Part shown: in pieces, positions 1 through 64,000 of the stretch | Layout: the number at the start of each line of letters is the position of its first letter | How positions within the stretch are numbered: position 1 is the first letter of the stretch | DNA from: Candidatus Gallionella acididurans | GTDB lineage: Bacteria; Pseudomonadota; Gammaproteobacteria; Burkholderiales; Gallionellaceae | Reading direction: 5' to 3' | NCBI GenBank assembly: GCA_001577345.1 | Contig: LSLI01000010.1 | Location: 1 to 64,000 of the forward strand | Length of the DNA: 64,000 nucleotides | Notes under the pieces: model-generated | The model's input: the letters and a program-made list of their open reading frames with translations, nothing else | The model's database searches: none | Told to the model about the DNA's origin: nothing | Position numbers and translations under genes: made by a program

Positions 1-34
1 ACTAGAATGACAGCGAATATCTGAAGGGTGGAAT

Positions 35-1069
35 ATGGAACTCAGGCAATTGGGCGAAAGCGATCTGCATGTGTCGGCGTTGAGCCTGGGCACGATGACT
101 TTCGGCGAACAGAACAGCGAGGCGGATGCCTACGCTCAACTCGACTATGCGGTATCGCGAGGGGTGAACTTCATCGATGCCGCCGAGATGTATCCGGTTC
201 CGCCGCGCGCCGAGACCCAGGGACGCACCGAGAGCCATATCGGCTCCTGGCTGAAACACCAACGCCGCGACAAACTGATCGTCGCTACCAAGATCGCCGG
301 CCCGTCGCGCGGGTTCGCCTGGATACGCAACAGCCCGCGCATCGACCGCCAGAATCTTGAGGCGGCAATACACGACAGCCTTAAACGGTTGCAGACCGAC
401 TATATCGACCTCTACCAGATCCACTGGCCGGACCGCTATGTGCCGATGTTCGGCGCGAGCAGTTATGACGCATCCCAGGAACACAACACTGTGCCGATCA
501 CCGAGCAACTGCAAGCACTGGCGGACCTGGTCAAAACCGGAAAGGTGCGCCATATCGGCCTGTCCAACGAAACCCCGTGGGGCGTGAGCGAATTCGTGAA
601 GTGTGCGGAAAAAATGGGGCTGCCGAAAATCATCACGGTGCAGAACGCCTATCACCTGATGAACCGCAGCTTCGAGACAGGATTGGCAGAAGTCTGTCAT
701 CACGCCAAGGTAGGCCTGCTGGCATACAGCCCGCTGGCATTCGGTCACCTGACCGGAAAGTATCTTGCCGACCCGCAAGCCAAAGGGCGCATCACCTTGT
801 TCCCCGGATTCGGCCAGCGCTATGCAAAACCTAATGTGCCGGTGGCCAGCGCGGAATATGTGCGCATCGCCCGTGAAGCCGGACTGAGTCCCGCAACGAT
901 GGCGCTGGCCTTCGCGCGCACGCGCTGGTTCACCGGAAGCGTGTTGCTCGGCGCAACGAATCTGGATCAGCTGAAGGAAAACCTGGACAGCGCCGAAGTG
1001 ATGCTATCGGCGGAAGTGCTGGAGAAGATCGAGTCGGTGCACAAGGTATTTCCGAATCCAGCCCCATGA
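35..1069 (+). CDS. tas: NADP(H)-dependent aldo/keto reductase, Tas-like
   Basis: A 344-residue soluble oxidoreductase of the aldo/keto reductase superfamily, which reduces carbonyl compounds with NAD(P)H in a TIM barrel. The catalytic tetrad can be read as D48 and Y53 (FIDAAEMYP), K86 (VATK) and H130 (YQIHWPD). The loop before residue 60 and the overall length fit the Tas branch rather than shorter AKRs. The ATG at 35 follows a purine-rich AAGGGTGG. It stands first in the window, so its upstream partners are unknown. The substrate cannot be told from sequence. Family assignment is secure; the Tas name is likely. Confidence 0.85.
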   Translation: MELRQLGESDLHVSALSLGTMTFGEQNSEADAYAQLDYAVSRGVNFIDAAEMYPVPPRAETQGRTESHIGSWLKHQRRDKLIVATKIAGPSRGFAWIRNSPRIDRQNLEAAIHDSLKRLQTDYIDLYQIHWPDRYVPMFGASSYDASQEHNTVPITEQLQALADLVKTGKVRHIGLSNETPWGVSEFVKCAEKMGLPKIITVQNAYHLMNRSFETGLAEVCHHAKVGLLAYSPLAFGHLTGKYLADPQAKGRITLFPGFGQRYAKPNVPVASAEYVRIAREAGLSPATMALAFARTRWFTGSVLLGATNLDQLKENLDSAEVMLSAEVLEKIESVHKVFPNPAP

Positions 1070-1109
1070 ACAGCGTGCATGAATTGTCACCTATCACACG
1101 TCAGCAGCC

Positions 1110-1601
1110 ATGAGCACTTTGCGCCATAAACTGATGCACCAAGAAAGCGAGAAACGGCTCCATGCCGCTCAGTTACTGAGTGCAGCCTCAGATGACTCTG
1201 ACTCCGCCTATCTGCTACAGCTAATCGCATTTGAACTGCTGCTTAAGATCGTAGTGGAAAAGGTTACTCAAACTAATGCCCATAGTCATAAATACCAAGA
1301 CCTATTCAACTCGTTACCTCTGGAAAAACAGGACGAGATACTTTGCATTGCTGGGGAGCGCATCGGACCCTCCGAGCTTTCTTCAGACTATGCAGGTGTC
1401 CTGATGGACTTGGGCAGTAACTTCGTCAAACTCCGCTATCCATACGAAAAATATAGCCACATGATCGAGCCAGATTATGAAAAGGTGGGAGCCAAGTGGA
1501 TCGCTAGCGGCGCCAACACTGCTGACGCAGACTTCCGTTATCATCCCGAGGAGCTGTTTGGCCTAACGTTCGCGCTACAGCAGGTCGCAAATATCTGCTA
1601 A
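1110..1601 (+). CDS. HEPN-like hypothetical protein
   Basis: A 163-residue protein I recognise only loosely. The layout is a helical N-terminus, a segment AYLLQLIAFELLLKIVVEK, then HSHKYQDLFNSLP, then FVKLRYPYEKYSH. This resembles HEPN-type helical bundles that carry a conserved R near an RYxYE patch. The usual R(x4-6)H RNase motif is not clean here, because the R and the H are seven residues apart. It follows the aldo/keto reductase by 40 bp on the same strand. No partner nucleotidyltransferase (MNT) gene is adjacent, so a toxin role is not supported. Function is unknown; HEPN membership is inference. Confidence 0.6.
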   Translation: MSTLRHKLMHQESEKRLHAAQLLSAASDDSDSAYLLQLIAFELLLKIVVEKVTQTNAHSHKYQDLFNSLPLEKQDEILCIAGERIGPSELSSDYAGVLMDLGSNFVKLRYPYEKYSHMIEPDYEKVGAKWIASGANTADADFRYHPEELFGLTFALQQVANIC

Positions 1602-1649
1602 TAACTTATTCAACCCGACGACGCTTCGTAGCTTGGATTAATTCTGACG

Positions 1650-2024
1650 TTAACCGTTCTCTATAAACTCCAGCGCATTACCATCAGGATCCCTACAAAA
1701 CAGCGCGCAGCGGCCGGATGAACTGAGCGTGCAGGCGATCCCCGCCCGTTCCAGGCGTGCAATCAACTGCCCAAGATCAGATACCGCCAGCGCAACATGC
1801 CGGTCGCGCCCGCCGTACGCGGGGCGCTGCAAGCCGGCCTCGGGGTCGGGCAGCAGCAACAGGTGAATCTGCTGGTTCGGTGCCACGTCGTACCACATGC
1901 CTTCATAGCTCATCGCCGGGCGCTCCGGGTCGGGGCGCAAACCGAGCACGCCCTCGTAAAAGGCGCGTGATCTGGCCAAGTCTGAGGTCAGAAAGCTGGT
2001 ATGAAGGATTCCGGTAATTATCAT
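1650..2024 (-). CDS. VOC (glyoxalase/bleomycin-resistance fold) protein
   Basis: A 124-residue single-domain vicinal-oxygen-chelate protein. The opening GILHTSFLTSDLARSRAFYE, the central HLLLLPDP and the closing DPDGNALEFIENG match paired beta-alpha-beta-beta-beta modules. H8 in the first module, a central H and the terminal E are the expected metal ligands. Such proteins act as lyases, isomerases or dioxygenases on small substrates. It converges on the HEPN-like gene. Its upstream side is a cluster of palindromic repeats. The specific reaction cannot be assigned. Confidence 0.8.
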   Translation of the reverse strand: MIITGILHTSFLTSDLARSRAFYEGVLGLRPDPERPAMSYEGMWYDVAPNQQIHLLLLPDPEAGLQRPAYGGRDRHVALAVSDLGQLIARLERAGIACTLSSSGRCALFCRDPDGNALEFIENG

Positions 2025-2055
2025 GGTAGTAATGCCCTATATCTTGATGGTTCAT

Positions 2056-2244
2056 CCTTCGATACCTCAGGACGAACGGAAAGTTTTTCGATGTAAGTCG
2101 ATACATCCGTTATGGTTCGATACGCTTGGCGTTCCGTGCCATGAACTTGCCGAATGGTCACCACGAACGGAGTGTTTTTATAGGCCTCAGTACAGGCCTC
2201 AGCACAAACAGAAAAATAGCCGTTCGCCCTGAGGTATCGAAGGG
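2056..2244. repeat. Palindromic repeat cluster, left of the GIY-YIG gene
   Basis: A mosaic of short palindromic units built from CGAACGG and GATACCTCAG or their complements. A unit at 2056-2079 (CCTTCGATACCTCAGG...) is an inverted partner of the unit at 2220-2244 (...CTGAGGTATCGAAGGG). Degenerate partial units lie between, around 2100-2175. The same family occurs at 2596-2750 and 37821-37913. It resembles the widespread intergenic GTTCG...CGAAG repeats of proteobacteria. Confidence 0.8.
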
Positions 2245-2256
2245 TGGACGTACATC

Positions 2257-2562
2257 TCATCGCAATTTGTCCGGCAGTGGATTATTTGTTCCCCATGCGA
2301 ATTGCTGCACGGCTTTCCAATCGCCGCGCATCATGGCTTCCTTCTTTTTGCGGCTCCAGCCCTTAATTTGTTGTTCTGCCGCAAGAGCCTCCTCGCGTGT
2401 AGTGCAGTCTTGCGACCAGAACAATTGCACAGGCATGCGAGTCGCAGTGTATCCGCCGCATTCGCCGCTTTGGTGCTCGGCCATCCGCATTTCGAGGTTG
2501 TCTGTGTGGCCGGTGTAATAACTGTCATCGGAGCAGTGAAGAATGTAAACGTAAAAAGCCAT
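2257..2562 (-). CDS. GIY-YIG nuclease domain protein (UPF0213-like)
   Basis: A 101-residue stand-alone GIY-YIG domain. The diagnostic signature is YVYIL followed ten residues later by YYTGHTDN. A catalytic-type Arg follows in LEMRMAEH, and the later Glu is in AAEQQIKGWSR. I chose the ATG at 2562 because AGGAG lies just upstream. An earlier in-frame ATG at 2607 would translate repeat DNA. The gene is sandwiched between two clusters of the same palindromic repeat (2056-2244 and 2596-2750). GIY-YIG enzymes nick or cut DNA and often act on branched or hairpin structures. A link between this protein and the repeats is inference. Confidence 0.88.
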   Translation of the reverse strand: MAFYVYILHCSDDSYYTGHTDNLEMRMAEHQSGECGGYTATRMPVQLFWSQDCTTREEALAAEQQIKGWSRKKKEAMMRGDWKAVQQFAWGTNNPLPDKLR

Positions 2563-2595
2563 ATCTACTCCTGAGTTATGGGAATGACCGTTCAC

Positions 2596-2750
2596 CCTTC
2601 GATACATCCGTTATGGTTCGATACCTCACCACGAACGGATGTACCATGTGCTGAGGCTCCTGAGGTATCGAAGGGCGAATCATCAGCACGAACGGAAAAA
2701 TAACCGTTCGTCCTGAGATGTATCGAAGGGCGAAGCATCAGGGCAAACGG
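2596..2750. repeat. Palindromic repeat cluster, right of the GIY-YIG gene
   Basis: At least four units of the same family as the left cluster, at about 2596-2605, 2615-2638, 2660-2695 and 2704-2750, in alternating orientation. The 24-base unit at 2615-2638 (GGTTCGATACCTCACC...) recurs exactly at 37890-37913. The cluster ends 22 bp before the purT stop codon. Confidence 0.8.
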
Positions 2751-2771
2751 TATATAAACCCCGGCGGTAAT

Positions 2772-3989
2772 TTACGCTTTAACAGGAACCACCTTGCCGG
2801 CCGCCAACTTGGCGCGGCCGCGCGCCTCGTCGGTATCCTTGCCGGTTGCCAGCGCCACGCCCATGCGGCGGCGCGCGAATGACTCAGGTTTTCCGAACAG
2901 GCGTATATCGCTGTTCGGCACACGCAGCGCATCCGCCACACCCGCAAAGGCGATGCCCCGGGCTTCGTGCTGGCCGTAGATCACCGCGCTCGCACCCGGT
3001 GTTCGCAGCGCGGTGTTCACCGGCAGGCCGAGGATGGCGCGGGCGTGCAACTCGAATTCGTTCTGCACCTGCGAACACATCGTCACCATGCCGGTGTCGT
3101 GCGGGCGCGGGCTGACTTCGCTGAACCAGACTTCATCGCCTTTGACGAACAGTTCCACGCCGAAAATGCCCAGTCCGCCGAGATCGTCGGTGACTTTCTT
3201 CGCGATGTCACGGGTGCGCTGCAGGGCCAGCGGAGACATGGCTTGGGGCTGCCAGCTCTCGACGTAATCGCCGTGCACCTGGACATGACCGATAGGGTCG
3301 CAGTAGTGCGTTTCGGTTTTGCCATCCGCGCCGATCGCGCGCACGGTGAGCTGGGTGATCTCATAATCGAAACGGATCAACCCTTCGACGATCACCCTGC
3401 CCTGGTTCACGCGACTGCCGCTGGCGGCATAGTTCCATGCCGCTTCTGCCTCTGCGGCATTATCCACTTTGGATTGTCCCTTGCCGGACGAGGACATCAC
3501 CGGCTTGATGATGCACGGATAGCCGATGTGCTCGATCGCGGCGCGCATCTCGGCCAGGCTGTCGGCGAACTTATACGGCGAAGTCGGCAGGCCCAGCGTC
3601 TCGGCGGCCAGGCGGCGTATGCCTTCGCGGTTCATCGTCAGGCGCGTGGCGCGCGCGGTGGGAATCACGCGCGCCAGCCCTTCCTGCTCGATCTGTTCCA
3701 GCATGTCGGTGGCGATGGCCTCGATCTCCGGCACGACCAGATGCGGCTTCTCCTGCTCGATCAGCGCGCGCAGCGCGGCGCCGTCAGCCATGTTGATGAC
3801 ATGGGCACGATGCGCGACCTGCTGTCCGGGCGCGTTGGCGTAGCGATCCACCGCGATGGTCTCAACACCCAGGCGTTGCAGCGCAATGATGACCTCCTTG
3901 CCCAGCTCGCCGCTGCCGAGCAGCATGACGCGGATGGCGGAGGATGTATGCGGGGTGCCGATAACAAGGGGCTTCATTTGAGTTGTCAT
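2772..3989 (-). CDS. purT: Formate-dependent phosphoribosylglycinamide formyltransferase
   Basis: A 405-residue ATP-grasp enzyme of purine synthesis. It joins formate and ATP to GAR, giving formyl-GAR without a folate cofactor. The N-terminal Rossmann-like part holds [12 protein letters not shown]. The ATP-grasp part includes [11 protein letters not shown] and the metal-binding [14 protein letters not shown]. Length matches the family. It is transcribed away from the aldolase gene across a 112-bp shared promoter region. The start at 3989 has no clear Shine-Dalgarno, and a second ATG at 3977 is possible. The neighbouring oxalate and malonate loci could make formate plentiful, but that link is speculative. 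Confidence 0.95.
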
Positions 3990-4101
3990 GGTGGTAACCA
4001 GGGTTGGAATTGCGCGAAATTATACACGCGTGCAGCAGGCTATTCTTGTTCAGCAACAGGAGTAACATGGAGCACCCGTACAACCGCTAAGGAACCGGAT
4101 C

Positions 4102-5154
<1,053 letters not shown>

Positions 5155-5186
5155 CCGGCCGGAATCATTGATGTGCCGCAAAGGAA

Positions 5187-6095
5187 TTAGTCCGCCTGCT
5201 TCCAGACTGTGTTTTCCGCCACCTGCATTTTTTCCGATAACAGGCTGGCGGAGACGATCAGCAGCGCGCCTGTCCAGTCTCGCAGCTGCATCACTTCACC
5301 GGCAAGCAGATAAGAGGATACCGCCGCTATCACCAGTTCGAACAAAAACAGCAGCACGGCGCGATTGGACTGCAAATGGGTGACCCCGTATTGCACGGCA
5401 TAGCCGGTGGCGCAAAGTGCGACACCGAGCAAGCCCAGTATCACCCAGGTTTGCATGTCCGCCGCCGGCAGGTGAACCGGCGTTACGCCTTGCCACCACA
5501 GCAATGGCAGCGCCAGCAATGTTGTGCCCAGCAACACGCTGCAGGTCTTCGCCTCTATGCTCAAATGCGAGGCGCGGCGCGAAACCACGTTGGAAAGGGC
5601 AAAACCCATACCCGCCGACAGCCCCGTCCATTCGGAAAGATTCTGCGGCAAAGGCAAACCGCCTTGTGGTTCCCATAACATGATGACCGCGCCGCCGCAG
5701 GACAGTGCCATGACCAGGTAGCCGTAGCGGTTCAGCCGCTCCCCAAGCAGCCAGTAGGAAAACAGGATGGTCCACAGCGGCGCGAGGTAGAACAGCAGCA
5801 GCACGCGCATCACTTCGCCGTGCAGCATCGCCAGCACATAGCCCAGATTCGCCCAGCCCGCGCTCAACACCAGCGCGGCCGCCCACCACCCCGCTTTCGG
5901 CAGTTCACGCCACACGCGCGGCAGCATGAATGCGCCGCACAGCATCGCCAGCGCATAAGTGATCAGCGTCGCCAGCGGGCCGGACACGCCGGTTTCCTGC
6001 AACACCCGGTAGGGATACCAGATCAGCCCCCACACCAGTGCGCCGCTCAGTATCCCGGCGACAGGCAATACATTTTGTTTTGATGACACCGGCAC
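5187..6095 (-). CDS. DMT-superfamily EamA permease
   Basis: A 302-residue inner-membrane protein with about ten hydrophobic helices in two EamA repeats. The first repeat includes LVLSAGWANLGYVLAML and the second VILGLLGVALCATGYAV. Such proteins export amino acids or other metabolites, or have unknown cargo. It converges with the aldolase gene and diverges from dapC, only 46 bp away. No substrate clue is visible. Confidence 0.85.
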   Translation of the reverse strand: MPVSSKQNVLPVAGILSGALVWGLIWYPYRVLQETGVSGPLATLITYALAMLCGAFMLPRVWRELPKAGWWAAALVLSAGWANLGYVLAMLHGEVMRVLLLFYLAPLWTILFSYWLLGERLNRYGYLVMALSCGGAVIMLWEPQGGLPLPQNLSEWTGLSAGMGFALSNVVSRRASHLSIEAKTCSVLLGTTLLALPLLWWQGVTPVHLPAADMQTWVILGLLGVALCATGYAVQYGVTHLQSNRAVLLFLFELVIAAVSSYLLAGEVMQLRDWTGALLIVSASLLSEKMQVAENTVWKQAD

Positions 6096-6141
6096 GGCCC
6101 GTATAATGCGCGCTAATTTTCGCGCGCCATTGAGATAGAGA

Positions 6142-7347
6142 ATGAATCCTGATTTGCAAAAATTGCAGCCCTACCCGTTCCAGAAACTCGCCGCGCTGTT
6201 TGGCGAGGTTCAGCCCAACCAGAACTACCGCGCTATCAGCCTGTCGATCGGGGAACCAAAACACGCCACACCGCAATTCATCCGCGAAGCATTGACGGCC
6301 AACCTTGACGGGCTGGCGAATTATCCCACAACCGCCGGCGGCGACGCATTGCGCAATACGATAGCCGGCTGGCTGGCCACGCGCTACGGCATCCCGGTGC
6401 CGGACAGCAAGACCCAGGTGTTGCCGGTAAACGGCAGCCGCGAGGCATTGTTCGCGTTTGCGCAGGCTGTTATTGACCGCACGAAAAATGATCCTGCCGT
6501 GGTCTGCCCCAATCCGTTCTACCAGATCTACGAAGGTGCGGCTTTTCTGGCGGGCGCCACGCCCCATTTCCTCAACTCATTGCCGGATGACAACTACGCG
6601 TTGAACTTTGCGCAACTGCCCGAGGCAGTCTGGCAGCGCACCCAATTGATTTACGTGTGTTCGCCGGGGAATCCGACCGGACGCGTGATGCCGCTGGCCG
6701 AATGGAAAACCCTGTTTGAGATGTCCGATCGTTACGGCTTTGTGATCGCTTCGGATGAATGCTATTCCGAGATTTACTTTACCGAGCAACCCCTGGGCGC
6801 GCTGCAGGCCGCCCGTCGCCTGGGCCGCAACGACTATAAAAATCTGGTCGTGTTCTCCAGCTTGTCGAAGCGCTCCAACGTGCCGGGCATGCGCTCCGGT
6901 TTTGTCGCCGGGGACGCCGGCGTCATCGAAAAATTCGCGCTGTACCGCACCTATCACGGCTCGGCGATGAATCCTGCAATACAAGCCGCCAGCATCGCTG
7001 CATGGAATGATGAAGTGCATGTGGCAGAAAATCGCCGTATGTATGCGGAAAAATTCGCCAAAGTCATGCAAATACTCAAGCCGGCATTGCCGGTCGTCAT
7101 GCCGGATGCCGGGTTTTACCTGTGGGTGCGCACCCCGATCGCCGACACCATCTTCGCGCAAGCCCTGTATCGAGATTATAATGTGGCCGTGTTGCCGGGC
7201 AGCTATCTTGCGCGCAGTGCGAATGGCATGAACCCCGGCAATAATTTCGTGCGCATGGCTCTGGTCGCCAGCATTGAAGAGGCAGTGGAAGCCGCACGGC
7301 GCATCGCAGAATTTGCCGGGGCGTATGGCAATACCCCCCGGCGTTAA
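6142..7347 (+). CDS. dapC: Succinyldiaminopimelate transaminase
   Basis: A 401-residue fold-type I PLP aminotransferase. It makes N-succinyl-LL-diaminopimelate in the succinylase branch of lysine and peptidoglycan synthesis. The PLP lysine sits in FSSLSKRSNVPGMRSGF, the cofactor region is CSPGNPTGRV, and the Asp/Tyr pair is in ASDECYSEIYF. The role is set by context: dapD starts 73 bp downstream and dapE follows. ATG 6142 follows GAGATAGAGA. Other class I/II aminotransferases look similar, but the neighbours make DapC likely. Confidence 0.9.
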   Translation: MNPDLQKLQPYPFQKLAALFGEVQPNQNYRAISLSIGEPKHATPQFIREALTANLDGLANYPTTAGGDALRNTIAGWLATRYGIPVPDSKTQVLPVNGSREALFAFAQAVIDRTKNDPAVVCPNPFYQIYEGAAFLAGATPHFLNSLPDDNYALNFAQLPEAVWQRTQLIYVCSPGNPTGRVMPLAEWKTLFEMSDRYGFVIASDECYSEIYFTEQPLGALQAARRLGRNDYKNLVVFSSLSKRSNVPGMRSGFVAGDAGVIEKFALYRTYHGSAMNPAIQAASIAAWNDEVHVAENRRMYAEKFAKVMQILKPALPVVMPDAGFYLWVRTPIADTIFAQALYRDYNVAVLPGSYLARSANGMNPGNNFVRMALVASIEEAVEAARRIAEFAGAYGNTPRR

Positions 7348-7420
7348 GACAGCAATGGCGAAGGCGTAAGGCCTTGCGCTTCTGCAGACAACAAACCATT
7401 TTCATAAACCGGGAATCATC

Positions 7421-8242
7421 ATGGATCAACTGCAACAAATCATCGAACAAGGTTTTGAACGCCGCGCCGAGATCACCCCGCGCAATGCCGATGCGCAACT
7501 CAAGGAAGCGGTCGATAGCGTCATCACCCAGCTCGACCAGGGCAAACTGCGCGTGGCGGAAAAGATAGACGGCCAGTGGGTCACCCACCAATGGCTGAAA
7601 AAGGCCGTGCTGCTGTCGTTCCGCCTGGAAGACAACGCCTTCATCAAGGGCGGCTTCACCAATTATTATGACAAGGTGCCGTCCAAGTTCGCCGACTACA
7701 ACAGCCGTGATTTCCGCGAAGGCGGCTTCCGCGTCGTGCCCCCGGCAGCGGCGCGCAGGGGCGCGTTCATCGGCAAGAATGTGGTGCTGATGCCCTCGTA
7801 TGTCAACATCGGCGCCTATGTCGATGAAGGCACGATGGTGGACACCTGGGCCACCGTCGGCTCCTGCGCCCAGATAGGCAAAAATGTGCACCTCTCCGGC
7901 GGTGTCGGCATAGGCGGCGTGCTGGAACCGGTGCAGGCCAACCCGACCATCATCGGCGACAACTGTTTCGTCGGAGCACGCTCGGAAATCGTCGAGGGCG
8001 TGATCCTGGAAGACAACGTGGTGATCTCGATGGGTGTGTTCATCGGGCAAAGCACCAAGATTTATGACCGTGAATCGGGCGAGATCAGCTACGGACGGGT
8101 ACCGTCCGGCTCGGTGGTCGTCAACGGTAGCCTGCCTTCCAAGGATGGCAGCCACAGCTTGTATTGTGCGGTGATCGTGAAAAAAGTCGATGCCAAGACC
8201 TTGTCCAAGGTGGGAATCAACGAATTGCTGCGCGGGATTTGA
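7421..8242 (+). CDS. dapD: Tetrahydrodipicolinate N-succinyltransferase
   Basis: A 273-residue cytosolic acyltransferase that transfers succinyl from succinyl-CoA to tetrahydrodipicolinate. The N-terminal helical domain (residues 1-105) is followed by a left-handed beta-helix of hexapeptide repeats ([18 protein letters not shown] and on), with the typical [14 protein letters not shown] loop. Length matches the family. It lies between dapC and pilU in a DAP block. RBS is weak (GGGAATCATC). Confidence 0.97.
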
Positions 8243-8292
8243 CCGCAGGGGCGTATCGCCATACGCCCCTGAATCGTTACAAGGGGGACTTC

Positions 8293-9444
8293 ATGATCAT
8301 TACGCCGTTATTGCAACTCGCCGCCAGCAAACAGGCTTCCGACCTGTTCTTCTCTGTCGGTGCGCCGGTCAACATCAAGATCGAAGGCATCACGATGCCG
8401 GTCAACGCGCAGATTCTGGACGGGGAAGTCGTCAAGCGCATCGCGTATGAGATGTTGTCTGCGAAGCAGATCGCGGAATTTGAAACCCGGATGGAATTGA
8501 ATTTTTCATTCAATGCCTCCGGCATCGGCACCTTCCGCATCAACGTTTTTCGCCAGCGTGGCGACGTGGCCATCGTGGCCCGCTATATCAAGGCCAGGAT
8601 AGGAAGCTCCGAGGAGTTGAACCTTCCCGAAATCCTTAAAGACCTGATCATGGAAAAGCGCGGACTGGTGCTGGTGGTCGGCGCTACCGGTTCCGGAAAG
8701 TCCACGACGCTCGCCTCCATGATAGAGCATCGCAGCAATACCACCGGCGGCCACATCCTGACGATAGAAGAGCCCATCGAATATATTTTCAGGCACGGCA
8801 AATCCATCGTGAACCAGCGGGAAATCGGCGCGGACACGCTCTCATACGAAAATGCCCTGTCCAGTGGCATGCGTGAAGCCCCCGATGTGCTGATGATAGG
8901 AGAAGTGCGCGAGCGCGAAACACTCAAGCATGCCCTGATCTTCGCCCAGACCGGACATTTGTGCCTGGCTACCCTGCATGCCAACAACAGCTACCATGCA
9001 TTGAACCGTATCGTGAATTTTTTTCCCTATGAGTCGCGCAGGGGTGTTCTGGCCGATCTGTCGATGTGCCTGCGCGCGGTGATCTCGCAACGCCTGGTGC
9101 GCAACGTGCAAGGCAAACAGGTTCCCGCCGTGGAGATTCTGCTGAACACCGCTTTGATAGCGGATCAGATCAAGAACGACGAGCTCGACAAGATACGCGA
9201 GTCTATCGAAAAGAGCGTGTCCGCCGGTTCGCAAACCTTCGAACAGGCTCTCTACAAGCTGCTGAAGAAGGGGCTGATCACCAAGGAAGAAGCGCTGCGC
9301 AACGCCGATTCTGCGAGCAACCTGTCTTCCCTTGTGGATTTTTCGGAACGCACCAACACCCAGAAGGTTCCGGTATTTTCCCCCGCTGGCGGCAAGGGCG
9401 GCGATCTGAGCAGTATCAAGCTTAACCTGAACGATCCGAAATGA
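8293..9444 (+). CDS. pilU: Type IV pilus twitching ATPase PilU
   Basis: A 383-residue hexameric secretion ATPase working at the cytoplasmic side of the type IV pilus, where PilT/PilU drive retraction. Walker A is GATGSGKST (130-138). The Asp box region is MIGEVRERETL, and the His box is GHLCLATLHANN. I took ATG 8293 because AGGGGG lies directly upstream; a longer upstream frame overlaps dapD. Length and the C-terminal tail favour PilU over PilT (about 345 residues). Its stop overlaps the arsC-like gene by 4 bp, so both are translationally coupled. It sits inside a dap block, away from other pil genes except pilW at 25.5 kb. Confidence 0.9.
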   Translation: MIITPLLQLAASKQASDLFFSVGAPVNIKIEGITMPVNAQILDGEVVKRIAYEMLSAKQIAEFETRMELNFSFNASGIGTFRINVFRQRGDVAIVARYIKARIGSSEELNLPEILKDLIMEKRGLVLVVGATGSGKSTTLASMIEHRSNTTGGHILTIEEPIEYIFRHGKSIVNQREIGADTLSYENALSSGMREAPDVLMIGEVRERETLKHALIFAQTGHLCLATLHANNSYHALNRIVNFFPYESRRGVLADLSMCLRAVISQRLVRNVQGKQVPAVEILLNTALIADQIKNDELDKIRESIEKSVSAGSQTFEQALYKLLKKGLITKEEALRNADSASNLSSLVDFSERTNTQKVPVFSPAGGKGGDLSSIKLNLNDPK

Positions 9445-9797
9445 AGCTGTATGGCATTCCAAACTGCAGCACGGTAAAGAAGGCCCGCGACTGGCTGGCC
9501 GGTCAGGGCATCGCGGTCGAATTTCACGATTTCAAGAAACACGGGCTGGATCAAGCAACCGCGCAAGCCTGGTTGAAGCAGACCGACTGGACCACGCTGG
9601 TCAATCGCGGTGGCCTGACCTGGAGAGGTTTGCCGGAACAGCGCAAACAGGCAATCCAGGATGCTACTGCCGCACTCGCCCTGATGCTGGAAAAAACCAG
9701 CGTGATCAAGCGCCCCTTGCTGGAACAGGACGGCAAGCTGCTGCACGTCGGTTTCGACGCCGCGGCCTACTCAAAAATTTTCAACCCAACCCGATAA
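9441..9797 (+). CDS. ArsC/Spx-family reductase, YffB-like
   Basis: A 118-residue thioredoxin-fold protein of the ArsC/YffB group. The N-terminal YGIPNCSTVKKARDWL carries a single redox-type cysteine, C9, rather than CxxC. The end LLEQDGKLLHVGF is typical of the family. Members act as glutathione-dependent reductases or have unknown roles; arsenate reduction is not implied. The ATG overlaps the pilU stop (ATGA), and dapE follows 9 bp later. Confidence 0.88.
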   Translation: MKLYGIPNCSTVKKARDWLAGQGIAVEFHDFKKHGLDQATAQAWLKQTDWTTLVNRGGLTWRGLPEQRKQAIQDATAALALMLEKTSVIKRPLLEQDGKLLHVGFDAAAYSKIFNPTR

Positions 9798-11836
<2,039 letters not shown>

Positions 11837-11860
11837 TTCGAAGCACCTAGAAATTCAGAA

Positions 11861-11960
11861 TTTCGGGATGAAGCGCAAGGAGCCGCGCAGTGAATGACGA
11901 GACATACCGCAAAGGTAGGCGAGAAATGAGCGAGCACGCGACGCCGCGATTCGCCCGAAA
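11861..11960. ncRNA. Structured intergenic element, copy 1 (prmB-hpnC)
   Basis: A ~100-bp element with a conserved core (CAAGGAGCCGCGCAG from 11876, and GCGAGCACGCGACGC before 11946). It is closed by an outer helix: TTTCGGG 11861-11867 pairs with CCCGAAA 11954-11960, and GAA and CGC (11870-11876) pair with TTC and GCG (11946-11952). An inner hairpin TACC...GGTA has a variable loop. Copy 2 lies at 12830-12926 with the same core but a different outer-stem sequence. It could be RNA or a mobile palindromic repeat; the strand is undetermined. Confidence 0.6.
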
Positions 11961-11973
11961 AATGGATTTATAA

Positions 11974-12783
11974 ATGTCGGTCGATCATTACGAGAATTTC
12001 CCGGTAGCCTCTATCCTGATGCCCAGACGGCTGCGCAAGCCAGTCGCGGCGATCTATCATTTCGCCCGTGCGGCGGACGACATCGCCGATGAAGGCGACC
12101 TGCCCGACGAACAACGCCTGAGGCAACTCGATGAATTCCGTGCGGAACTGACACTCATCACAAACAATGAAACTCCGCTCACCCCGCTGTTCCAGAATCT
12201 CGCCGCAGAAGTCCACCGGCATGCGCTGCCGATGCAGCCGCTTTACGATCTGCTCGATGCATTCTCCCAGGACGTCGTTAAAAAGCGCTACAGCGATTTC
12301 CCCGACCTCCTCGACTATTGCCGCCGTTCGGCCAATCCGGTCGGCAACCTGCTATTACACCTGTATGAAGAAGCCACGCCGGTCAATATCGCCTACTCGG
12401 ACGCGATCTGCACCAGCTTGCAGATCATCAATTTCTGGCAGGATGTCGCAAAGGATTATGCAATCGGGCGTATCTACCTGCCGCTGGATGAACTCGCGCA
12501 ACACGGCGTGAGCGAGGAGCAGATCGCACAGGGCATCACCAACGACGCATGGCGAAACCTGATGAAGTTCCAGGTGGATAGAGCGCGTGCGATGATGATC
12601 TCGGGAAAGCCGTTGGGCAGCATACTCACCGGACGCATCGGGCTGGAGATGCGCATGATTATCGCGGGCGGATTGCGCATACTCGCCAAACTGGAACGCG
12701 CGCAATACGACATGTTTCGCCACCGCCCGGTGTTGAAGCCGCATGACTGGGTTATCATGCTGGCCAAGAGTGCCCCGCTTTAA
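11974..12783 (+). CDS. hpnC: Hydroxysqualene synthase HpnC
   Basis: A 269-residue trans-isoprenyl diphosphate synthase-type enzyme of hopanoid precursor synthesis. By the known HpnCDE route it converts presqualene diphosphate to hydroxysqualene. The aspartate-rich DDIADE is at 35-40 and the second motif is in FWQDVAKDYAIGRIYLP. The N-terminal region ASILMPRRLRKPVAAIYHF is typical of HpnC. It is followed by hpnD and hpnE. Unlike the tight hpnD-hpnE pair, it is set off on both sides by copies of a ~100-bp structured repeat. HpnC and HpnD are paralogues; order and sequence support this call. Confidence 0.9.
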   Translation: MSVDHYENFPVASILMPRRLRKPVAAIYHFARAADDIADEGDLPDEQRLRQLDEFRAELTLITNNETPLTPLFQNLAAEVHRHALPMQPLYDLLDAFSQDVVKKRYSDFPDLLDYCRRSANPVGNLLLHLYEEATPVNIAYSDAICTSLQIINFWQDVAKDYAIGRIYLPLDELAQHGVSEEQIAQGITNDAWRNLMKFQVDRARAMMISGKPLGSILTGRIGLEMRMIIAGGLRILAKLERAQYDMFRHRPVLKPHDWVIMLAKSAPL

Positions 12784-12829
12784 TTCTCAAACCTCAATAT
12801 ATGCCTTGCATCTCTAGAAATCGTAGCGA

Positions 12830-12926
12830 GCAAGCCCAAATGCAAGGAGCCGCGCAGTGAAAGACGAGACATACCATGAAAGGTAGGCGAGGATTGAACG
12901 AGCACGCGACGCAGCAATTGGGCTGC
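12830..12926. ncRNA. Structured intergenic element, copy 2 (hpnC-hpnD)
   Basis: A ~97-bp relative of copy 1 with roughly 60 of 72 core positions identical. The outer helix here is GCAAGCCCAAATGC (12830-12843) against GCAATTGGGCTGC (12914-12926). The bases differ from copy 1 but pairing is kept, with one bulge and one mismatch. The TACC...GGTA hairpin is conserved, with loop ATGAAA instead of GCAAA. The element ends 17 bp before the hpnD start, so it would form the 5' leader of hpnD. Confidence 0.6.
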
Positions 12927-12943
12927 GCAGTAGATTTATTGAG

Positions 12944-13786
12944 ATGCAAAAAATGACACCCGACCAATATTGCGAAGACAAGGCCCGACAAAGCGGCTCC
13001 AGCTTTTACTACAGTTTCCGCTTCCTGCCCAAAGACAAGCGCCGTGCGATCACCGCGCTTTATGCCTTCTGCCGCGAAGTCGACGACGTCGTGGACGAAT
13101 GCTCGGATGAGCAAGTGGCACGCACCACGCTCAACTGGTGGCGCTCACAGGTGGCGGAAATTTACGGTGGAAAACCCCAGCACCCGGTCGCGCAAGCGCT
13201 GGTTCCGGTGGTGAAACAATTCAACCTGTCCCAGGAACACCTGCTCGAGATCATCGACGGCATGGAGATGGATCTGGACCAGCCGCGCTATGCCGATTTC
13301 AAATCGCTGCAACTGTATTGTTACCGGGTCGCCTCGGTGGTCGGCCTGCTCTCCGCGGAGATATTCGGCTACACCGACCGCAAAACACTCAAGTACGCGC
13401 ACGACCTCGGTATCGCCTTCCAGCTCACCAACATCATCCGTGACGTCGGCGAAGACGCGCGGCGCAACCGTATCTACCTGCCGGTCGACGAGATGCAGCA
13501 ATTCGGCGTCACGGCGGCAGAGATTCTGAATGCAAAGGAAAGCGAAAATTTCCAGAAGCTGATGGCGTTCCAGATCGAGCGCGCGCAACGCTACTATAAA
13601 CAGGCGACAGATCAACTCCCCGCAGTGGACCGAAAATCGCAGCTCACCGGCCTGATCATGGCCGCGATCTACCAGGCAACACTGAAAGAAGTCGTCGCCA
13701 GCGGCTGCCATGTGCTGAAGGAAAAGGTTACGCTCGGCACCGGCTACAAACTCTGGCTGGCAATCAAGACGTGGCTCAAGAACTGA
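12944..13786 (+). CDS. hpnD: Presqualene diphosphate synthase HpnD
   Basis: A 280-residue squalene/phytoene synthase-family enzyme that condenses two farnesyl diphosphates to presqualene diphosphate. The first Asp motif is DDVVDE (47-52) and the second is NIIRDVGEDARRNRIYLP. The N-terminal SSFYYSFRFLPKDKRRAI is characteristic of the family. Its 3' end overlaps hpnE by 16 bp, so the two are coupled. Starts at 12944 and 12953 are both possible; no strong RBS is seen. Confidence 0.93.
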   Translation: MQKMTPDQYCEDKARQSGSSFYYSFRFLPKDKRRAITALYAFCREVDDVVDECSDEQVARTTLNWWRSQVAEIYGGKPQHPVAQALVPVVKQFNLSQEHLLEIIDGMEMDLDQPRYADFKSLQLYCYRVASVVGLLSAEIFGYTDRKTLKYAHDLGIAFQLTNIIRDVGEDARRNRIYLPVDEMQQFGVTAAEILNAKESENFQKLMAFQIERAQRYYKQATDQLPAVDRKSQLTGLIMAAIYQATLKEVVASGCHVLKEKVTLGTGYKLWLAIKTWLKN

Positions 13787-15063
13787 ACGTCGCAGTGATA
13801 GGCGGCGGATACGCCGGCATGGCCGCCGCAGTCGCGCTGGCCGATTGCAATATCCCGGTCTCGGTATTCGAAAGCGCCCAACAACTCGGCGGGCGCGCTC
13901 GCGGCGTGAGTTACAACGGCACCCCGCTGGACAACGGCCAGCACCTGCTGCTCGGCTGCTATGTCCAGACCCTGCACCTGATTGAGAAGGTTGGCGGCAA
14001 TATCGAACAGGATTTCCTGCGCCTGCCGCTGCAACTCGATCTGCACGGCGAATTCTCGCTCAGGGCGCCGCATCTGCCCGCCCCGCTCCATTTGCTGGTC
14101 GCGCTGCTGACCGCACAAGGCCTGACAATAGTCGAACGACTGAATGCAGCACGCTTCATGCGCGCGCTGCGCCGCATGAAATTCAGTCTGCCCGGCGACA
14201 TCACCGTCACCGAACTGCTCGCGCAACACCAGCAGGACAAGGCGCTGGCAGAGAAACTCTGGGAACCGCTGTGCGTCGCCGCGCTTAATACGCCCATGCA
14301 CAAGGCATCCGCCCGGATTTTCGTGAACGTACTGCGCGATGCATTGAACCGGTCGCGTGACGATAGCGACATGTTGCTGCCGCGCATCAACTTCACCGCG
14401 CTGTTCCCCCAGCGCGCCGCAAACTATGTCGAACAGAGAGGCGGAAAGGTGAACATCGCATGCGGGGTGGAAGCGCTGAAACTGTCTGAAGACGGCATCG
14501 AGATAAGCACCGCGCACGGAACCGAAAAATTCAGCCACGTCGTCTGCGCCGCACCGCCTGCTGTTGCCGCCAAACTGCTGCGCCCGATCCCCGAACTTGA
14601 AGAAACAGTTGCCCGGATCGACAGTCTGGAACATCAGCCTATCTACACCGTGTACCTGCAATATCCCACCCACGTCACGCTGCCCTATCCGATGCTGGGC
14701 CTGCACCGGCGCCACAGCCAGTGGCTGTTCGACAAGGGACGCATAGCAGGCCAGCACGGCCTGCTAGCCGCCGTGATCAGCGCGGAGGGCTTACACCAGG
14801 AATTGCCCCAGGCGGAACTGGCACAAAAAGTGGTTGCAGAATTGCGCGAGGAATTCGGCATCGCAGAACAACCGGAATGGCACAAAGTCATCGCCGAAAA
14901 ACGCGCCACGTTCTGCTGTTCACCTAACCTGAATCGCCCATTGCAACTGACACCACTGCCCAGATTGCTGCTGGCGGGCGACTACACCGCTGGCGATTAT
15001 CCCGCCACGCTCGAAGGCGCGGTGATCAGCGGGTTGAAATGCGCGGACGTGATCAGCGCGTAG
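13771..15063 (+). CDS. hpnE: Hydroxysqualene dehydroxylase HpnE
   Basis: A 430-residue FAD-dependent amine-oxidase/desaturase-like protein that reduces hydroxysqualene to squalene, completing HpnCDE. The N-terminal dinucleotide fold is VAVIGGGYAGMAAAVAL with GGGYAG at 11-16. The C-terminal FAD contact is LLAGDYTAGDYPATLEGAV. It starts with GTG at 13771 inside the end of hpnD. No squalene-hopene cyclase lies nearby, so hopane formation must be encoded elsewhere. About 850 bp with no gene follow. Confidence 0.92.
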   Translation: MAQELNVAVIGGGYAGMAAAVALADCNIPVSVFESAQQLGGRARGVSYNGTPLDNGQHLLLGCYVQTLHLIEKVGGNIEQDFLRLPLQLDLHGEFSLRAPHLPAPLHLLVALLTAQGLTIVERLNAARFMRALRRMKFSLPGDITVTELLAQHQQDKALAEKLWEPLCVAALNTPMHKASARIFVNVLRDALNRSRDDSDMLLPRINFTALFPQRAANYVEQRGGKVNIACGVEALKLSEDGIEISTAHGTEKFSHVVCAAPPAVAAKLLRPIPELEETVARIDSLEHQPIYTVYLQYPTHVTLPYPMLGLHRRHSQWLFDKGRIAGQHGLLAAVISAEGLHQELPQAELAQKVVAELREEFGIAEQPEWHKVIAEKRATFCCSPNLNRPLQLTPLPRLLLAGDYTAGDYPATLEGAVISGLKCADVISA

Positions 15064-15106
15064 TTAGTCGTCTGAAAGCGGTGAAGTTACTACTCGACAG
15101 GCTGCA

Positions 15107-15338
15107 TATTGATACTTCCATAATTCACGGCACCCTTGTCGTCATTGCGAACGAAGTGAAGCAATCCAGCAAGACCAAGATGCATTTTTTTAAACCATCT
15201 GGATTGCCACGTCGGCTTCGCCTCCTGATGGAACTACTGGTGGAACGACTAGCCATCCCACTAAGCAACCACAAAACGGTTGCCAAGTGGTTGGTTATAA
15301 GCCGGCAAGCCGGCAAGTCGCTGGTTATCGCAATGACA
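15107..15338. repeat. Interspersed palindromic repeat, copy with internal insertion
   Basis: This matches 37616-37745 almost base for base over its first ~120 bp (GTCATTGCGAACGAAGTGAA and onward to GTCGGCTTCGCCTCCT). The closing arm CGCAATGAC appears only after about 105 extra bases, at 15330-15338, whereas in the other copy it follows at once. The two arms (GTCATTGCG and CGCAATGAC) are inverted. The extra segment contains AACCAC...GTGGTT and a duplicated GCCGGCAA. This is a well-known style of proteobacterial intergenic repeat. Confidence 0.75.
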
Positions 15339-15399
15339 GGTGTTTGTGCCATCGCTCGCAGCTAACGTACCAGCCCAAATGGTACGCTTCATTCCAGCC

Positions 15400-15602
15400 T
15401 TTCCTTACACATATCCCATACATAAAATCCCCAACCAAGTAGGACAAAATCCGACACGATTTTCAGTGTCTCGCCTATGTTTAATACCGTGAAGAGTCGA
15501 TATTGTGATCACTCCACGCTTTCCCTCTCTCAAGCGTGTGTCTCAACGCTAGTTGAGATTTTGCCCCCAGCCCCTCCCTAGGCTGGGGGCATTCTTTTTT
15601 TT
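15400..15602 (+). ncRNA. Candidate small RNA ending at an intrinsic terminator
   Basis: Two perfect hairpins lie in series with no reading frame before them: TCTCAAC-gcta-GTTGAGA (15541-15558), then the terminator. The 5' end is not defined; a transcript of 100-200 nt is plausible. It is 480 bp past hpnE, too far for a simple operon terminator without an intervening gene. No similarity to 6S, tmRNA or SRP RNA was recognised. Inference only. Confidence 0.4.
15563..15602 (+). terminator. Strong Rho-independent terminator
   Basis: A perfect 10-bp stem GCCCCCAGCC / GGCTGGGGGC (15563-15572 and 15581-15590) with an 8-nt loop is followed by ATTCTTTTTTTT. It acts on the plus strand. This is one of the clearest intrinsic terminators in the window, and no CDS precedes it closely. 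Confidence 0.9.
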
Positions 15603-15914
15603 CAGTTGTTGCCTTTTGCTGTCATGATTTTGAGGGGGAAGCCTTCGGGTAACCGCCGACGCTCCGAGGTTCGCGGCTTGCTCTTTCATCGCCTCGCGCA
15701 GCAAACCGTGACCTGACCATTGCTCTGACTACTTACAACTCGATTGTGCATGGCAAAAAGGCTTAATGCTCATTTCTTGCTCAATGGACTTAATTTAAAA
15801 CTGAACCACTACCGATAAAGGACTGGCATGTGTCGGGAGTGGACTGCCACGCTAAAAACCAAAATTAATACAGCACACTCTCCCCAACGAAAAGCGTTGC
15901 AAAAGTATTGCGCT

Positions 15915-18320
15915 TTATAATTTAGCGCGCCCCAACCTCAACGCATTTGTTATCACCGACACCGAACTGAAGCTCATCGCCGCCGCCGCGATGATGGGCG
16001 AGAGCAAAATCCCGAAGAACGGATACAGCAGCCCCGCCGCGACCGGCACGCCCAGGATGTTGTAGACGAAGGCAAAAAATAAATTCTGGCGTATGTTGCT
16101 CATCGTGGCCTGGCTCAGGCGGCGCGCGCGCACTATTCCATTGAGGTCCCCCTTGATCAGCGTCACGCCGGCGCTTTGCATCGCCACATCGGTGCCTGTT
16201 CCCATCGCGATGCCCACCTGGGCCTGCGCCAGTGCCGGCGCATCGTTGATGCCGTCGCCCGCCATTGCGACGATGCGTCCTTCGGCTTGCAGCTGCTTGA
16301 CGATCTCAACCTTTTGCTCCGGCAACACCTGGGCCACCACGCGCTTGATCCCCAGCTTTTTCGCGACTACCTCTGCGGTGGCTTTGCTGTCGCCGGTAAG
16401 CATCACCAGTTCCAGTCCGGCGGCCTGCAGGGCGCGTACCGCCTCGAGCGTGGATTCCTTGATCGGGTCGGCCACGCCGACCAGGCCGGCAGGCTTGCCA
16501 TCGACGGCGACGAACATCACGGTCTGTCCCTCAGCGCCCAGCACATCCGCGCGCTGCAATAGCGCTCCCATTTCGATGCCCAGATCGGCGAATAATTTCT
16601 GGTTGCCGATCGCGACCTTGCGGCCCGCGACCAGGCCGGTGATGCCTTTTCCGCCAACCGATTGAAAATCCCTGACCTCGGACAATGCCAGGCTGCGCGC
16701 TGCGGCTCCCTTGACGATCGCGTCCGCCAGAGGGTGTTCGCTGGCGCGCTCCAGGCTCGCGCCCAGTTGCAGTATGTCGTTGTCCTGAAATCCGGTCAGC
16801 GCAACAACCGAGGTCAGCATCGGTTTACCCTCGGTCAGCGTGCCGGTCTTGTCGGTGACCAGCGTATTCACTTTTTCCATGATCTCCAGCGCCTCGGCGT
16901 TCTTGATCAACACCCCTGCGGTCGCGCCGCGCCCGGTGCCGACCATGATGGAGATCGGCGTTGCCAGCCCCAGCGCGCACGGGCAGGCAATGATCAGCAC
17001 CGACACAGCCGCGACGATGGCGTGGGCGAATCTCGGTTCCGGCCCCCATATCATCCAGATGCCGAACGCCAGCAATGCGACGACTACCACGATGGGCACA
17101 AAATAGCCGGACACGACATCGGCGAGCCGCTGTATCGGAGCGCGGCTGCGCTGCGCCTCGCTGACCATCCGGATGATCTGTGCTAGCAGGGTATGCGTGC
17201 CGACTTTTTCCGCGCGCATCAGCAAGCCGCCCTTGCCGTTCATCGTCGCGCCTATCAGACGCTCACCGGCCGACTTCTCGACCGGTATCGGTTCGCCGGT
17301 CACCATGGACTCATCGACAGAGCTGCTGCCCTCGACAACCTGCCCATCGACAGGAATTTTTTCGCCGGGGCGCACGCGGAGCACATCGCCGACCTGCACC
17401 TGTTCCAGCGGGATATCCTCCTCCTTGCCGTCGCCACGCACGATGCGCGCGGTCTTGGGCGCCAGGCCCAGCAGCAGTTTGATCGCGGTGTTGGTGCGGC
17501 TGCGCGCTCTCAGTTCCAGCACTTGCCCCAGCAGCACCAGCGCGGTGATTGCCGCAGCAGCTTCAAAATAGATCGGCAGCGTGCCGTCCGCGCGGCGCAG
17601 CGTCGCGGGAAAGATGTCCGGCAGGAAAGTGCCGACCACGCTGTACGACCAGGCCACGCCGACGCCCAGCGCGATCAGTGTGAACATGTTCAGGTGCCGG
17701 TTGACTATGGATGCCCAGCCGCGCTGGAAGAACGGCCAGCCGCCCCACAGCACGACCGGGGTCGCCAGCAGGAACTCGACCAGTTGCAAATGCCCAAACG
17801 AGATCAACTGCGGCACAAAACCCATCCACATGTCGGCGGCCATCGCCAGCACAAACACCGGCACAGCCAATGCCACGCCGATCCGGAAGCGCCGCGTCAT
17901 GTTGTCCAGCTCGGGATTGTCCTCTTTCGCCGCGATCGTTCGGGGTTCCAGTGCCATGCCGCAGATCGGGCAGTCGCCGGGTTCGCTGCGCACGATTTGC
18001 GGATGCATGGGACATACATATTCGGTGACATCCGGTTTAGGCATGGCATCCACCGGCTCGAGCGCCATGCCGCACTTGGGACATGCGCCGGGTTTGTCCT
18101 GGTGCACCTCGGGATCCATCGGGCAGGTATAGCCGCCGGCAGAAATGGTCGTGGCAGCAGGAGAAGCGGCTACCGGATGGAGATATTTTTCCGGATCAGC
18201 GGAGAATTTTTCCACGCAGTGTTGCGAACAGAAGTAGTAGCGCTTGCCTGCATGTTCCAGGCTGCGCCCCTTCTCCGTATCTACGTTCATGTTGCAAACC
18301 GGATCGATGGCCGTGCTCAT
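15915..18320 (-). CDS. copA: Copper-type P1B ATPase with YHS and heavy-metal-binding domains
   Basis: An 801-residue inner-membrane metal pump. Residues 1-50 form a YHS domain ([16 protein letters not shown]). Two CPMx[10 protein letters not shown]...CGMALEP metal-binding modules follow at about 64-90 and 102-126. The pump core has TGEP, the transmembrane metal site CPC at 446-448, the phosphorylated DKTGT at 490, SEHP and GDGINDAP. The CPC site fits Cu(I) or Ag(I) export. The YHS-plus-double-module N-terminus replaces the usual GMxCxxC HMA domain. The gene stands alone, with no CueR-like regulator seen beside it. Confidence 0.92.
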
Positions 18321-18488
18321 GGTATCCCTTTCTGCAATGCTTACCGGATCGGGAATGGGGTTTCTTATTTCGCTTAACGCCCCTGCCCCGCACTCATCGC
18401 GCCGATTCCGCCGCCGACCCGGACCAGGGTGAGCGCGGAATGGTTATGAGGCAGACCATCTTACTCCTTCCGGGCTGCGCCGGTCGCG

Positions 18489-18511
18489 TTCACCCCGGCA
18501 GAGCCGGTGAA
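18489..18511 (-). terminator. Hairpin directly after der
   Basis: TTCACCcCGGC and GCCGGTGAA form a hairpin with a 3-nt loop, starting just past the der stop codon. There is no T-run, so Rho-independent termination is uncertain. Confidence 0.35.
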
Positions 18512-18512
18512 T

Positions 18513-19913
18513 TTATCCGTACAGTTTGCGCCCGCGTATGCGCGCGCGGTGCGCCCTGCGCTGTTCGCCTTCGGTGAGCGGCTTGGGCTTGGATCCCTCG
18601 AACGGATTTTTGCTGGAATTAAACTGGATCCTGAGCGGCGTGCCTTTCAGCTTGAATATCTCGCAGAAGGTTCGTTCCAGGTAGCGCGCATAACTTGCGG
18701 GCACATCGTCCAGCCCGCTGCCGTGAACCACGATCAGCGGCGGGTTGCTGCCGCCCTGGTGGGCGTAGCGCATCTTCGGTATGAAGCGCCCGACTTTGGG
18801 CGGTTGCTGCTTTTCCAGCGCGCCTATCAGCGCGCGCGTGAGTTTCGGTGTGGACAGCTTGGCCATCGCGGCCGCATAGGCTTCGTCCACCGATTTAAGC
18901 ACGCCGGGTATGCCGTTGGCGTTCAATGCCGAAATGAAATGCAGTTTGGCAAAACTCAGGAAATGCAGCTTGCGCTCGATGTCGCGCTTGACCTGGTCGC
19001 GATGATGTTCGTCCAGTCCGTCCCATTTATTGACTGCCAGCACCAGTGCGCGGCCCGCCTGCAGCACAAAGTCGGCGACGTGCGCGTCCTGCTCGGTGAT
19101 CTGGTCTCGGGCATCCACCACCAGCACCACGACGTTGGCGTCCTCGATCGCCTGCATGGTCTTGATCACCGAGAATTTCTCGACCGCTTCGTCGACCTTG
19201 CCGCGCCGGCGCACCCCGGCGGTGTCGATGATGGTGTATTGCTTGCCGTCGCGCTCGAAATCGATGTAGATACTGTCGCGCGTGGTACCGGGCTGGTCGA
19301 ACGCAATCACGCGCTGCTCGCCGAGTATCGCATTCACCAGCGTGGATTTGCCGACATTGGGACGGCCGACGATGGCCAGCTTGGGCGGGTGTTCATGGCT
19401 GGTTTCCTCCTCTACCTCGGGCGGGAAACTCTCCAGAGCGATCTCCACCACCTCCGTGACATTGTCCCCGTGCGCGGAAGAAATAGGATACGGTTCGCCC
19501 AGGCCCAACTCGAAGAATTCGGCGGTCACCTTGGATCGCGCCATGCCTTCGGCCTTGTTGACCAGCAACAGGATGGGCTTTCCGGTCTTGCGCAATTGTT
19601 CGGCGATGATCGCATCCTGCGGTGTGCAACCTGCGCGGCCGTCGACCAGAAACATCACCACGTCGGCTTCATCGACTGCCTGGCGGCTCTGCTTGGCCAT
19701 CTCGAACATGATGCCATCCTTGGCAACCGGCTCCAGACCGCCGGTATCCACCACCAGATAAGGCCTGTCGCCCACCCGGCCGCGCCCGTAATGACGGTCG
19801 CGGGTCAGGCCCGGCAGATCGGCGACCAATGCGTCGCGGCTGCGCGTGAGGCGATTGAACAAGGTGGACTTGCCGACGTTAGGACGACCAACCAGGACTA
19901 CTGTGGGCAACAT
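18513..19913 (-). CDS. der: Ribosome-assembly GTPase Der (EngA)
   Basis: A 466-residue GTPase with two tandem G domains and a C-terminal KH-like domain, which matures the 50S subunit. G1 boxes are GRPNVGKST at 9-17 and again near 185. DLPGLTRD and DQPGTTRD supply G3-type motifs, and NKAEG and NKWDG are the G4 motifs. I set the start at ATG 19913 (MLPTVVLVG); an upstream start at 19955 would translate heptad-repeat DNA. It is the last gene of the run from ndk through bamB. A heptad-repeat hairpin separates it from bamB. Confidence 0.97.
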
Positions 19914-19935
19914 ATGTAAACCTTGAATTTGAGAG

Positions 19936-20028
19936 GTGCAAGAGACAAGGTACAAGATACAAGGTGAAAGTTGTAACAGCTCTTACGTTTTTCCTTGAAT
20001 CTTGAACCTTGCACCTTGAACCTTGTTA
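19936..20028. repeat. Heptad-repeat inverted arms between bamB and der
   Basis: The left arm has five 7-mers (GTGCAAG, AGACAAG, GTACAAG, ATACAAG, GTGAAAG; 19936-19970). The right arm has five (CTTGAAT, CTTGAAC, CTTGCAC, CTTGAAC, CTTGTTA; 19994-20028). The arms are complementary in register with a 23-bp spacer. The last unit contains the bamB stop codon. Confidence 0.85.
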
Positions 20029-21231
20029 ACGTATCGACAACGAATACAGTATGCCGCCACTCGTTTGCACCAGGAATCCTTCGTCAAAATCAAGCGGTGC
20101 CGTCCATATCGCACCGCCATCAAGCTTGATGCGTGCGGCAGGACTGCCGTCTTCGCGATTCAAGCCGTACAGGAATCCCTGGGCATCTCCCGCCACGACA
20201 AAATCTCCCAGGGCATAAGGAGCGGTGACACCGCGCATGAATAGCTGGTCGTTCTTCCACAACGTACCCCCGTTGGTTTTATCCAGGGCGATCACCGCCC
20301 CGTTTTCGTCGGTCAGGTAAATGAATTTGCGCAACATCATGATGCCCTTGTCGCTGGAAATGTCGCGGTTCCACAACGGGCTGCCTTGCGCGATACTGAA
20401 ACAAGCCAAGCGCCCCTGAAACGAAACGGCGCAAACCTGCTCATCATCCACCACGGGATCGCTGGTGATATCGCTGATGCGCTCCAGTTCGGTATTGCCG
20501 GTAGGCTGCGAAACAACACTTTCCCAGCGCACCTCGCCGGTCTTGATGCTGATTGCCGCCAGCTTGCCGCCGGCAAATCCGGCATAAGCCACTCCGCGCT
20601 GAATAGCGACTCCCGCATGGCTGCGCACCACCAGCGCCGGGGTGGTTCTTTCATATACCCACACACGCTTGCCGTCGGCCGCACTCAGGCCCGTGATGTG
20701 CCCGTCACCGGTGCGCACCATCACCACACCATCCGCGACGGATGATACGTTCAGCACTTCGCTGGATACCGTACTTTTCCAGCGCAGCTTGCCATCCTCG
20801 CCATAAGCCAGCACATCGCCCTTGTCGCCACCTACCAGCACCAGGCCCTCACCGCTGGCCACTCCTCCCCCGCTCACGACGATGCCGGTCTGGATATTCC
20901 ACACCGGCTTTCCGGTGGAGCGATCCAGGCGGCTCAGGCTGCCATTACCCGATACGGCATAAACCGCGTCTTCGGTTACTGCAGGCTGTTGCGGATTGGT
21001 TCCCGATTCACCCACTTTGGCATGCCAGCGGATTTCGAATTTTGCAGTCTGGTGAAAATCGAACAGCGCAGCCGGTTCGGTATTGCCTTTGATTCCGGCC
21101 CAGTCGGGCGCGGAATCTTTCGTGGAAGAACAACCCGCCAGGGCAAATATCGCCAGCATCAGGACTCGCCCGGATACACGGCCAAGTGCCCGCACCGGAA
21201 AAAACCGGCCAGACAAAATTGCCAAAGTCAT
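20026..21231 (-). CDS. bamB: Outer-membrane assembly lipoprotein BamB
   Basis: A 401-residue periplasmic-facing lipoprotein of the BAM complex. It has a basic N-terminus, a hydrophobic stretch and a lipobox LAGC (lipidated Cys near residue 34). An eight-bladed PQQ-type beta-propeller follows, with repeats such as GLVLVGGDKGDVLAYG and GKPVWNIQTG. The ATG overlaps the yfgM stop (ATGA). An internal ATG at 21159 would leave too short a signal peptide. The stop codon lies inside the heptad-repeat arm. Confidence 0.93.
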   Translation of the reverse strand: MTLAILSGRFFPVRALGRVSGRVLMLAIFALAGCSSTKDSAPDWAGIKGNTEPAALFDFHQTAKFEIRWHAKVGESGTNPQQPAVTEDAVYAVSGNGSLSRLDRSTGKPVWNIQTGIVVSGGGVASGEGLVLVGGDKGDVLAYGEDGKLRWKSTVSSEVLNVSSVADGVVMVRTGDGHITGLSAADGKRVWVYERTTPALVVRSHAGVAIQRGVAYAGFAGGKLAAISIKTGEVRWESVVSQPTGNTELERISDITSDPVVDDEQVCAVSFQGRLACFSIAQGSPLWNRDISSDKGIMMLRKFIYLTDENGAVIALDKTNGGTLWKNDQLFMRGVTAPYALGDFVVAGDAQGFLYGLNREDGSPAARIKLDGGAIWTAPLDFDEGFLVQTSGGILYSLSIR

Positions 21232-21866
21232 TTAGCCTCGCCCAATACATCCATTTTCATCATGATCAGGCTGCGATACATGCTTTGCGGGTCGATTTTG
21301 TCGTAAGCCAGCTTGTATGCGCTTCTCGCTTCGGCAGCTTTGCCCTGGGCACTGAACACATCGCCCCTCAGGTCGGCATACAAGCCGTCGAATGCTTCCG
21401 CATGCTTTTCATCCAGCTGTTTCAGTGCACCGGGGTAATCTTTATCGTCCAGCAGCACCGTGGCCAGGCGCAATCTGGCAACATCCCTGACCGTGGCTTC
21501 GCTGGCATGATCTATCACCCATTGCAATTGCGTCCTGGCACGCGCCATATCGTTGCTCAGTCCATTCACCTGTGCCGCCAGTAGCGCGGCGCGCGGGGCA
21601 TAGGCGGTGGAAGCGAATTTGTCCATCACTGCGGCAGCGGCATCATTGACGCGCTTGGGATCTTTGCTGGCGATCTGCTCAATTTCCTGCTGGTACAAAC
21701 TCGATGCCTCGCTTGATTGCTTTTGCTGGTAATACTGCCAGCCGCGCCAGCCGCCCATCGCAACAAAGACGGTAATCACCGTAACCAGTATCCAGTTACT
21801 GTTGTCATTCCACCACGCCTTGAGCGCGTCGAGTTGTTCCTGTTCCTGCAAATCCAGTGCTGCCAT
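21228..21866 (-). CDS. yfgM: YfgM-type tetratricopeptide membrane protein
   Basis: A 212-residue protein with one N-terminal transmembrane helix (WILVTVITVFVAMGGW, about 20-37) and a periplasmic TPR-like domain. In E. coli YfgM is a SecYEG-associated factor working with periplasmic chaperones. Its place between hisS and bamB is the classic neighbourhood. It overlaps bamB by 4 bp and lies 9 bp after hisS. Confidence 0.88.
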   Translation of the reverse strand: MAALDLQEQEQLDALKAWWNDNSNWILVTVITVFVAMGGWRGWQYYQQKQSSEASSLYQQEIEQIASKDPKRVNDAAAAVMDKFASTAYAPRAALLAAQVNGLSNDMARARTQLQWVIDHASEATVRDVARLRLATVLLDDKDYPGALKQLDEKHAEAFDGLYADLRGDVFSAQGKAAEARSAYKLAYDKIDPQSMYRSLIMMKMDVLGEAK

Positions 21867-21875
21867 GTCGTACTC

Positions 21876-23144
21876 CTACTTGATAAATTTATTGACTGTT
21901 TCAATCAGGTTGCGCACGCTCACCCGTTCCTGCTCGCCGCCCTGCATCGGCTTCACGCTGACTTCGTTCGTTTGCGCCTCGTCATCGCCGATCACCAGCG
22001 CAACTCTCGCACCGCTGGCATCGGCCTTTTTCATTTGCGACTTGAAACTGCCGCCGCCGCAATGCAGCAGCACTTTGAAATCGCTGTCGCGCAATTGCTC
22101 CGCAACGCGGCTGGCCAGGCGGACGGCGAGATCGCCATTATGTACCACATACACATCCACTTCCTGTTTCGGCAACACCATGCCATCGTCCTGCAGCAGC
22201 GCCAGCAATCTCTCCACACCCATCGCAAATCCGGTTGCGGGAGCTGCCTTGCCGCCGATCTGCCCGACCAGCCCGTCATAGCGGCCACCCGCGCAAATGG
22301 TGCCTTGTGCCCCAAGACGGGTGGTCACCCATTCGAACACGGTGCGATTGTAATAGTCCAGTCCGCGCACCAAGCGCGGATTGATCTCAAACGGCACATC
22401 GTGATATTTGAGCATAGCCTGCACTTGCTCAAAATGCTGTAGCGCGCCATCTTCCAGCTCTTCCATCAGCCTGGGCGCGGCGGAGATCATCTCCTGCATC
22501 GCCGGATTTTTGCTGTCCATTATGCGCAGCGGGTTGCTGTGCAAGCGCCGTTGTGCCTCGGCGTCCAGCAGATCCGCATGCTGCTCAAAATAGGCTATCA
22601 ATTTTGCGCGGTGGCGTTGCCGGGCATCGCTATCGCCCAAGGTGTTCAACTGCAGCGCAACATCACGCAAGCCCAGCTTGTTCCATAGCCTCGCGCACAT
22701 CACGATTTGTTCCACATCGATATCCGGGCCTGCGAAACCCAGCGCTTCGACACCGAACTGGTGGAACTGGCGGTAACGCCCTTTTTGCGGGCGCTCGTGG
22801 CGGAACATCGGCCCGCTGTAATACAGGCGCTGCGGTGCGTTATACAGCAAATTGTGCTGCAGCACGGCACGCACGCAGGAAGCTGTGCCCTCGGGACGCA
22901 ATGTCAGCAGGTCACCGTTGAGCGCATCAGCGAAACTGTACATCTCCTTTTCGACGATGTCGGTCACTTCGCCAATGGCGCGCTTGAACAATGCGGTCGG
23001 TTCGACCAGCGGCATGCGGATGTTGCGGTAGCCGTAGCTGTGCAGCCAATCGCGCGCAACCTCCTCGAACCATAACCACAGCTCCGCCTCGTCCGGCAGA
23101 ATATCATTCATGCCGCGTACGGCCTGGAGCGTCTCGTTACTCAT
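21876..23144 (-). CDS. hisS: Histidyl-tRNA synthetase
   Basis: A 422-residue class II aminoacyl-tRNA synthetase. Motif 2 is in [20 protein letters not shown]. The histidine-A motif is [15 protein letters not shown]. Motif 3 is in [15 protein letters not shown]-terminal anticodon-binding domain ([21 protein letters not shown]) ends the chain. Length is normal. It is in the ispG-hisS-yfgM-bamB-der order conserved in many beta- and gammaproteobacteria. Confidence 0.98.
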
Positions 23145-23177
23145 AAAAAATCCTGGCGTGCAGCCGGTAGCCGCGGG

Positions 23178-24428
23178 CTACAAGCCGGCCGCTGCTTCCC
23201 GCCTCGCGTATTTCCGTTCAACATACTCGTCGACAATGTGCGTGAATTCTGCCGCAATGTTGTCGCCGCGCAGGGTCATGGCTTTCTGGCCATCGATATA
23301 GACAGGTGCAGCCGGGCTTTCACCGGTGCCCGGCAGGCTGATGCCGATATTGGCCAGCTTGCTTTCGCCGGGTCCGTTGACCACACAACCCATCACCGCC
23401 ACAGTCATGTTCTCTACACCCTCATGGCGCTCCCGCCAGACCGGCATCTGATCGCGCAAATGGGTCTGTATCCTTTGTGCCAGCTCCTGGAAGAAGCTGC
23501 TGGTGGTCCGTCCGCAGCCGGGACAAGCCGTGACCATGGGCGCAAAAGCGCGCAAGCCCAGGGTCTGCAATATCTCCTGCCCGACCAGCACTTCCTGGGT
23601 GCGATCGCCGCCGGGTTCAGGTGTCAGCGAGATGCGTATCGTGTCGCCTATGCCTTCCTGCAGCAATACCGACAGTGCCGCAGTGGAAGCAACGATCCCT
23701 TTGGAGCCCATGCCCGCTTCGGTCAGACCGAGATGCAAGGCGTAGTCACACTTCAATCTCAACGACCGGTAAACCGCGATCAGATCCTGCACATCGCTGA
23801 CCTTGCATGACAACACGATGCGGTTATGAGCCATACCCAGCTGCTCGGCACGGTCCGCGCTTTCCAGTGCCGATGCAATAAGCGCATCGCGCGTCACTTC
23901 GCCCGCTGTCCTGGGCTGCGCCAGGCGCGAGTTTTCATCCATCATGCGCACCACCAGGTTCTGGTCCAGGCTGCCCCAGTTCACCCCGATGCGAACCGGC
24001 TTGTCGTAGCGGATGGCGGTTTCTATCATCATCGTGAACGGATCATCTTCCTTGCGGCTGCGCCCGACGTTGCCCGGATTGATGCGGTACTTCGCCAATG
24101 CCTGCGCGCAATCCGGGTAGTCGGTGAGCAGGCGATGGCCGTTGTAATGAAAGTCCCCGACCAGCGGCACATCGCAGCCCATGTCGTCCAAACGCGCTCG
24201 TATGTTCGCCACCTGTGCCGCAGCCTCGGGAGTGTTGACCGTGATGCGCACCAGTTCGGAGCCGGCCTTGGCCAACTCGAATACCTGTTTGGTGGTTGCT
24301 TCCGCATCGGCAGTGTCGGTGTTGGTCATGGCCTGCACCACGATAGGCGCGCCGCCGCCCAGCATGACCTTGCCGACCAACACCCGCTGGGACGGGCGAC
24401 GTATGATGATAGTTGCGCTCATGTTCAC
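23178..24428 (-). CDS. ispG: 4-hydroxy-3-methylbut-2-enyl diphosphate synthase
   Basis: A 416-residue iron-sulfur enzyme of the MEP isoprenoid pathway (MEcPP to HMBPP). The N-terminal TIM-barrel region begins [16 protein letters not shown]. The 4Fe-4S ligands sit in [11 protein letters not shown] and CVVNGPGE. Two starts compete: GTG 24428, overlapping the rodZ stop, and ATG 24422. The ATG is the more ordinary choice, and only two residues differ. It would feed the farnesyl diphosphate used by hpnCDE. Confidence 0.97.
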
Positions 24429-25498
24429 TTCAGCTTCAGGTGCGCCACTTCGCTGTACTGGTTGATATACGGCTTCAGATTGACTTCCTTGCCCTGGAAA
24501 AACAAGCTGGCCGATGCAGCATGGCCGATCAGCATCGAGAACGGCGGGTTACCTTGCACCCGCAATTCGCTGCCGGGCGGGTTGACCTGCGACGACAGGA
24601 TGTTGCCGTCCCTGTCCTTGATTTCTGTCCATGATTCGTCGCCAAACAGCAACAGCAATTCCGAGGGCGCCTCACTGGTACCGGGAGATGTCACGGAACT
24701 TGCTGACGCAAGCTCTGATGCAGCTTTCTTGGCGGAAGCAGAGCGCTTCGCGGCTAGCGTCTTCGCTTCACGGACCGAAGATGCCGCCCCGGAGGACCGG
24801 AGCTTGGGTGTGGCATGGACAATCGGATCAATGGTGCTGGATTTCAGCACCAGCGGTTCCGAGAGCATCTTCGAACTCGGGACCCGCGCAACGGGCACTT
24901 CAGTCCGCTTTGCTTCGGGCTGTTCTCTGGGCTGTTCCTTGAACTCTTCCCTGAACTCTTCCCTGAACTGTTCCTTGGGCTGTTCCTTGGGCTGTTCTAT
25001 TGGCTGCTCTTTAGACAGCTCTTTGGATGCTTCCTTAAGCAATTCTTTCGCATGTCTGGGCGGGGCTTTAAAATGCCAATACGAAAATCCCGCCACCATC
25101 AGGGCCAGCACGATCGCAGCACTTAACCAGATAATATTTTGCTGTCGATTCGACTGTTCGCTCGGAAACGGAACATCAACCGCAGCGGGGGGTGTTTCCA
25201 GAGCAGGTGCTTTGGTCAGCGGCAGGCTCGCCAGCAATATTTCCGCATCCAGTCGCAATATCTTGGCATAACTGCGCACGAAGCCGCGCAAGAATGCGGC
25301 CTCGGGCAGGTTTTTGAAATCGTCCGCTTCCAGCGCCTCTATCTGGCGCGGCGCGAATTTGATTTGCCCGGCCACTTCTGCCACGGTCAAGCCGCGTTTC
25401 TCGCGCGCTTCACGCAGCATTTTTCCTGCTGAAGCCGCCTGCTGGGAGCCGGAATTCTTGCCCTGCCCGGAATTATTTTCAGGAATGTTTTCCATCAT
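24425..25498 (-). CDS. rodZ: Cytoskeletal HTH protein RodZ
   Basis: A 357-residue bitopic protein that links MreB to the envelope. The Xre-like HTH lies at about 27-95 ([19 protein letters not shown]). A TM helix follows at about 122-142 ([17 protein letters not shown]), and the C-terminal beta domain starts with [13 protein letters not shown]. Between TM and C-terminal domain is a striking run of 11 tetrapeptides of the (K/R)E-x-x type, encoded by a 12-bp minisatellite at 24917-25048. It overlaps pilW by 4 bp. Confidence 0.92.
24917..25048. repeat. 12-bp minisatellite inside rodZ
   Basis: Eleven imperfect 12-mers run head to tail (for example GGGCTGTTCCTT at 24929 and 24977, GAACTCTTCCCT at 24941 and 24953). 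They encode [20 protein letters not shown] and on. Unit length is a multiple of three, so gain or loss keeps frame. Confidence 0.9.
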
Positions 25499-26250
25499 TT
25501 ACCACCCAACAGCAATTGTGTTTCATGCGCATCAGGATAACGATTGCGTAGTTGCATGCCATAGCTCCCCTCTGAAATACGGTCTCCGGTCTTGCGGCTG
25601 ATGCGCACACCGAGCCAGAGTTGTTCCGCGGTCAGCCCGTCGGTCTTTTTGGCAAACTTCACGAAATACTGTCTGGCGGCGGAGTAATCGCCTTCTGCAA
25701 AGTTCAATTCTGCCAGCGCAAAGATCGCCTGCGTCAATCCGGGCTGCACGATCAGTGCCTGTTTAAAAAAATCCTCGGCGTCCTTGTTGTTGCCGGCTTT
25801 CCTGGAACAAAGTCCGGCATTCAGATAGGCGCGGCCCGGGGTCGGATACAAGGGATTTTTTATCGCTGCCATGAACTGCGGGATGGATGCATTTTCCCTG
25901 CCGCGCTGGCACAAAAACCAGCCGTAATTGTTGTGCGTATCGGAATCCGTATCATCGAGGCTCAGACTTTTCCTGAAATCCTCCTCCGCATCCTTGTCCT
26001 CGCGCAATGACATGTGCACCAGCCCCCTTACGCTATAGGCCGGCGCATAGTCCGGATCGGCCTTCACGGCTTGCGTCAGCTCGTCCAGTGCGACCCCCAT
26101 TTGCGAACGCTGATAATACAGGCTGGCCAGTTCCGTGTGCACCTTGGCACTCTTGTAGGATGTGGAGTCATTCGTAGGCGGCGTGCTGCAACCGGCAAAC
26201 GACAGCAGCGATAGCGCCAAAAAAGACCAGCGGAAAATCGTCCTGTTCAT
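25495..26250 (-). CDS. pilW: Type IV pilus stability lipoprotein PilW/PilF
   Basis: A 251-residue outer-membrane lipoprotein of six TPR units that assembles the PilQ secretin. The signal is MNRTIFRWSFLALSLLSFAG with lipobox FAGC (Cys 21). TPR pairs run from about 37 to 240 (LASLYYQRSQMGVALDEL and on). AGGTG precedes ATG 26250. It overlaps rodZ, following the rlmN-pilW-rodZ-ispG order known in proteobacteria, and it complements pilU at 8.3 kb. Confidence 0.92.
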   Translation of the reverse strand: MNRTIFRWSFLALSLLSFAGCSTPPTNDSTSYKSAKVHTELASLYYQRSQMGVALDELTQAVKADPDYAPAYSVRGLVHMSLREDKDAEEDFRKSLSLDDTDSDTHNNYGWFLCQRGRENASIPQFMAAIKNPLYPTPGRAYLNAGLCSRKAGNNKDAEDFFKQALIVQPGLTQAIFALAELNFAEGDYSAARQYFVKFAKKTDGLTAEQLWLGVRISRKTGDRISEGSYGMQLRNRYPDAHETQLLLGGK

Positions 26251-26270
26251 TTTTCACCTCGGATAGTCAT

Positions 26271-27353
26271 CTATACGACTCCTACAGAACGGTTCAGCGT
26301 TCGCCTGGTTTTATCCCGCACTTGGCCTGCCAACTGTCCGCAAGCCGCGGCGATATCATCTCCGCGCGTCTTGCGCGTGGTCGTCACGATGCCAGCCTGC
26401 ATCAGCACATCGCGGAAATTCTGGATCGCCTCCGGACGCGAACGCCGATAATGGGTTTGCGGGAACGGGTTGAACGGGATCAGGTTGAATTTGCACGGCA
26501 CATCGCGAACCAGATTCACCAGCTCCCGGGCCTGCTGCACGGAGTCATTCACGCCTTCCAGCATCACATATTCGAAAGTGATGAAATCGCGCGGGGCACG
26601 CTCCAGATAACGCCGGCAGGCGGCCAGCAATTCCTTGAGCGGATACTTCCGGTTGATCGGCACCAGCTCGTCGCGCAATTTGTCATTCGGCGCATGCAAC
26701 GATACCGCCAGCGCAACGGGGCATTCCTCGCGCAACCTGTCCATCGCCGGCACGATACCCGAAGTGGACACGGTGACACGGCGGCGCGACAACCCATAGG
26801 CCTGGTCGTCCAGCATCAGACGCAACGCGCTCACGGTGTTGTCGAAATTCAGCAAGGGTTCGCCCATGCCCATCATTACCACGTTGCTGATCTTCCAGTT
26901 GCCATCGGCATCCTTGCCGAGCTGATGATTCGCCCACCACAACTGGCCGATGATCTCCGCCACGCTGAGGTTGCGGTTGAATCCCTGCTTGCCGGTTGAA
27001 CAGAACGAGCAATCCAGCGCGCAACCGGCCTGGCTGGAAATGCACAATGTGCCACGATTCTCTTCGGGTATGTAAACCGCTTCCACGGCATTTCCGGTAC
27101 CCACATTCAGGAGCCACTTGCGCGTGCCATCGTCTGACAATTCTTCGCGCAGCACCTCCGGCGCGATGATGCAGGCGCTTTGCGCCAGCTTGCCGCGCAA
27201 CGCTGCCGCGATGTCGGTCATCGCGGCGAAATCGGATTCCCCTTCCTTGTATATCCAGCGCATCAACTGGCGTGCGCGGAACGGCTTTTCGCCCATTTCC
27301 GTAAAATAGCCGGCCAATGCGTGGGCATCAAAGTCGAGGAGGTTTTGCTGCAT
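26271..27353 (-). CDS. rlmN: 23S rRNA/tRNA adenine-C2 methyltransferase RlmN
   Basis: A 360-residue radical-SAM methylase that modifies A2503 of 23S rRNA and A37 of some tRNAs. The cluster motif is [11 protein letters not shown] (CxxxCxxC). The methyl-carrying cysteine is in the C-terminal [12 protein letters not shown]. The SAM region is [12 protein letters not shown]. The upstream gene is ndk, 9 bp away. Confidence 0.97.
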
Positions 27354-27362
27354 CTTTAACTC

Positions 27363-27788
27363 TTAGCGTGAATGAACATTCTTCTTCGGAAAGAAATAAG
27401 CAATCTCGTTGGCCGCGTTTTCTGCGGAATCCGAACCATGCACGGCATTGGCATCAATGCTGTCGGCGAAGTCGGCGCGTATCGTGCCTTTCTCGGCCTT
27501 CTTGGGATCGGTCGCGCCCATCAGGTCGCGGTTCTTCAAGACTGCGCCCTCGCCTTCCAGCACCTGAATCATCACCGGTCCGGAGATCATGAAATCCACC
27601 AGGTCCTTGAAGAACGGGCGGGCGCGGTGCACGTCATAAAAACCTTCCGCTTCGGCGCGGGTCAGGTGGCGCATCTGCGCAGCGATGACCTTCAGGCCGG
27701 CATTCTCGAAACGGGTATAAATTTGGCCGATGACATTCTTGGCAACTGCATCGGGTTTGATAATCGACAGGGTACGTTCAACAGCCAT
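27363..27788 (-). CDS. ndk: Nucleoside diphosphate kinase
   Basis: A 141-residue enzyme balancing NTP pools. It has [12 protein letters not shown] at the N-terminus and the active-site histidine in NAVHGSDS. Full length. It is likely the first gene of the minus-strand run to der. Confidence 0.98.
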
Positions 27789-27856
27789 GCTACTTTCTCC
27801 AGACTTTAAAATAATGGTTAATAAAAATGACCCGGCATTCTATCAGGATTTGCCTG

Positions 27857-29224
27857 TCAGTGCCCCTGCAATACTACCGCTATGGCTGATTCGTGCCCGC
27901 CTGCCAGATACTCCGACGCGATCGCCACGCCGGGCACGCATACCAGCTTTTCGCCGCAATACAGCAGCGGCATGCGGTCGCGATGCCAGGGAGTGACGTG
28001 TTGCTCCTGCAAAAGGTTCTTCAGGGTGCGCGTTGCGGCATTCGGATGGGAACGCAGGGTCTCGCCGCCCTGCCGCAGGCGCAGTGTCACCGGGGCGAGC
28101 TGCAGCTTCGCCGAACTGATACCCGGCCTGTGGTCATGCTGGAACAGCAGGCGCGTATGCAGTGCGGGCCATTCCAGCTCGGCCTCCCCGTGCCACGTCA
28201 ACATCAGGTTCCTGTCGAAATCTTCCATGGCCGGCAACGCGTACACCCTGCCCTGATAGCGGCGCACCTGCCAGCCGCTGTAATTCACACATACCGCCGC
28301 ATCCTGCCGCGCATTGCATAACTGGTTCAGCATGTCGTCCAATTGAACCAATTGCGGCATTGGCGCGCCTATACCGTGCAGAAAATAGCGCAGCAGATTC
28401 TTCGCGCGCGCTGGATCGAGAGATCGCAAGGTTTCCGCGGCAATGGTTTCGCCGTCTATCTTCCCCGCGCCATCCTGCCGGGCCAGTTCGTCGAGCAGCA
28501 TGGTCGCCTCGGCGAAATGCCGCGCGCTGCGCGTCAGGGTGTCGCGGTATGCCGGAAATCTTTCGCCGAGCAAAGGCAGCACGCGATGGCGCAAAAAGTT
28601 GCGCGGATAATTGTCGTCGGCGTTGCTCTCGTCTTCTATCCAGTGCAACTGGTGTGCCGATGCATATTCGAGTATTTCCCGGCGCGAACAATGCAGCAGC
28701 GGCCTGACCAGCGCGATCGAATCAGAAAGCCCGGACATCTGCGGCTGCTTTGGCAGGGACAGGGGCATCGCGCTTGCGCCGCGCACCCCTGCCCCGCGCA
28801 ACAATTGCAGCAACAGCGTTTCCGCCTGGTCGTCGGCGTGATGCGCCACTGCCACAAAATCGCAGGGCTGGCGGGCAAAAGCCGCATGGCGCAACTTGCG
28901 CGCCGCGGCTTCGATGCCAAGCTCGCGCAGCGGCGTGATATCCACGCGTTCGATATGCAGGGAAATGTGCAGGCTGGCACATAGGTCTGAGCAGAAATCA
29001 GACCACTTGTCGGCATTCGGGCTGATGCCGTGATGGACATGCAATGCGGAAATTTGCCAGGAAAATCGTGCCGAGAGCTTGTCCAGCAGATGCAGCAACA
29101 CCACCGAGTCCACGCCGCCGCTCAATCCGACCAGGATAGTGCTATGCGCGGGGAGCAGCGGCGCAATCTGCGCTGCCACACGTTCGGGGAGATTAACTAA
29201 GCGCGATTTCCTTGAACTTGCCAT
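27857..29224 (-). CDS. tilS: tRNA(Ile)-lysidine synthetase
   Basis: A 455-residue PP-loop ATPase that attaches lysine to C34 of tRNA-Ile2 so that it reads AUA. The PP-loop is [16 protein letters not shown], followed by the typical [13 protein letters not shown] and [17 protein letters not shown]. The central and C-terminal TilS domains fill the rest. The ATG at 29224 lies 32 bp inside the end of accA; a later GTG near residue 17 is possible. Confidence 0.95.
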
Positions 29225-30161
29225 AACTCATCAGGCGGTTGAAGCGATCCTGCATCAGGGTTGCAACAGGCTTGCTTTGCGCGGTCTTGAGCGCTTCCTG
29301 CAGCGCTTTTTTCACGCTCTGCATGGTTGCCTGATAATCGCGGTGTGCGCCGCCCAGCGGTTCGGCGATGATCTTGTCCACCAGGCCCAAAGCCTTCAGA
29401 CGCGTCGCGGTGATAGCCAGGGTCTCTGCGGCATCGGGGGCTTTCTCCGCACTTTTCCACAGGATCGAGGCGCAGCCTTCCGGCGAAATCACCGAGTAAG
29501 TGCTGTACTGCAGCATCAGCAGCGCGTCGCCCACCGCGATAGCCAGCGCGCCTCCGGAACCGCCCTCACCGACCACGGTACAGATGATGGGCACGCGCAA
29601 TTCGCTCATCTCGTAAAGGTTGCGCCCGATCGCCTCGGATTGCCCGCGCTCTTCCGCTCCCACTCCCGGATACGCGCCCGGCGTATCGATAAAAGTCATG
29701 ATGGGAATATTGAATTTCTCCGCCATGCGCATCAGGCGCATCGCCTTGCGATAACCCTCCGGGCGCGGCATGCCGAAATTGCGGATGATCTTTTCCTTGG
29801 TATCGCGGCCCTTCTGGTGGCCGATCACCATCACGCTCTGTCCGTTGAAACGCGCCAGCCCGGCCACGATTGCCTTGTCATCGGCATAGACGCGGTCGCC
29901 ATGCAACTCCTCGAAATCGGTAAACAGCGCGGCCGCGTAATCCAGCGTATAGGGCCGCTGCGGGTGGCGCGACACCTGCGAGATCTGCCAGGGTGTAAGT
30001 TTGCTGTACACGTCCTTGGTCAAAGCCTCGCTTTTCTTGGCCAGACGCGAGATCTCGTCCGCGATGTCCAGCGCCGAGTCATCCTGCACATAACGCAGTT
30101 GCTCGATCTTGTCTTCAAGTTCTGCTATGGAACTCTCAAAATCCAGAAAAGATATCTTCAT
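29193..30161 (-). CDS. accA: Acetyl-CoA carboxylase carboxyltransferase subunit alpha
   Basis: A 322-residue subunit of the carboxyltransferase that makes malonyl-CoA for fatty acids. Family blocks are [47 protein letters not shown] and [12 protein letters not shown] used ATG 30161; the longer frame begins with TTG at 30167. tilS overlaps its 3' end, the accA-tilS order common in betaproteobacteria. Confidence 0.97.
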
Positions 30162-30255
30162 GTTCAAGTCCCGTTGATATAACTGTCAGCCATCCGGCTT
30201 GCCCGGAGATTTTTGCCGGGCCAGTCATTGGTTATAAAAATGCGCCGCGATGATA

Positions 30256-31788
30256 CTACAAACCGAAGAATCGTTTAATGGTCGCCAGCACCTCGCTGCG
30301 CTGGCCGCTGCTCACCTTGTCCAGTGGTTCCTGGCCCATATTCCGCAAAACACTGTCCAGTTGTGCGCGGCGTTCGACCAGAATGTGCGACACTTCATCG
30401 GCAATGCTCGGGCGCGCGCGCATGATCTCCTCGAATGCCTCCTTGTCGAGGCGATAACATTCCACATCCGTCCTGGCGATCACCGAAGCCGCTCGCGGGG
30501 CACCGGTCATCAGGCTCATTTCGCCAAAAAAATCGCCTTTGGTCAATACATTCAAGACTTGTTTTTTGCCATTCGGCGCATCCACACACACCTCGGTTTC
30601 ACCGTTGATGATGACGAACAGCCAGTGTTGGGCGGGTTCGCCCTGTCTGGTTATCACGTTGCCCTTGGCAAACGGCTTGTACTTCAGGCGCGCAGCCAGC
30701 TTTTGCAGTTCCTCCTCCGTCATCTGGGCGAACAGTTCGACACGCTTGAGCGTTTTGACGCGGCGCGTCAATTCGCGCTGGTGTGCCGCTTCCTGGTATT
30801 TCTCGTTTTCCCTGATGTAGTGGACGTTCTGTTCTTCCACGGCCAGCTTGATGCCGGCACGCTTCAGCGCGGTATAAACATGCCAGCGCACCGCACCATC
30901 GGTCGGGTCGTCAGCCGCAAGGTCTGAAAGCCAGTAACGCAGCCCATACCGCGCATAGCCCTTGTCTATCTCCATCAGCACGCAACTGGGCGCGGGTGTC
31001 TTGGCGACATTGTCGATATCGGCCTGCATGATGGCGTCTTCTATCGCCGAGACAACCTTGCCGGGCATCACCTCCAGGCTTACGCCGAACCAGATCCAGC
31101 GCCGCCACTGCACCGGCTGGTCACTGCGCCGTCCCAGCACCATGAATTTGTTCTTCATCAGCTGGCTGTTCGGAAACACCACTGTTTCCCAGTTGCGCGT
31201 CTCGACCAGCGTGGAGCGCCAGCGTATGTCCACCACGCGCCCGACTATGTCGTCCACCTTGATCCAGTCGCCGACCTGGACAGAATTGTCCAGCTGCAGC
31301 GCAAGACCGCCGAGAATATTGCCCAGAGTGTCCTGCATCGCGAACGCCACCACGGCTGTGATCATCGCCGAAGTCGCCACGATGCTGCCCAGATCCAGGC
31401 CGGCATAGCGCAACCGCACCAGACCCCATGCGACATAGGCGACAATCACGAAAATATCTTCGGTAATGCGCGGCAGGGTCAACCGTGCAAACGGCAGGAT
31501 GATGCGGAACACCAGCAGGCCCCACAGCCGGATCAGCGCGATCCCGCCGCCGATCACGAACACCTCGTGCAGCACGTCGGCGGCCGTTTCGAGTTGCATC
31601 GCGTGGGTCAGGCCGCTGATGAATTGCCCAAGCAGGCAGGCGAAGAAGAATCCCAGCGTGTTAAGGATGCTGCGGCGCTCCTCCTTGTGAAAATGAAACA
31701 GCAGGAACGCCAGCGACAATGTCATGACCAGCACGAGTGTCGATTCGTCGCGCCAGAAATAATGAATTGCGGTATCCAAAAATGGCAC
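30256..31788 (-). CDS. MscS-type channel with C-terminal cyclic-nucleotide-binding domain
   Basis: A 510-residue inner-membrane protein. Several N-terminal TM helices lead to the MscS pore and beta domain (AFAMQDTLGNILGGLALQLD, then VQVGDWIKVDDIVGRVVDI). After a linker helix near 345-365, a cNMP-binding domain of the Crp fold spans about 370-490, with GDFFGEMSLMTGAPRAAS as its phosphate-binding cassette. This architecture fits bacterial cyclic-nucleotide-gated channels of the MscS superfamily rather than simple osmotic valves. The gene is alone, between accA and the end of the malonate operon. Confidence 0.9.
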   Translation of the reverse strand: MPFLDTAIHYFWRDESTLVLVMTLSLAFLLFHFHKEERRSILNTLGFFFACLLGQFISGLTHAMQLETAADVLHEVFVIGGGIALIRLWGLLVFRIILPFARLTLPRITEDIFVIVAYVAWGLVRLRYAGLDLGSIVATSAMITAVVAFAMQDTLGNILGGLALQLDNSVQVGDWIKVDDIVGRVVDIRWRSTLVETRNWETVVFPNSQLMKNKFMVLGRRSDQPVQWRRWIWFGVSLEVMPGKVVSAIEDAIMQADIDNVAKTPAPSCVLMEIDKGYARYGLRYWLSDLAADDPTDGAVRWHVYTALKRAGIKLAVEEQNVHYIRENEKYQEAAHQRELTRRVKTLKRVELFAQMTEEELQKLAARLKYKPFAKGNVITRQGEPAQHWLFVIINGETEVCVDAPNGKKQVLNVLTKGDFFGEMSLMTGAPRAASVIARTDVECYRLDKEAFEEIMRARPSIADEVSHILVERRAQLDSVLRNMGQEPLDKVSSGQRSEVLATIKRFFGL

Positions 31789-31917
31789 GGTTACTCCTCG
31801 CGTACTGATAGCTGCATTTTACACCAACGGACATGGCGTCCGGTGCCGCGTCGGATGTTGAAAGTCGCTGGTTATGCCCGCAAAAGGGGAGAGTGGGAAG
31901 GAATCGCCGCGCGATAT

Positions 31918-32979
31918 TCAGGTAATCGAATATCCCGCAAGGCGCCCGGATCGCCGCCAGAACGCCCATATGTCTGCGCGCGCAAGCCGCATACTCCGCA
32001 AACTGTCCCTGCTCGGGATATCCAGTTGCAAGCCGGCGATCTTTCCGCTGCGCAACGCCGCCAACAGCGGCTGTGCATATCCGCTTTCAAAATCCTGCAG
32101 CGCCGCCTGCCAATCCGCCAGGTCGCCGCGCTGCAAGGCGGAACGCAAACCCGTCCACACCAGCAATTGCTTGCCGGGACTATCCCCGGCGCGCCACAGG
32201 CTTGCCCATGCCGAAAACGGGACACCGGCTGCCCGGGCGAACATCTCGGCCAGCACGTCATCCGAACTCACGCTGTCATAATTTTTTTGCAGCAACGCAC
32301 CCGCAAGGGGTAGGCCGACAGGTTCCCCGCTGCTGCGCAGCGACCCATTCGCTCTGTCACAGCCGCCGCCCCAAAACCACACGCTGTTGATAGTCGGTTC
32401 GCCGCGCGCTTCGCGGGCTTCGTTGAGCGGATGGGCATGCAGCAGCATCTGGATCTCGTTGAACAGCTGATGCCAGCGCGATGCGTCCGCGCCGCCGGGC
32501 AAAGCCCCGCGCACGTCGCCGCCGAGCGCCTGCGACAACGGCGTGGTGCGGATGCGCGGCAACTCGCCCAGCCGCACATACCAGCGTTGCGGATGCGGGG
32601 CAAAGAATTCCAGCCCCTGTCCGGCAAAGTGCTCATTCAAGCTCGCGCTCAACGCTGCCGCTTCCGCGCTGCCGGCCTGCACGGCAGACATCAGCAACCG
32701 GTCGCGCTGCAAATTCAGATTCACCGGATCGGCGCGCATCCAGCATCCTGCGGCAAGCCCGTCAAAAGCCGCGGAAATCGGCGCTATCGGTGCCTCGTCC
32801 TGCAATGGCAGGTCGAACGACCCGCACAGCAATTGTTCCAGCGAAACAGCTTCCGACATTTCGCCCTGTCCGCGCCCCAGCAGCTTCTCCAGTGCTGGCA
32901 AACGCAATCCCGCACTCACCTCGGCGGCAAAGCTTTTCGGCAGGAACAGGTCGGGAATGACCAGATGGACACTTTTCAT
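31918..32979 (-). CDS. Uncharacterised phosphoglycerate-mutase-like protein (COG4255 type)
   Basis: A 353-residue cytosolic protein of a betaproteobacterial family that I know only as uncharacterised, sometimes labelled regulatory or phosphoglycerate-mutase-like. Visible blocks are HLVIPDLFLP at the start, HPQRWYVRLGELPRIRTTPL in the middle and INSVWFWGGG later. The last block is typical of alkaline-phosphatase-superfamily relatives, but metal ligands are not obvious. It starts 22 bp after mdcH on the same strand, so it may be cotranscribed with the malonate genes. No function is claimed. Confidence 0.65.
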   Translation of the reverse strand: MKSVHLVIPDLFLPKSFAAEVSAGLRLPALEKLLGRGQGEMSEAVSLEQLLCGSFDLPLQDEAPIAPISAAFDGLAAGCWMRADPVNLNLQRDRLLMSAVQAGSAEAAALSASLNEHFAGQGLEFFAPHPQRWYVRLGELPRIRTTPLSQALGGDVRGALPGGADASRWHQLFNEIQMLLHAHPLNEAREARGEPTINSVWFWGGGCDRANGSLRSSGEPVGLPLAGALLQKNYDSVSSDDVLAEMFARAAGVPFSAWASLWRAGDSPGKQLLVWTGLRSALQRGDLADWQAALQDFESGYAQPLLAALRSGKIAGLQLDIPSRDSLRSMRLARADIWAFWRRSGRLAGYSIT

Positions 32980-33001
32980 ATCAGTTCAGTGTGCCATAAC
33001 T

Positions 33002-33922
33002 TTACAAACCCGCATGTTTTGACAGCCACGAAGTCACGCCTTCCAGCGAGCGGAAATCGTCCACTGCCCTGGCTTCGGCATCGGCATAGCGCGACTGTGT
33101 CATGCGCGCCAGCGCGCGCCCCGGACCGAGCTCCAGAAACACGCGGCAACCGCGCTCGTACAACACATCCAGGCAGGCTGACCAGGCTATCGTGCGATCC
33201 AGTTGCAGCGCAAGCTTTTCGATCGCAGGCTCGCGGCGCACCACCCACGCGGCATCGATGCCGGCAACGACCGGTGTGGCGGGTGCAGCCGGCATCGATG
33301 CTTCAAGCAGTGCGCGGAACGGCTGGACTGCGGCGCTGAGCAGCGGCGTGTGCGATGCCAGGCCGACTTTCAGCGGGGTCACCTTGGCGCCGCGCGCGGA
33401 AAACTCCCTGCCCAGTTTTTCCAGGGCGCTGTCCTCGCCGCCGATCACAAATTCCTCGTCGCCGATCGCAATCGCAACCCAGGCGCGCTGGCCGGCACAC
33501 AAGTGATCCACCTCGCCGCGGCGCAGGCCCTGCAGCGCCAGCAGTCCGCCATGAGTTGCGGCGGCGGCCTGATCCATCAGTGCGGCGCGCGCAGTGGCGA
33601 TGCGCGCCAGCCCGGCGGCGTCCAGCGCGCCCGCACAGGCATAGGCTGCCAGTTCGCCGACACTGTATCCGCAGAACGCGACAGGCTTGGGCGCGTCAGG
33701 TTGCAGCGCAGTCCATAGTGCCAACTGGGTAATGCAGATCAGCGGTTGCGCGATGGCGTTGCGGAAGATGGCTTCGCGTTGCGTGAGCACATCGCGCAGG
33801 TGAAACCCGAGTACTGCCTCGCCTGCCTTGATGACTTCGCTGGCAGCGGGATGATGCGCGAGCATGTCCAGCATCGCCGGATGCTGCGCACCCTGGCCGG
33901 AACACAGGATAGCCAGGCTCAT
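33002..33922 (-). CDS. mdcH: Malonate decarboxylase epsilon subunit (malonyl transferase)
   Basis: A 306-residue acyltransferase of the FabD fold. It loads malonyl from malonyl-CoA onto the MdcC carrier protein to prime the enzyme. The N-terminal LAILCSGQGAQHPAML and the nucleophile elbow FCGYSVGELAAYA (GxSxG) are clear. The distal His is in LASHTPLLS. It lies last among the mdc genes, 24 bp after mdcB. Confidence 0.92.
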   Translation of the reverse strand: MSLAILCSGQGAQHPAMLDMLAHHPAASEVIKAGEAVLGFHLRDVLTQREAIFRNAIAQPLICITQLALWTALQPDAPKPVAFCGYSVGELAAYACAGALDAAGLARIATARAALMDQAAAATHGGLLALQGLRRGEVDHLCAGQRAWVAIAIGDEEFVIGGEDSALEKLGREFSARGAKVTPLKVGLASHTPLLSAAVQPFRALLEASMPAAPATPVVAGIDAAWVVRREPAIEKLALQLDRTIAWSACLDVLYERGCRVFLELGPGRALARMTQSRYADAEARAVDDFRSLEGVTSWLSKHAGL

Positions 33923-33946
33923 GGCCCCGCCCTCACGATATGGCCC

Positions 33947-34825
33947 TCATGCCCGGCCGGTCTGCAGCTCGTGCACGAACCACGCCGCGGCGAGCAGATC
34001 GGCGCAACCGCCCGGCGACAGGTTTTTTATTGAACACTGGCGATGCAGGATTTCCGCACGCTGCTGCCACTCCGGCTCGAACACGCTGCCGCGTTCGAGA
34101 AAATCTGCGGCCTGTGCCTGGATGAATTGCAATCCCCCGGCTCCGCCGCGAAACAGGATATTTGTATCCGTGGTTTCGGCCAGCAATGCGAAGAAAGTAT
34201 GCAGCAGCGCATGCCGTGTGCCGGCACCGCGCGCCAGCGCGCCGCGCAAGGCGGGCAGCGCAATCCCGAAGACCGATGGAAAAGCCTGCAGCGCTTCGCC
34301 GCGCGCACCGGTGACTCCGTGGTGTGCCGCCATCAGTTGCCCGTGCGATGGGGCCGTGTCGCCCGCAACGACGATGGCGCGCAGGTCGCGGCTCCAGTTA
34401 TCCGTCACGATCGCGCGCAGGTTTTCATCGGACAGTGTCATGTTGCGTGCAGTTGCCCGGCCCGCAGCGGCGGCGAGTATGCCGAGCGTGAAAATCGCCC
34501 CGCGGTGCGTGTTGATGCCGCGCGTGGCACGCAGCATGCGCGACTCGGCGGCAACACCGAGCTGTTGCAACCCGGCGAATTTGGCATCGGCCATCCCCGC
34601 TGCAGCGATTGCAACGAAGTAGCCGCGCAGCGAGAACAGGCTGCGCACAAAGGTCGCGGCATCCATGTCGCGATGCGCGCCGTTGTCGCGGAAACTGACC
34701 AGCCCCGGTTTGGGATACAGCGCAAGTTCCCGGTACAGGCTGCGCACCGCCAGCAGTGCGATGCGGCGCGCGGTGAGCGGTACATCCGCCCCGGCGGCAA
34801 CTGTTTTTTGATGGAGTTGATTCAT
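33947..34825 (-). CDS. mdcB: Triphosphoribosyl-dephospho-CoA synthase
   Basis: A 292-residue CitG/MdcB-family enzyme that makes 2'-(5''-triphosphoribosyl)-3'-dephospho-CoA, the precursor of the MdcC prosthetic group. Family signatures are YPKPGLVSFRDNGAHRDMD and NTHRGAIFTLGIL. I chose ATG 34825, which overlaps the mdcG stop (ATGA). A longer open frame to 34924 would lie wholly inside mdcG. Confidence 0.93.
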   Translation of the reverse strand: MNQLHQKTVAAGADVPLTARRIALLAVRSLYRELALYPKPGLVSFRDNGAHRDMDAATFVRSLFSLRGYFVAIAAAGMADAKFAGLQQLGVAAESRMLRATRGINTHRGAIFTLGILAAAAGRATARNMTLSDENLRAIVTDNWSRDLRAIVVAGDTAPSHGQLMAAHHGVTGARGEALQAFPSVFGIALPALRGALARGAGTRHALLHTFFALLAETTDTNILFRGGAGGLQFIQAQAADFLERGSVFEPEWQQRAEILHRQCSIKNLSPGGCADLLAAAWFVHELQTGRA

Positions 34826-35580
34826 GCCAGCAGTTCCAGCAGTTCGCCTGCAACCACCAGTTCCGCGCCGGAGTCGCGCTTCACCAATACGCGCTGGTTG
34901 CCGCCGGGCCTCAATGCAGCCCATTCGCGCCAGGACACGGCGCTGCTTGCGCCGAACAGCACTTCACCGTCGGCGCGCAAACCGTGCTCCTGTTCCCAGC
35001 GCGCCAGCAGCGCAATGCCCTGCTGCAACTGCGCATGCGATAACGGATTCCAGAGCAGGTCGATATCCGAATGCGGGGTCAGGTATTGCAGGCCGCTCAA
35101 AGCCTGCCATGCCAGCGAACCGAACACGCGCAACTTGATGCCGATATTTATGGCCGCATCATGCAGCTCGGCCAATGCAGGTTGCCACGCGACAGTCGCA
35201 TGGGCTATCGCATCGGCGAGCAGCAAGGGTTGCGTGTGCCGGGCGATTTCATGCGCGGCAACGACCAGCGCGATGCGGCGCTTGTCCGGCGCGGGCGGCA
35301 GTGCCAATCCCGTTGAAATGGTTCCGGCTGATAGGGTGCCGGGTGTGATGGAGTTGGGTGTAATCGCATCCGGCAGGGCTGCGCCGCAAGGCTGGCGCGC
35401 GACCACCAGCGGCCTGTCCGCCGCCAGCCATGCGGCGACTTGCGTGTGCGTCGCGCCATCCTTGACCTGGGCTGCCACCGCCGCATGGCAATTCGGCCGC
35501 ATCCACACCAGGCTGTGGCGGCACAACCCGGACTGTTCAGGCACGAATGGTTGCGCGGATTCAGGCACTGGCTGACACAC
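34822..35580 (-). CDS. mdcG: Malonate decarboxylase holo-ACP synthase
   Basis: A 252-residue nucleotidyltransferase-like enzyme that moves the phosphoribosyl-dephospho-CoA group onto a serine of MdcC. The catalytic nucleotidyltransferase signature is GSLAWQ followed by HSDIDLLW (DxD). The N-terminal HSLVWMRP is typical of MdcG. It starts with GTG at 35580, 20 bp inside the end of mdcE. Confidence 0.9.
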   Translation of the reverse strand: MCQPVPESAQPFVPEQSGLCRHSLVWMRPNCHAAVAAQVKDGATHTQVAAWLAADRPLVVARQPCGAALPDAITPNSITPGTLSAGTISTGLALPPAPDKRRIALVVAAHEIARHTQPLLLADAIAHATVAWQPALAELHDAAINIGIKLRVFGSLAWQALSGLQYLTPHSDIDLLWNPLSHAQLQQGIALLARWEQEHGLRADGEVLFGASSAVSWREWAALRPGGNQRVLVKRDSGAELVVAGELLELLA

Positions 35581-36262
35581 GATTGACGACTACATCGGCC
35601 AGCAGCCGCCCGCCGCGCTCCAGACCGAGGACACGGCGATGATCGTTCGCGTCGACATGCTCCAGCGCGTCTTTCAGGCAAGCCGACAGATCGCCTTCCC
35701 ACAATACGTCCAGGCCGCCCATCAGCAGGTAATTTTTCGCGCCCGGCGCAAACACCGGCGAGGAGATGCTGAGCTGGGTCAGCCTTTCCTCGCTGATGCG
35801 CGTCACCCGCGCCATCGCCGCGAGGCCCATCACGCGTATCTCGGCCTCGGGCAGCGCGGCGCACACGTCCGCCATCATGCCGTTCGCGAGGAAGCCGCCG
35901 GAGAGCGCCTGTTCGTACACCAGGCTGATGATGGGATGACCGCGACGGCGCGCCATCTCGACGCATTTCGCCAGGTGCGCCATGTAGCCGTTCAGGCCGA
36001 GCATCTCGTCGCGATGGCGCAAACGCTGGCCGCTGGTGTCGACCAGGAACACGATGGGCCGCCCGGGGTGGTTGTGTATCACGGCCAGCACCGCAGCCGC
36101 CATCGCGAGCGCGAGCTCGACGCCGACTTCGGTGTGGTTGGTGGTGCCGATCACCGCAACCGTATGCTTCCCGCAACGGCCTTCACCCGACAAGAGGTCA
36201 CCTTCCTGATGCACCTCGTGGCCGGTCGGGAACAGCTTTTCGACGACTTTTTTCCATTCCAT
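35561..36262 (-). CDS. mdcE: Malonate decarboxylase gamma subunit
   Basis: A 233-residue carboxyltransferase-like subunit that with MdcD decarboxylates malonyl-S-ACP to acetyl-S-ACP. It carries VAVIGTTNHTEVGVELAL and PIVFLVDTSGQRLRHRDEML, matching the crotonase-like fold of this family. It follows mdcD by 63 bp and overlaps mdcG. Confidence 0.93.
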   Translation of the reverse strand: MEWKKVVEKLFPTGHEVHQEGDLLSGEGRCGKHTVAVIGTTNHTEVGVELALAMAAAVLAVIHNHPGRPIVFLVDTSGQRLRHRDEMLGLNGYMAHLAKCVEMARRRGHPIISLVYEQALSGGFLANGMMADVCAALPEAEIRVMGLAAMARVTRISEERLTQLSISSPVFAPGAKNYLLMGGLDVLWEGDLSACLKDALEHVDANDHRRVLGLERGGRLLADVVVNRVSASA

Positions 36263-36325
36263 AGTTAATGCGCCTCTACAAATCGCAGTTCAGGGTTCAT
36301 ATCCTCAGCTCGTGTGGATAGCTGT

Positions 36326-37270
36326 TTATATGGAGTGCGGCGACTTGTCGCCGCGTTTTTCAAGCGCAGACGAGTCTGCGCACTCCAAATCCTTCGCCCT
36401 GCGTCCCTGCGCAGCCGCGATGAACTCGTCGTTGTCCATCATTGCAATCGCATCCGGGTCGGCCCAGCCCAGCTCGCGCCAGATGTCGCGGCCGTCCTTG
36501 CAGGAACCGAAGCGCTGCACCCGGTCGCCGAGCAGCTGGTGTTCGCGTTCCAGCGCTTCCAGCGACCAGTCTTCACCGTTGTTGATGCACGCAATGATCG
36601 CCCGCTGAAAAGCCTCCATGCTGTCGGGCACTATCGTGTCGCATTCGCCGAGCAGGTAGCGGTGCTTGCCGCCGACGGTGCGCCACACCAGCGCGCGGTC
36701 GCGCGAATCGTATTCCTCGACGCCGCGCACGGTCTCGATCACTTCCGGGCCGGACAGGCCTAGCCGCCCTTCTTCGCTGATGATGATGGCGCTGGCGCAA
36801 CGCGATGCGATGCCCATGCCGCCGAAGCAGCCGTACTGCCCGCCGATCGCGACGATGACCGGCACGCCTGCCGCGCGCGCGGACAAAATCGCGCGCATCA
36901 CTTCCGACACGGCAATCAGGCCGGCATTGGCCTCCTGCAGGCGCACCCCGCCGGTCTCCAGCAACAGCAGCACCGCCGCAGGATGATCGCGCACCGCGCG
37001 TTCCAGCATGCCTACGATCTTCGCGCCGTGCACCTCGCCCACCGCCCCGCCCATGAAGCCGCCTTCCTGCGCGGCAAAGAAAACCTGTTTGCCTGCGATA
37101 CTCCCCCGGCCGACAATCACGCCATCGTCGAACGCTGCCGACTGCTCCAGCGCAGCCAGATGCGGACTGGTCAGCCGGTCTGCGGCAGGCAGCCATTCGT
37201 GAAAACTGTCCGCATCCAGCAGACCGGCGATGCGCGCGCGCGCGCTGCTCTCGTAATAGCTGTGTGTCAT
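36326..37270 (-). CDS. mdcD: Malonate decarboxylase beta subunit with repeat-derived C-terminus
   Basis: A 314-residue carboxyltransferase-like subunit, partner of MdcE. Typical blocks are DGVIVGRGSIAGKQVFFAAQ, GAVGEVHGAKIVGMLE and GRLGLSGPEVIETVRGVEEY. The normal part ends near AAQGRRAKDL. The last ~20 residues (ECADSSALEKRGDKSPHSI) are translated from a palindromic intergenic repeat at 36331-36387 that has fused to the 3' end. The stop TAA comes just past the repeat. It overlaps mdcC by 4 bp. Confidence 0.93.
   Translation of the reverse strand: MTHSYYESSARARIAGLLDADSFHEWLPAADRLTSPHLAALEQSAAFDDGVIVGRGSIAGKQVFFAAQEGGFMGGAVGEVHGAKIVGMLERAVRDHPAAVLLLLETGGVRLQEANAGLIAVSEVMRAILSARAAGVPVIVAIGGQYGCFGGMGIASRCASAIIISEEGRLGLSGPEVIETVRGVEEYDSRDRALVWRTVGGKHRYLLGECDTIVPDSMEAFQRAIIACINNGEDWSLEALEREHQLLGDRVQRFGSCKDGRDIWRELGWADPDAIAMMDNDEFIAAAQGRRAKDLECADSSALEKRGDKSPHSI
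36331..36387. repeat. Palindromic repeat forming the mdcD 3' end
   Basis: A 57-bp element with inverted ends TGGAGTGCG (36331-36339) and CGCACTCCA (36379-36387). Inside are two further dyads, GGCGACTTGTCGCC and GCAGACGAGTCTGC. It resembles common intergenic repeat units but here lies in frame inside a gene. Confidence 0.85.
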
Positions 37271-37587
37271 GTTTTAATTTTACCTTGAGCGATGTAAGTC
37301 TCGATCGCCTGGTCGAGGCGCAGACTGACGATCGCCGGCGTGGCCCCCGCATCGTTCACCGAGATGCGTATGTCGCCGACCCGGTGGCGCGCGAAAAAAT
37401 CCTTCATCACCGCCTGCCAAATCCTGTCGAATCCGTTGGCCGCGGTCTTCACCTCGATTTCGCACGCGCCGCCGAGCGCGGCCGGCTCCACCAGCACCTC
37501 GAGATTGCCCGAACCCAGCACGCCCACAATGGCAGTTACACCCTGCGTCGGCTTGCCATTATCAAAACGGTATTTTAAGTTTTCCAT
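37267..37587 (-). CDS. mdcC: Malonate decarboxylase acyl carrier protein (delta subunit)
   Basis: A 106-residue carrier subunit that holds the substrate on a 2'-(5''-phosphoribosyl)-3'-dephospho-CoA arm. The modified serine is expected in VGVLGSGNLEVL, near residue 26. C-terminal sequence ARHRVGDIRISVNDAGATPA is typical. It overlaps mdcD by 4 bp. Unusually, nearly 500 bp of repeat-rich DNA separates it from mdcA upstream. Confidence 0.93.
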   Translation of the reverse strand: MENLKYRFDNGKPTQGVTAIVGVLGSGNLEVLVEPAALGGACEIEVKTAANGFDRIWQAVMKDFFARHRVGDIRISVNDAGATPAIVSLRLDQAIETYIAQGKIKT

Positions 37588-37615
37588 GGTCCTGTTGTAT
37601 TAACTTTTGTTTATT

Positions 37616-37745
37616 TATTGATGCTTCCATAATTCACTACACCCTTGCCGTCATTGCGAACGAAGTGAAGCAATCCAGCAAGACCAAGATGCATTTTTTT
37701 AAACCATCTGGATTGCCGCGTCGGCTTCGCCTTCTCGCAATGACG
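37616..37745. repeat. Interspersed palindromic repeat (uninterrupted copy)
   Basis: An imperfect palindrome with arms GTCATTGCGAACGAAGTGAAG and CGCAATGACGAGG. It is nearly identical to 15107-15227 but lacks the ~105-bp insertion found there before the closing arm. Confidence 0.8.
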
Positions 37746-37820
37746 AGGCATTCTGGATTCCCCGAATTCGCGGGAATGACGTGCCAGTTTTTTAATCCCA
37801 GATAGTTCATTAGCCCAAAT

Positions 37821-37913
37821 CCGTTCGCCCTGATGCTTCGACGCGCTCAGCACAGGGTACGCAGAGCGTATCGAAGGGCTTGCTCAAGTGGTTCGATACC
37901 TCACCACGAACGG
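37821..37913. repeat. GTTCG/CGAAG palindromic repeat cluster
   Basis: Partial units CCGTTCGCCCTGATGCTTCG (37821-37840), TATCGAAGGG (37869-37878) and a 24-base unit at 37890-37913 identical to 2615-2638. Same family as the repeats around the GIY-YIG gene. Confidence 0.8.
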
Positions 37914-38079
37914 TCTTTTACACCCGACTTCTCCTAATGGATTATCCGGGTTAATTTCCCCTTACCGCATTCCGCAAGATGTGTCACTGTCATCAAATAT
38001 GAAAACCTCAATAATTCACGGTTGCTGTTCGACTCCTTCACCCTTGCATGGGGAAGAATAATATTTCAGCCAGCATACC

Positions 38080-39750
38080 TCACCAATTCCTGAACCGCAC
38101 CGGCGGTTGATACAGGCCGCCCGATGCGCGCACCAGATCCTTGATCGAATGCGCGGCAAGCAGATCGCGCGTCGCGTCGCGCTTGTTGATGCCCATATCC
38201 TCGGCGCGCCTGATCACACCTCTGTCGCGCAGGTTCTCGACCATGCGCGCATCGCGGCCCAAACCCATCTCGGTGTAACCCGCCACGCCGCGTATCGCCT
38301 GTTCGCGCTCTTCGGCATTGGCGCACAACAGCAGGTTGGCGATGCCCTCCTCGGTGAGGATGTGGGTAACATCGTCGCCGTAGATCATCACCGGCGGGAT
38401 CGGCATGTTGGCGAATTCAGCCAGCTTCCAGGCATCCAGTTCGGCGACGAAGGCCGGATGCATGTGCTCGCGGAACGTCTCGACCATCTGCACCACCAGC
38501 TTGCGCCCGCGCGGAATTCCAGGTTGCTGGCTTCGTCTTTGCTCGCCGGCTTTCAGCCAGGCCGGGCTGGCATGGCGCCGCCCCGCGGCATCCGCGCCCA
38601 TGTTGGGCGCACCGCCGAAACCCGAGATGCGGTCCATCGTCGCGGTCGAGCTGTTGCCTGCCATATCGATCTGCAAGGTCGAGCCGATGAACAGGTCGCA
38701 GGCATAGTGGCCTGCCGCCTGCGAGAACGCACGATTCGAGCGCATCGTGCCGTCCGGCCCGTTGAAGAACACGTCGGGACGCGCAGCGATGTAATTCTCC
38801 ATGCCGAGCTCGGAACCGAAGGAGTGTATCGACTTCACGAATCCGGCCTCGATCGCGGGGATCATCGTCGGATGGGGATTGAGCGCCCAGTGGCTGCAGA
38901 TCTTGCCCTTCAGCCCCAGGCTGGCCGCATAAGTGGGCAGCAGCAATTCGATCGCGGCGGTGTCGAAACCGATGCCGTGGTTCAGGCGCTGCACGCCATA
39001 TTCGGCGTAGATGCCCTTGATCGCCATCATCGCCATCAGCACCTGTATCTCGGAGATCTGCGCCGGGTCGCGGGTGAACAGCGGCTCGATGAAATGCGGA
39101 CGCGGGCTGGGGATCACGAAGTTCACCCAGTCGCCGGGGATATCCACGCGCGGCACCTTGTCCACCAGCTCGTTCACCTGCGCGATCACGATGCCGTTCT
39201 TGAACGCGGTGGCCTCGACAATCGCGGGCGTATCCTCGGTGTTCGGGCCGGTGTACAGATTGCCCTGCGCATCGGCGGATTGCGCGACCACCAGCGCGAC
39301 ATGCGGCGTGAGGTCGACGAAATAGCGGCTGAACAATTCCAGATAAGTATGGATCGCGCCTATGCGTATCTGCTTCTTGCCGACCATGCGCGCCAACCGC
39401 GCGGCCTGCGGGCCGGAGAACGAGAAGTCGAGCAGCTCGGCGATGCCGAACTCGTACAGATCGAGATGTTCGGGCAGCGCCAGTACCGATTGCAGCATGT
39501 GCAATTTATTCACCCGCGCAGGATCGACGCGCGTCAACGCCTGCGCCAGAAAATCCGCCTGCTTCTGGTTGTCGCCTTCCAGGCACACGCGGTCACCCGG
39601 TGCGATCACCGCTTCGAGCAGGCGCACCGCCATATCGGCGTTCACCACCTTGTCGCGCAGCGACGCGCCTAGTGCCGATGCAGCGCGCTCCAGCTTGCGG
39701 TTACGTCTCTGGCGTTCGCGATCCCAGATTTTTTCGGTGGGGTTGGGCAT
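38080..39750 (-). CDS. mdcA: Malonate decarboxylase alpha subunit
   Basis: A 556-residue acetyl-S-ACP:malonate ACP transferase of CoA-transferase fold, which swaps malonate for acetate on the carrier. Family blocks include GDRVCLEGDNQKQADFLAQAL, NLYTGPNTEDTPAIVEAT, RLNHGIGFDTAAIELLLPTY and ISGFGGAPNMGADAAGRRHASP. I start at ATG 39750 (MPNPTEKIWD), giving the family length. The open frame runs up to 39888 inside the protease gene. No strong RBS is visible. Confidence 0.94.
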   Translation of the reverse strand: MPNPTEKIWDRERQRRNRKLERAASALGASLRDKVVNADMAVRLLEAVIAPGDRVCLEGDNQKQADFLAQALTRVDPARVNKLHMLQSVLALPEHLDLYEFGIAELLDFSFSGPQAARLARMVGKKQIRIGAIHTYLELFSRYFVDLTPHVALVVAQSADAQGNLYTGPNTEDTPAIVEATAFKNGIVIAQVNELVDKVPRVDIPGDWVNFVIPSPRPHFIEPLFTRDPAQISEIQVLMAMMAIKGIYAEYGVQRLNHGIGFDTAAIELLLPTYAASLGLKGKICSHWALNPHPTMIPAIEAGFVKSIHSFGSELGMENYIAARPDVFFNGPDGTMRSNRAFSQAAGHYACDLFIGSTLQIDMAGNSSTATMDRISGFGGAPNMGADAAGRRHASPAWLKAGEQRRSQQPGIPRGRKLVVQMVETFREHMHPAFVAELDAWKLAEFANMPIPPVMIYGDDVTHILTEEGIANLLLCANAEEREQAIRGVAGYTEMGLGRDARMVENLRDRGVIRRAEDMGINKRDATRDLLAAHSIKDLVRASGGLYQPPVRFRNW

Positions 39751-39772
39751 AATGTGTTGGGTGTCTGTATTT

Positions 39773-40600
39773 TTAACGTGCGCCATTTCCGACACATTGT
39801 GCGATCGCTTCAATAAAAGGGGCAGCAGCACAGATTGCGACATGATCGGCAGTGCAACTGCTTTGAACACCGATAATACGATACTCATATTGATTTGAAC
39901 TTGTCGATGGTTTTAGTCCAAAAATTGGCCCACCACTCATTCCATCAATGTCAAATGAATTACCGATGCCCTTGATGGATGAGAAATCTAGGCATGCATA
40001 GAGCCTTTGGTATTCGGTATGGGTAAAGCCAGTTGGAATACTATTAACACGTTCAAGCCTGATGGTTGCATGATGCTTCACAGTTGGTCTGTCAAAATCA
40101 AAATTCACAAGGCATTTCGGAGTGCCGACCAAAAGCCAAAGAGAATATTCAGATATGTCATTCGCAGCCCATACCTCTGAAGAAATTGCTTGAATACCTT
40201 GCCCTAATAAGGCTTGACGGGTGAGTTCGCCTAATTCAAAGCACGCATAATCAACCCCCGGTACGTTGTCGCTAAACCAGATTACATCTCTATCAATGTC
40301 GATAGTAATCGGATAGGGATGCTCTGGTTTGCTCGATACAATAGAATCATCTATATGCCATCTCGAAATATTTGCTCCATTCGCTTGCGCCTTTTTTAGC
40401 GTATCAAAAATGTGGCCCGCGGTAATGGCAAACCATCTGCTATTGATTTCAACTATGAAGGCGCTGAAGTTATAAAAAGCTGGTTTTCCTTTGTTCTTTA
40501 ATCTAGCTTCTGCACCGCTGTCTAGGCACATCAAATTAATGAAGTGGCGGTGCAGTAACGCTAAAAAATCATCCCCGAGAATCAATGGTGGACTACTCAT
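39773..40600 (-). CDS. Trypsin-like serine peptidase domain protein
   Basis: A 275-residue protein with a readable chymotrypsin-fold triad: H63 in FAITAGH, D117 in GVDYACFEL and S222 in GMSGGP. No signal peptide or TM helix is seen, so it is probably cytosolic. The DNA is clearly AT-richer than its neighbours, suggesting acquisition. I chose ATG 40600; an earlier TTG at 40621 has little support. Its stop is 22 bp before mdcA. Upstream on the same strand lies a tiny two-helix membrane protein. The target is unknown; cytosolic trypsin-like proteins occur in defence and stress modules, which is only a suggestion. Confidence 0.75.
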   Translation of the reverse strand: MSSPPLILGDDFLALLHRHFINLMCLDSGAEARLKNKGKPAFYNFSAFIVEINSRWFAITAGHIFDTLKKAQANGANISRWHIDDSIVSSKPEHPYPITIDIDRDVIWFSDNVPGVDYACFELGELTRQALLGQGIQAISSEVWAANDISEYSLWLLVGTPKCLVNFDFDRPTVKHHATIRLERVNSIPTGFTHTEYQRLYACLDFSSIKGIGNSFDIDGMSGGPIFGLKPSTSSNQYEYRIIGVQSSCTADHVAICAAAPFIEAIAQCVGNGAR

Positions 40601-40690
40601 AGATATGAAGGTAGAAATCAAACATTCTTGAAAATGGACGGAGGATTATCAGCCAGTTCATTTTACGTTTTAAACATACCATTAATTTTT

Positions 40691-40879
40691 CTAAAAAAAC
40701 CACCCGAAGATAGCTCCGAGAGGAAAAAGAAAAATACCTATCGCTCGGATAATGGTCATCCCCGTAACGTGTTCTGTATGTGCTATAGCAATGATATTCA
40801 GCACCCATCCCCACGCCACTAAGGCGAATAGCGCAATGAAAAATAGACTCGTAATGCCTTCACTCAATTTATTCCACAT
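40691..40879 (-). CDS. Small two-helix membrane protein
   Basis: A 62-residue protein with two hydrophobic segments (SLFFIALFALVAWGWVLNII and IIRAIGIFLFPLGAIFGWFF) joined by a short charged loop. GGGA precedes ATG 40879. It lies 90 bp before the protease gene on the same strand and shares its low G+C. No family recognised. Confidence 0.5.
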   Translation of the reverse strand: MWNKLSEGITSLFFIALFALVAWGWVLNIIAIAHTEHVTGMTIIRAIGIFLFPLGAIFGWFF

Positions 40880-40897
40880 GACTAATCCCGCCTTTGT

Positions 40898-41017
40898 TTA
40901 GTCATTATTCACTACTTTCGCATCAAACGGAGTTTCAAATTTTTCACGAATAACCATGCCAAACATCTCGGCAAAAATACAAACCCATAAACAATCGGGG
41001 ACAGACCACGATTTCAT
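40898..41017 (-). CDS. Possible 39-residue ORF or gene remnant
   Basis: A short frame from ATG 41017 ending AEMFGMVIREKFETPFDAKVV. The same frame stays open upstream to about 41072 (HGDHRKFTEHIRSI), suggesting a truncated longer gene. Part of it overlaps a repeated 13-mer (40998-41010), so coding is doubtful. Confidence 0.3.
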   Translation of the reverse strand: MKSWSVPDCLWVCIFAEMFGMVIREKFETPFDAKVVNND

Positions 41018-41077
41018 AATTGATCTGATATGTTCGGTAAATTTTCTGTGGTCACCATGACTGCTCTGAAGGACAGT

Positions 41078-41368
41078 TTATGACCGATCAATCCAGTAAT
41101 TCGGCTCTCGGTGTTGATGTGCCACCGCGATCACATAAACATGGTCGCTTTCGACCGAGTACAGCAATTTATAAGGGAACCGGCTTAATGTCAGCCGCCT
41201 GATCTCTCCATGTTCTATTTGACACGACAAGGGCCATGTTCGTATGCGCGGCAGAGCATCACGTATTTCTCCGCGAAATCGGCTGCCGAGTTGGGGAACT
41301 TGCAGGTTGTAATAACGTTCTGCGTCTTCAAATTCCTGCCGAGCTTCTGGCGAGAAAACCACTCGCAT
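41078..41368 (-). CDS. RelE/ParE-family toxin
   Basis: A 96-residue type II toxin-like protein: VVFSPEARQEFEDAERYY at the N-terminus, FRGEIRDALPRI in the middle, and RRLTLSRFPYKLLYSVESDHVYVIAVAHQHREPNYW at the end, which matches the ParE/RelE fold. Members either cut mRNA on the ribosome or poison gyrase. The start overlaps the antitoxin stop by 1 bp (TGATG), the usual coupling. Confidence 0.88.
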   Translation of the reverse strand: MRVVFSPEARQEFEDAERYYNLQVPQLGSRFRGEIRDALPRIRTWPLSCQIEHGEIRRLTLSRFPYKLLYSVESDHVYVIAVAHQHREPNYWIDRS

Positions 41369-41574
41369 CAGAACTTCCCGAAAATCTCTTCTGCCGGTAT
41401 ACCTTTAACCTTGCCTGCACGATAGGCGGCAAGCCGCTTCTCAGATTCTTCGAGCCAAACACGGTCAATTTCAGGGTCTGGTTTATCGAGGCTATGCAAT
41501 ATCTGGTCAACCAGGTCAAAACGTTCTGCGGGATCGAGCTTTAATGCCTGTGCGACGATTTCCTGTTTTCCCAT
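41368..41574 (-). CDS. Addiction-module antitoxin component
   Basis: A 68-residue partner of the toxin: KQEIVAQALKLDPAERFDLV, then SLDKPDPEIDRVWLEESEKR, then YRAGKVKGIPAEEI. This is the TIGR02574-like addiction-module pattern. AGAAGGAGAATGTC precedes ATG 41574, an excellent RBS. Confidence 0.85.
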   Translation of the reverse strand: MGKQEIVAQALKLDPAERFDLVDQILHSLDKPDPEIDRVWLEESEKRLAAYRAGKVKGIPAEEIFGKF

Positions 41575-41630
41575 GACATTCTCCTTCTGCACATACTTCG
41601 TATATCTTAACCACAGAAATAAATCGGGGT

Positions 41631-41655
41631 CATTTTTTCTCCCACGGCGCAAAGC
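41631..41655 (-). pseudogene. ORF6N 3'-end remnant
   Basis: CATTTTTTCTCCCACGGCGC repeats the 3' end of the intact ORF6N gene (41759-41785, CATTTTTTCTCCCAAGGCGC). The rest of that copy is missing. It lies just left of a duplicated piece of the MOSC gene, as if a tandem unit had collapsed. Confidence 0.6.
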
Positions 41656-41684
41656 CGTGAAGGTATCCTCCCCCGCAACCCTCC

Positions 41685-41732
41685 GTCAACCAAAATCGAA
41701 ATCCGCCGTCACTGTCTGCCCCACTTGCAACG
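41685..41732. repeat. 48-bp duplicate of the MOSC gene 3' end
   Basis: Matches 42404-42451 at 46 of 48 positions (GTCAACCAAAATC... to ...CCCCACTTGCAACG), including the MOSC stop codon. The two copies directly flank the ORF6N gene and look like a target duplication or recombination product. Confidence 0.9.
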
Positions 41733-41757
41733 GAACAATCAGGGACAGACCACGGTT

Positions 41758-42297
41758 TCATTTTTTCTCCCAAGGCGCAAAACCGATGGGGCGCTTCTTC
41801 CTCGGTTCCAATGGTGTCATGAGTTCGCGGATGGCTTCGAATACTGCTTTGAACTGGATGTCGTATTTCTTTTCAAGTGCGGCTAGTTTACGGGACAGTT
41901 CGGCATTGGTGGAAAGCATCTGCCGCAAACGCACGAAGGCGCGCATGATCTCAATGTTGACCTGAATGGCTCGAGTACTGTGCAAAACGCTGGAGAGCAT
42001 CGCAACTCCCTGCTCGGTGAAGGCATAGGGCGCCGTTCGTACACCGCCCCAACTTGAAATCCCAATTTGGGATTTCAAGTTGGCAAACTCCTCTGGGTTC
42101 AACTGGAACATGAAGTCTTCCGGGAAGCGCGCGATGTTGCGTTTGACGCCCCGAACCAGAATCCGTGGTTCGACCTCATACAATTCAGCCAAATGCGTAC
42201 TGAGCATGACCTTCTGCCCACGGATAAGAAACATCCGTGATTCGATCTGCTCTACAGACGCAATCAACTTCTTGGCGATTATTTTCTGGCTTGGCAT
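41758..42297 (-). CDS. ORF6N/KilA-N-type DNA-binding protein
   Basis: A 179-residue protein. The N-terminal ORF6N domain (about 17-105) has [19 protein letters not shown], the FMFQL block and [21 protein letters not shown] helical tail follows ([20 protein letters not shown]). ORF6N domains are found in phage and mobile elements and bind DNA. It is flanked by 48-bp duplications of the neighbouring gene end, and partial copies lie at 41631 and 44490. Nucleotides 42049-42083 inside it form a near-perfect palindrome. Confidence 0.88.
42049..42083. repeat. 35-bp perfect palindrome inside the ORF6N gene
   Basis: Two 17-bp arms (CCAACTTGAAATCCCAA and its complement) flank a single central T. They encode the [12 protein letters not shown] block. 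One arm end (GGGATTTCAAGTTGG) recurs at 44754-44768, upstream of gspA. Confidence 0.9.
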
Positions 42298-42404
42298 TGC
42301 CTCTCCCCTTGTTGCGGCATTCTACACAATCACCGTCGCCGCTTATGCCATCTTGCATGCTTACACCTTCGGAGACTTGGGTAGATTTTCTTCAGCGCAG
42401 CCAG

Positions 42405-43322
42405 TCAACCAAAATCAAAATCTGCCGTCACTGTCTGCCCCACTTGCAACGTGGCGCCGACACCCTGAAGGACGATGGTGTTCATGCCGAAAGTTACCGC
42501 ACCCTCTACACGGGCATCCTGCCGATAGCTTTGCAGGGTGTCGCCGACTTCGGGGCTGATTGTAGCAGTCTGCGGATCAACATTGGGGATGGGACAGCGC
42601 GGGCTGGGCTTGACCGGCTTCAGCAAAACTTCTTCAGTGCTTGCCTGAACGTGCATCACGCCCAGCCTGTCTTCATCGTGCGCATGCAGTCCCGACAGCA
42701 CGATGTTTGGCCTGAATCGTTCGATGCCGACGCTGGCATGGCCTGCGGCCAGCAATCGCTGATTCAGTTCTGCAAGCGACGCGTCGCTGAGCACCAAAAG
42801 CGGATATCCATCGCTGAACAGGTTGAAGGCTTGCACACCGCCTGTCCAATCCGGATTGGAAGCGCGCCGGTGCGCCGGATCGAACCGGACCAATCTATAA
42901 GCGTGGGGTCGATAGGCGCGGGAAGCTTGACTCGCCCCTGCGGACATCGCCAGGAAATCAGTGAACCATAGCGCTGCCTCGTCGCCCATATCGAAGGCAG
43001 GTACTTCATCATCCCAAAGCTTCACAGAAATAGTTTTGTTCACCCCACCACGCGCGATGTGCAAGTCCTGCATGCCCGGTGCGTTCAGCACCAGCTCATC
43101 GGGTTCGATATGCGGGCGGACCAGCGCCAGGCGGGGTTGCTCGCGCTGCGTGACAAAAACGCCCCGTGCATCCACCACCATCCAGGCCCGATCCAGCTCC
43201 AATCCCGTTTCGGTCAACAATGCCTCGCGCACCTCTACACCCGCGCAGGATTTGACGGGATGCACAAACAGGCGTGAAATTTGGGCGCTGACATCGCGGG
43301 CTGATGCTTTGGCTGGATTCAT
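42405..43322 (-). CDS. MOSC-domain protein, YcbX/mARC-like
   Basis: A 305-residue protein with an N-terminal MOSC beta-barrel (ISRLFVHPVKSCAGVEV) and a C-terminal MOSC domain: RFRPNIVLSG, and a conserved cysteine in SPRCPIPNVDPQT that fits the molybdenum-ligand position. Relatives reduce N-hydroxylated compounds using molybdenum cofactor. The last 48 bp are duplicated at 41685-41732. The ferredoxin domain found in YcbX is absent. Confidence 0.88.
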   Translation of the reverse strand: MNPAKASARDVSAQISRLFVHPVKSCAGVEVREALLTETGLELDRAWMVVDARGVFVTQREQPRLALVRPHIEPDELVLNAPGMQDLHIARGGVNKTISVKLWDDEVPAFDMGDEAALWFTDFLAMSAGASQASRAYRPHAYRLVRFDPAHRRASNPDWTGGVQAFNLFSDGYPLLVLSDASLAELNQRLLAAGHASVGIERFRPNIVLSGLHAHDEDRLGVMHVQASTEEVLLKPVKPSPRCPIPNVDPQTATISPEVGDTLQSYRQDARVEGAVTFGMNTIVLQGVGATLQVGQTVTADFDFG

Positions 43323-43451
43323 AAGTTACAGGGCAATTAAAAGAGGCAGCTTCATCTTTTTCACAAGACGCAGTTGATGTGGCCACAATTTGTGACTACA
43401 TAAACAATCCGGGTCGGATCAAGGACGCTTCTCCGGCAACACCCAAAAAAT

Positions 43452-43505
43452 AAAGGGGCCGGGTTCGAATTTCTTCAACTACATAAATTCGACCCCGGCC
43501 CCTTT
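43452..43505. repeat. Near-perfect inverted repeat (21-bp arms)
   Basis: AAAGGGGCCGGGTTCGAATT (from 43452) pairs with its complement ending at 43505, with one mismatch and a 12-bp loop. A partial copy (GCCGGGTTCGAATTT) occurs near 52972. It lies between the MOSC and PPIase genes and could terminate transcription from either side. Confidence 0.85.
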
Positions 43506-43528
43506 CATCACTCCCGGCTATAACCCGC

Positions 43529-44388
43529 TTATTCCGGTTTCTTGCCCGGTGCAGCTGCAGGTGAGGCGGTGATTTCGATCTTGGCTTTTGACATCATGTC
43601 GTCGACCAGTTTCTTCAGGTTTTGATCTTGCACTTGCCTGGCCAGTTGGGGTTTGACTTGCTCGAAGGTGGGAGCCTGCTTGGCGCGGGAATCTTCCAAC
43701 AGAATCACATGATAGCCAAATTGCGTCTTGACCGGTTCAAGCGTGAACTTTCCTTTTGCAAGCTTGGCGACGGCAGCACCGAATTCCGGCACCATGTCGC
43801 GCGGGTCGAACCAACCCAGCTCGCCGCCATTACCCTTGGAGCCCGGATCTTTTGAATATTCCTTGGCGAGACTGTCGAACAGCTTGGGATTTTTTTTCAG
43901 TTTGGCGATGATGGTCTTGGCTAAAGCCTCCTTATCCACCAGGATATGGCGTGCCTTGTATTCGGTACCTGACATCTGTGTGCCTTGATCTTGTCGTACT
44001 CGGCTTTCAACATGTCGTCGCTGACAGGATTATTCTTTGTATAGTCCTGAACGAAGGCGTTGGCCAGGATGGACTGCCGGGTCAGGTTGAGCTGGTCGAC
44101 CACTTCCGGCGTCTTGTCCAGGTTTTTCTTGATCGCTTCCTCGGATACCAGCATCTGCATAGCCAGCTGGTTGATGATGGCTTTGCGTGTTTCGGGGCTG
44201 TCAGGCTGGCCCATCGCTAAACGCTGCCCGACTATCTGGTCGACACTACCCTTGCTGATGGGGGTGCCGTTGACGGTGGCGGCGACATCTCCCGCTGCGG
44301 GAGCATTTCCGGCTTTGCCGTTACAGGCGCTCAATATAAACAGGGAAGCTGCGCTTGCCAGCAAAATGCGAGATTTAATAGACATCAT
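43529..44388 (-). pseudogene. Frameshifted SurA/parvulin-type peptidyl-prolyl isomerase lipoprotein
   Basis: Two reading frames make one protein. The N-terminal part (from ATG 44388, after AAGGA) has a lipoprotein signal ending FILSAC and a SurA-N-like helical domain with NGTPISKGSVDQIVGQRL. The C-terminal part (43529-43975) is a rotamase domain: EYKARHILVDKE, GGELGWFDPRDMVPEFG, TQFGYHVILLED. They break at about 43977-43983, where CACACAG replaces an expected CACAG. This is a 2-bp CA slip that turns KAQMSG into KAHRCQ. Sequencing error cannot be excluded. If real, periplasmic folding activity is lost. Confidence 0.8.
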
Positions 44389-44489
44389 TTGCAAATCCTT
44401 AAAGGTGAATTGGAAAAAAGGCACACGGGGTCGGGCCTTGCATTAACATATTTCATTTATAAAGCCCAAAAAACTAAAGCGGCTGTCTT

Positions 44490-44595
44490 CATTTTCTCTC
44501 CCAGGGCGCAAAACCGACGGGGCGATTCTTCCCCGGTTCCAGTTGCGCCATGAGTTCGCGTATGGCTGCAAAAACCGCCTTGAACAGGTTCCGGT
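44490..44595 (-). pseudogene. Remnant of an ORF6N gene 3' end
   Basis: About 100 bp match the end of the intact ORF6N gene (TCTCCCAGGGCGCAAAACCG against TCTCCCAAGGCGCAAAACCG, then GTTCCAG...CATGAGTTCGCG). Similarity stops near 44595 and no open frame is kept. Confidence 0.7.
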
Positions 44596-44645
44596 TTCTG
44601 TCCTCACCAAACGACATCCCTACTTTGCCACATTTTATCCAACCT

Positions 44646-44744
44646 TCAAAAGAAATCTTCTTCGCGTTGATGGCGTATCGCCGGCACGGTCACGCTCTGG
44701 CCGCCTTCGATTTCAAATAACGCGACATATCCATAAACTTGCAA
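44646..44744 (-). pseudogene. C-terminal fragment of a RelE/ParE toxin
   Basis: The minus strand reads YGYVALFEIEGGQSVTVPAI then RHQREEDFF and a stop (44646-44648). This is the closing beta-hairpin of a ParE/RelE toxin. No start or N-terminal half remains. It is not derived from the toxin at 41078, whose C-terminus differs. Confidence 0.6.
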
Positions 44745-44835
44745 TCACAAACCGGGATTTCAAGTTGGCGACTCATCCGCGGATGAAACCGACTTGCAGC
44801 TATAATGGCGCAACATCTCAACTCCCGGGCATCTC

Positions 44836-46419
44836 ATGTACCAGAGTTACTTTGGCCTCGCCGAAGAGCCGTTCTCCATCGCACCCGACCCCCGCTATCT
44901 CTACATGAGCCAGCGCCATCAGGAGGCGCTCGCGCACCTGCTTTATGGCGTGAATGCAGGTGGCGGGTTTGTGCTGCTCACGGGCGAAGTCGGTGCAGGC
45001 AAGACCACGGTGTGCCGCTGCCTGCTCGAGCAGATTCCGGAATCCTGCGATGTGGCCTACATCTTCAATCCCAAGCTGACGGTGGAGGAATTGCTCTCGA
45101 CCATCTGCGCCGAATTCGGCGTCACTTGTCCGTCGGGCAACACCAGCGTCAAGGTGTACATCGATTGCATCAACGCCTATCTGCTCGACGCCCACGCCAG
45201 GGGCAGGCATACAGTGCTGATCATTGACGAGGCGCAAAACCTTTCCGCCGATGTGCTGGAACAATTGCGGCTGCTCACCAATCTGGAAACCAACCAGCGC
45301 AAACTGCTGCAGATCATCCTGCTGGGCCAGCCCGAGCTGGCGGCGATGCTGGCGCGACCGGAACTGCGCCAGCTCGCGCAACGGATCATAGCGCGTTATC
45401 ACCTGGGGCCGCTGGGCAAACAGGAAGTCGCCGCCTATGTGCAGCACCGGCTGGTGGTTGCCGGAGCGGAGCGCCTGCTGTTCCCGCTTGCGCTGATGGG
45501 TCAGCTGTACCGCTTGAGCGGGGGTATTCCGCGGATCATCAACGTGCTGTGCGACCGTGCGCTGCTGGGCACCTACGCCCAAAGCAAGGAACGGGTCGAC
45601 CGCGCGACCCTGAAGCAGGCGGCGCGCGAGGTGTTCCACAATCCTGCGGCGCAACCGCGCAGCATGATGCGCCCTCTGCTGGCAGCTTTGCTGCTGGTCG
45701 TGCTGGCTGGGGCAACGTACCAGCTTCTGGTGCAGACCCGGCCACAGGCGAAAGCCGAAGTTCAGGCAGCGGCCACCAAGCCTGCAGCGGCATTGCCGGA
45801 TGTACTGGAGTGGCCGGCAAGCTACCCGCTCTCGCGCAGCCATGAGATGGCCTACGCCTCGTTATTCAAGGCATGGGGCTCAAGCTACCAGGGCGGCGAC
45901 GAATGCCGCCAGGCTGAGGCCATCGGTTTGCGTTGCCTGACCGCGCGCGGCGGGCTGAATGAATTGCGCCAATTGAACCTGCCCGCAGTCCTGCTGATGC
46001 AAGACAGGCAGGGAAACAAATTCAATGCAACATTGACCGGCCTGGACAATCAATCCGCCACCTTTGCGCTCGGCGACGCAAGCAGGGCAGTTTCCCTGGG
46101 CGCATTTGCGGAGCAATGGTCCGGGCACTACACCCTGCTGTGGCGCATGCCGCCGGTTGCAAGCAAGAAGCTGCGCCCGGGCGATCGCGGCCCGGATGTG
46201 GATTGGCTGGCCGGGCAACTCGCGCAACTACATGGCAAAGCGGCAGCATCCGGCAAAGGGCAAGTATTTGATGCAGCCATGATGCGTGAAGTCAAACAGT
46301 TTCAACTCGCCCAGGGCCTCGTTCCTGACGGTGCTGTCGGGCTACAGACCATGATGCACCTGAGCGTCGCGGCGGACAAGACAGTGCCGAAGTTGCACCG
46401 CGAACAAGGAGCAAAGTAG
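44836..46419 (+). CDS. gspA: Type II secretion ATPase GspA/ExeA
   Basis: A 527-residue inner-membrane AAA+ protein that with GspB opens the peptidoglycan for secretin assembly. Walker A is GEVGAGKTT (50-58) and Walker B is VLIIDEAQN (about 134). A TM helix (LLAALLLVVLAGATYQLLV) lies near 280-300. A C39-like degenerate domain follows, then a peptidoglycan-binding module near 430-505 (LRPGDRGPDVDWLAGQL). A perfect TATAAT lies at 44801-44806, but no good -35 is seen. gspB starts 2 bp after its stop. Confidence 0.93.
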   Translation: MYQSYFGLAEEPFSIAPDPRYLYMSQRHQEALAHLLYGVNAGGGFVLLTGEVGAGKTTVCRCLLEQIPESCDVAYIFNPKLTVEELLSTICAEFGVTCPSGNTSVKVYIDCINAYLLDAHARGRHTVLIIDEAQNLSADVLEQLRLLTNLETNQRKLLQIILLGQPELAAMLARPELRQLAQRIIARYHLGPLGKQEVAAYVQHRLVVAGAERLLFPLALMGQLYRLSGGIPRIINVLCDRALLGTYAQSKERVDRATLKQAAREVFHNPAAQPRSMMRPLLAALLLVVLAGATYQLLVQTRPQAKAEVQAAATKPAAALPDVLEWPASYPLSRSHEMAYASLFKAWGSSYQGGDECRQAEAIGLRCLTARGGLNELRQLNLPAVLLMQDRQGNKFNATLTGLDNQSATFALGDASRAVSLGAFAEQWSGHYTLLWRMPPVASKKLRPGDRGPDVDWLAGQLAQLHGKAAASGKGQVFDAAMMREVKQFQLAQGLVPDGAVGLQTMMHLSVAADKTVPKLHREQGAK

Positions 46420-46421
46420 CC

Positions 46422-47150
46422 ATGTCGTACATCCTTGATGCGCTCAAAAAATCCGACCAGCAGCGCCAGCGTGGCGCAACACCGACATTGCAGGCCGCAC
46501 AGCTGACAGTGGCTGCGCCCAAACGACCCAAGTTTATCTCTTACGGCCTGCTTGCGGCAATATTGCTGGTCACCGGGGTCATGATAGGCTGGTTGCGCCC
46601 GTGGCATGCCGAGCAAGCGCCTCCCGCTTCTGCGCTTCCCGGGACAGAAGCTGTCACCGCGAAACCGCCGGTCCCGGTTTCGCAACAAGCCCCTGCGATT
46701 ATGACCACGCCGGGGCCTTTGGCCGCACCGCCGGAAATGCCCGGCAGGACAGCGCAGGAAATTCCGGCACCGAATTTATCGCGGGCAGGACAAGCTGTTC
46801 CCGGGGCGGTTGCCGTCAAGCCGGACAGCCCGGCAACCGCCGGCTCCGGAACACCTGACACAGGAATACCTGGCTCAGGCGGCGCGGCGCTACCCGTTGC
46901 CGGCGCTGCGCAGGAGCAAAAAGCGATATCCATGGATGAGTTGCCTGCCCAGATTCAGCGGGAGATCCCGGCCATGACGGTTCAGCTTCATGCCTACTCG
47001 AACCTGCCCGACGAGCGTATTGTCTATATCAATTCCAACAAGTTGCGGGAAGGCCAATCGTTGATGCCAGGACTCAGGCTGGAACAGATCACGCCGGACG
47101 GCATGATCTTCAGCTACAAGGGATATCGTTTCCGGCACGGCATTCGCTAG
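46422..47150 (+). CDS. gspB: Type II secretion assembly protein GspB
   Basis: A 242-residue bitopic protein. MSYILDALKKSDQQRQRG is the hallmark N-terminus. A TM helix (YGLLAAILLVTGVMIGW) lies at about 38-55, followed by a long Pro/Ala linker. The GspB C-terminal domain covers about 170-242 (MDELPAQIQREIPAMTVQLH). It partners GspA directly upstream. The secretin and other gsp genes are not in the window. Confidence 0.93.
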   Translation: MSYILDALKKSDQQRQRGATPTLQAAQLTVAAPKRPKFISYGLLAAILLVTGVMIGWLRPWHAEQAPPASALPGTEAVTAKPPVPVSQQAPAIMTTPGPLAAPPEMPGRTAQEIPAPNLSRAGQAVPGAVAVKPDSPATAGSGTPDTGIPGSGGAALPVAGAAQEQKAISMDELPAQIQREIPAMTVQLHAYSNLPDERIVYINSNKLREGQSLMPGLRLEQITPDGMIFSYKGYRFRHGIR

Positions 47151-47229
47151 CGGCGGAAGCACTCAAGATTCAGCCGGTCACCCGCTTCGAACGCTGCTTC
47201 CGGCAAACCGGGATACGCCAATATTCAAA

Positions 47230-47853
47230 TCACATCTGTTGCAGCGCCTCGACAAACACTTCGACCGGCTGCGCGCCGGAGATGCCCGTTTTTCCATCGA
47301 ACACGAAGAACGGCACACCGGAGATGCCGAAATCAGCCGCGCGTGATTCATCGGCTCGCACCGCATCCGCATACCTGTCGCTTTCCAGCATTGCCAGCGC
47401 CTCGCTTTCGGGAATGCCGAACCCGGGTGCAAGCTTCGCCAGCGCGGCACGGTCTCCCACCGGCAAGGATTCGGAAAAATAGGCATGCATCACGGATTCG
47501 ATGGCCTGGTCGCCCACCTGCTTCTCGGCGGCAAAATGCAGCAGGCGGTGAGCGTCGAAGGAATTGCCCCGCCTGGCCTTGTCCAGATGATATTCAAGGC
47601 CGGCTTCCCTGGCGTGCGCCGTTACCCGCGCGATCATCTCGTCCGCTTCCCGCAGGCTGATGTTGTATTTGTGCGATATCAGCTCGTTTACTTTGCCGGG
47701 TTGCTGTCTGGGTGCATTCTGGTCGAGCTCGAAGCTGCGCCAGATCACGTTTATGTTTTCACGATTCGCGTACCGGGCGAGTGCCGCCTCAAAACGGCGT
47801 TTGCCGATATAGCACCAGGGGCAGATCACGTCCGACCAGATTTCAATTTGCAT
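47230..47853 (-). CDS. DsbA-family oxidoreductase, FrnE-like
   Basis: A 207-residue thioredoxin-fold protein with an inserted helical domain. The CPWC active site is at residues 11-14 (SDVICPWCYIGKRRFE). The cis-Pro loop is GISGVPFFVFDGK. There is no signal peptide, so it works in the cytoplasm, like FrnE or 2-hydroxychromene-2-carboxylate isomerase relatives. ATG 47853 sits 6 nt after AGGAG; the ATG one codon earlier is too close. Confidence 0.9.
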   Translation of the reverse strand: MQIEIWSDVICPWCYIGKRRFEAALARYANRENINVIWRSFELDQNAPRQQPGKVNELISHKYNISLREADEMIARVTAHAREAGLEYHLDKARRGNSFDAHRLLHFAAEKQVGDQAIESVMHAYFSESLPVGDRAALAKLAPGFGIPESEALAMLESDRYADAVRADESRAADFGISGVPFFVFDGKTGISGAQPVEVFVEALQQM

Positions 47854-47912
47854 CATTTACTCCTATCACCTGACAAGGCTCCTGTTTTCATTGCTGCCTG
47901 ACGATTGCAGCC

Positions 47913-47962
47913 ATCGGGGACGACCCACGGTTTGATTCTTCCTTGCCGCGGCATTCTACACA
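47913..47962. repeat. Possible empty scar of the ORF6N unit
   Basis: The left flank motif of the ORF6N unit (ATCGGGGACGACCCACGGTTT) is followed within about 15 bp by its right flank motif GCGGCATTCTACACA (47948-47962; exact at 42314-42328). No ORF6N gene lies between. The joining bases GATTCTTCC resemble the gene's 3' portion. Confidence 0.5.
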
Positions 47963-48122
47963 TTTACCATTGTTTCTCCAGTGTGCCACAGGAGGCAGCC
48001 CGCCCCGGTTCCACATCAATCAAATCGGCAATGTTCGTTAGCACACAGACCGGCGGCAACATCAGGTTCAATCTTCAGTCTCTGCCGGGATAACCTGCCA
48101 ACTCAAGTGAAGGAATATTAAA

Positions 48123-48554
48123 ATGAACAAGGATCCAGTCGAAGAAGTTTTAAAAGAGCCAGCCGAATTGCCGGAGATCCGCTTCCCCGTCAAAAGGCGT
48201 CAAATCGGTGAGGGGTTCGCTGACAACAAGGATGATATAGAAAAACTGGGCAAGTTTGTCGCAGAAGCTTTCGCCGAGATAGCAAGTGCAACCGGGCTTT
48301 CCGATAAAGAGGTGCTCCGCGTAATCAAGGATACCGATGTCGAGATGCTGGGGGATGTACTCAAGGACGGTACCAATGTAGATGCGCTCAAGGAGGGCAT
48401 CCAGGAAGCCATCAAGAAAATTTCGATGGCGGTCGATCTTGATACGAAGCAGATCAGCGAAATCTTCATCGAGAAGAAGGATGCCGGTCTGGATGACATC
48501 GTTACCCGGCTTTATAACAAAGGCCAAGCCAACAGAGCGAAGTTTGGAAATTAA
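48123..48554 (+). CDS. Hypothetical acidic helical protein
   Basis: A 143-residue, highly charged, predicted helical protein without signal or TM. AAGGAATATTAAA precedes ATG 48123. The sequence has three similar ~25-residue helical stretches (FVAEAFAEIASATGLSDKEV, GIQEAIKKISMAVDLDTKQI), suggesting internal repeats of a helix-turn unit. No family recognised. It stands between convergently arranged genes; no operon partner. Confidence 0.6.
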   Translation: MNKDPVEEVLKEPAELPEIRFPVKRRQIGEGFADNKDDIEKLGKFVAEAFAEIASATGLSDKEVLRVIKDTDVEMLGDVLKDGTNVDALKEGIQEAIKKISMAVDLDTKQISEIFIEKKDAGLDDIVTRLYNKGQANRAKFGN

Positions 48555-48625
48555 GCGGGGCTCTTGGAGAGCAAGACGCATCGGGTGATCAAAAGCTGCC
48601 GAAGTCCGTCTGTTTTATATTCGAC

Positions 48626-48658
48626 AAATTGTCAGGCTGCATGGCTACCTGACAATTT
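48626..48658. terminator. Inverted repeat between convergent genes
   Basis: AAATTGTCAGG (48626-48636) and CCTGACAATTT (48648-48658) are perfect arms with an 11-bp loop. A second dyad GATCTGGT/ACCAGATC follows at 48707-48734. It lies downstream of both the hypothetical gene and nudC, so bidirectional termination is likely, though T-runs are short. Confidence 0.5.
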
Positions 48659-48782
48659 GGATGATTTCGCATCCAAGGAATGCCGTCGCCCGACAGCTCA
48701 CCGTCAGATCTGGTAGCGGTCAAACGACCAGATCAAACGTGCCGGTTCGCACCTTGCCAGTATCACACCCCTGTCGCCCCGC

Positions 48783-49562
48783 CTATCGGCACGCCGCATC
48801 GATCATCTGGCGGGCGATGCTCACCGGTTCCGGCAACGCTGGCAATGCGCTGCATGAGAACCATCTTGCATCTTCGATCTCCGACGGCTCGGGCTTGATG
48901 ATGCCTCCTGTGTAGTCGGCAAAGAATGCCACCATCAAGGAGTGGGGAAACGGCCAGGACTGGCTTCCGAAATACCTGAGGTTGGTGATCGTTATGCCCA
49001 CCTCCTCTAGGACTTCGCGGCTTGCGCACTGCTCCAGGGTTTCACCTGCCTCGACAAACCCGGCCAGGGCGCTGAAGACACCGGGCCTGAACCGGGGGCT
49101 GCGGGCCAGCAACAGTTCATCGCCGCGCTGGATCAGCACCATCACGGCGGGAGAAATCCTCGGGTATGCGACCAGGCCGCATGCGTGGCACAACATCGCG
49201 AACTGCCCCGCCTTGATGGTTGTGGGCGCGCCGCACTTGCCGCAGTAGCGGTGGTTCTTCTGCCAGTCCAGAAGCTGTACCGCGCGTCCGGCCAGGTATA
49301 TTTCCTCTTCGCCAGCCAGACTGAACAGGCTGCGCACCGGCATCAGCTCTCCGGGAATATTTTCGGGGAGCCGGTCCAGTTCGGCGGCATAGCAGAAAAT
49401 CCCCCGCCATTCCCCGACCAGCAACACATTCCTGGGACTGCCGAAATCTGTTGCCCGGCCGCGCGGAAAAATATTTCCTCCGGCCCTGTCAATCGTAGCC
49501 AGCAGTTGATTTTCGTATCGAAGCAGCCAGTAGCCCAATTCGTTCATGGTGTTTTGAATCAT
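48783..49562 (-). CDS. nudC: NADH pyrophosphatase NudC
   Basis: A 259-residue Nudix hydrolase that cleaves NADH and removes NAD caps from RNA. A Zn ribbon (YCGKCGAPT and MLCHACG) precedes the Nudix box GFVEAGETLEQCASREVLEE with EEVGI, and the NudC-specific SQSWPFPHSLM follows. Starts at 49562 or 49547 are both possible; neither has a good RBS. Confidence 0.95.
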   Translation of the reverse strand: MIQNTMNELGYWLLRYENQLLATIDRAGGNIFPRGRATDFGSPRNVLLVGEWRGIFCYAAELDRLPENIPGELMPVRSLFSLAGEEEIYLAGRAVQLLDWQKNHRYCGKCGAPTTIKAGQFAMLCHACGLVAYPRISPAVMVLIQRGDELLLARSPRFRPGVFSALAGFVEAGETLEQCASREVLEEVGITITNLRYFGSQSWPFPHSLMVAFFADYTGGIIKPEPSEIEDARWFSCSALPALPEPVSIARQMIDAACR

Positions 49563-49643
49563 TAAAATCGGTCAATAAGGTTGGTCAGGGCACCACTCTA
49601 TCCGGTAACGGGCTCCGTCGCTGCAACACTCTGCCGCAGAGGT

Positions 49644-50444
49644 TCAGTCGGCGACGGGCGCCTTGATCTCCTCCTGGTTGTGGCGGCTTTGCTCTTCCAT
49701 CACCAGCATTCCCAATTCCTTCTTGAGATCGTTGAATTCGGCGGAACTGGGATCGCGCGGATGCGGCATCGTGACGCTGACATCCTGCTTGATCCTGCCC
49801 GGGCGATAGGTCATGACTATGATCCGGTCGGCCAGGTAGATGGATTCTTCTATGCTGTGGGTGACGAAGATGATGGTCTTGCGGTATTCCATCCAGATGC
49901 GCAACAACTCGTCCTGCAGGTTGCGCCGGGTCAGCGAGTCCAGCGCGCCGAACGGTTCGTCCATCAGCATGATAGGCGAATCGAGCGCCAGCACGCGGGC
50001 GATCGCGACACGCTGGCGCATGCCGCCGGACAGGTCTTTCGGGTAGCGGCCGCGGAAGTCCTGCAATTTCAGCATCTCCAGCAGCGCGTCCACTTTCCCG
50101 GCTATCTGCGCCCTGCCCTGCTTCTGGATCTCGAGGCCGAAGGCGATGTTCTTCTCCACCGTCATCCACGGGAACAGCGCGTATTCCTGGAACACCATGC
50201 CGCGATCCGGCCCGGGTACCCGCACCGTCTCGCCATGGACCCGGACGACACCGGAAGTGGGCAACGAAAAACCGGCAACGGTGTTGAGCAGCGTGGATTT
50301 CCCGCAACCGGAAGGCCCGAGCAGGCAGATGAATTCACCGGCCTTGATGTCAAGGTTGATATCGTCCAGCGCCGCCACTTCGCTTCCTCCGGTGCGGAAT
50401 ACCTTGCTGACTTTTTCGATGCGGATATGCGGCTGCACGGTCAT
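49644..50444 (-). CDS. ABC importer ATPase (nitrate/sulfonate/taurine type)
   Basis: A 266-residue ATPase. Walker A is GPSGCGKST, the signature LSGGMRQRVAIAR, Walker B IMLMDEPFGALD and the H-loop THSIEES. This is the SsuB/TauB/NrtD family. It overlaps the permease gene by 4 bp. Substrate cannot be fixed from the ATPase. Confidence 0.92.
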   Translation of the reverse strand: MTVQPHIRIEKVSKVFRTGGSEVAALDDINLDIKAGEFICLLGPSGCGKSTLLNTVAGFSLPTSGVVRVHGETVRVPGPDRGMVFQEYALFPWMTVEKNIAFGLEIQKQGRAQIAGKVDALLEMLKLQDFRGRYPKDLSGGMRQRVAIARVLALDSPIMLMDEPFGALDSLTRRNLQDELLRIWMEYRKTIIFVTHSIEESIYLADRIIVMTYRPGRIKQDVSVTMPHPRDPSSAEFNDLKKELGMLVMEEQSRHNQEEIKAPVAD

Positions 50445-51274
50445 TTGTTTTCAATGCCGCGATGCCACTTGAGCAAATGGTTGTTGAGGCGGTTCATGCC
50501 GGTGTCGATGGCCAGCCCGAGCAGCCCGATCGTGAACATGCCCGCGATGATCTTGTCCGACCAGAAGAATTCGCGCGCTTCCAGTATGCGGTAACCGAGG
50601 CCGTTATTGACCGCGATCATCTCCGCCACGATCACCACGATAAAGGCTGTGCCGACGCCGATGCGCATGCCGGTCAGGATATAGGGTGTCGCTGCCGGAA
50701 GTATCACGCGCAGGAACATCGTCGTCTGGCTCGCACCCAGGCTGCGCGCGGCGCGGATGTAGATGCCGTCGACATTGCGCACGCCGGCAATGGTGTTCAT
50801 CAGGATCGGAAAGAATGCACCGATGACGATCAGGAAAATAGCCGGCGGGTTGCCCAGGCCGAACCACAGGATGGACAGCGGGATAAATGCGATCGGCGGG
50901 ATCGGCCGCAAAATCTGGATCAAGGGATTGAACAGTTTGTAGACGCGGTCGTTGGCACCCATGATCAGCCCCAGCGGCAGCGCCAGGATTGCACCCACGA
51001 CAAATCCCACCGTCACGCGATACATGCTGGCATAGGCGTCATGAATCATCTCGCCGGAAAACATCCATGCCAGATAACCGGAAGTTGCCGGGTCGTAAGC
51101 CTGCGCCGGCATCAGGTACTCCCACCACTTGGCCAGCACCCTGGTGGGTGCCGGCAGGATCATCGGATTGACGATCGCCTGCGAAGACAGCCACTGCCAC
51201 AGCGCAAGCAGCACGATGGGCACCAGCAAGCCATGCAGGATCCCGAAAGTTTTTGCCAGGCAGTTTTTTTTCAT
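50441..51274 (-). CDS. ABC importer permease
   Basis: A 277-residue inner-membrane permease with about six helices. The EAA-type loop is AARSLGASQTTMFLRVILP. It belongs to the BPD_transp_1 family of SsuC/TauC. It lies between the binding protein and the ATPase in one operon. Confidence 0.92.
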   Translation of the reverse strand: MKKNCLAKTFGILHGLLVPIVLLALWQWLSSQAIVNPMILPAPTRVLAKWWEYLMPAQAYDPATSGYLAWMFSGEMIHDAYASMYRVTVGFVVGAILALPLGLIMGANDRVYKLFNPLIQILRPIPPIAFIPLSILWFGLGNPPAIFLIVIGAFFPILMNTIAGVRNVDGIYIRAARSLGASQTTMFLRVILPAATPYILTGMRIGVGTAFIVVIVAEMIAVNNGLGYRILEAREFFWSDKIIAGMFTIGLLGLAIDTGMNRLNNHLLKWHRGIENK

Positions 51275-51289
51275 CCGGGGCGATACGGC

Positions 51290-52261
51290 TTATTTGACCT
51301 GCAACGCTTTCTTCGCGTTATCGAGCAAGTCGAGACGCACCCAGTCCTTCGCCTGCGGCACATAACCCAGCTTGCCGACGCCGTATTTCTTCATCAGGTC
51401 GGCGGTGATCTGAACGTGTGCGAGGCTGACGTCATAGGTGAAGGACGCATTGCTCATCGCATCCCGATAGTCCTGGTCGCTGATCTGGCTCTTGAACATC
51501 TGCTCGCGCACGTATTTTTCCGCCAGTTTGGGATCTTTCTGGAAAGCCCGGGTTGCTTCGACGAACAGCTTGAGCACACGCTGCGCCACATCGCGCTTCT
51601 CGTTGTACATCTTCTCGGTCATCACCAGTACACGCACCGGTTCGCCCAATGGCGTGTCATAGGGTTTCAGCACTTCAACACCGTAGCCTTTGTTGATCGC
51701 CTGCGATGATTGCGGCTCGGACTGGCTCATCGCGTCGATATTTTTCTGCATCAGCGCCTGGTTCAGGTCGGCGAACGGCATGAAGAATATCTGCACATCC
51801 TTGCCCGGCTGGTCCGACCAGGTCAGGTTGTACTTGGACAATTCGGCATACAACAACAGTTCCTGCGCACCCCCGCGTGCCACACCCACCCTCCTGCCCC
51901 TGAGGTCGGCAACCGACCTGATGTTCAGGTCGGGACGGGCAACGATGCGCGCGCCGCCCTTGGCAAAACCCGCCACCACGTATATCGGCACTCCGCTGGC
52001 GCGGCCGGCGACAGCCGCATCGAGCGCGCTCGCCGCGATGTCGATCTCGCCGGCAATCGTCGCGGGCAGTATGTCCAGCCCCTTGGCAAACATCCGCTCC
52101 TCGATCACCAGGTTGTATTTTGGAGCCAGCTCCTTCATGTACGAGACCGCCCCGTAATGGGCGAACTTCAGGTTGCCCAGCCTGACCACATCCGGCTCAG
52201 CCTGAACGGCCATCGTCAAAAACAGGCTGCACACCAACAAAACCAGCTTTGAGATTTTCAT
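51290..52261 (-). CDS. ABC importer substrate-binding protein
   Basis: A 323-residue periplasmic binding protein with signal MKISKLVLLVCSLFLTMAVQ and cleavage near QAEP. The NMT1/SsuA-like fold is seen in LATIAGEIDI-type blocks (LPATIAGEIDIAASALDAAV) and VADLRGRRVGVARGG. I chose ATG 52261 over the upstream 52306 because it starts the signal peptide. First gene of the operon. Ligand unknown; sulfonates, nitrate, thiamine precursors or other small anions are possible. Confidence 0.9.
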   Translation of the reverse strand: MKISKLVLLVCSLFLTMAVQAEPDVVRLGNLKFAHYGAVSYMKELAPKYNLVIEERMFAKGLDILPATIAGEIDIAASALDAAVAGRASGVPIYVVAGFAKGGARIVARPDLNIRSVADLRGRRVGVARGGAQELLLYAELSKYNLTWSDQPGKDVQIFFMPFADLNQALMQKNIDAMSQSEPQSSQAINKGYGVEVLKPYDTPLGEPVRVLVMTEKMYNEKRDVAQRVLKLFVEATRAFQKDPKLAEKYVREQMFKSQISDQDYRDAMSNASFTYDVSLAHVQITADLMKKYGVGKLGYVPQAKDWVRLDLLDNAKKALQVK

Positions 52262-52428
52262 GTCAACCCGCCTGAATAATTTGAACATGGCGCTGAAGCA
52301 AAGCACGCCGCGCTGCCAAAGGAATTAAGGGACCGGGCCCTTTGCTCCGGTTAATTTTCTGCAATTTGAAAAATCACCGCATGGAGTCGTGTTGCATAGC
52401 AAAACTGTTTCCCCTGCGCCCCCGGTTT

Positions 52429-52929
52429 CTAACCTTGCATTTTCGCAATCAGATTTTCCAGCATGATTTTGATGTCGCCGGACGGAGGCGGTTTGTTGGC
52501 ATCCATACGCACTACTGGAATTCCGGCGGCGTTCAAGGCTTCGTCCTTTGTGTTATCTGCATTTTGCCTGCCCTCCTGCCCGGGCATTTTCCCTTCAAGC
52601 TCAATGCAGGCCAATACCACAAACGATTTATTGCAGATCGCAAAATCAACGCTCCTGCGGCTGATCTTATTGAACCATGCTTGCCAGTCGTCGCATTTTT
52701 TCACGCCTACAATGTCGGCAAGCCTGACCTGCGGCATAACGTAGTGGTCGGGCATCGCCTCGATCAACCGGTAAAACAGAACTTGCTCCCGTTCACCCAG
52801 CAGTGATTTCTTTTTAATGTAGGGGAGTATCTCCGGGGATTTTGCCTTCTTCTTTTTGTAAGCCAATATTTGCATCACTACAAAAACGATAAAGACGATT
52901 ACGATTGCCGGAAACTGCATTTTCATCAT
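52429..52929 (-). CDS. DUF2726 membrane-anchored protein
   Basis: A 166-residue protein with one N-terminal TM helix (FPAIVIVFIVFVVMQIL) and a DUF2726 domain (about 45-150): SLLGEREQVLFYRL, then VDFAICNKSFVVLACIELEG. The latter has the look of a restriction-endonuclease-like core. Function unknown. It is preceded by a short repeat (about 52972) related to the 43452 inverted repeat. Confidence 0.75.
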   Translation of the reverse strand: MMKMQFPAIVIVFIVFVVMQILAYKKKKAKSPEILPYIKKKSLLGEREQVLFYRLIEAMPDHYVMPQVRLADIVGVKKCDDWQAWFNKISRRSVDFAICNKSFVVLACIELEGKMPGQEGRQNADNTKDEALNAAGIPVVRMDANKPPPSGDIKIMLENLIAKMQG

Positions 52930-53019
52930 TACTTCCCAAAGTCGTTGGTTACGGCAGGCCGGGTTAAAGCAGCCGGGTTCGAATTTTTCTTCTGCTTCAC
53001 AATATACCTGCCACTTTGG

Positions 53020-53889
53020 TCACCGGCTGCGATGCACATGCTGCTTCTCCAGTATCACCAGCGCGATCCCGCCGAGTATCGCCATGGACGACAATATCAG
53101 GCGCAGTGTCAAAGGCTCGCCGAGGAAGACAGTGCCACCCGCGGCAGCGATGACCGGAACGCTGAGTTGCACTGTCGCAGCCTTGGCGGCTTTCAACGCC
53201 GGCAAGGCTGTGTACCAGATGGCGTAGCCTATACCCGAAGTCAGTGCGCCCGACGCAACCGCGTACCAGAATCCGGCACTGTCCAGCGAGGTTTGGTCGT
53301 ACATCAATGCGCTCAATACCCCCGCGATAGGCACAGCGCGCAGAAAATTCCCCGCCGTTACCCTGGTGGGATCACCCGCACCTTTCCCGCGCAATGAATA
53401 GACGCCCCAGGCAACCCCCGAACCCAGCATCAACAGTGAACCGGATACCGGCGGGGCTGATAGACCCGGCAACAACAAACCGACCAGTCCGGCGAATGCA
53501 AGCACAAGCCCGACCAGTTGCAGTTTCAACAGGCGTTCTCCCGCCCGGATGCCATGGCCTATCATCGTTGCCTGGACGGCACCAAACAGCAGCAGGGCAC
53601 CCATTGCCGTTGACAGGCTGGCATATGCGTAAGAAAGCAGGGCCGCATAAACAAACAATGCAAACGCCGACAACCAGTTGCCGCTTCCGCTAGTCGTGCC
53701 ACCCCTGATGCGCACCACCAGCCACAACATCATCGCACCGGAAACCAATCGTATCGAGGTGAAGCTCGCCGCATCGATGCCGGTGTGTTTGAGCGCGGCC
53801 CGGCACAGCAGCGAATTGCCGGCGAATGCGATCATGGCCAGCGACGTCAGGAAGAATATGCGGGGATACTGCATAGAAAGTTTGCTCAT
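53020..53889 (-). CDS. DMT-superfamily EamA permease
   Basis: A 289-residue, ten-helix membrane protein with two EamA halves (NSLLCRAALKHTGIDAASFT, and LMLGSGVAWGVYSLRGKGAG in the second half). It is not close in sequence to the other EamA protein at 5.2 kb. Substrate unknown. Confidence 0.87.
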   Translation of the reverse strand: MSKLSMQYPRIFFLTSLAMIAFAGNSLLCRAALKHTGIDAASFTSIRLVSGAMMLWLVVRIRGGTTSGSGNWLSAFALFVYAALLSYAYASLSTAMGALLLFGAVQATMIGHGIRAGERLLKLQLVGLVLAFAGLVGLLLPGLSAPPVSGSLLMLGSGVAWGVYSLRGKGAGDPTRVTAGNFLRAVPIAGVLSALMYDQTSLDSAGFWYAVASGALTSGIGYAIWYTALPALKAAKAATVQLSVPVIAAAGGTVFLGEPLTLRLILSSMAILGGIALVILEKQHVHRSR

Positions 53890-54053
53890 GCTCGGTTAGC
53901 CCGGGGCGCTCATGGCCCAGGGCGCTCAATGGGCAATCAAACGGGCCGGGTTGAATTGGATTTCCGCATCAAAAATACACCGGTTCGCTTTAAAGAAGTA
54001 CAAAAAATCTGCGATCCTTGCGGGACCGCAGAGTCGGATCCTAGTCGAATGAT

Positions 54054-55355
54054 TTAGATTTTCAGTCTATCCACTGCCCTGCTTACGGATTCATCACTCT
54101 TGGTAACCCTGCCAGCTGCCGCCAACAAAGCCTCCTCGGCCATCTTTTGCCTTTCCGGGCTTAGCGCTTTGGCTTCCTGAAAAGCCGCGACGGTCTGGTC
54201 GAATTTGGCATGTTGCTCAGTGGATTTCTCCACCGCCTTGTGTATCGCGTTAACGATGTTGTGGAGTTTTTCCTGCATCAGCGAAAGATTACCCAGCAAG
54301 CTTCCTTGTTTTACTTTCCCAAGATCCACGTCCAGGTTCCCGGATGATATTTGCGCCATTGCCGCGCTGGCCAGTGCCGGGTCTCCTCCCAGCGGGGTGA
54401 TAACCATGGATTCGATCAACAATCCCACCAGCACACTGAGGAACAAGGCGAGGATGACACCGCCGCCGAGAATAATCTCTGCCGTGGTAATTGCGCCCTC
54501 GCGCAGTTCGGATTTTGGATAGGCGGCGAACACCTTGTAGTTCCAGCCGGCAACGTTTCGCGAGTCAACCTGCCAGCCCTCGGGAACGGATTTGATGGTG
54601 GCTGCCGCTTGCGCGGGAGTGATGCCGTTGGTGGTAAAACGGACCTTGCCAGCGCCATCCACCAGGGCCAGGAATCCGGTATTTAAAATCTTGGTCTGCT
54701 GGATGGCAGTTTGCACCCCGCCCAGGGAAGCTTCGTAACCGACGTAATAGATGCCGATCAATTGGTTCTGGCTGTCCATGATGGGCTGATACGAGGTAAA
54801 GAAAGGATTGCCGAGAATATCGACCACGCCTTCAAATCCTTGCAACGTACTGATTGCGGCAAAGGCCGGGCCCAAACGATCAAGCACGGTTCCAACAGCC
54901 CGGGTGCCGTCCGATTTTTTGACATTGGTTGTGATGCGAACAAAAGTATCACCGGACTTCGAAAAAATAGTGGCGGTGCCGCCGACAAGATTGACCAGTT
55001 TGTCCACAATGCGGAAATTAAAGGCTTGCAGTTCCTTGCCAAAAGCAAGGTTAGGAGCGCTTATGCCGGGAACGATTTCTACGGTATCGCCCGCAGAGGG
55101 TGCGCCCGCGGCGGACGTCAGGTCCTGCAACACGTTCATGGCTTCGCTCGTTCTTGCCTTCATCAGGCGTGCGGATTCATCTAGTAGGCGTTGCACGGAA
55201 TCAAGGTCCGACTGGACTTTTTCCGTGGCGGCCTGCTGCTGGTTCTGGTAAGCGTTGTACGCCAGCGCAACGGCGCTCAGGCTGATCAACACGATGGTAG
55301 GAACCACCACCGACCCGATAATTTTTGCTTTAAAGCTCATTGCCATTTTCATCAC
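54054..55355 (-). CDS. Cache-HAMP sensor without signalling domain
   Basis: A 433-residue membrane protein: TM1 at about 9-32, a periplasmic Cache_3/Cache_2-type domain at about 40-290 (FEGVVDILGNPFFTSYQPIM, GIYYVGYEASLGG), TM2 at about 303-325, then a HAMP-like segment (LASAAMAQISSGNLDVDL) and a helical tail. It ends where a chemoreceptor signalling domain or kinase should begin. No histidine kinase, GGDEF or MCP hairpin is present. It begins after a G6 tract acting as RBS and follows an 84-residue gene 17 bp upstream. Confidence 0.85.
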   Translation of the reverse strand: MMKMAMSFKAKIIGSVVVPTIVLISLSAVALAYNAYQNQQQAATEKVQSDLDSVQRLLDESARLMKARTSEAMNVLQDLTSAAGAPSAGDTVEIVPGISAPNLAFGKELQAFNFRIVDKLVNLVGGTATIFSKSGDTFVRITTNVKKSDGTRAVGTVLDRLGPAFAAISTLQGFEGVVDILGNPFFTSYQPIMDSQNQLIGIYYVGYEASLGGVQTAIQQTKILNTGFLALVDGAGKVRFTTNGITPAQAAATIKSVPEGWQVDSRNVAGWNYKVFAAYPKSELREGAITTAEIILGGGVILALFLSVLVGLLIESMVITPLGGDPALASAAMAQISSGNLDVDLGKVKQGSLLGNLSLMQEKLHNIVNAIHKAVEKSTEQHAKFDQTVAAFQEAKALSPERQKMAEEALLAAAGRVTKSDESVSRAVDRLKI

Positions 55356-55372
55356 CCCCCGTAATTGATTTG

Positions 55373-55627
55373 TCAGGCTGCTGTTTGATTGATCTCGTGA
55401 ATCAAGGTAGTAAATTCGTCCGTAAGTTCTTTGTGCTGTGTCACGATCAGATTGATAATCGGTTTGAGCGCAGTCCTGATACTTCCGATGGAGTCTGCGT
55501 TCTGTACGGAGCGGGCCAATTGGGGGTTATCAGGGAAATGATTCAGGCAGAAATCGCCAAGGACGAATTGAGCCTCAATCAAGTCAATGTTGTCCCCCAA
55601 TCTCCATGTCACTTGCGAGTTATCCAT
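55373..55627 (-). CDS. Small hypothetical protein before the Cache sensor
   Basis: An 84-residue soluble protein, acidic and helical (LARSVQNADSIGSIRTALKP, TQHKELTDEFTTLIHEIN). No family recognised. It is probably cotranscribed with the sensor. Its RBS is a run of nine G directly before ATG 55627, itself preceded by a TA repeat, which is unusual. Confidence 0.55.
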   Translation of the reverse strand: MDNSQVTWRLGDNIDLIEAQFVLGDFCLNHFPDNPQLARSVQNADSIGSIRTALKPIINLIVTQHKELTDEFTTLIHEINQTAA

Positions 55628-55928
55628 CTCCCCCCCCCAATATATATATCGATCGAGTGCGAATTGCGTTTATGCATCAAAAAGCGATTCCACTATGACA
55701 CATTTTATTAAAACTTAAAATGTGCCCATGCCCTATGCAGTTCCACATCACAGACATCCTGCGCTGAATCATATACCAAAGCAGGATGAAATGTATTCAG
55801 CCTCAACTGCGCGGGGAGAACCCGAAGCCGGCGGCATTTCTGCCGACTGTTGAGCCCGGGATGAGCCCGGCAGGACGAAGAATTGTCCACAAAAAAATCA
55901 TGGCCCGCTCCACTATATCCGGGTTGGA
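55628..55928. other. 301-bp interval with TA and G tracts
   Basis: Starts with nine C (plus strand, 55630-55638) and a TATATATAT run just before the start of the 84-residue gene. The rest is unremarkable; no CDS or RNA gene recognised. Confidence 0.6.
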
Positions 55929-56495
55929 TCAACTCCTGGGGCAAACCAGCATAGCCAGCCAATCGCCCGACGAGTCCGGAACTATGTAGAAGTATTTGGC
56001 TTGCTGCGGTGTCTGGGATTTGGCGATGCTGCCGTTTTTGCGGTATTTGATAACAGTAAGCGGCGCTATGCGCCTGCCCCTGCAATCGATCTCGAAGTAT
56101 GTGGAAGTGACGGACGGCACGCCCGCCTTGTTGGCGATGATTTCATCGCTCACCATGGTCGCCAATGCGTCCTGCATTTTGAAATCGGCAGGAAGCATGC
56201 GCCGGGCTGACTCCAGCTTCAAGAATTCCGGCGTATAACCGCTCGCGATCTTGCGGGCCGATTCATCCATGATCTGGTCACCGTCCCTGCTCTTGAAATA
56301 ACCCCAGATGGTTTTCTCGGCAATATCCTTGACCCACAGGCGCACGGTGTCCTTGTCGGGATATTGAATATCTGCGGCATCAAAGAACGACGCCTTGTCC
56401 CTGCCCACGATTCCCGCATATTGCCAGTCGGCTGCAAACGCCACGGACAGGGGCAGCAGAAACAACATGGCAAGCAACGTTCGGATGCAAAACAT
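55929..56495 (-). CDS. Exported hypothetical protein, surface-adhesin-E-like
   Basis: A 188-residue secreted protein with signal MFCIRTLLAMLFLLPLSVAF and cleavage near AFAA. The mature part (DWQYAGIVGRDKASFFDAAD, ending KYFYIVPDSSGDWLAMLVC) resembles small surface-adhesin E-like proteins. I chose the ATG that begins the signal peptide; the open frame reaches 56525 from a TTG. Function unknown. Confidence 0.65.
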   Translation of the reverse strand: MFCIRTLLAMLFLLPLSVAFAADWQYAGIVGRDKASFFDAADIQYPDKDTVRLWVKDIAEKTIWGYFKSRDGDQIMDESARKIASGYTPEFLKLESARRMLPADFKMQDALATMVSDEIIANKAGVPSVTSTYFEIDCRGRRIAPLTVIKYRKNGSIAKSQTPQQAKYFYIVPDSSGDWLAMLVCPRS

Positions 56496-56611
56496 AAACG
56501 GATTCCCCTTTCTCACCGCAAGCAATCAGCCTGGCGTGATTTTAAACGATTATCGAAAATCAGGAGACTCCATGTGCGCGGATTGCGCTGCGGGAGTGGG
56601 ATGCTGCAGGC

Positions 56612-56641
56612 AAAAAAAACCCCCACGAATAAACGTGGGGG
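56612..56641 (-). terminator. Rho-independent terminator of the porin gene
   Basis: On the minus strand CCCCCACG-tttatt-CGTGGGGG is followed by eight T. It lies 23 bp past the porin stop codon. Confidence 0.93.
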
Positions 56642-56663
56642 AAGCTCATTTCTGATAGAGGGA

Positions 56664-58436
56664 TCAGAAACGGTATCTCATGCCAATAGTGATGCCCTGT
56701 ATCTCTGTACCACCCCAGCACTGCGGAGCGGAATCAATACCACCCGAAGCGGGAACATTCAGGGACGATGCATGACAGTCCGTGGTCACGCCATGTCCGC
56801 CTGCGCCCAGGTCATAGTGATCGTTGCCATGGTTGAAGGTAACCGCGTAGTTGGCATAGAAGGAAAGATTCCTGTCAACTTGATGCGTGCCATTGATGGT
56901 GTACATATCGGCGGTACTGGCGGCGCCGTTTATTGTCGGATCATAGTTATGTTGTCCGCCGGCATCTCCCGGTGTTTTTCCGGCATGCGCCCAGCCCAGG
57001 TTGATCTGGTTGGCATGCGGGAGATTCTGCTCGATAAATACCCATGTGCCTTTACGCTGGCGTTCGTTCATGGACTGTATTGACGGGTCCACACTGCGAC
57101 GCATCTGCTCGTAAACCCCGCCTATCCAGGTGCCGGTTGACTGGAAGCGATACAGCGCACCGACCTTGGCGGCCGATTCCTTGCCGTTATCCAGGTAATA
57201 ATTCGTCGCTTGCGCTGCCGGGTTAGCGTAACTGCCCAAAGGATTGCCTGTACCATAAAAGTCGCTACCGCGATTTACACCTTCATGAGACTCATAGCCG
57301 GCCGTCAAATACCAGGCCGTCTTGTCGTCGTAAACTATGCTGGTGCTGAAGGCATTGCTGAAGCCGCCGTCGTTACAGCCATCCGGACTTCCGACACCGG
57401 GGCCTACATTGCTCCCGAAACCGCCCATAAGACCGCCGCTGCCGGGAATATTGCCGCCGTTACAGTTCCCGGAACCGGAGGGAATAGCGGCACTGTTCGT
57501 GGCACGATTCTGACCGGGCGAGAACATCGCGGCAAAACTGGTGTGATTCCACTTGGGCGATTCGTACCAGATCGCGTGTTCCATCAGTGTGCCGAATTCG
57601 ACCCGGTTGTCGCCGCCGGAATTACCCATGACCACATTCATGCTGCCCAGCTGACCTGCGAAAGGGTTGAAGATGTTGGTAGACAGTGCATACGGGGCGA
57701 AGGCTTTACCGATCTTGACCACACCGTAGTCCTTGGAACCCAGGCCTATATAGCTGGTGGCCGTGGTCAAGCTGCCCGACACGGCATTGCTTTGCTGCGA
57801 ATTGGACATTGAACTGCCGCCCGTCGTCGTCAACGCGATATTGGTTTGCAACTGCCAGAGGAACTGCGTGTCGTGCCAGCCTATAACCGGCTGGTAACCG
57901 CGCAAGCCGACATAAGTCGAGTTGGTCGAAATAGCCGGCATCCAGCCATCATTGGCGCCGGGGCCGGCAGTCGTCCCGGGCGGACCGACAGTGCCGTTTA
58001 CAGGAACCACATGGCCATTGAGGCCGTTGGTCGCGTCATCAACAGACACGTCAAAATTGCCATACAGCGTGATGCCGCCGCTGCTGGGCATGCGGAAGCT
58101 CAGGCTGTCGTCGCGCTCTCGCTGCAGGAAGTTCTGGCTGTCGGCCACATTGGGATTGGCCGCGCCCGTATACATATTGACCGTACCGGGTTTATAGCTG
58201 TCGATTTGCTTGGGTATCTGGATTTTTTCAACCGAGGCAGCTGCATCGGTGGCCTTCTGCTTGGCTGCAGCTTGATCAATTTGACTCTGTACAGTCTTTA
58301 ATTCGTCTTTCAAAGACTGAATCTGTTGCGCCAGATCGGCTGCCGGATCAGCAGCTGCAATGCTCGGCATTGCAGCCAACGATGACCCAATTATCAATGC
58401 CGAAGACACTGAAATTAGTTTTCTTTTGACTCTCAC
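56664..58436 (-). CDS. Outer-membrane porin with coiled-coil N-terminus
   Basis: A 590-residue outer-membrane beta-barrel protein. The signal peptide (KRKLISVSSALIIGSSLAAM...) ends near AAADP. A short coiled coil follows (LAQQIQSLKDELKTVQSQID), as in trimeric porins with a periplasmic stalk. Barrel strands such as GGITLYGNFDVSVDDATNG and ATSYIGLGSKDYGVVKIGK end in a terminal aromatic ...GMRYRF. I chose GTG 58436 because AGGAGA lies 7 nt upstream. It sits after oxlT on the same strand and may admit oxalate; selectivity is inference. Confidence 0.88.
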   Translation of the reverse strand: MRVKRKLISVSSALIIGSSLAAMPSIAAADPAADLAQQIQSLKDELKTVQSQIDQAAAKQKATDAAASVEKIQIPKQIDSYKPGTVNMYTGAANPNVADSQNFLQRERDDSLSFRMPSSGGITLYGNFDVSVDDATNGLNGHVVPVNGTVGPPGTTAGPGANDGWMPAISTNSTYVGLRGYQPVIGWHDTQFLWQLQTNIALTTTGGSSMSNSQQSNAVSGSLTTATSYIGLGSKDYGVVKIGKAFAPYALSTNIFNPFAGQLGSMNVVMGNSGGDNRVEFGTLMEHAIWYESPKWNHTSFAAMFSPGQNRATNSAAIPSGSGNCNGGNIPGSGGLMGGFGSNVGPGVGSPDGCNDGGFSNAFSTSIVYDDKTAWYLTAGYESHEGVNRGSDFYGTGNPLGSYANPAAQATNYYLDNGKESAAKVGALYRFQSTGTWIGGVYEQMRRSVDPSIQSMNERQRKGTWVFIEQNLPHANQINLGWAHAGKTPGDAGGQHNYDPTINGAASTADMYTINGTHQVDRNLSFYANYAVTFNHGNDHYDLGAGGHGVTTDCHASSLNVPASGGIDSAPQCWGGTEIQGITIGMRYRF

Positions 58437-58666
58437 AGGTTTCTCCTCATTTATTGTATTAGGGCGTGACTTTTTAACTGTTAAGCAACTCAAAACATGT
58501 GCTGCGGTTCAACCTTGAATTTTTAATGTGTTTCCCCCTTTCAATGCGCGATGTGAATCACGAAACCGTCCGGATCAATGTGAGCCCATCAAGCTGCGTT
58601 ACCCTCACATTGAGCCGGGCCGATATTTTCAAGCTGTCCGGCAACCCTCTCCGTCCGCTTCGGTTT

Positions 58667-59974
58667 TCAAGCCTGCTGAAGACCTTCCTCGACTACATTC
58701 TGCACGTCGATCATTTTCTTGCGCATCGGGCAGATGACGAACCTGGCCATCAAACCGGCTGCAATACTCATCAACGCTGCGACCCAGAGTACCGCCACCC
58801 AGTTTCCGGTGTACGCCGTGAGCACGCTGGCCAGCGGCACCAGCAGCGAGGCCGTGCCCTTGGCTGTGTAGAGAAAACCGTTGTTGGCTGCGGCAAACTT
58901 CATGCCGAAGGTGTCTCCACTGACCGCGGGGAAGATGGAGAATATTTCACCCCAGCAGAGGAAAATCATCGGCGCGAAAATCAGGAAGCCGATCGGATTG
59001 TGGCCGAACTGCATCAGGCCCAGGATCGCCACGCCCTCGCCCACAAATACCACCAGCATGGTGTTCTCACGGCCCAGCTTGTCGGAGATCCAGCCGGTCA
59101 GCGGACGGGTGAAACCATTGCACAGGTTGTCCAACACCAGGACCAGCGTCAGCAACGGCATGACTCCGCCAAACACATCCATCGGCAGTTTCGCAACGCC
59201 GTAGTCCTTTGCAATCGGTGCAACCTGGGCTGCGGCTATGATGCCGCCCGCGGCAACCAGCACGAAGCAGGCATAGAGCAACCAGAACACCGGTGTCTTC
59301 AACATCTCCTTCGGTGTGTAGTTATGCTTGCTAAGGGGATTAACCTTGTTGCTGGCCCCCTTGGCCAAAGACTTGATCGGCGGACGGACGAGAAACAGTG
59401 CCAGCACCAGGATCACAGCTCCCTGGAGTAGGCCGAAGGTGAAGAAAGCCTGCTGGTAGCCGCTGGTTTGCACCATGTTGGAGATCGGAATGATGGTGAT
59501 TGCCGCACCGGCACCGAATCCGGCAGCAGTCAGGCCGGCGGCCAGGCCGCGCTTGTCCGGAAACAGTTTCAGTGCGTTGCCCACGCAAGTGCCGTAGACA
59601 GAACCTGCGCCGATGCCGGCAATAACTGCCGCGAAGTACAGCATTTCCAGGGAGTTCGCCATCGAATTCATGACCCAGGCGGCCGCCACCATGACGGCGC
59701 CAAACATCACGACGGGGCGGGGACCAAATTTATCCATCGCCCAGCCTTCGACCGGGACCAGCCAGGTTTCAGTCAATACAAAAACGGAAAAGGCGACCTG
59801 AATGGCTGCCTTGGTCCAGCCCATCTTGTCGTGCATGGGATCGACGAACACCGTCCAGCCATACTGCAGATTGGCGATCATCGCCATGCAGATAATGCCC
59901 AAAACAAGCTGGATCCAACGATTACTCGACTTCCGACTATAGATGTCAGTTGCGACTTGACTCTGTTGATTCAT
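58667..59974 (-). CDS. oxlT: Oxalate:formate antiporter (MFS)
   Basis: A 435-residue, twelve-helix major facilitator. Signature blocks match the OxlT group: LQYGWTVFVDPM in helix 1-2, GIGAGSVYGTCVGNALKLFPDKRGLA, and GWISDKLGRENTM. OxlT exchanges oxalate(2-) for formate(1-), building a proton-motive force with oxalate decarboxylation. frc and oxc lie upstream on the same strand. GGGGAG precedes ATG 59974. Confidence 0.9.
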   Translation of the reverse strand: MNQQSQVATDIYSRKSSNRWIQLVLGIICMAMIANLQYGWTVFVDPMHDKMGWTKAAIQVAFSVFVLTETWLVPVEGWAMDKFGPRPVVMFGAVMVAAAWVMNSMANSLEMLYFAAVIAGIGAGSVYGTCVGNALKLFPDKRGLAAGLTAAGFGAGAAITIIPISNMVQTSGYQQAFFTFGLLQGAVILVLALFLVRPPIKSLAKGASNKVNPLSKHNYTPKEMLKTPVFWLLYACFVLVAAGGIIAAAQVAPIAKDYGVAKLPMDVFGGVMPLLTLVLVLDNLCNGFTRPLTGWISDKLGRENTMLVVFVGEGVAILGLMQFGHNPIGFLIFAPMIFLCWGEIFSIFPAVSGDTFGMKFAAANNGFLYTAKGTASLLVPLASVLTAYTGNWVAVLWVAALMSIAAGLMARFVICPMRKKMIDVQNVVEEGLQQA

Positions 59975-60191
59975 GAAAGCTCCCCTTTGGAATTTTTATA
60001 AAATATATATGCCGATACTGCGCGTGACTTCTCTGTTCACTCCCCATATCGCTATGTGCGCTTGATACCTGATCTACGTCCCGCAAAGGGACTCCGACTC
60101 GCTACAATGTAAAACAATCGAACTGCCAGATGCTGTCATGCAATTTCGCAAACCTCATTAACAACGCCCCGATTGTGGGATAACTGATTTG

Positions 60192-60214
60192 CTTAATCCT
60201 TGACCTTGGTTAAG
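60192..60214. promoter_or_regulatory. Candidate operator dyad upstream of oxlT
   Basis: CTTAATCC-ttgacctt-GGTTAAG: inverted TTAA half-sites about 220 bp before oxlT. Spacing resembles LysR-type or other dimeric regulator sites. No regulator gene is in the window. Confidence 0.3.
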
Positions 60215-60509
60215 TTTGTAAATAAATATTCACCTGCCCAAAATATCGCCCCCACTTCCCACCCGCTCCGGCTGGAACTTTGTTCCCATCCACTCCGGTG
60301 GAAGAACTGAGAATGGAGATCACGCTATTCGATATCCGGGTTAACAGCATGGTTTGGGCTGAATTTACATAACGGGAATTTGTAAAACGCAGATAAACCA
60401 GTCCCGCATCAACCTGGCCGGGGCAGGCAAGGTGAAACGCGTGGCACCGGCGTTGGGGGGAGGCAAAAGAAAATGCTGGGCGGATCAGTCCGGGCCGACA
60501 ACAACGCCA

Positions 60510-60529
60510 GCACGCCCGATCGGGCGTGC
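60510..60529. repeat. Perfect 20-bp palindrome after the PAS gene
   Basis: GCACGCCCGATCGGGCGTGC is fully self-complementary. It lies 60 bp past the PAS gene stop, with no T-run. It may be a Rho-independent-like stem or a protein-binding site. Confidence 0.5.
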
Positions 60530-60590
60530 GGCGCCGGCAACAGGCGTGCGGATCATTCAGCACTCCTGCACATCGGCGGACAGGGGGAGA

Positions 60591-61019
60591 TTAAACAGCC
60601 TTGGCTTCGAGTTCCGCCAGGCGTTTGCGCAAAACGCGCTCTTCATTGAAACGCGCGGTATCATCGCGAATTATCGCGATAATGGCTGTCACCGTTTTTT
60701 CTGCCGAAAACAGCATGGCCACGGTAAACGCAATCGAAAAGGTGCGCCCGTCTTTATGCAGCGCCGGCACCCGCAGCACATCGTTGCCGTAACGGGTTTG
60801 CCCGGTCTGCATGGTCTTGTTATACCCATCCCAGTGGCGCTGGCGCTGCTTCTCGGGAATGATCAGGTCCAGCGATCGGCCCAGCGCCTCGTGTTCGGCA
60901 AAGCCAAACAAGCGTGCGGCCGCGTGGTTCCAGAACGTGATGGCGCCGTTTGCATCACAGACGACGATGGCATCACCTACTGCCTCCACGAGTTGCTTGA
61001 AATCAATTGCTGAGTGCAT
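60591..61019 (-). CDS. PAS-domain sensor-only protein in the oxalate cluster
   Basis: A 142-residue protein that is essentially one PAS domain plus a C-terminal helix. Typical text: FKQLVEAVGDAIVVCDANGA, FWNHAAARLFGF, DLIIPEKQRQRHWDGY, ALHKDGRTFSIAFTVAML. No output domain follows (ends LRKRLAELEAKAV). AGGGG precedes ATG 61019. It lies between frc and oxlT on the same strand. The ligand is unknown; the domain could sense redox state or a small molecule and act by protein contact. Confidence 0.88.
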   Translation of the reverse strand: MHSAIDFKQLVEAVGDAIVVCDANGAITFWNHAAARLFGFAEHEALGRSLDLIIPEKQRQRHWDGYNKTMQTGQTRYGNDVLRVPALHKDGRTFSIAFTVAMLFSAEKTVTAIIAIIRDDTARFNEERVLRKRLAELEAKAV

Positions 61020-61117
61020 AGACTTACCCCTGATAAAGACCAGAGCGGCGTTTCGAAACCCATACAGGAACCTCAACGCCGCTCTTGGAGCACTACATTA
61101 TTAATTGCCAGCCGTCT

Positions 61118-62389
61118 TCAAACTGCCTTTGCAGCATGCATGGCGGCAATCTGTTCCTTGTTGTAACCAAGCTCGGCCAGAACTTCATCGGTGTGCTCGC
61201 CCAGCAGCGGAGAAGCGGTGACCTCGGGCTTGAGGTCGGAGAACTTGATCGGACTGCCCACGGTCCAGTAGCTGCCACGCTCCTTGTGCGGCACTTCGAC
61301 GATAGAGCCGCTCTTGCGCAGGGACTTGTCATGGAGCAGTTCCTTCATCGAGAACACCGGTGCGCAGGGGATGTCGAACTTGCGCAGGATATTGACGGCC
61401 TCGTACTTGGTCTTGTCTTTCAGCCAGTCCTCGATCGTGCCGAAGATGTCCATGATGTGCGGCTGGCGAGCTTTGGGGGTGGTATAGGCCGGGTCGGTCT
61501 TCCATTCGGGCTTGCCGATGGCGTCGCAAATTGGCTCCCAGGCATGTCCCTGAACCGTGAAATAGATATAGGCGTTGGGGTCGGTTTGCCAGCCCTTGCA
61601 CTTCAAAATCCAGCCCGGCTGGCCACCACCACCGGCGTTGCCGCCGCGCGGAGTCACCTTGTCGGCGAAAGCTTCCATCTCATGCGGATACTGGGGATAC
61701 TCTTCCAGGAAGCCCAGGTTGTCCAGACGCAGCTGGTCGCGCATCTTGACACGGCACAGGTTGAGCACGGCATCCTGCATCGCGACTGCCACCTTCTGAC
61801 CCTTGCCGGTCTGCTGGCGACCGATGTAGGCCGTCAGGATGCCGATGGCCAGGTGCATGCCGGTATTGGTGTCGCCCAGCGCTGCGGCGGAAATCATCGG
61901 GCCGGCTTGCTCACCTTTCCACCAACCGGTGGTGGATGCCGCGCCGCCGGCGCACTGTGCCACGTTTTCATAGACCTTCAAGTCTTCGTATTCGTGACCG
62001 TCGGAAAAGCCTTTGACCGAAGCCAGAATCAACCTGGGATTGAGTTCCTGGATGCGCTCCCAGGAAAAACCCATACGGTCCAGGGCACCCGGGCCGAAGT
62101 TTTCAACCAGTACATCGCTCTCCTTGATCATCTTTTCCAGCACAGCCTTGCCCTCGGGCTTCTTGGTGTCCAGGGTCAGGGAACGCTTGTTGCTGTTCAA
62201 CATCGTGAAGTACAGCGCGTCGACATTGGGGATATCGCGCAACTGGCTGCGCGTCACGTCTCCGGAGCCGGGGCGCTCGACCTTGATCACGTCGGCGCCG
62301 AACCAGGCCAGCATCTGGGTACAGGCCGGGCCAGCCTGTACGTGGGTGAAGTCGATGATCTTGAGGCCCTTGAGCGGTTTGTTTGACAT
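61118..62389 (-). CDS. frc: Formyl-CoA:oxalate CoA-transferase
   Basis: A 423-residue class III CoA-transferase that passes CoA from formyl-CoA to oxalate. Family blocks: [39 protein letters not shown], and [17 protein letters not shown], which should carry the catalytic Asp (Asp169 in the Oxalobacter enzyme). A glycine loop of the GGGG type is present as [14 protein letters not shown] 62389 follows GGAGA. oxc is 33 bp upstream on the same strand, so they form one operon. Confidence 0.94.
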
Positions 62390-62422
62390 TTTCAAATCTC
62401 CATGTGAATAACTATTGGTAAC

Positions 62423-64000
62423 TTACTTCTTTTTCGCGGCGGTTTGCGGGTTAAGGCTGGTGATGCGTCCGCTTTCCGTGCCGGCGCCTTCATCAATGAC
62501 GGCATTGATCAGGGTTGGCCTGCGGGACTTGATGGCTTCTTCCATGGCTTTGCGCAACTCGGCCGGGGTGGTGGCAAGCACGCCGACACCACCGAATGCT
62601 TCCATCAACATTTCGTAGCGTGCGCCCTTGACGAACACCAGGGGCGATGGATCCTTGCCCCCCGTCACGTTGACTTCGTCGCCACGGTAGACGCCGTTGT
62701 TGTTCATGACAACGACGCAGACCGGCAGATTGTAGCGGCAGATCGTCTCGACCTCCATGCCGCTGAAGCCGAAGGCGCTGTCACCCTCGATGGCGATGAC
62801 CGGCTGGCCGCTTTCCACGGCAGCCGCCACGGCAAAGCCCATGCCTATGCCCATGATACCCCAGGTGCCGACGTCCAGGCGCTTGCGCGGCTTGTACATG
62901 TCGACGATGGAGCGCGTAAAGTCCAGCGCGTTGGCGCCTTCGTTGACCAGGATGGCGTCCGGGTTGGACTTGATGATGTCGCGCACCACGTTAAGTGAAC
63001 TATGGTAGTTCATAGGCGCCGGATTTTTGGCGAGGGTCTCGGCCATCTTGGCGACGTTTTTGTTCTTGCGTTCGGCGATGGCGTTCAACCATTCGGCCGG
63101 CGGCTTGGCCCAGTTTGAGCCGATACCGGCCAGCAGGGCCGAGACACAGGAGCCGATATCGCCGACCAGCGGGGCCTCGATGGGCACATTGCTGTCAGCC
63201 TCGGTCGGTGAGATGTCGATCTGGATGAATTTCTGGCCGCCCCAGGCCTTGTGGTCCTTGCCGCCCCAAGTCTTGCCCTTGCCTTGCGAAAGCAGCCAGT
63301 TCAGGCGCGCGCCGACCAGCATCACCACGTCGGCTTCCGGCAGCACGAAGGATCGGGCGGCCGAGGCCGACTGCTCGTGCGTGTCGGGCAGCAAACCCTT
63401 GGCCATGGACATCGGCAGATAGGGAATGCCGGTCTTCTCGACCAGGGCGCGGATGTCGGCATCGGCCCGTGAGTAGGCAGCACCCTTGCCCAGCAGGATC
63501 AGGGGCTTCTTGGCACCCTTGAGCAGGTCCAGGGCGCGCTTGACGGCGTCCGGGGCCGGTATCTGGCGCGGAGCCGGGTCCACCACCTTGATCAGTGTAG
63601 CCTTGCCGGCCGCGGCGTCCATGGCCTGGCCGAACAGCTTGGCGGGCAGGTCCAGGTACACACCGCCCGGGCGGCCGGAGACGGCGGAGCGGATGGCGCG
63701 GGCGACACCCACGCCGATGTCTTCGGCGTTGAGCACGCGGAAAGCGGCTTTGCACAGCGGCTTGGCTATGGCCAGCTGGTCCATCTCCTCGTAATCTCCC
63801 TGCTGCAGGTCCACGATCTCGCGCTCGCTGGAGCCGCTGATCAGGATCATCGGGAAGCAGTTCGTCGTTGCATTGGCCAGCGCGGTCAAGCCGTTCAGAA
63901 AGCCGGGGGCGGACACCGTCAGGCAGATGCCGGGCTTGCCGGTCATGAAGCCTGCGATGGCAGCGGCGTTGCCGGCGTTCTGCTCATGGCGGAACGAAAT
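62423..64000 (-). CDS. oxc: Oxalyl-CoA decarboxylase (5' end beyond window)
   Basis: A thiamine-diphosphate enzyme that turns oxalyl-CoA into formyl-CoA and CO2. At least 525 residues are present; the N-terminal ~45 lie outside. The window edge reads [16 protein letters not shown] before [19 protein letters not shown]. The ThDP/Mg site is in [20 protein letters not shown]. Domain order matches the family (PYR, central ADP-binding, PP). It is upstream of frc. Confidence 0.95.

Follow-up and report, generated by a model that had tools for sequence, protein, structure and literature searches.

Repeats on both sides of hpnC in Gallionella are most likely Correia-like MITEs, with family members that end at translation starts

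The squalene genes hpnC and hpnD of Candidatus Gallionella acididurans are each preceded, in the 64,000-nucleotide stretch of DNA analysed here (the window), by a copy of one structured intergenic element, which raises the question of whether this element is a leader that tunes hopanoid synthesis or a member of a repeat family that happens to sit at these two genes. A reading of the sequence alone had described two elements, at 11861-11960 and 12830-12926, with arms that pair with each other; sequence reading and folding bore out both the elements and the pairing, but the spans given by a covariance model are longer (11835-11985 for copy 1, the 3' bases of which overlap the hpnC start codon at 11974, and 12802-12953 for copy 2). 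The common core, put at about 70 bp by that reading, shows 88% identity across about 78 positions (E = 1.2e-21 in a whole-genome search), and the inner TACC...GGTA stem is kept in both copies, as had been claimed. Copy 2 has an additional outer stem, in which TTGCATCTC (12806-12814) is paired with GAGATGCAA (12941-12949). Genes and repeats all lie on the + strand, in the order PrmB-like methyltransferase gene, copy 1, hpnC, copy 2, hpnD, hpnE, and are given below with scores from the covariance model (R1, built from 31 copies, with E-values that are rough) or from TIGRFAM-numbered profiles.

About 10937 to 11836, + strand: PrmB-like methyltransferase gene, 5' of copy 1 (TIGR03533, 426 bits, open-frame residues 311-594); the stop is at 11836, and the extent is approximate, the gene being nested in a longer open frame from 10037
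11847 to 11973, + strand: repeat copy 1, conserved part (R1, 154.8 bits, E = 2.5e-38 in the genome)
11861 to 11960, + strand: stem-closed part of copy 1, TTTCGGG (11861-11867) with CCCGAAA (11954-11960), from sequence and fold
11898 to 11923, + strand: apical part of copy 1, CGAG (11898-11901) opposite CGAG (11920-11923), with tandem G.A
11905 to 11917, + strand: inner hairpin of copy 1, TACC (11905-11908) with GGTA (11914-11917)
11974 to 12783, + strand: hpnC, squalene synthase HpnC (TIGR03464, 364 bits, cut-off 250.45)
12806 to 12949, + strand: repeat copy 2, from terminal repeat to terminal repeat, between hpnC and hpnD (R1, 129.7 bits, E = 1.9e-31)
12806 to 12814, + strand: left terminal inverted repeat of copy 2, from sequence and from outer pairing across copies
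12834 to 12839 and 12918 to 12923, + strand: stem of copy 2, GCCCAA with TTGGGC
12872 to 12875 and 12882 to 12885, + strand: inner hairpin of copy 2, TACC with GGTA
12941 to 12949, + strand: right terminal inverted repeat of copy 2, from sequence
12944 to 13786, + strand: hpnD, presqualene diphosphate synthase (TIGR03465, 387 bits, cut-off 278.6); the first ATG is at 12944, and a second in-frame ATG at 12953 is the start seen in relatives (MTPDQYC)
13771 to 15063, + strand: hpnE, hydroxysqualene dehydroxylase (TIGR03467, 461.9 bits)

The closest matches to HpnC come from metagenome-assembled genomes of Gallionella or Gallionellaceae (99% identical at locus L157 and 95% at L158).

Both copies in the window are real, but they are not the only ones: the window's genome contains 17 matches to R1 (10 to 12 by blastn). 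Matches to R1 were found in 67 of the 76 genomes of the genus Gallionella (E of 1e-4 or better; up to 30 per genome), in 78 of 300 genomes and 43 of 134 genera of the order (threshold 0.001) and in 23 of 185 genomes of the class, where all three counts include the window's own genome and the order count also includes a few congeners. Searching the genome and its relatives uncovered a family with matches across genus, order and class, in agreement with the repeat family that had been offered as an alternative to a leader. Blastn with copy 1 had matched 29 of 61 genomes, all of the window's genus, and 0 of 24 from other families; the impression of a family confined to the genus was abandoned, as the many distant matches to R1 indicate that the genus-only picture is a limit of blastn. 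A blastn search of plasmid records with the window element gave no match. The structured element had not been recognised as a named RNA family, in agreement with searches of Rfam, where the window region had no match up to E = 5 and 10 loci had none at the gathering thresholds.

Compensating changes in the stem, proposed from the two window copies, are found throughout the family. In an alignment of 79 Gallionella matches (A3; 76 distinct rows), 92.7% of cells were paired as compared to 82.7% after shuffling, changes on both sides occurred in 34 of 42 pairs (20.3 after shuffling), and 304 cells carried double changes (73.5 after shuffling). An alignment from several families (A2; 45 distinct rows) gave 89.2% paired cells (70.1% after shuffling), both-side changes in 38 of 42 pairs and 361 double-change cells (106.2 after shuffling). 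Both alignments were fitted to the model and are biased towards it; nonetheless, slid controls had no more than 42% of cells paired (at most 41.9% in A3). That covarying pairs exist across so many copies, where the sequence-only reading had named their absence as evidence against it, strongly supports a single long imperfect hairpin. The inner part of this hairpin is a ladder of short paired steps with GA-opposite-GA loops between them; GA stood opposite GA at the four internal loops in 54, 62, 56 and 59 of the 76 distinct Gallionella rows, and in the other families GC opposite AA prevailed at the first loop (23 of 45 rows vs. 17). The ladder is one-sided, as the opposite strand shows TC opposite TC at the same loops.

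Folding of the window copies against shuffled sequences gave z-scores of -2.36 (copy 1) and -2.77 (copy 2) on the + strand and of -1.15 (copy 1, weakly better than shuffles) and -3.89 (copy 2) on the reverse strand, so that folding energy alone does not pick out the + strand. With one biased pair excluded, G.U exceeded A.C on the element's + strand in both orientation classes (18 vs. 9 and 43 vs. 25; p = 0.12 and 0.04), a comparison that points weakly to the + strand of the element as the structured one in both orientations. The earlier proposal had been selection on structure, either of an RNA or of a palindromic mobile unit. Its second alternative held, while covariation alone proves no RNA function, as template switching between arms can also give paired changes.

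We investigated placement in 104 Gallionella copies, mostly the best-scoring ones and with orthologous sites included, which makes the counts non-independent; a simple codon score, and not annotation, was used to call the starts and the directions of genes. Flanking co-directional genes ran with the copy in 42 cases and against it in 35, 9 copies lay between divergent genes, and 18 were not fully classed. None of the 86 fully classified copies lay between convergent genes, a placement that the sequence-only reading had expected if its proposal were wrong. Among the 98 copies with a called start, the start codon fell between -15 and +13 nt relative to the nominal end of the element in 91 (60 of 67 distinct genes when each downstream gene was counted once) and at +4 to +13 in 73, with a peak at +7. 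A Shine-Dalgarno-like (SD-like) tetramer, scored 4 to 16 nt upstream of the start, was present in 70 of these 73 copies (63 by a narrower set), as compared to 13% (narrower set, 9%) of 13-mers drawn at random from these loci; of the hpnC starts that lack the element, 1 of 67 (narrower set, 0 of 67) had it. Typically, the Gallionella element ends in TAGAGG, and in most copies the start codon lies beyond this at the distance usual for a Shine-Dalgarno.

Conversely, an SD-like tetramer was found in 0 of the 18 copies with a start at -15 to +3, a group to which both window copies belong as called; the supply of an SD is thus a property of the family, and what is established for the window's copies is their start-adjacent position alone. 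Copies 1 and 2 have no clear Shine-Dalgarno at the hpnC and hpnD starts called by the script. If hpnD starts at the ATG at 12953, TGAG at 12940-12943, nine bases before it, could be a candidate Shine-Dalgarno. The tie to starts is weaker in other families, judged from a small sample of 33 copies: 17 had a called start, 6 of these 17 at -15 to +13 (including two closely related to the Gallionella type), and of the 22 copies that could be fully classified 4 lay between convergent genes. As the window had served to train the codon model, the calls in these families are less reliable.

The repeat measures about 144 bp between its terminal repeats and is far too short to encode a transposase. Within a copy, the two arms match each other far beyond the level of swapped arms as far as model position 5, past which the match falls to chance. 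Just outside the ends, in a fixed register, a 3-bp direct repeat was found in 23 of the 104 Gallionella copies (mean 3.8 and maximum 10 in 300 swaps of flanks); these duplications are T- and A-rich. A set of 34 copies, most of them from other families, had duplications of 4 to 5 bp (e.g., CTAA, CTAT, CTTA, CTAG, ATAG, CTGAG) in 15 cases (about 1.9 with swapped flanks), and 3 of the 15 resemble artefacts inside the repeat. The target duplications are a statistical property, being absent or unreadable in most single Gallionella copies. Filled and empty sites were also observed: the hpnC-hpnD junction is filled in the window and empty in L157, with flanks 97% identical, and the site upstream of hpnC is filled in the window, L157, L158, L159 and L177 and empty in L161, L163, L174 and L176. 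Within every cluster of orthologous downstream genes the orientation at shared sites was uniform, which suggests that many insertions are old and inherited. Overall, the repeat behaves as a MITE: it has terminal inverted repeats and more target duplications than expected by chance, its sites are filled in some genomes and empty in others, and it occurs in either orientation. The palindromic mobile unit considered at the outset is borne out.

Searches with terminal-repeat patterns in five genomes (G056, G287, G000, G063 and G027) found no autonomous relative with matching ends; those in G056 found versions of the element of 272 bp and about 206 bp. The 272-bp version, with identical terminal repeats, lies in G056 (L282-L284) at 174085, 429313, 950818, 1209859 and 2041850. 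Upstream of hpnC in L166, a short remnant noted by eye (TTTGAGTC..GGATTTACAGG..GACTCAAA) looks like an outer stem remaining after loss of the core. Across L157-L236, the hpnC-hpnD junction holds many unrelated repeats that vary by species, among them CACAGAGA-type inverted repeats in L163, L176 and L220 and a third type of hairpin in L206; the junction thus appears as a hot spot for small insertions.

Correia repeats have been known from Neisseria since 1988, and their mobilising transposase is given as unknown in two reports (PMC2649163, PMC10969869). Our query, a Correia element, matched at 100% in two Neisseria gonorrhoeae records of the plasmid set, and its core matched over 53 bases in Cupriavidus metallidurans (85%) and Eleftheria terrae (81%). 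These two records, NZ_CP119140.1 and NZ_CP119142.1, are labelled as plasmids but are about 2.17 Mb each and carry at least 40 Correia matches each; from their length and these matches, they look like misfiled chromosomes. With filters off, a gonococcal Correia element reached 42.1 bits (E = 1.3e-10) with R1 on one strand as compared to 13.4 bits on the opposite strand, a difference which argues for recognition of the core and not of hairpins in general; the copies in Cupriavidus and Eleftheria scored 28.3 and 26.4 bits. Whole-record searches of the Neisseria, Cupriavidus and Eleftheria records with R1 gave no match and no candidate past the first stage, and the Correia link therefore rests on direct scoring, core similarity and intermediate variants. 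Such variants, Gallionella repeats with the Correia-like core GACAGTAC..AGTACGGC, were matched 15 times across 13 of 76 genomes (the reversed pattern 3 times), and 8 of the 15 are also found by R1. In L164, L179 and L198, a variant of this kind lies at the hpnC-hpnD junction, directly 5' of the hpnD start. Compared by sequence only, with blastn of the Correia query against the studied loci, the Cupriavidus and Eleftheria copies alone matched; the query had no match in phages.

Smaller hairpins are nested within some copies. A REP-like hairpin of about 39 nt, with the core GCAATCCGC..GCGGATGC, lies in the right arm of several copies, upstream of hpnC in L157 (4222-4251), L158 and L159 and also in L021, L029 and L118; the window's copy 1 is without it and close relatives carry it. 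A second nested hairpin, of about 55-65 nt (ATAACCAGCGACTTG..CTAGTCGAATGGCTAG..), was observed in L007 and at the hpnC-hpnD junction of L158, and occurs at a similar position in 5 of the 15 Correia-core loci (L293, L296, L303, L304 and L305).

The hairpin could alternatively be part of the hpnC and hpnD mRNAs, as a cis-regulatory leader that responds to a signal and regulates squalene synthesis; both copies run in the direction of these genes and abut their starts, the hairpin structure is conserved between copies, and related junction hairpins are found in a few other species, at L158, L165, L179 and L198 (by the model) and in L164 and L206 (by eye). Among 80 named hpnC loci, however, a match to R1 lies upstream of hpnC in only 4 and at the hpnC-hpnD junction in only 4, 67 different genes lie downstream of the 98 Gallionella copies that have a called start, and orientation to the gene is mixed (42 vs. 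35). The leader specific to squalene or hopanoid genes that the sequence-only reading had entertained was rejected on this distribution together with the empty sites in close relatives, and we regard a signal-sensing leader as very unlikely. Selection on mRNA structure might instead maintain, without mobility, a host-adopted multi-locus or trans-acting RNA regulon, a reading consistent with placement at start codons, with an SD within the stem, with the absence of convergent placement in Gallionella (0/86) and with a consistent orientation at shared sites across species, which implies long-term retention. We consider it quite unlikely, as with mixed orientation only about one copy in two would carry the one-sided G.A ladder into mRNA, duplicated targets and empty sites are observed, and the excess of G.U over A.C lies on the element's + strand in both classes, where selection on mRNA predicts the opposite in reversed copies.

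DNA palindromes undergo template-switch correction between their arms, and the matched outer arms could be the product of such correction of a quasi-palindrome in replication, and not of structural selection. The match between the arms stops abruptly at its outer limit, and their sequences differ freely from copy to copy, as if one arm had been copied from the other, but internal GA/GA mismatches, which such correction would remove, persist in the core (54 to 62 of 76 rows), and G.U is slightly more frequent than A.C; we give this account of the arms a minor yet appreciable chance. REPs, which are 20 to 40 nt long and without target duplications, form a class of palindromic, multicopy and extragenic sequences, and the repeat shares these traits and carries the nested REP-like hairpins in several copies. 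Its length of about 144 bp, its terminal inverted repeats and its target duplications set it apart from the much shorter REP and BIME, which lack such duplications, and a REP or BIME moved by a RAYT (TnpA-REP) transposase is extremely unlikely.

Overall, we hold it to be probable that the repeats represent a Correia-like MITE lineage with different termini, of which the Gallionella copies end at translation starts; most likely, the repeat is such a MITE and is mobilised in trans. The transposase responsible would recognise the ends, and perhaps the hairpin too, and copies at gene starts would either persist or be targeted there; that no copies lie farther upstream favours targeting to starts or strong selection. 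Either palindromic end could act as a ribosome-binding site, so that an insertion would leave the gene unsilenced, and the Gallionella ends would in this way make insertion at translation starts tolerable. In mRNA, the hairpin would probably mask the ribosome-binding site until opened, for example by RNase III, which is reported to act on Correia elements (PMC2649163); we infer the masking and the opening from the fold and by analogy with these elements. Each copy may then set the level of translation of the gene downstream, and for hpnC and hpnD in the window such a putative effect would apply by position only. As the hairpin is kept in either orientation to the gene, the conserved one-sided structure probably serves the element's own propagation, a reading to which the excess of G.U over A.C adds weakly.

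A more far-reaching reading of this Correia-like lineage is possible but doubtful: Correia repeats may be one branch of class-wide hairpin MITEs, and the Gallionella branch, having evolved outward-facing ribosome-binding-site ends, may act as a portable, structure-gated translation module that would insert at translation starts, take over from the native initiation region whichever way it lies, and spread through operons. If true, ribosome-binding-site ends would explain in a simple way why insertions at the starts of genes can be borne, and the copies would amount to natural experiments, dozens in number, on how translation is controlled in iron-oxidising bacteria. A wider Correia family would also provide new genomes for a search for the mobiliser and for comparative study of the fold.

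Compared by description only, ERIC (IRU) is likewise an intergenic imperfect palindrome of similar size from enterobacteria (127 bp, with TA duplications and action in mRNA), and ends at Shine-Dalgarno sites are not described for it in the available text (PMC2229807). BRE, from Bordetella and Comamonadaceae and also compared by description only, is another small and mostly intergenic repeat of Betaproteobacteria; as described (PMC3110155), it differs from the Gallionella repeat of about 144 bp in being about 90 bp long, often tandem and with VNTR behaviour. With CREE (104-108 or 153-157 bp; PMC2649163), the repeat shares a comparable length, inverted-repeat ends, the core seen in the Gallionella variants, a mostly intergenic position upstream of genes and a mobilising transposase that is unknown for CREE as well. 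Core and fold agree with CREE (42.1 bits on one strand, and the intermediates), with the empty whole-record search as the counter-result. However, the terminal repeat is TATAGYGGATTAA in CREE and RCCTCTAGAAAT, among others, in the Gallionella type, the target duplications, TA in CREE, are 3 bp and T- and A-rich in Gallionella and 4-5 bp in other families, and the copies of Gallionella reach up to start codons with a terminus that is SD-like. By direct reading, the ends differ from the 26-bp TATAG-type inverted repeat of CREE, and the repeat was thus classified as Correia-like and not as CREE. In the open-licence literature, as far as its text was available, neither a Correia-like element from outside Neisseria nor a MITE with a ribosome-binding site at its end was found to be described.
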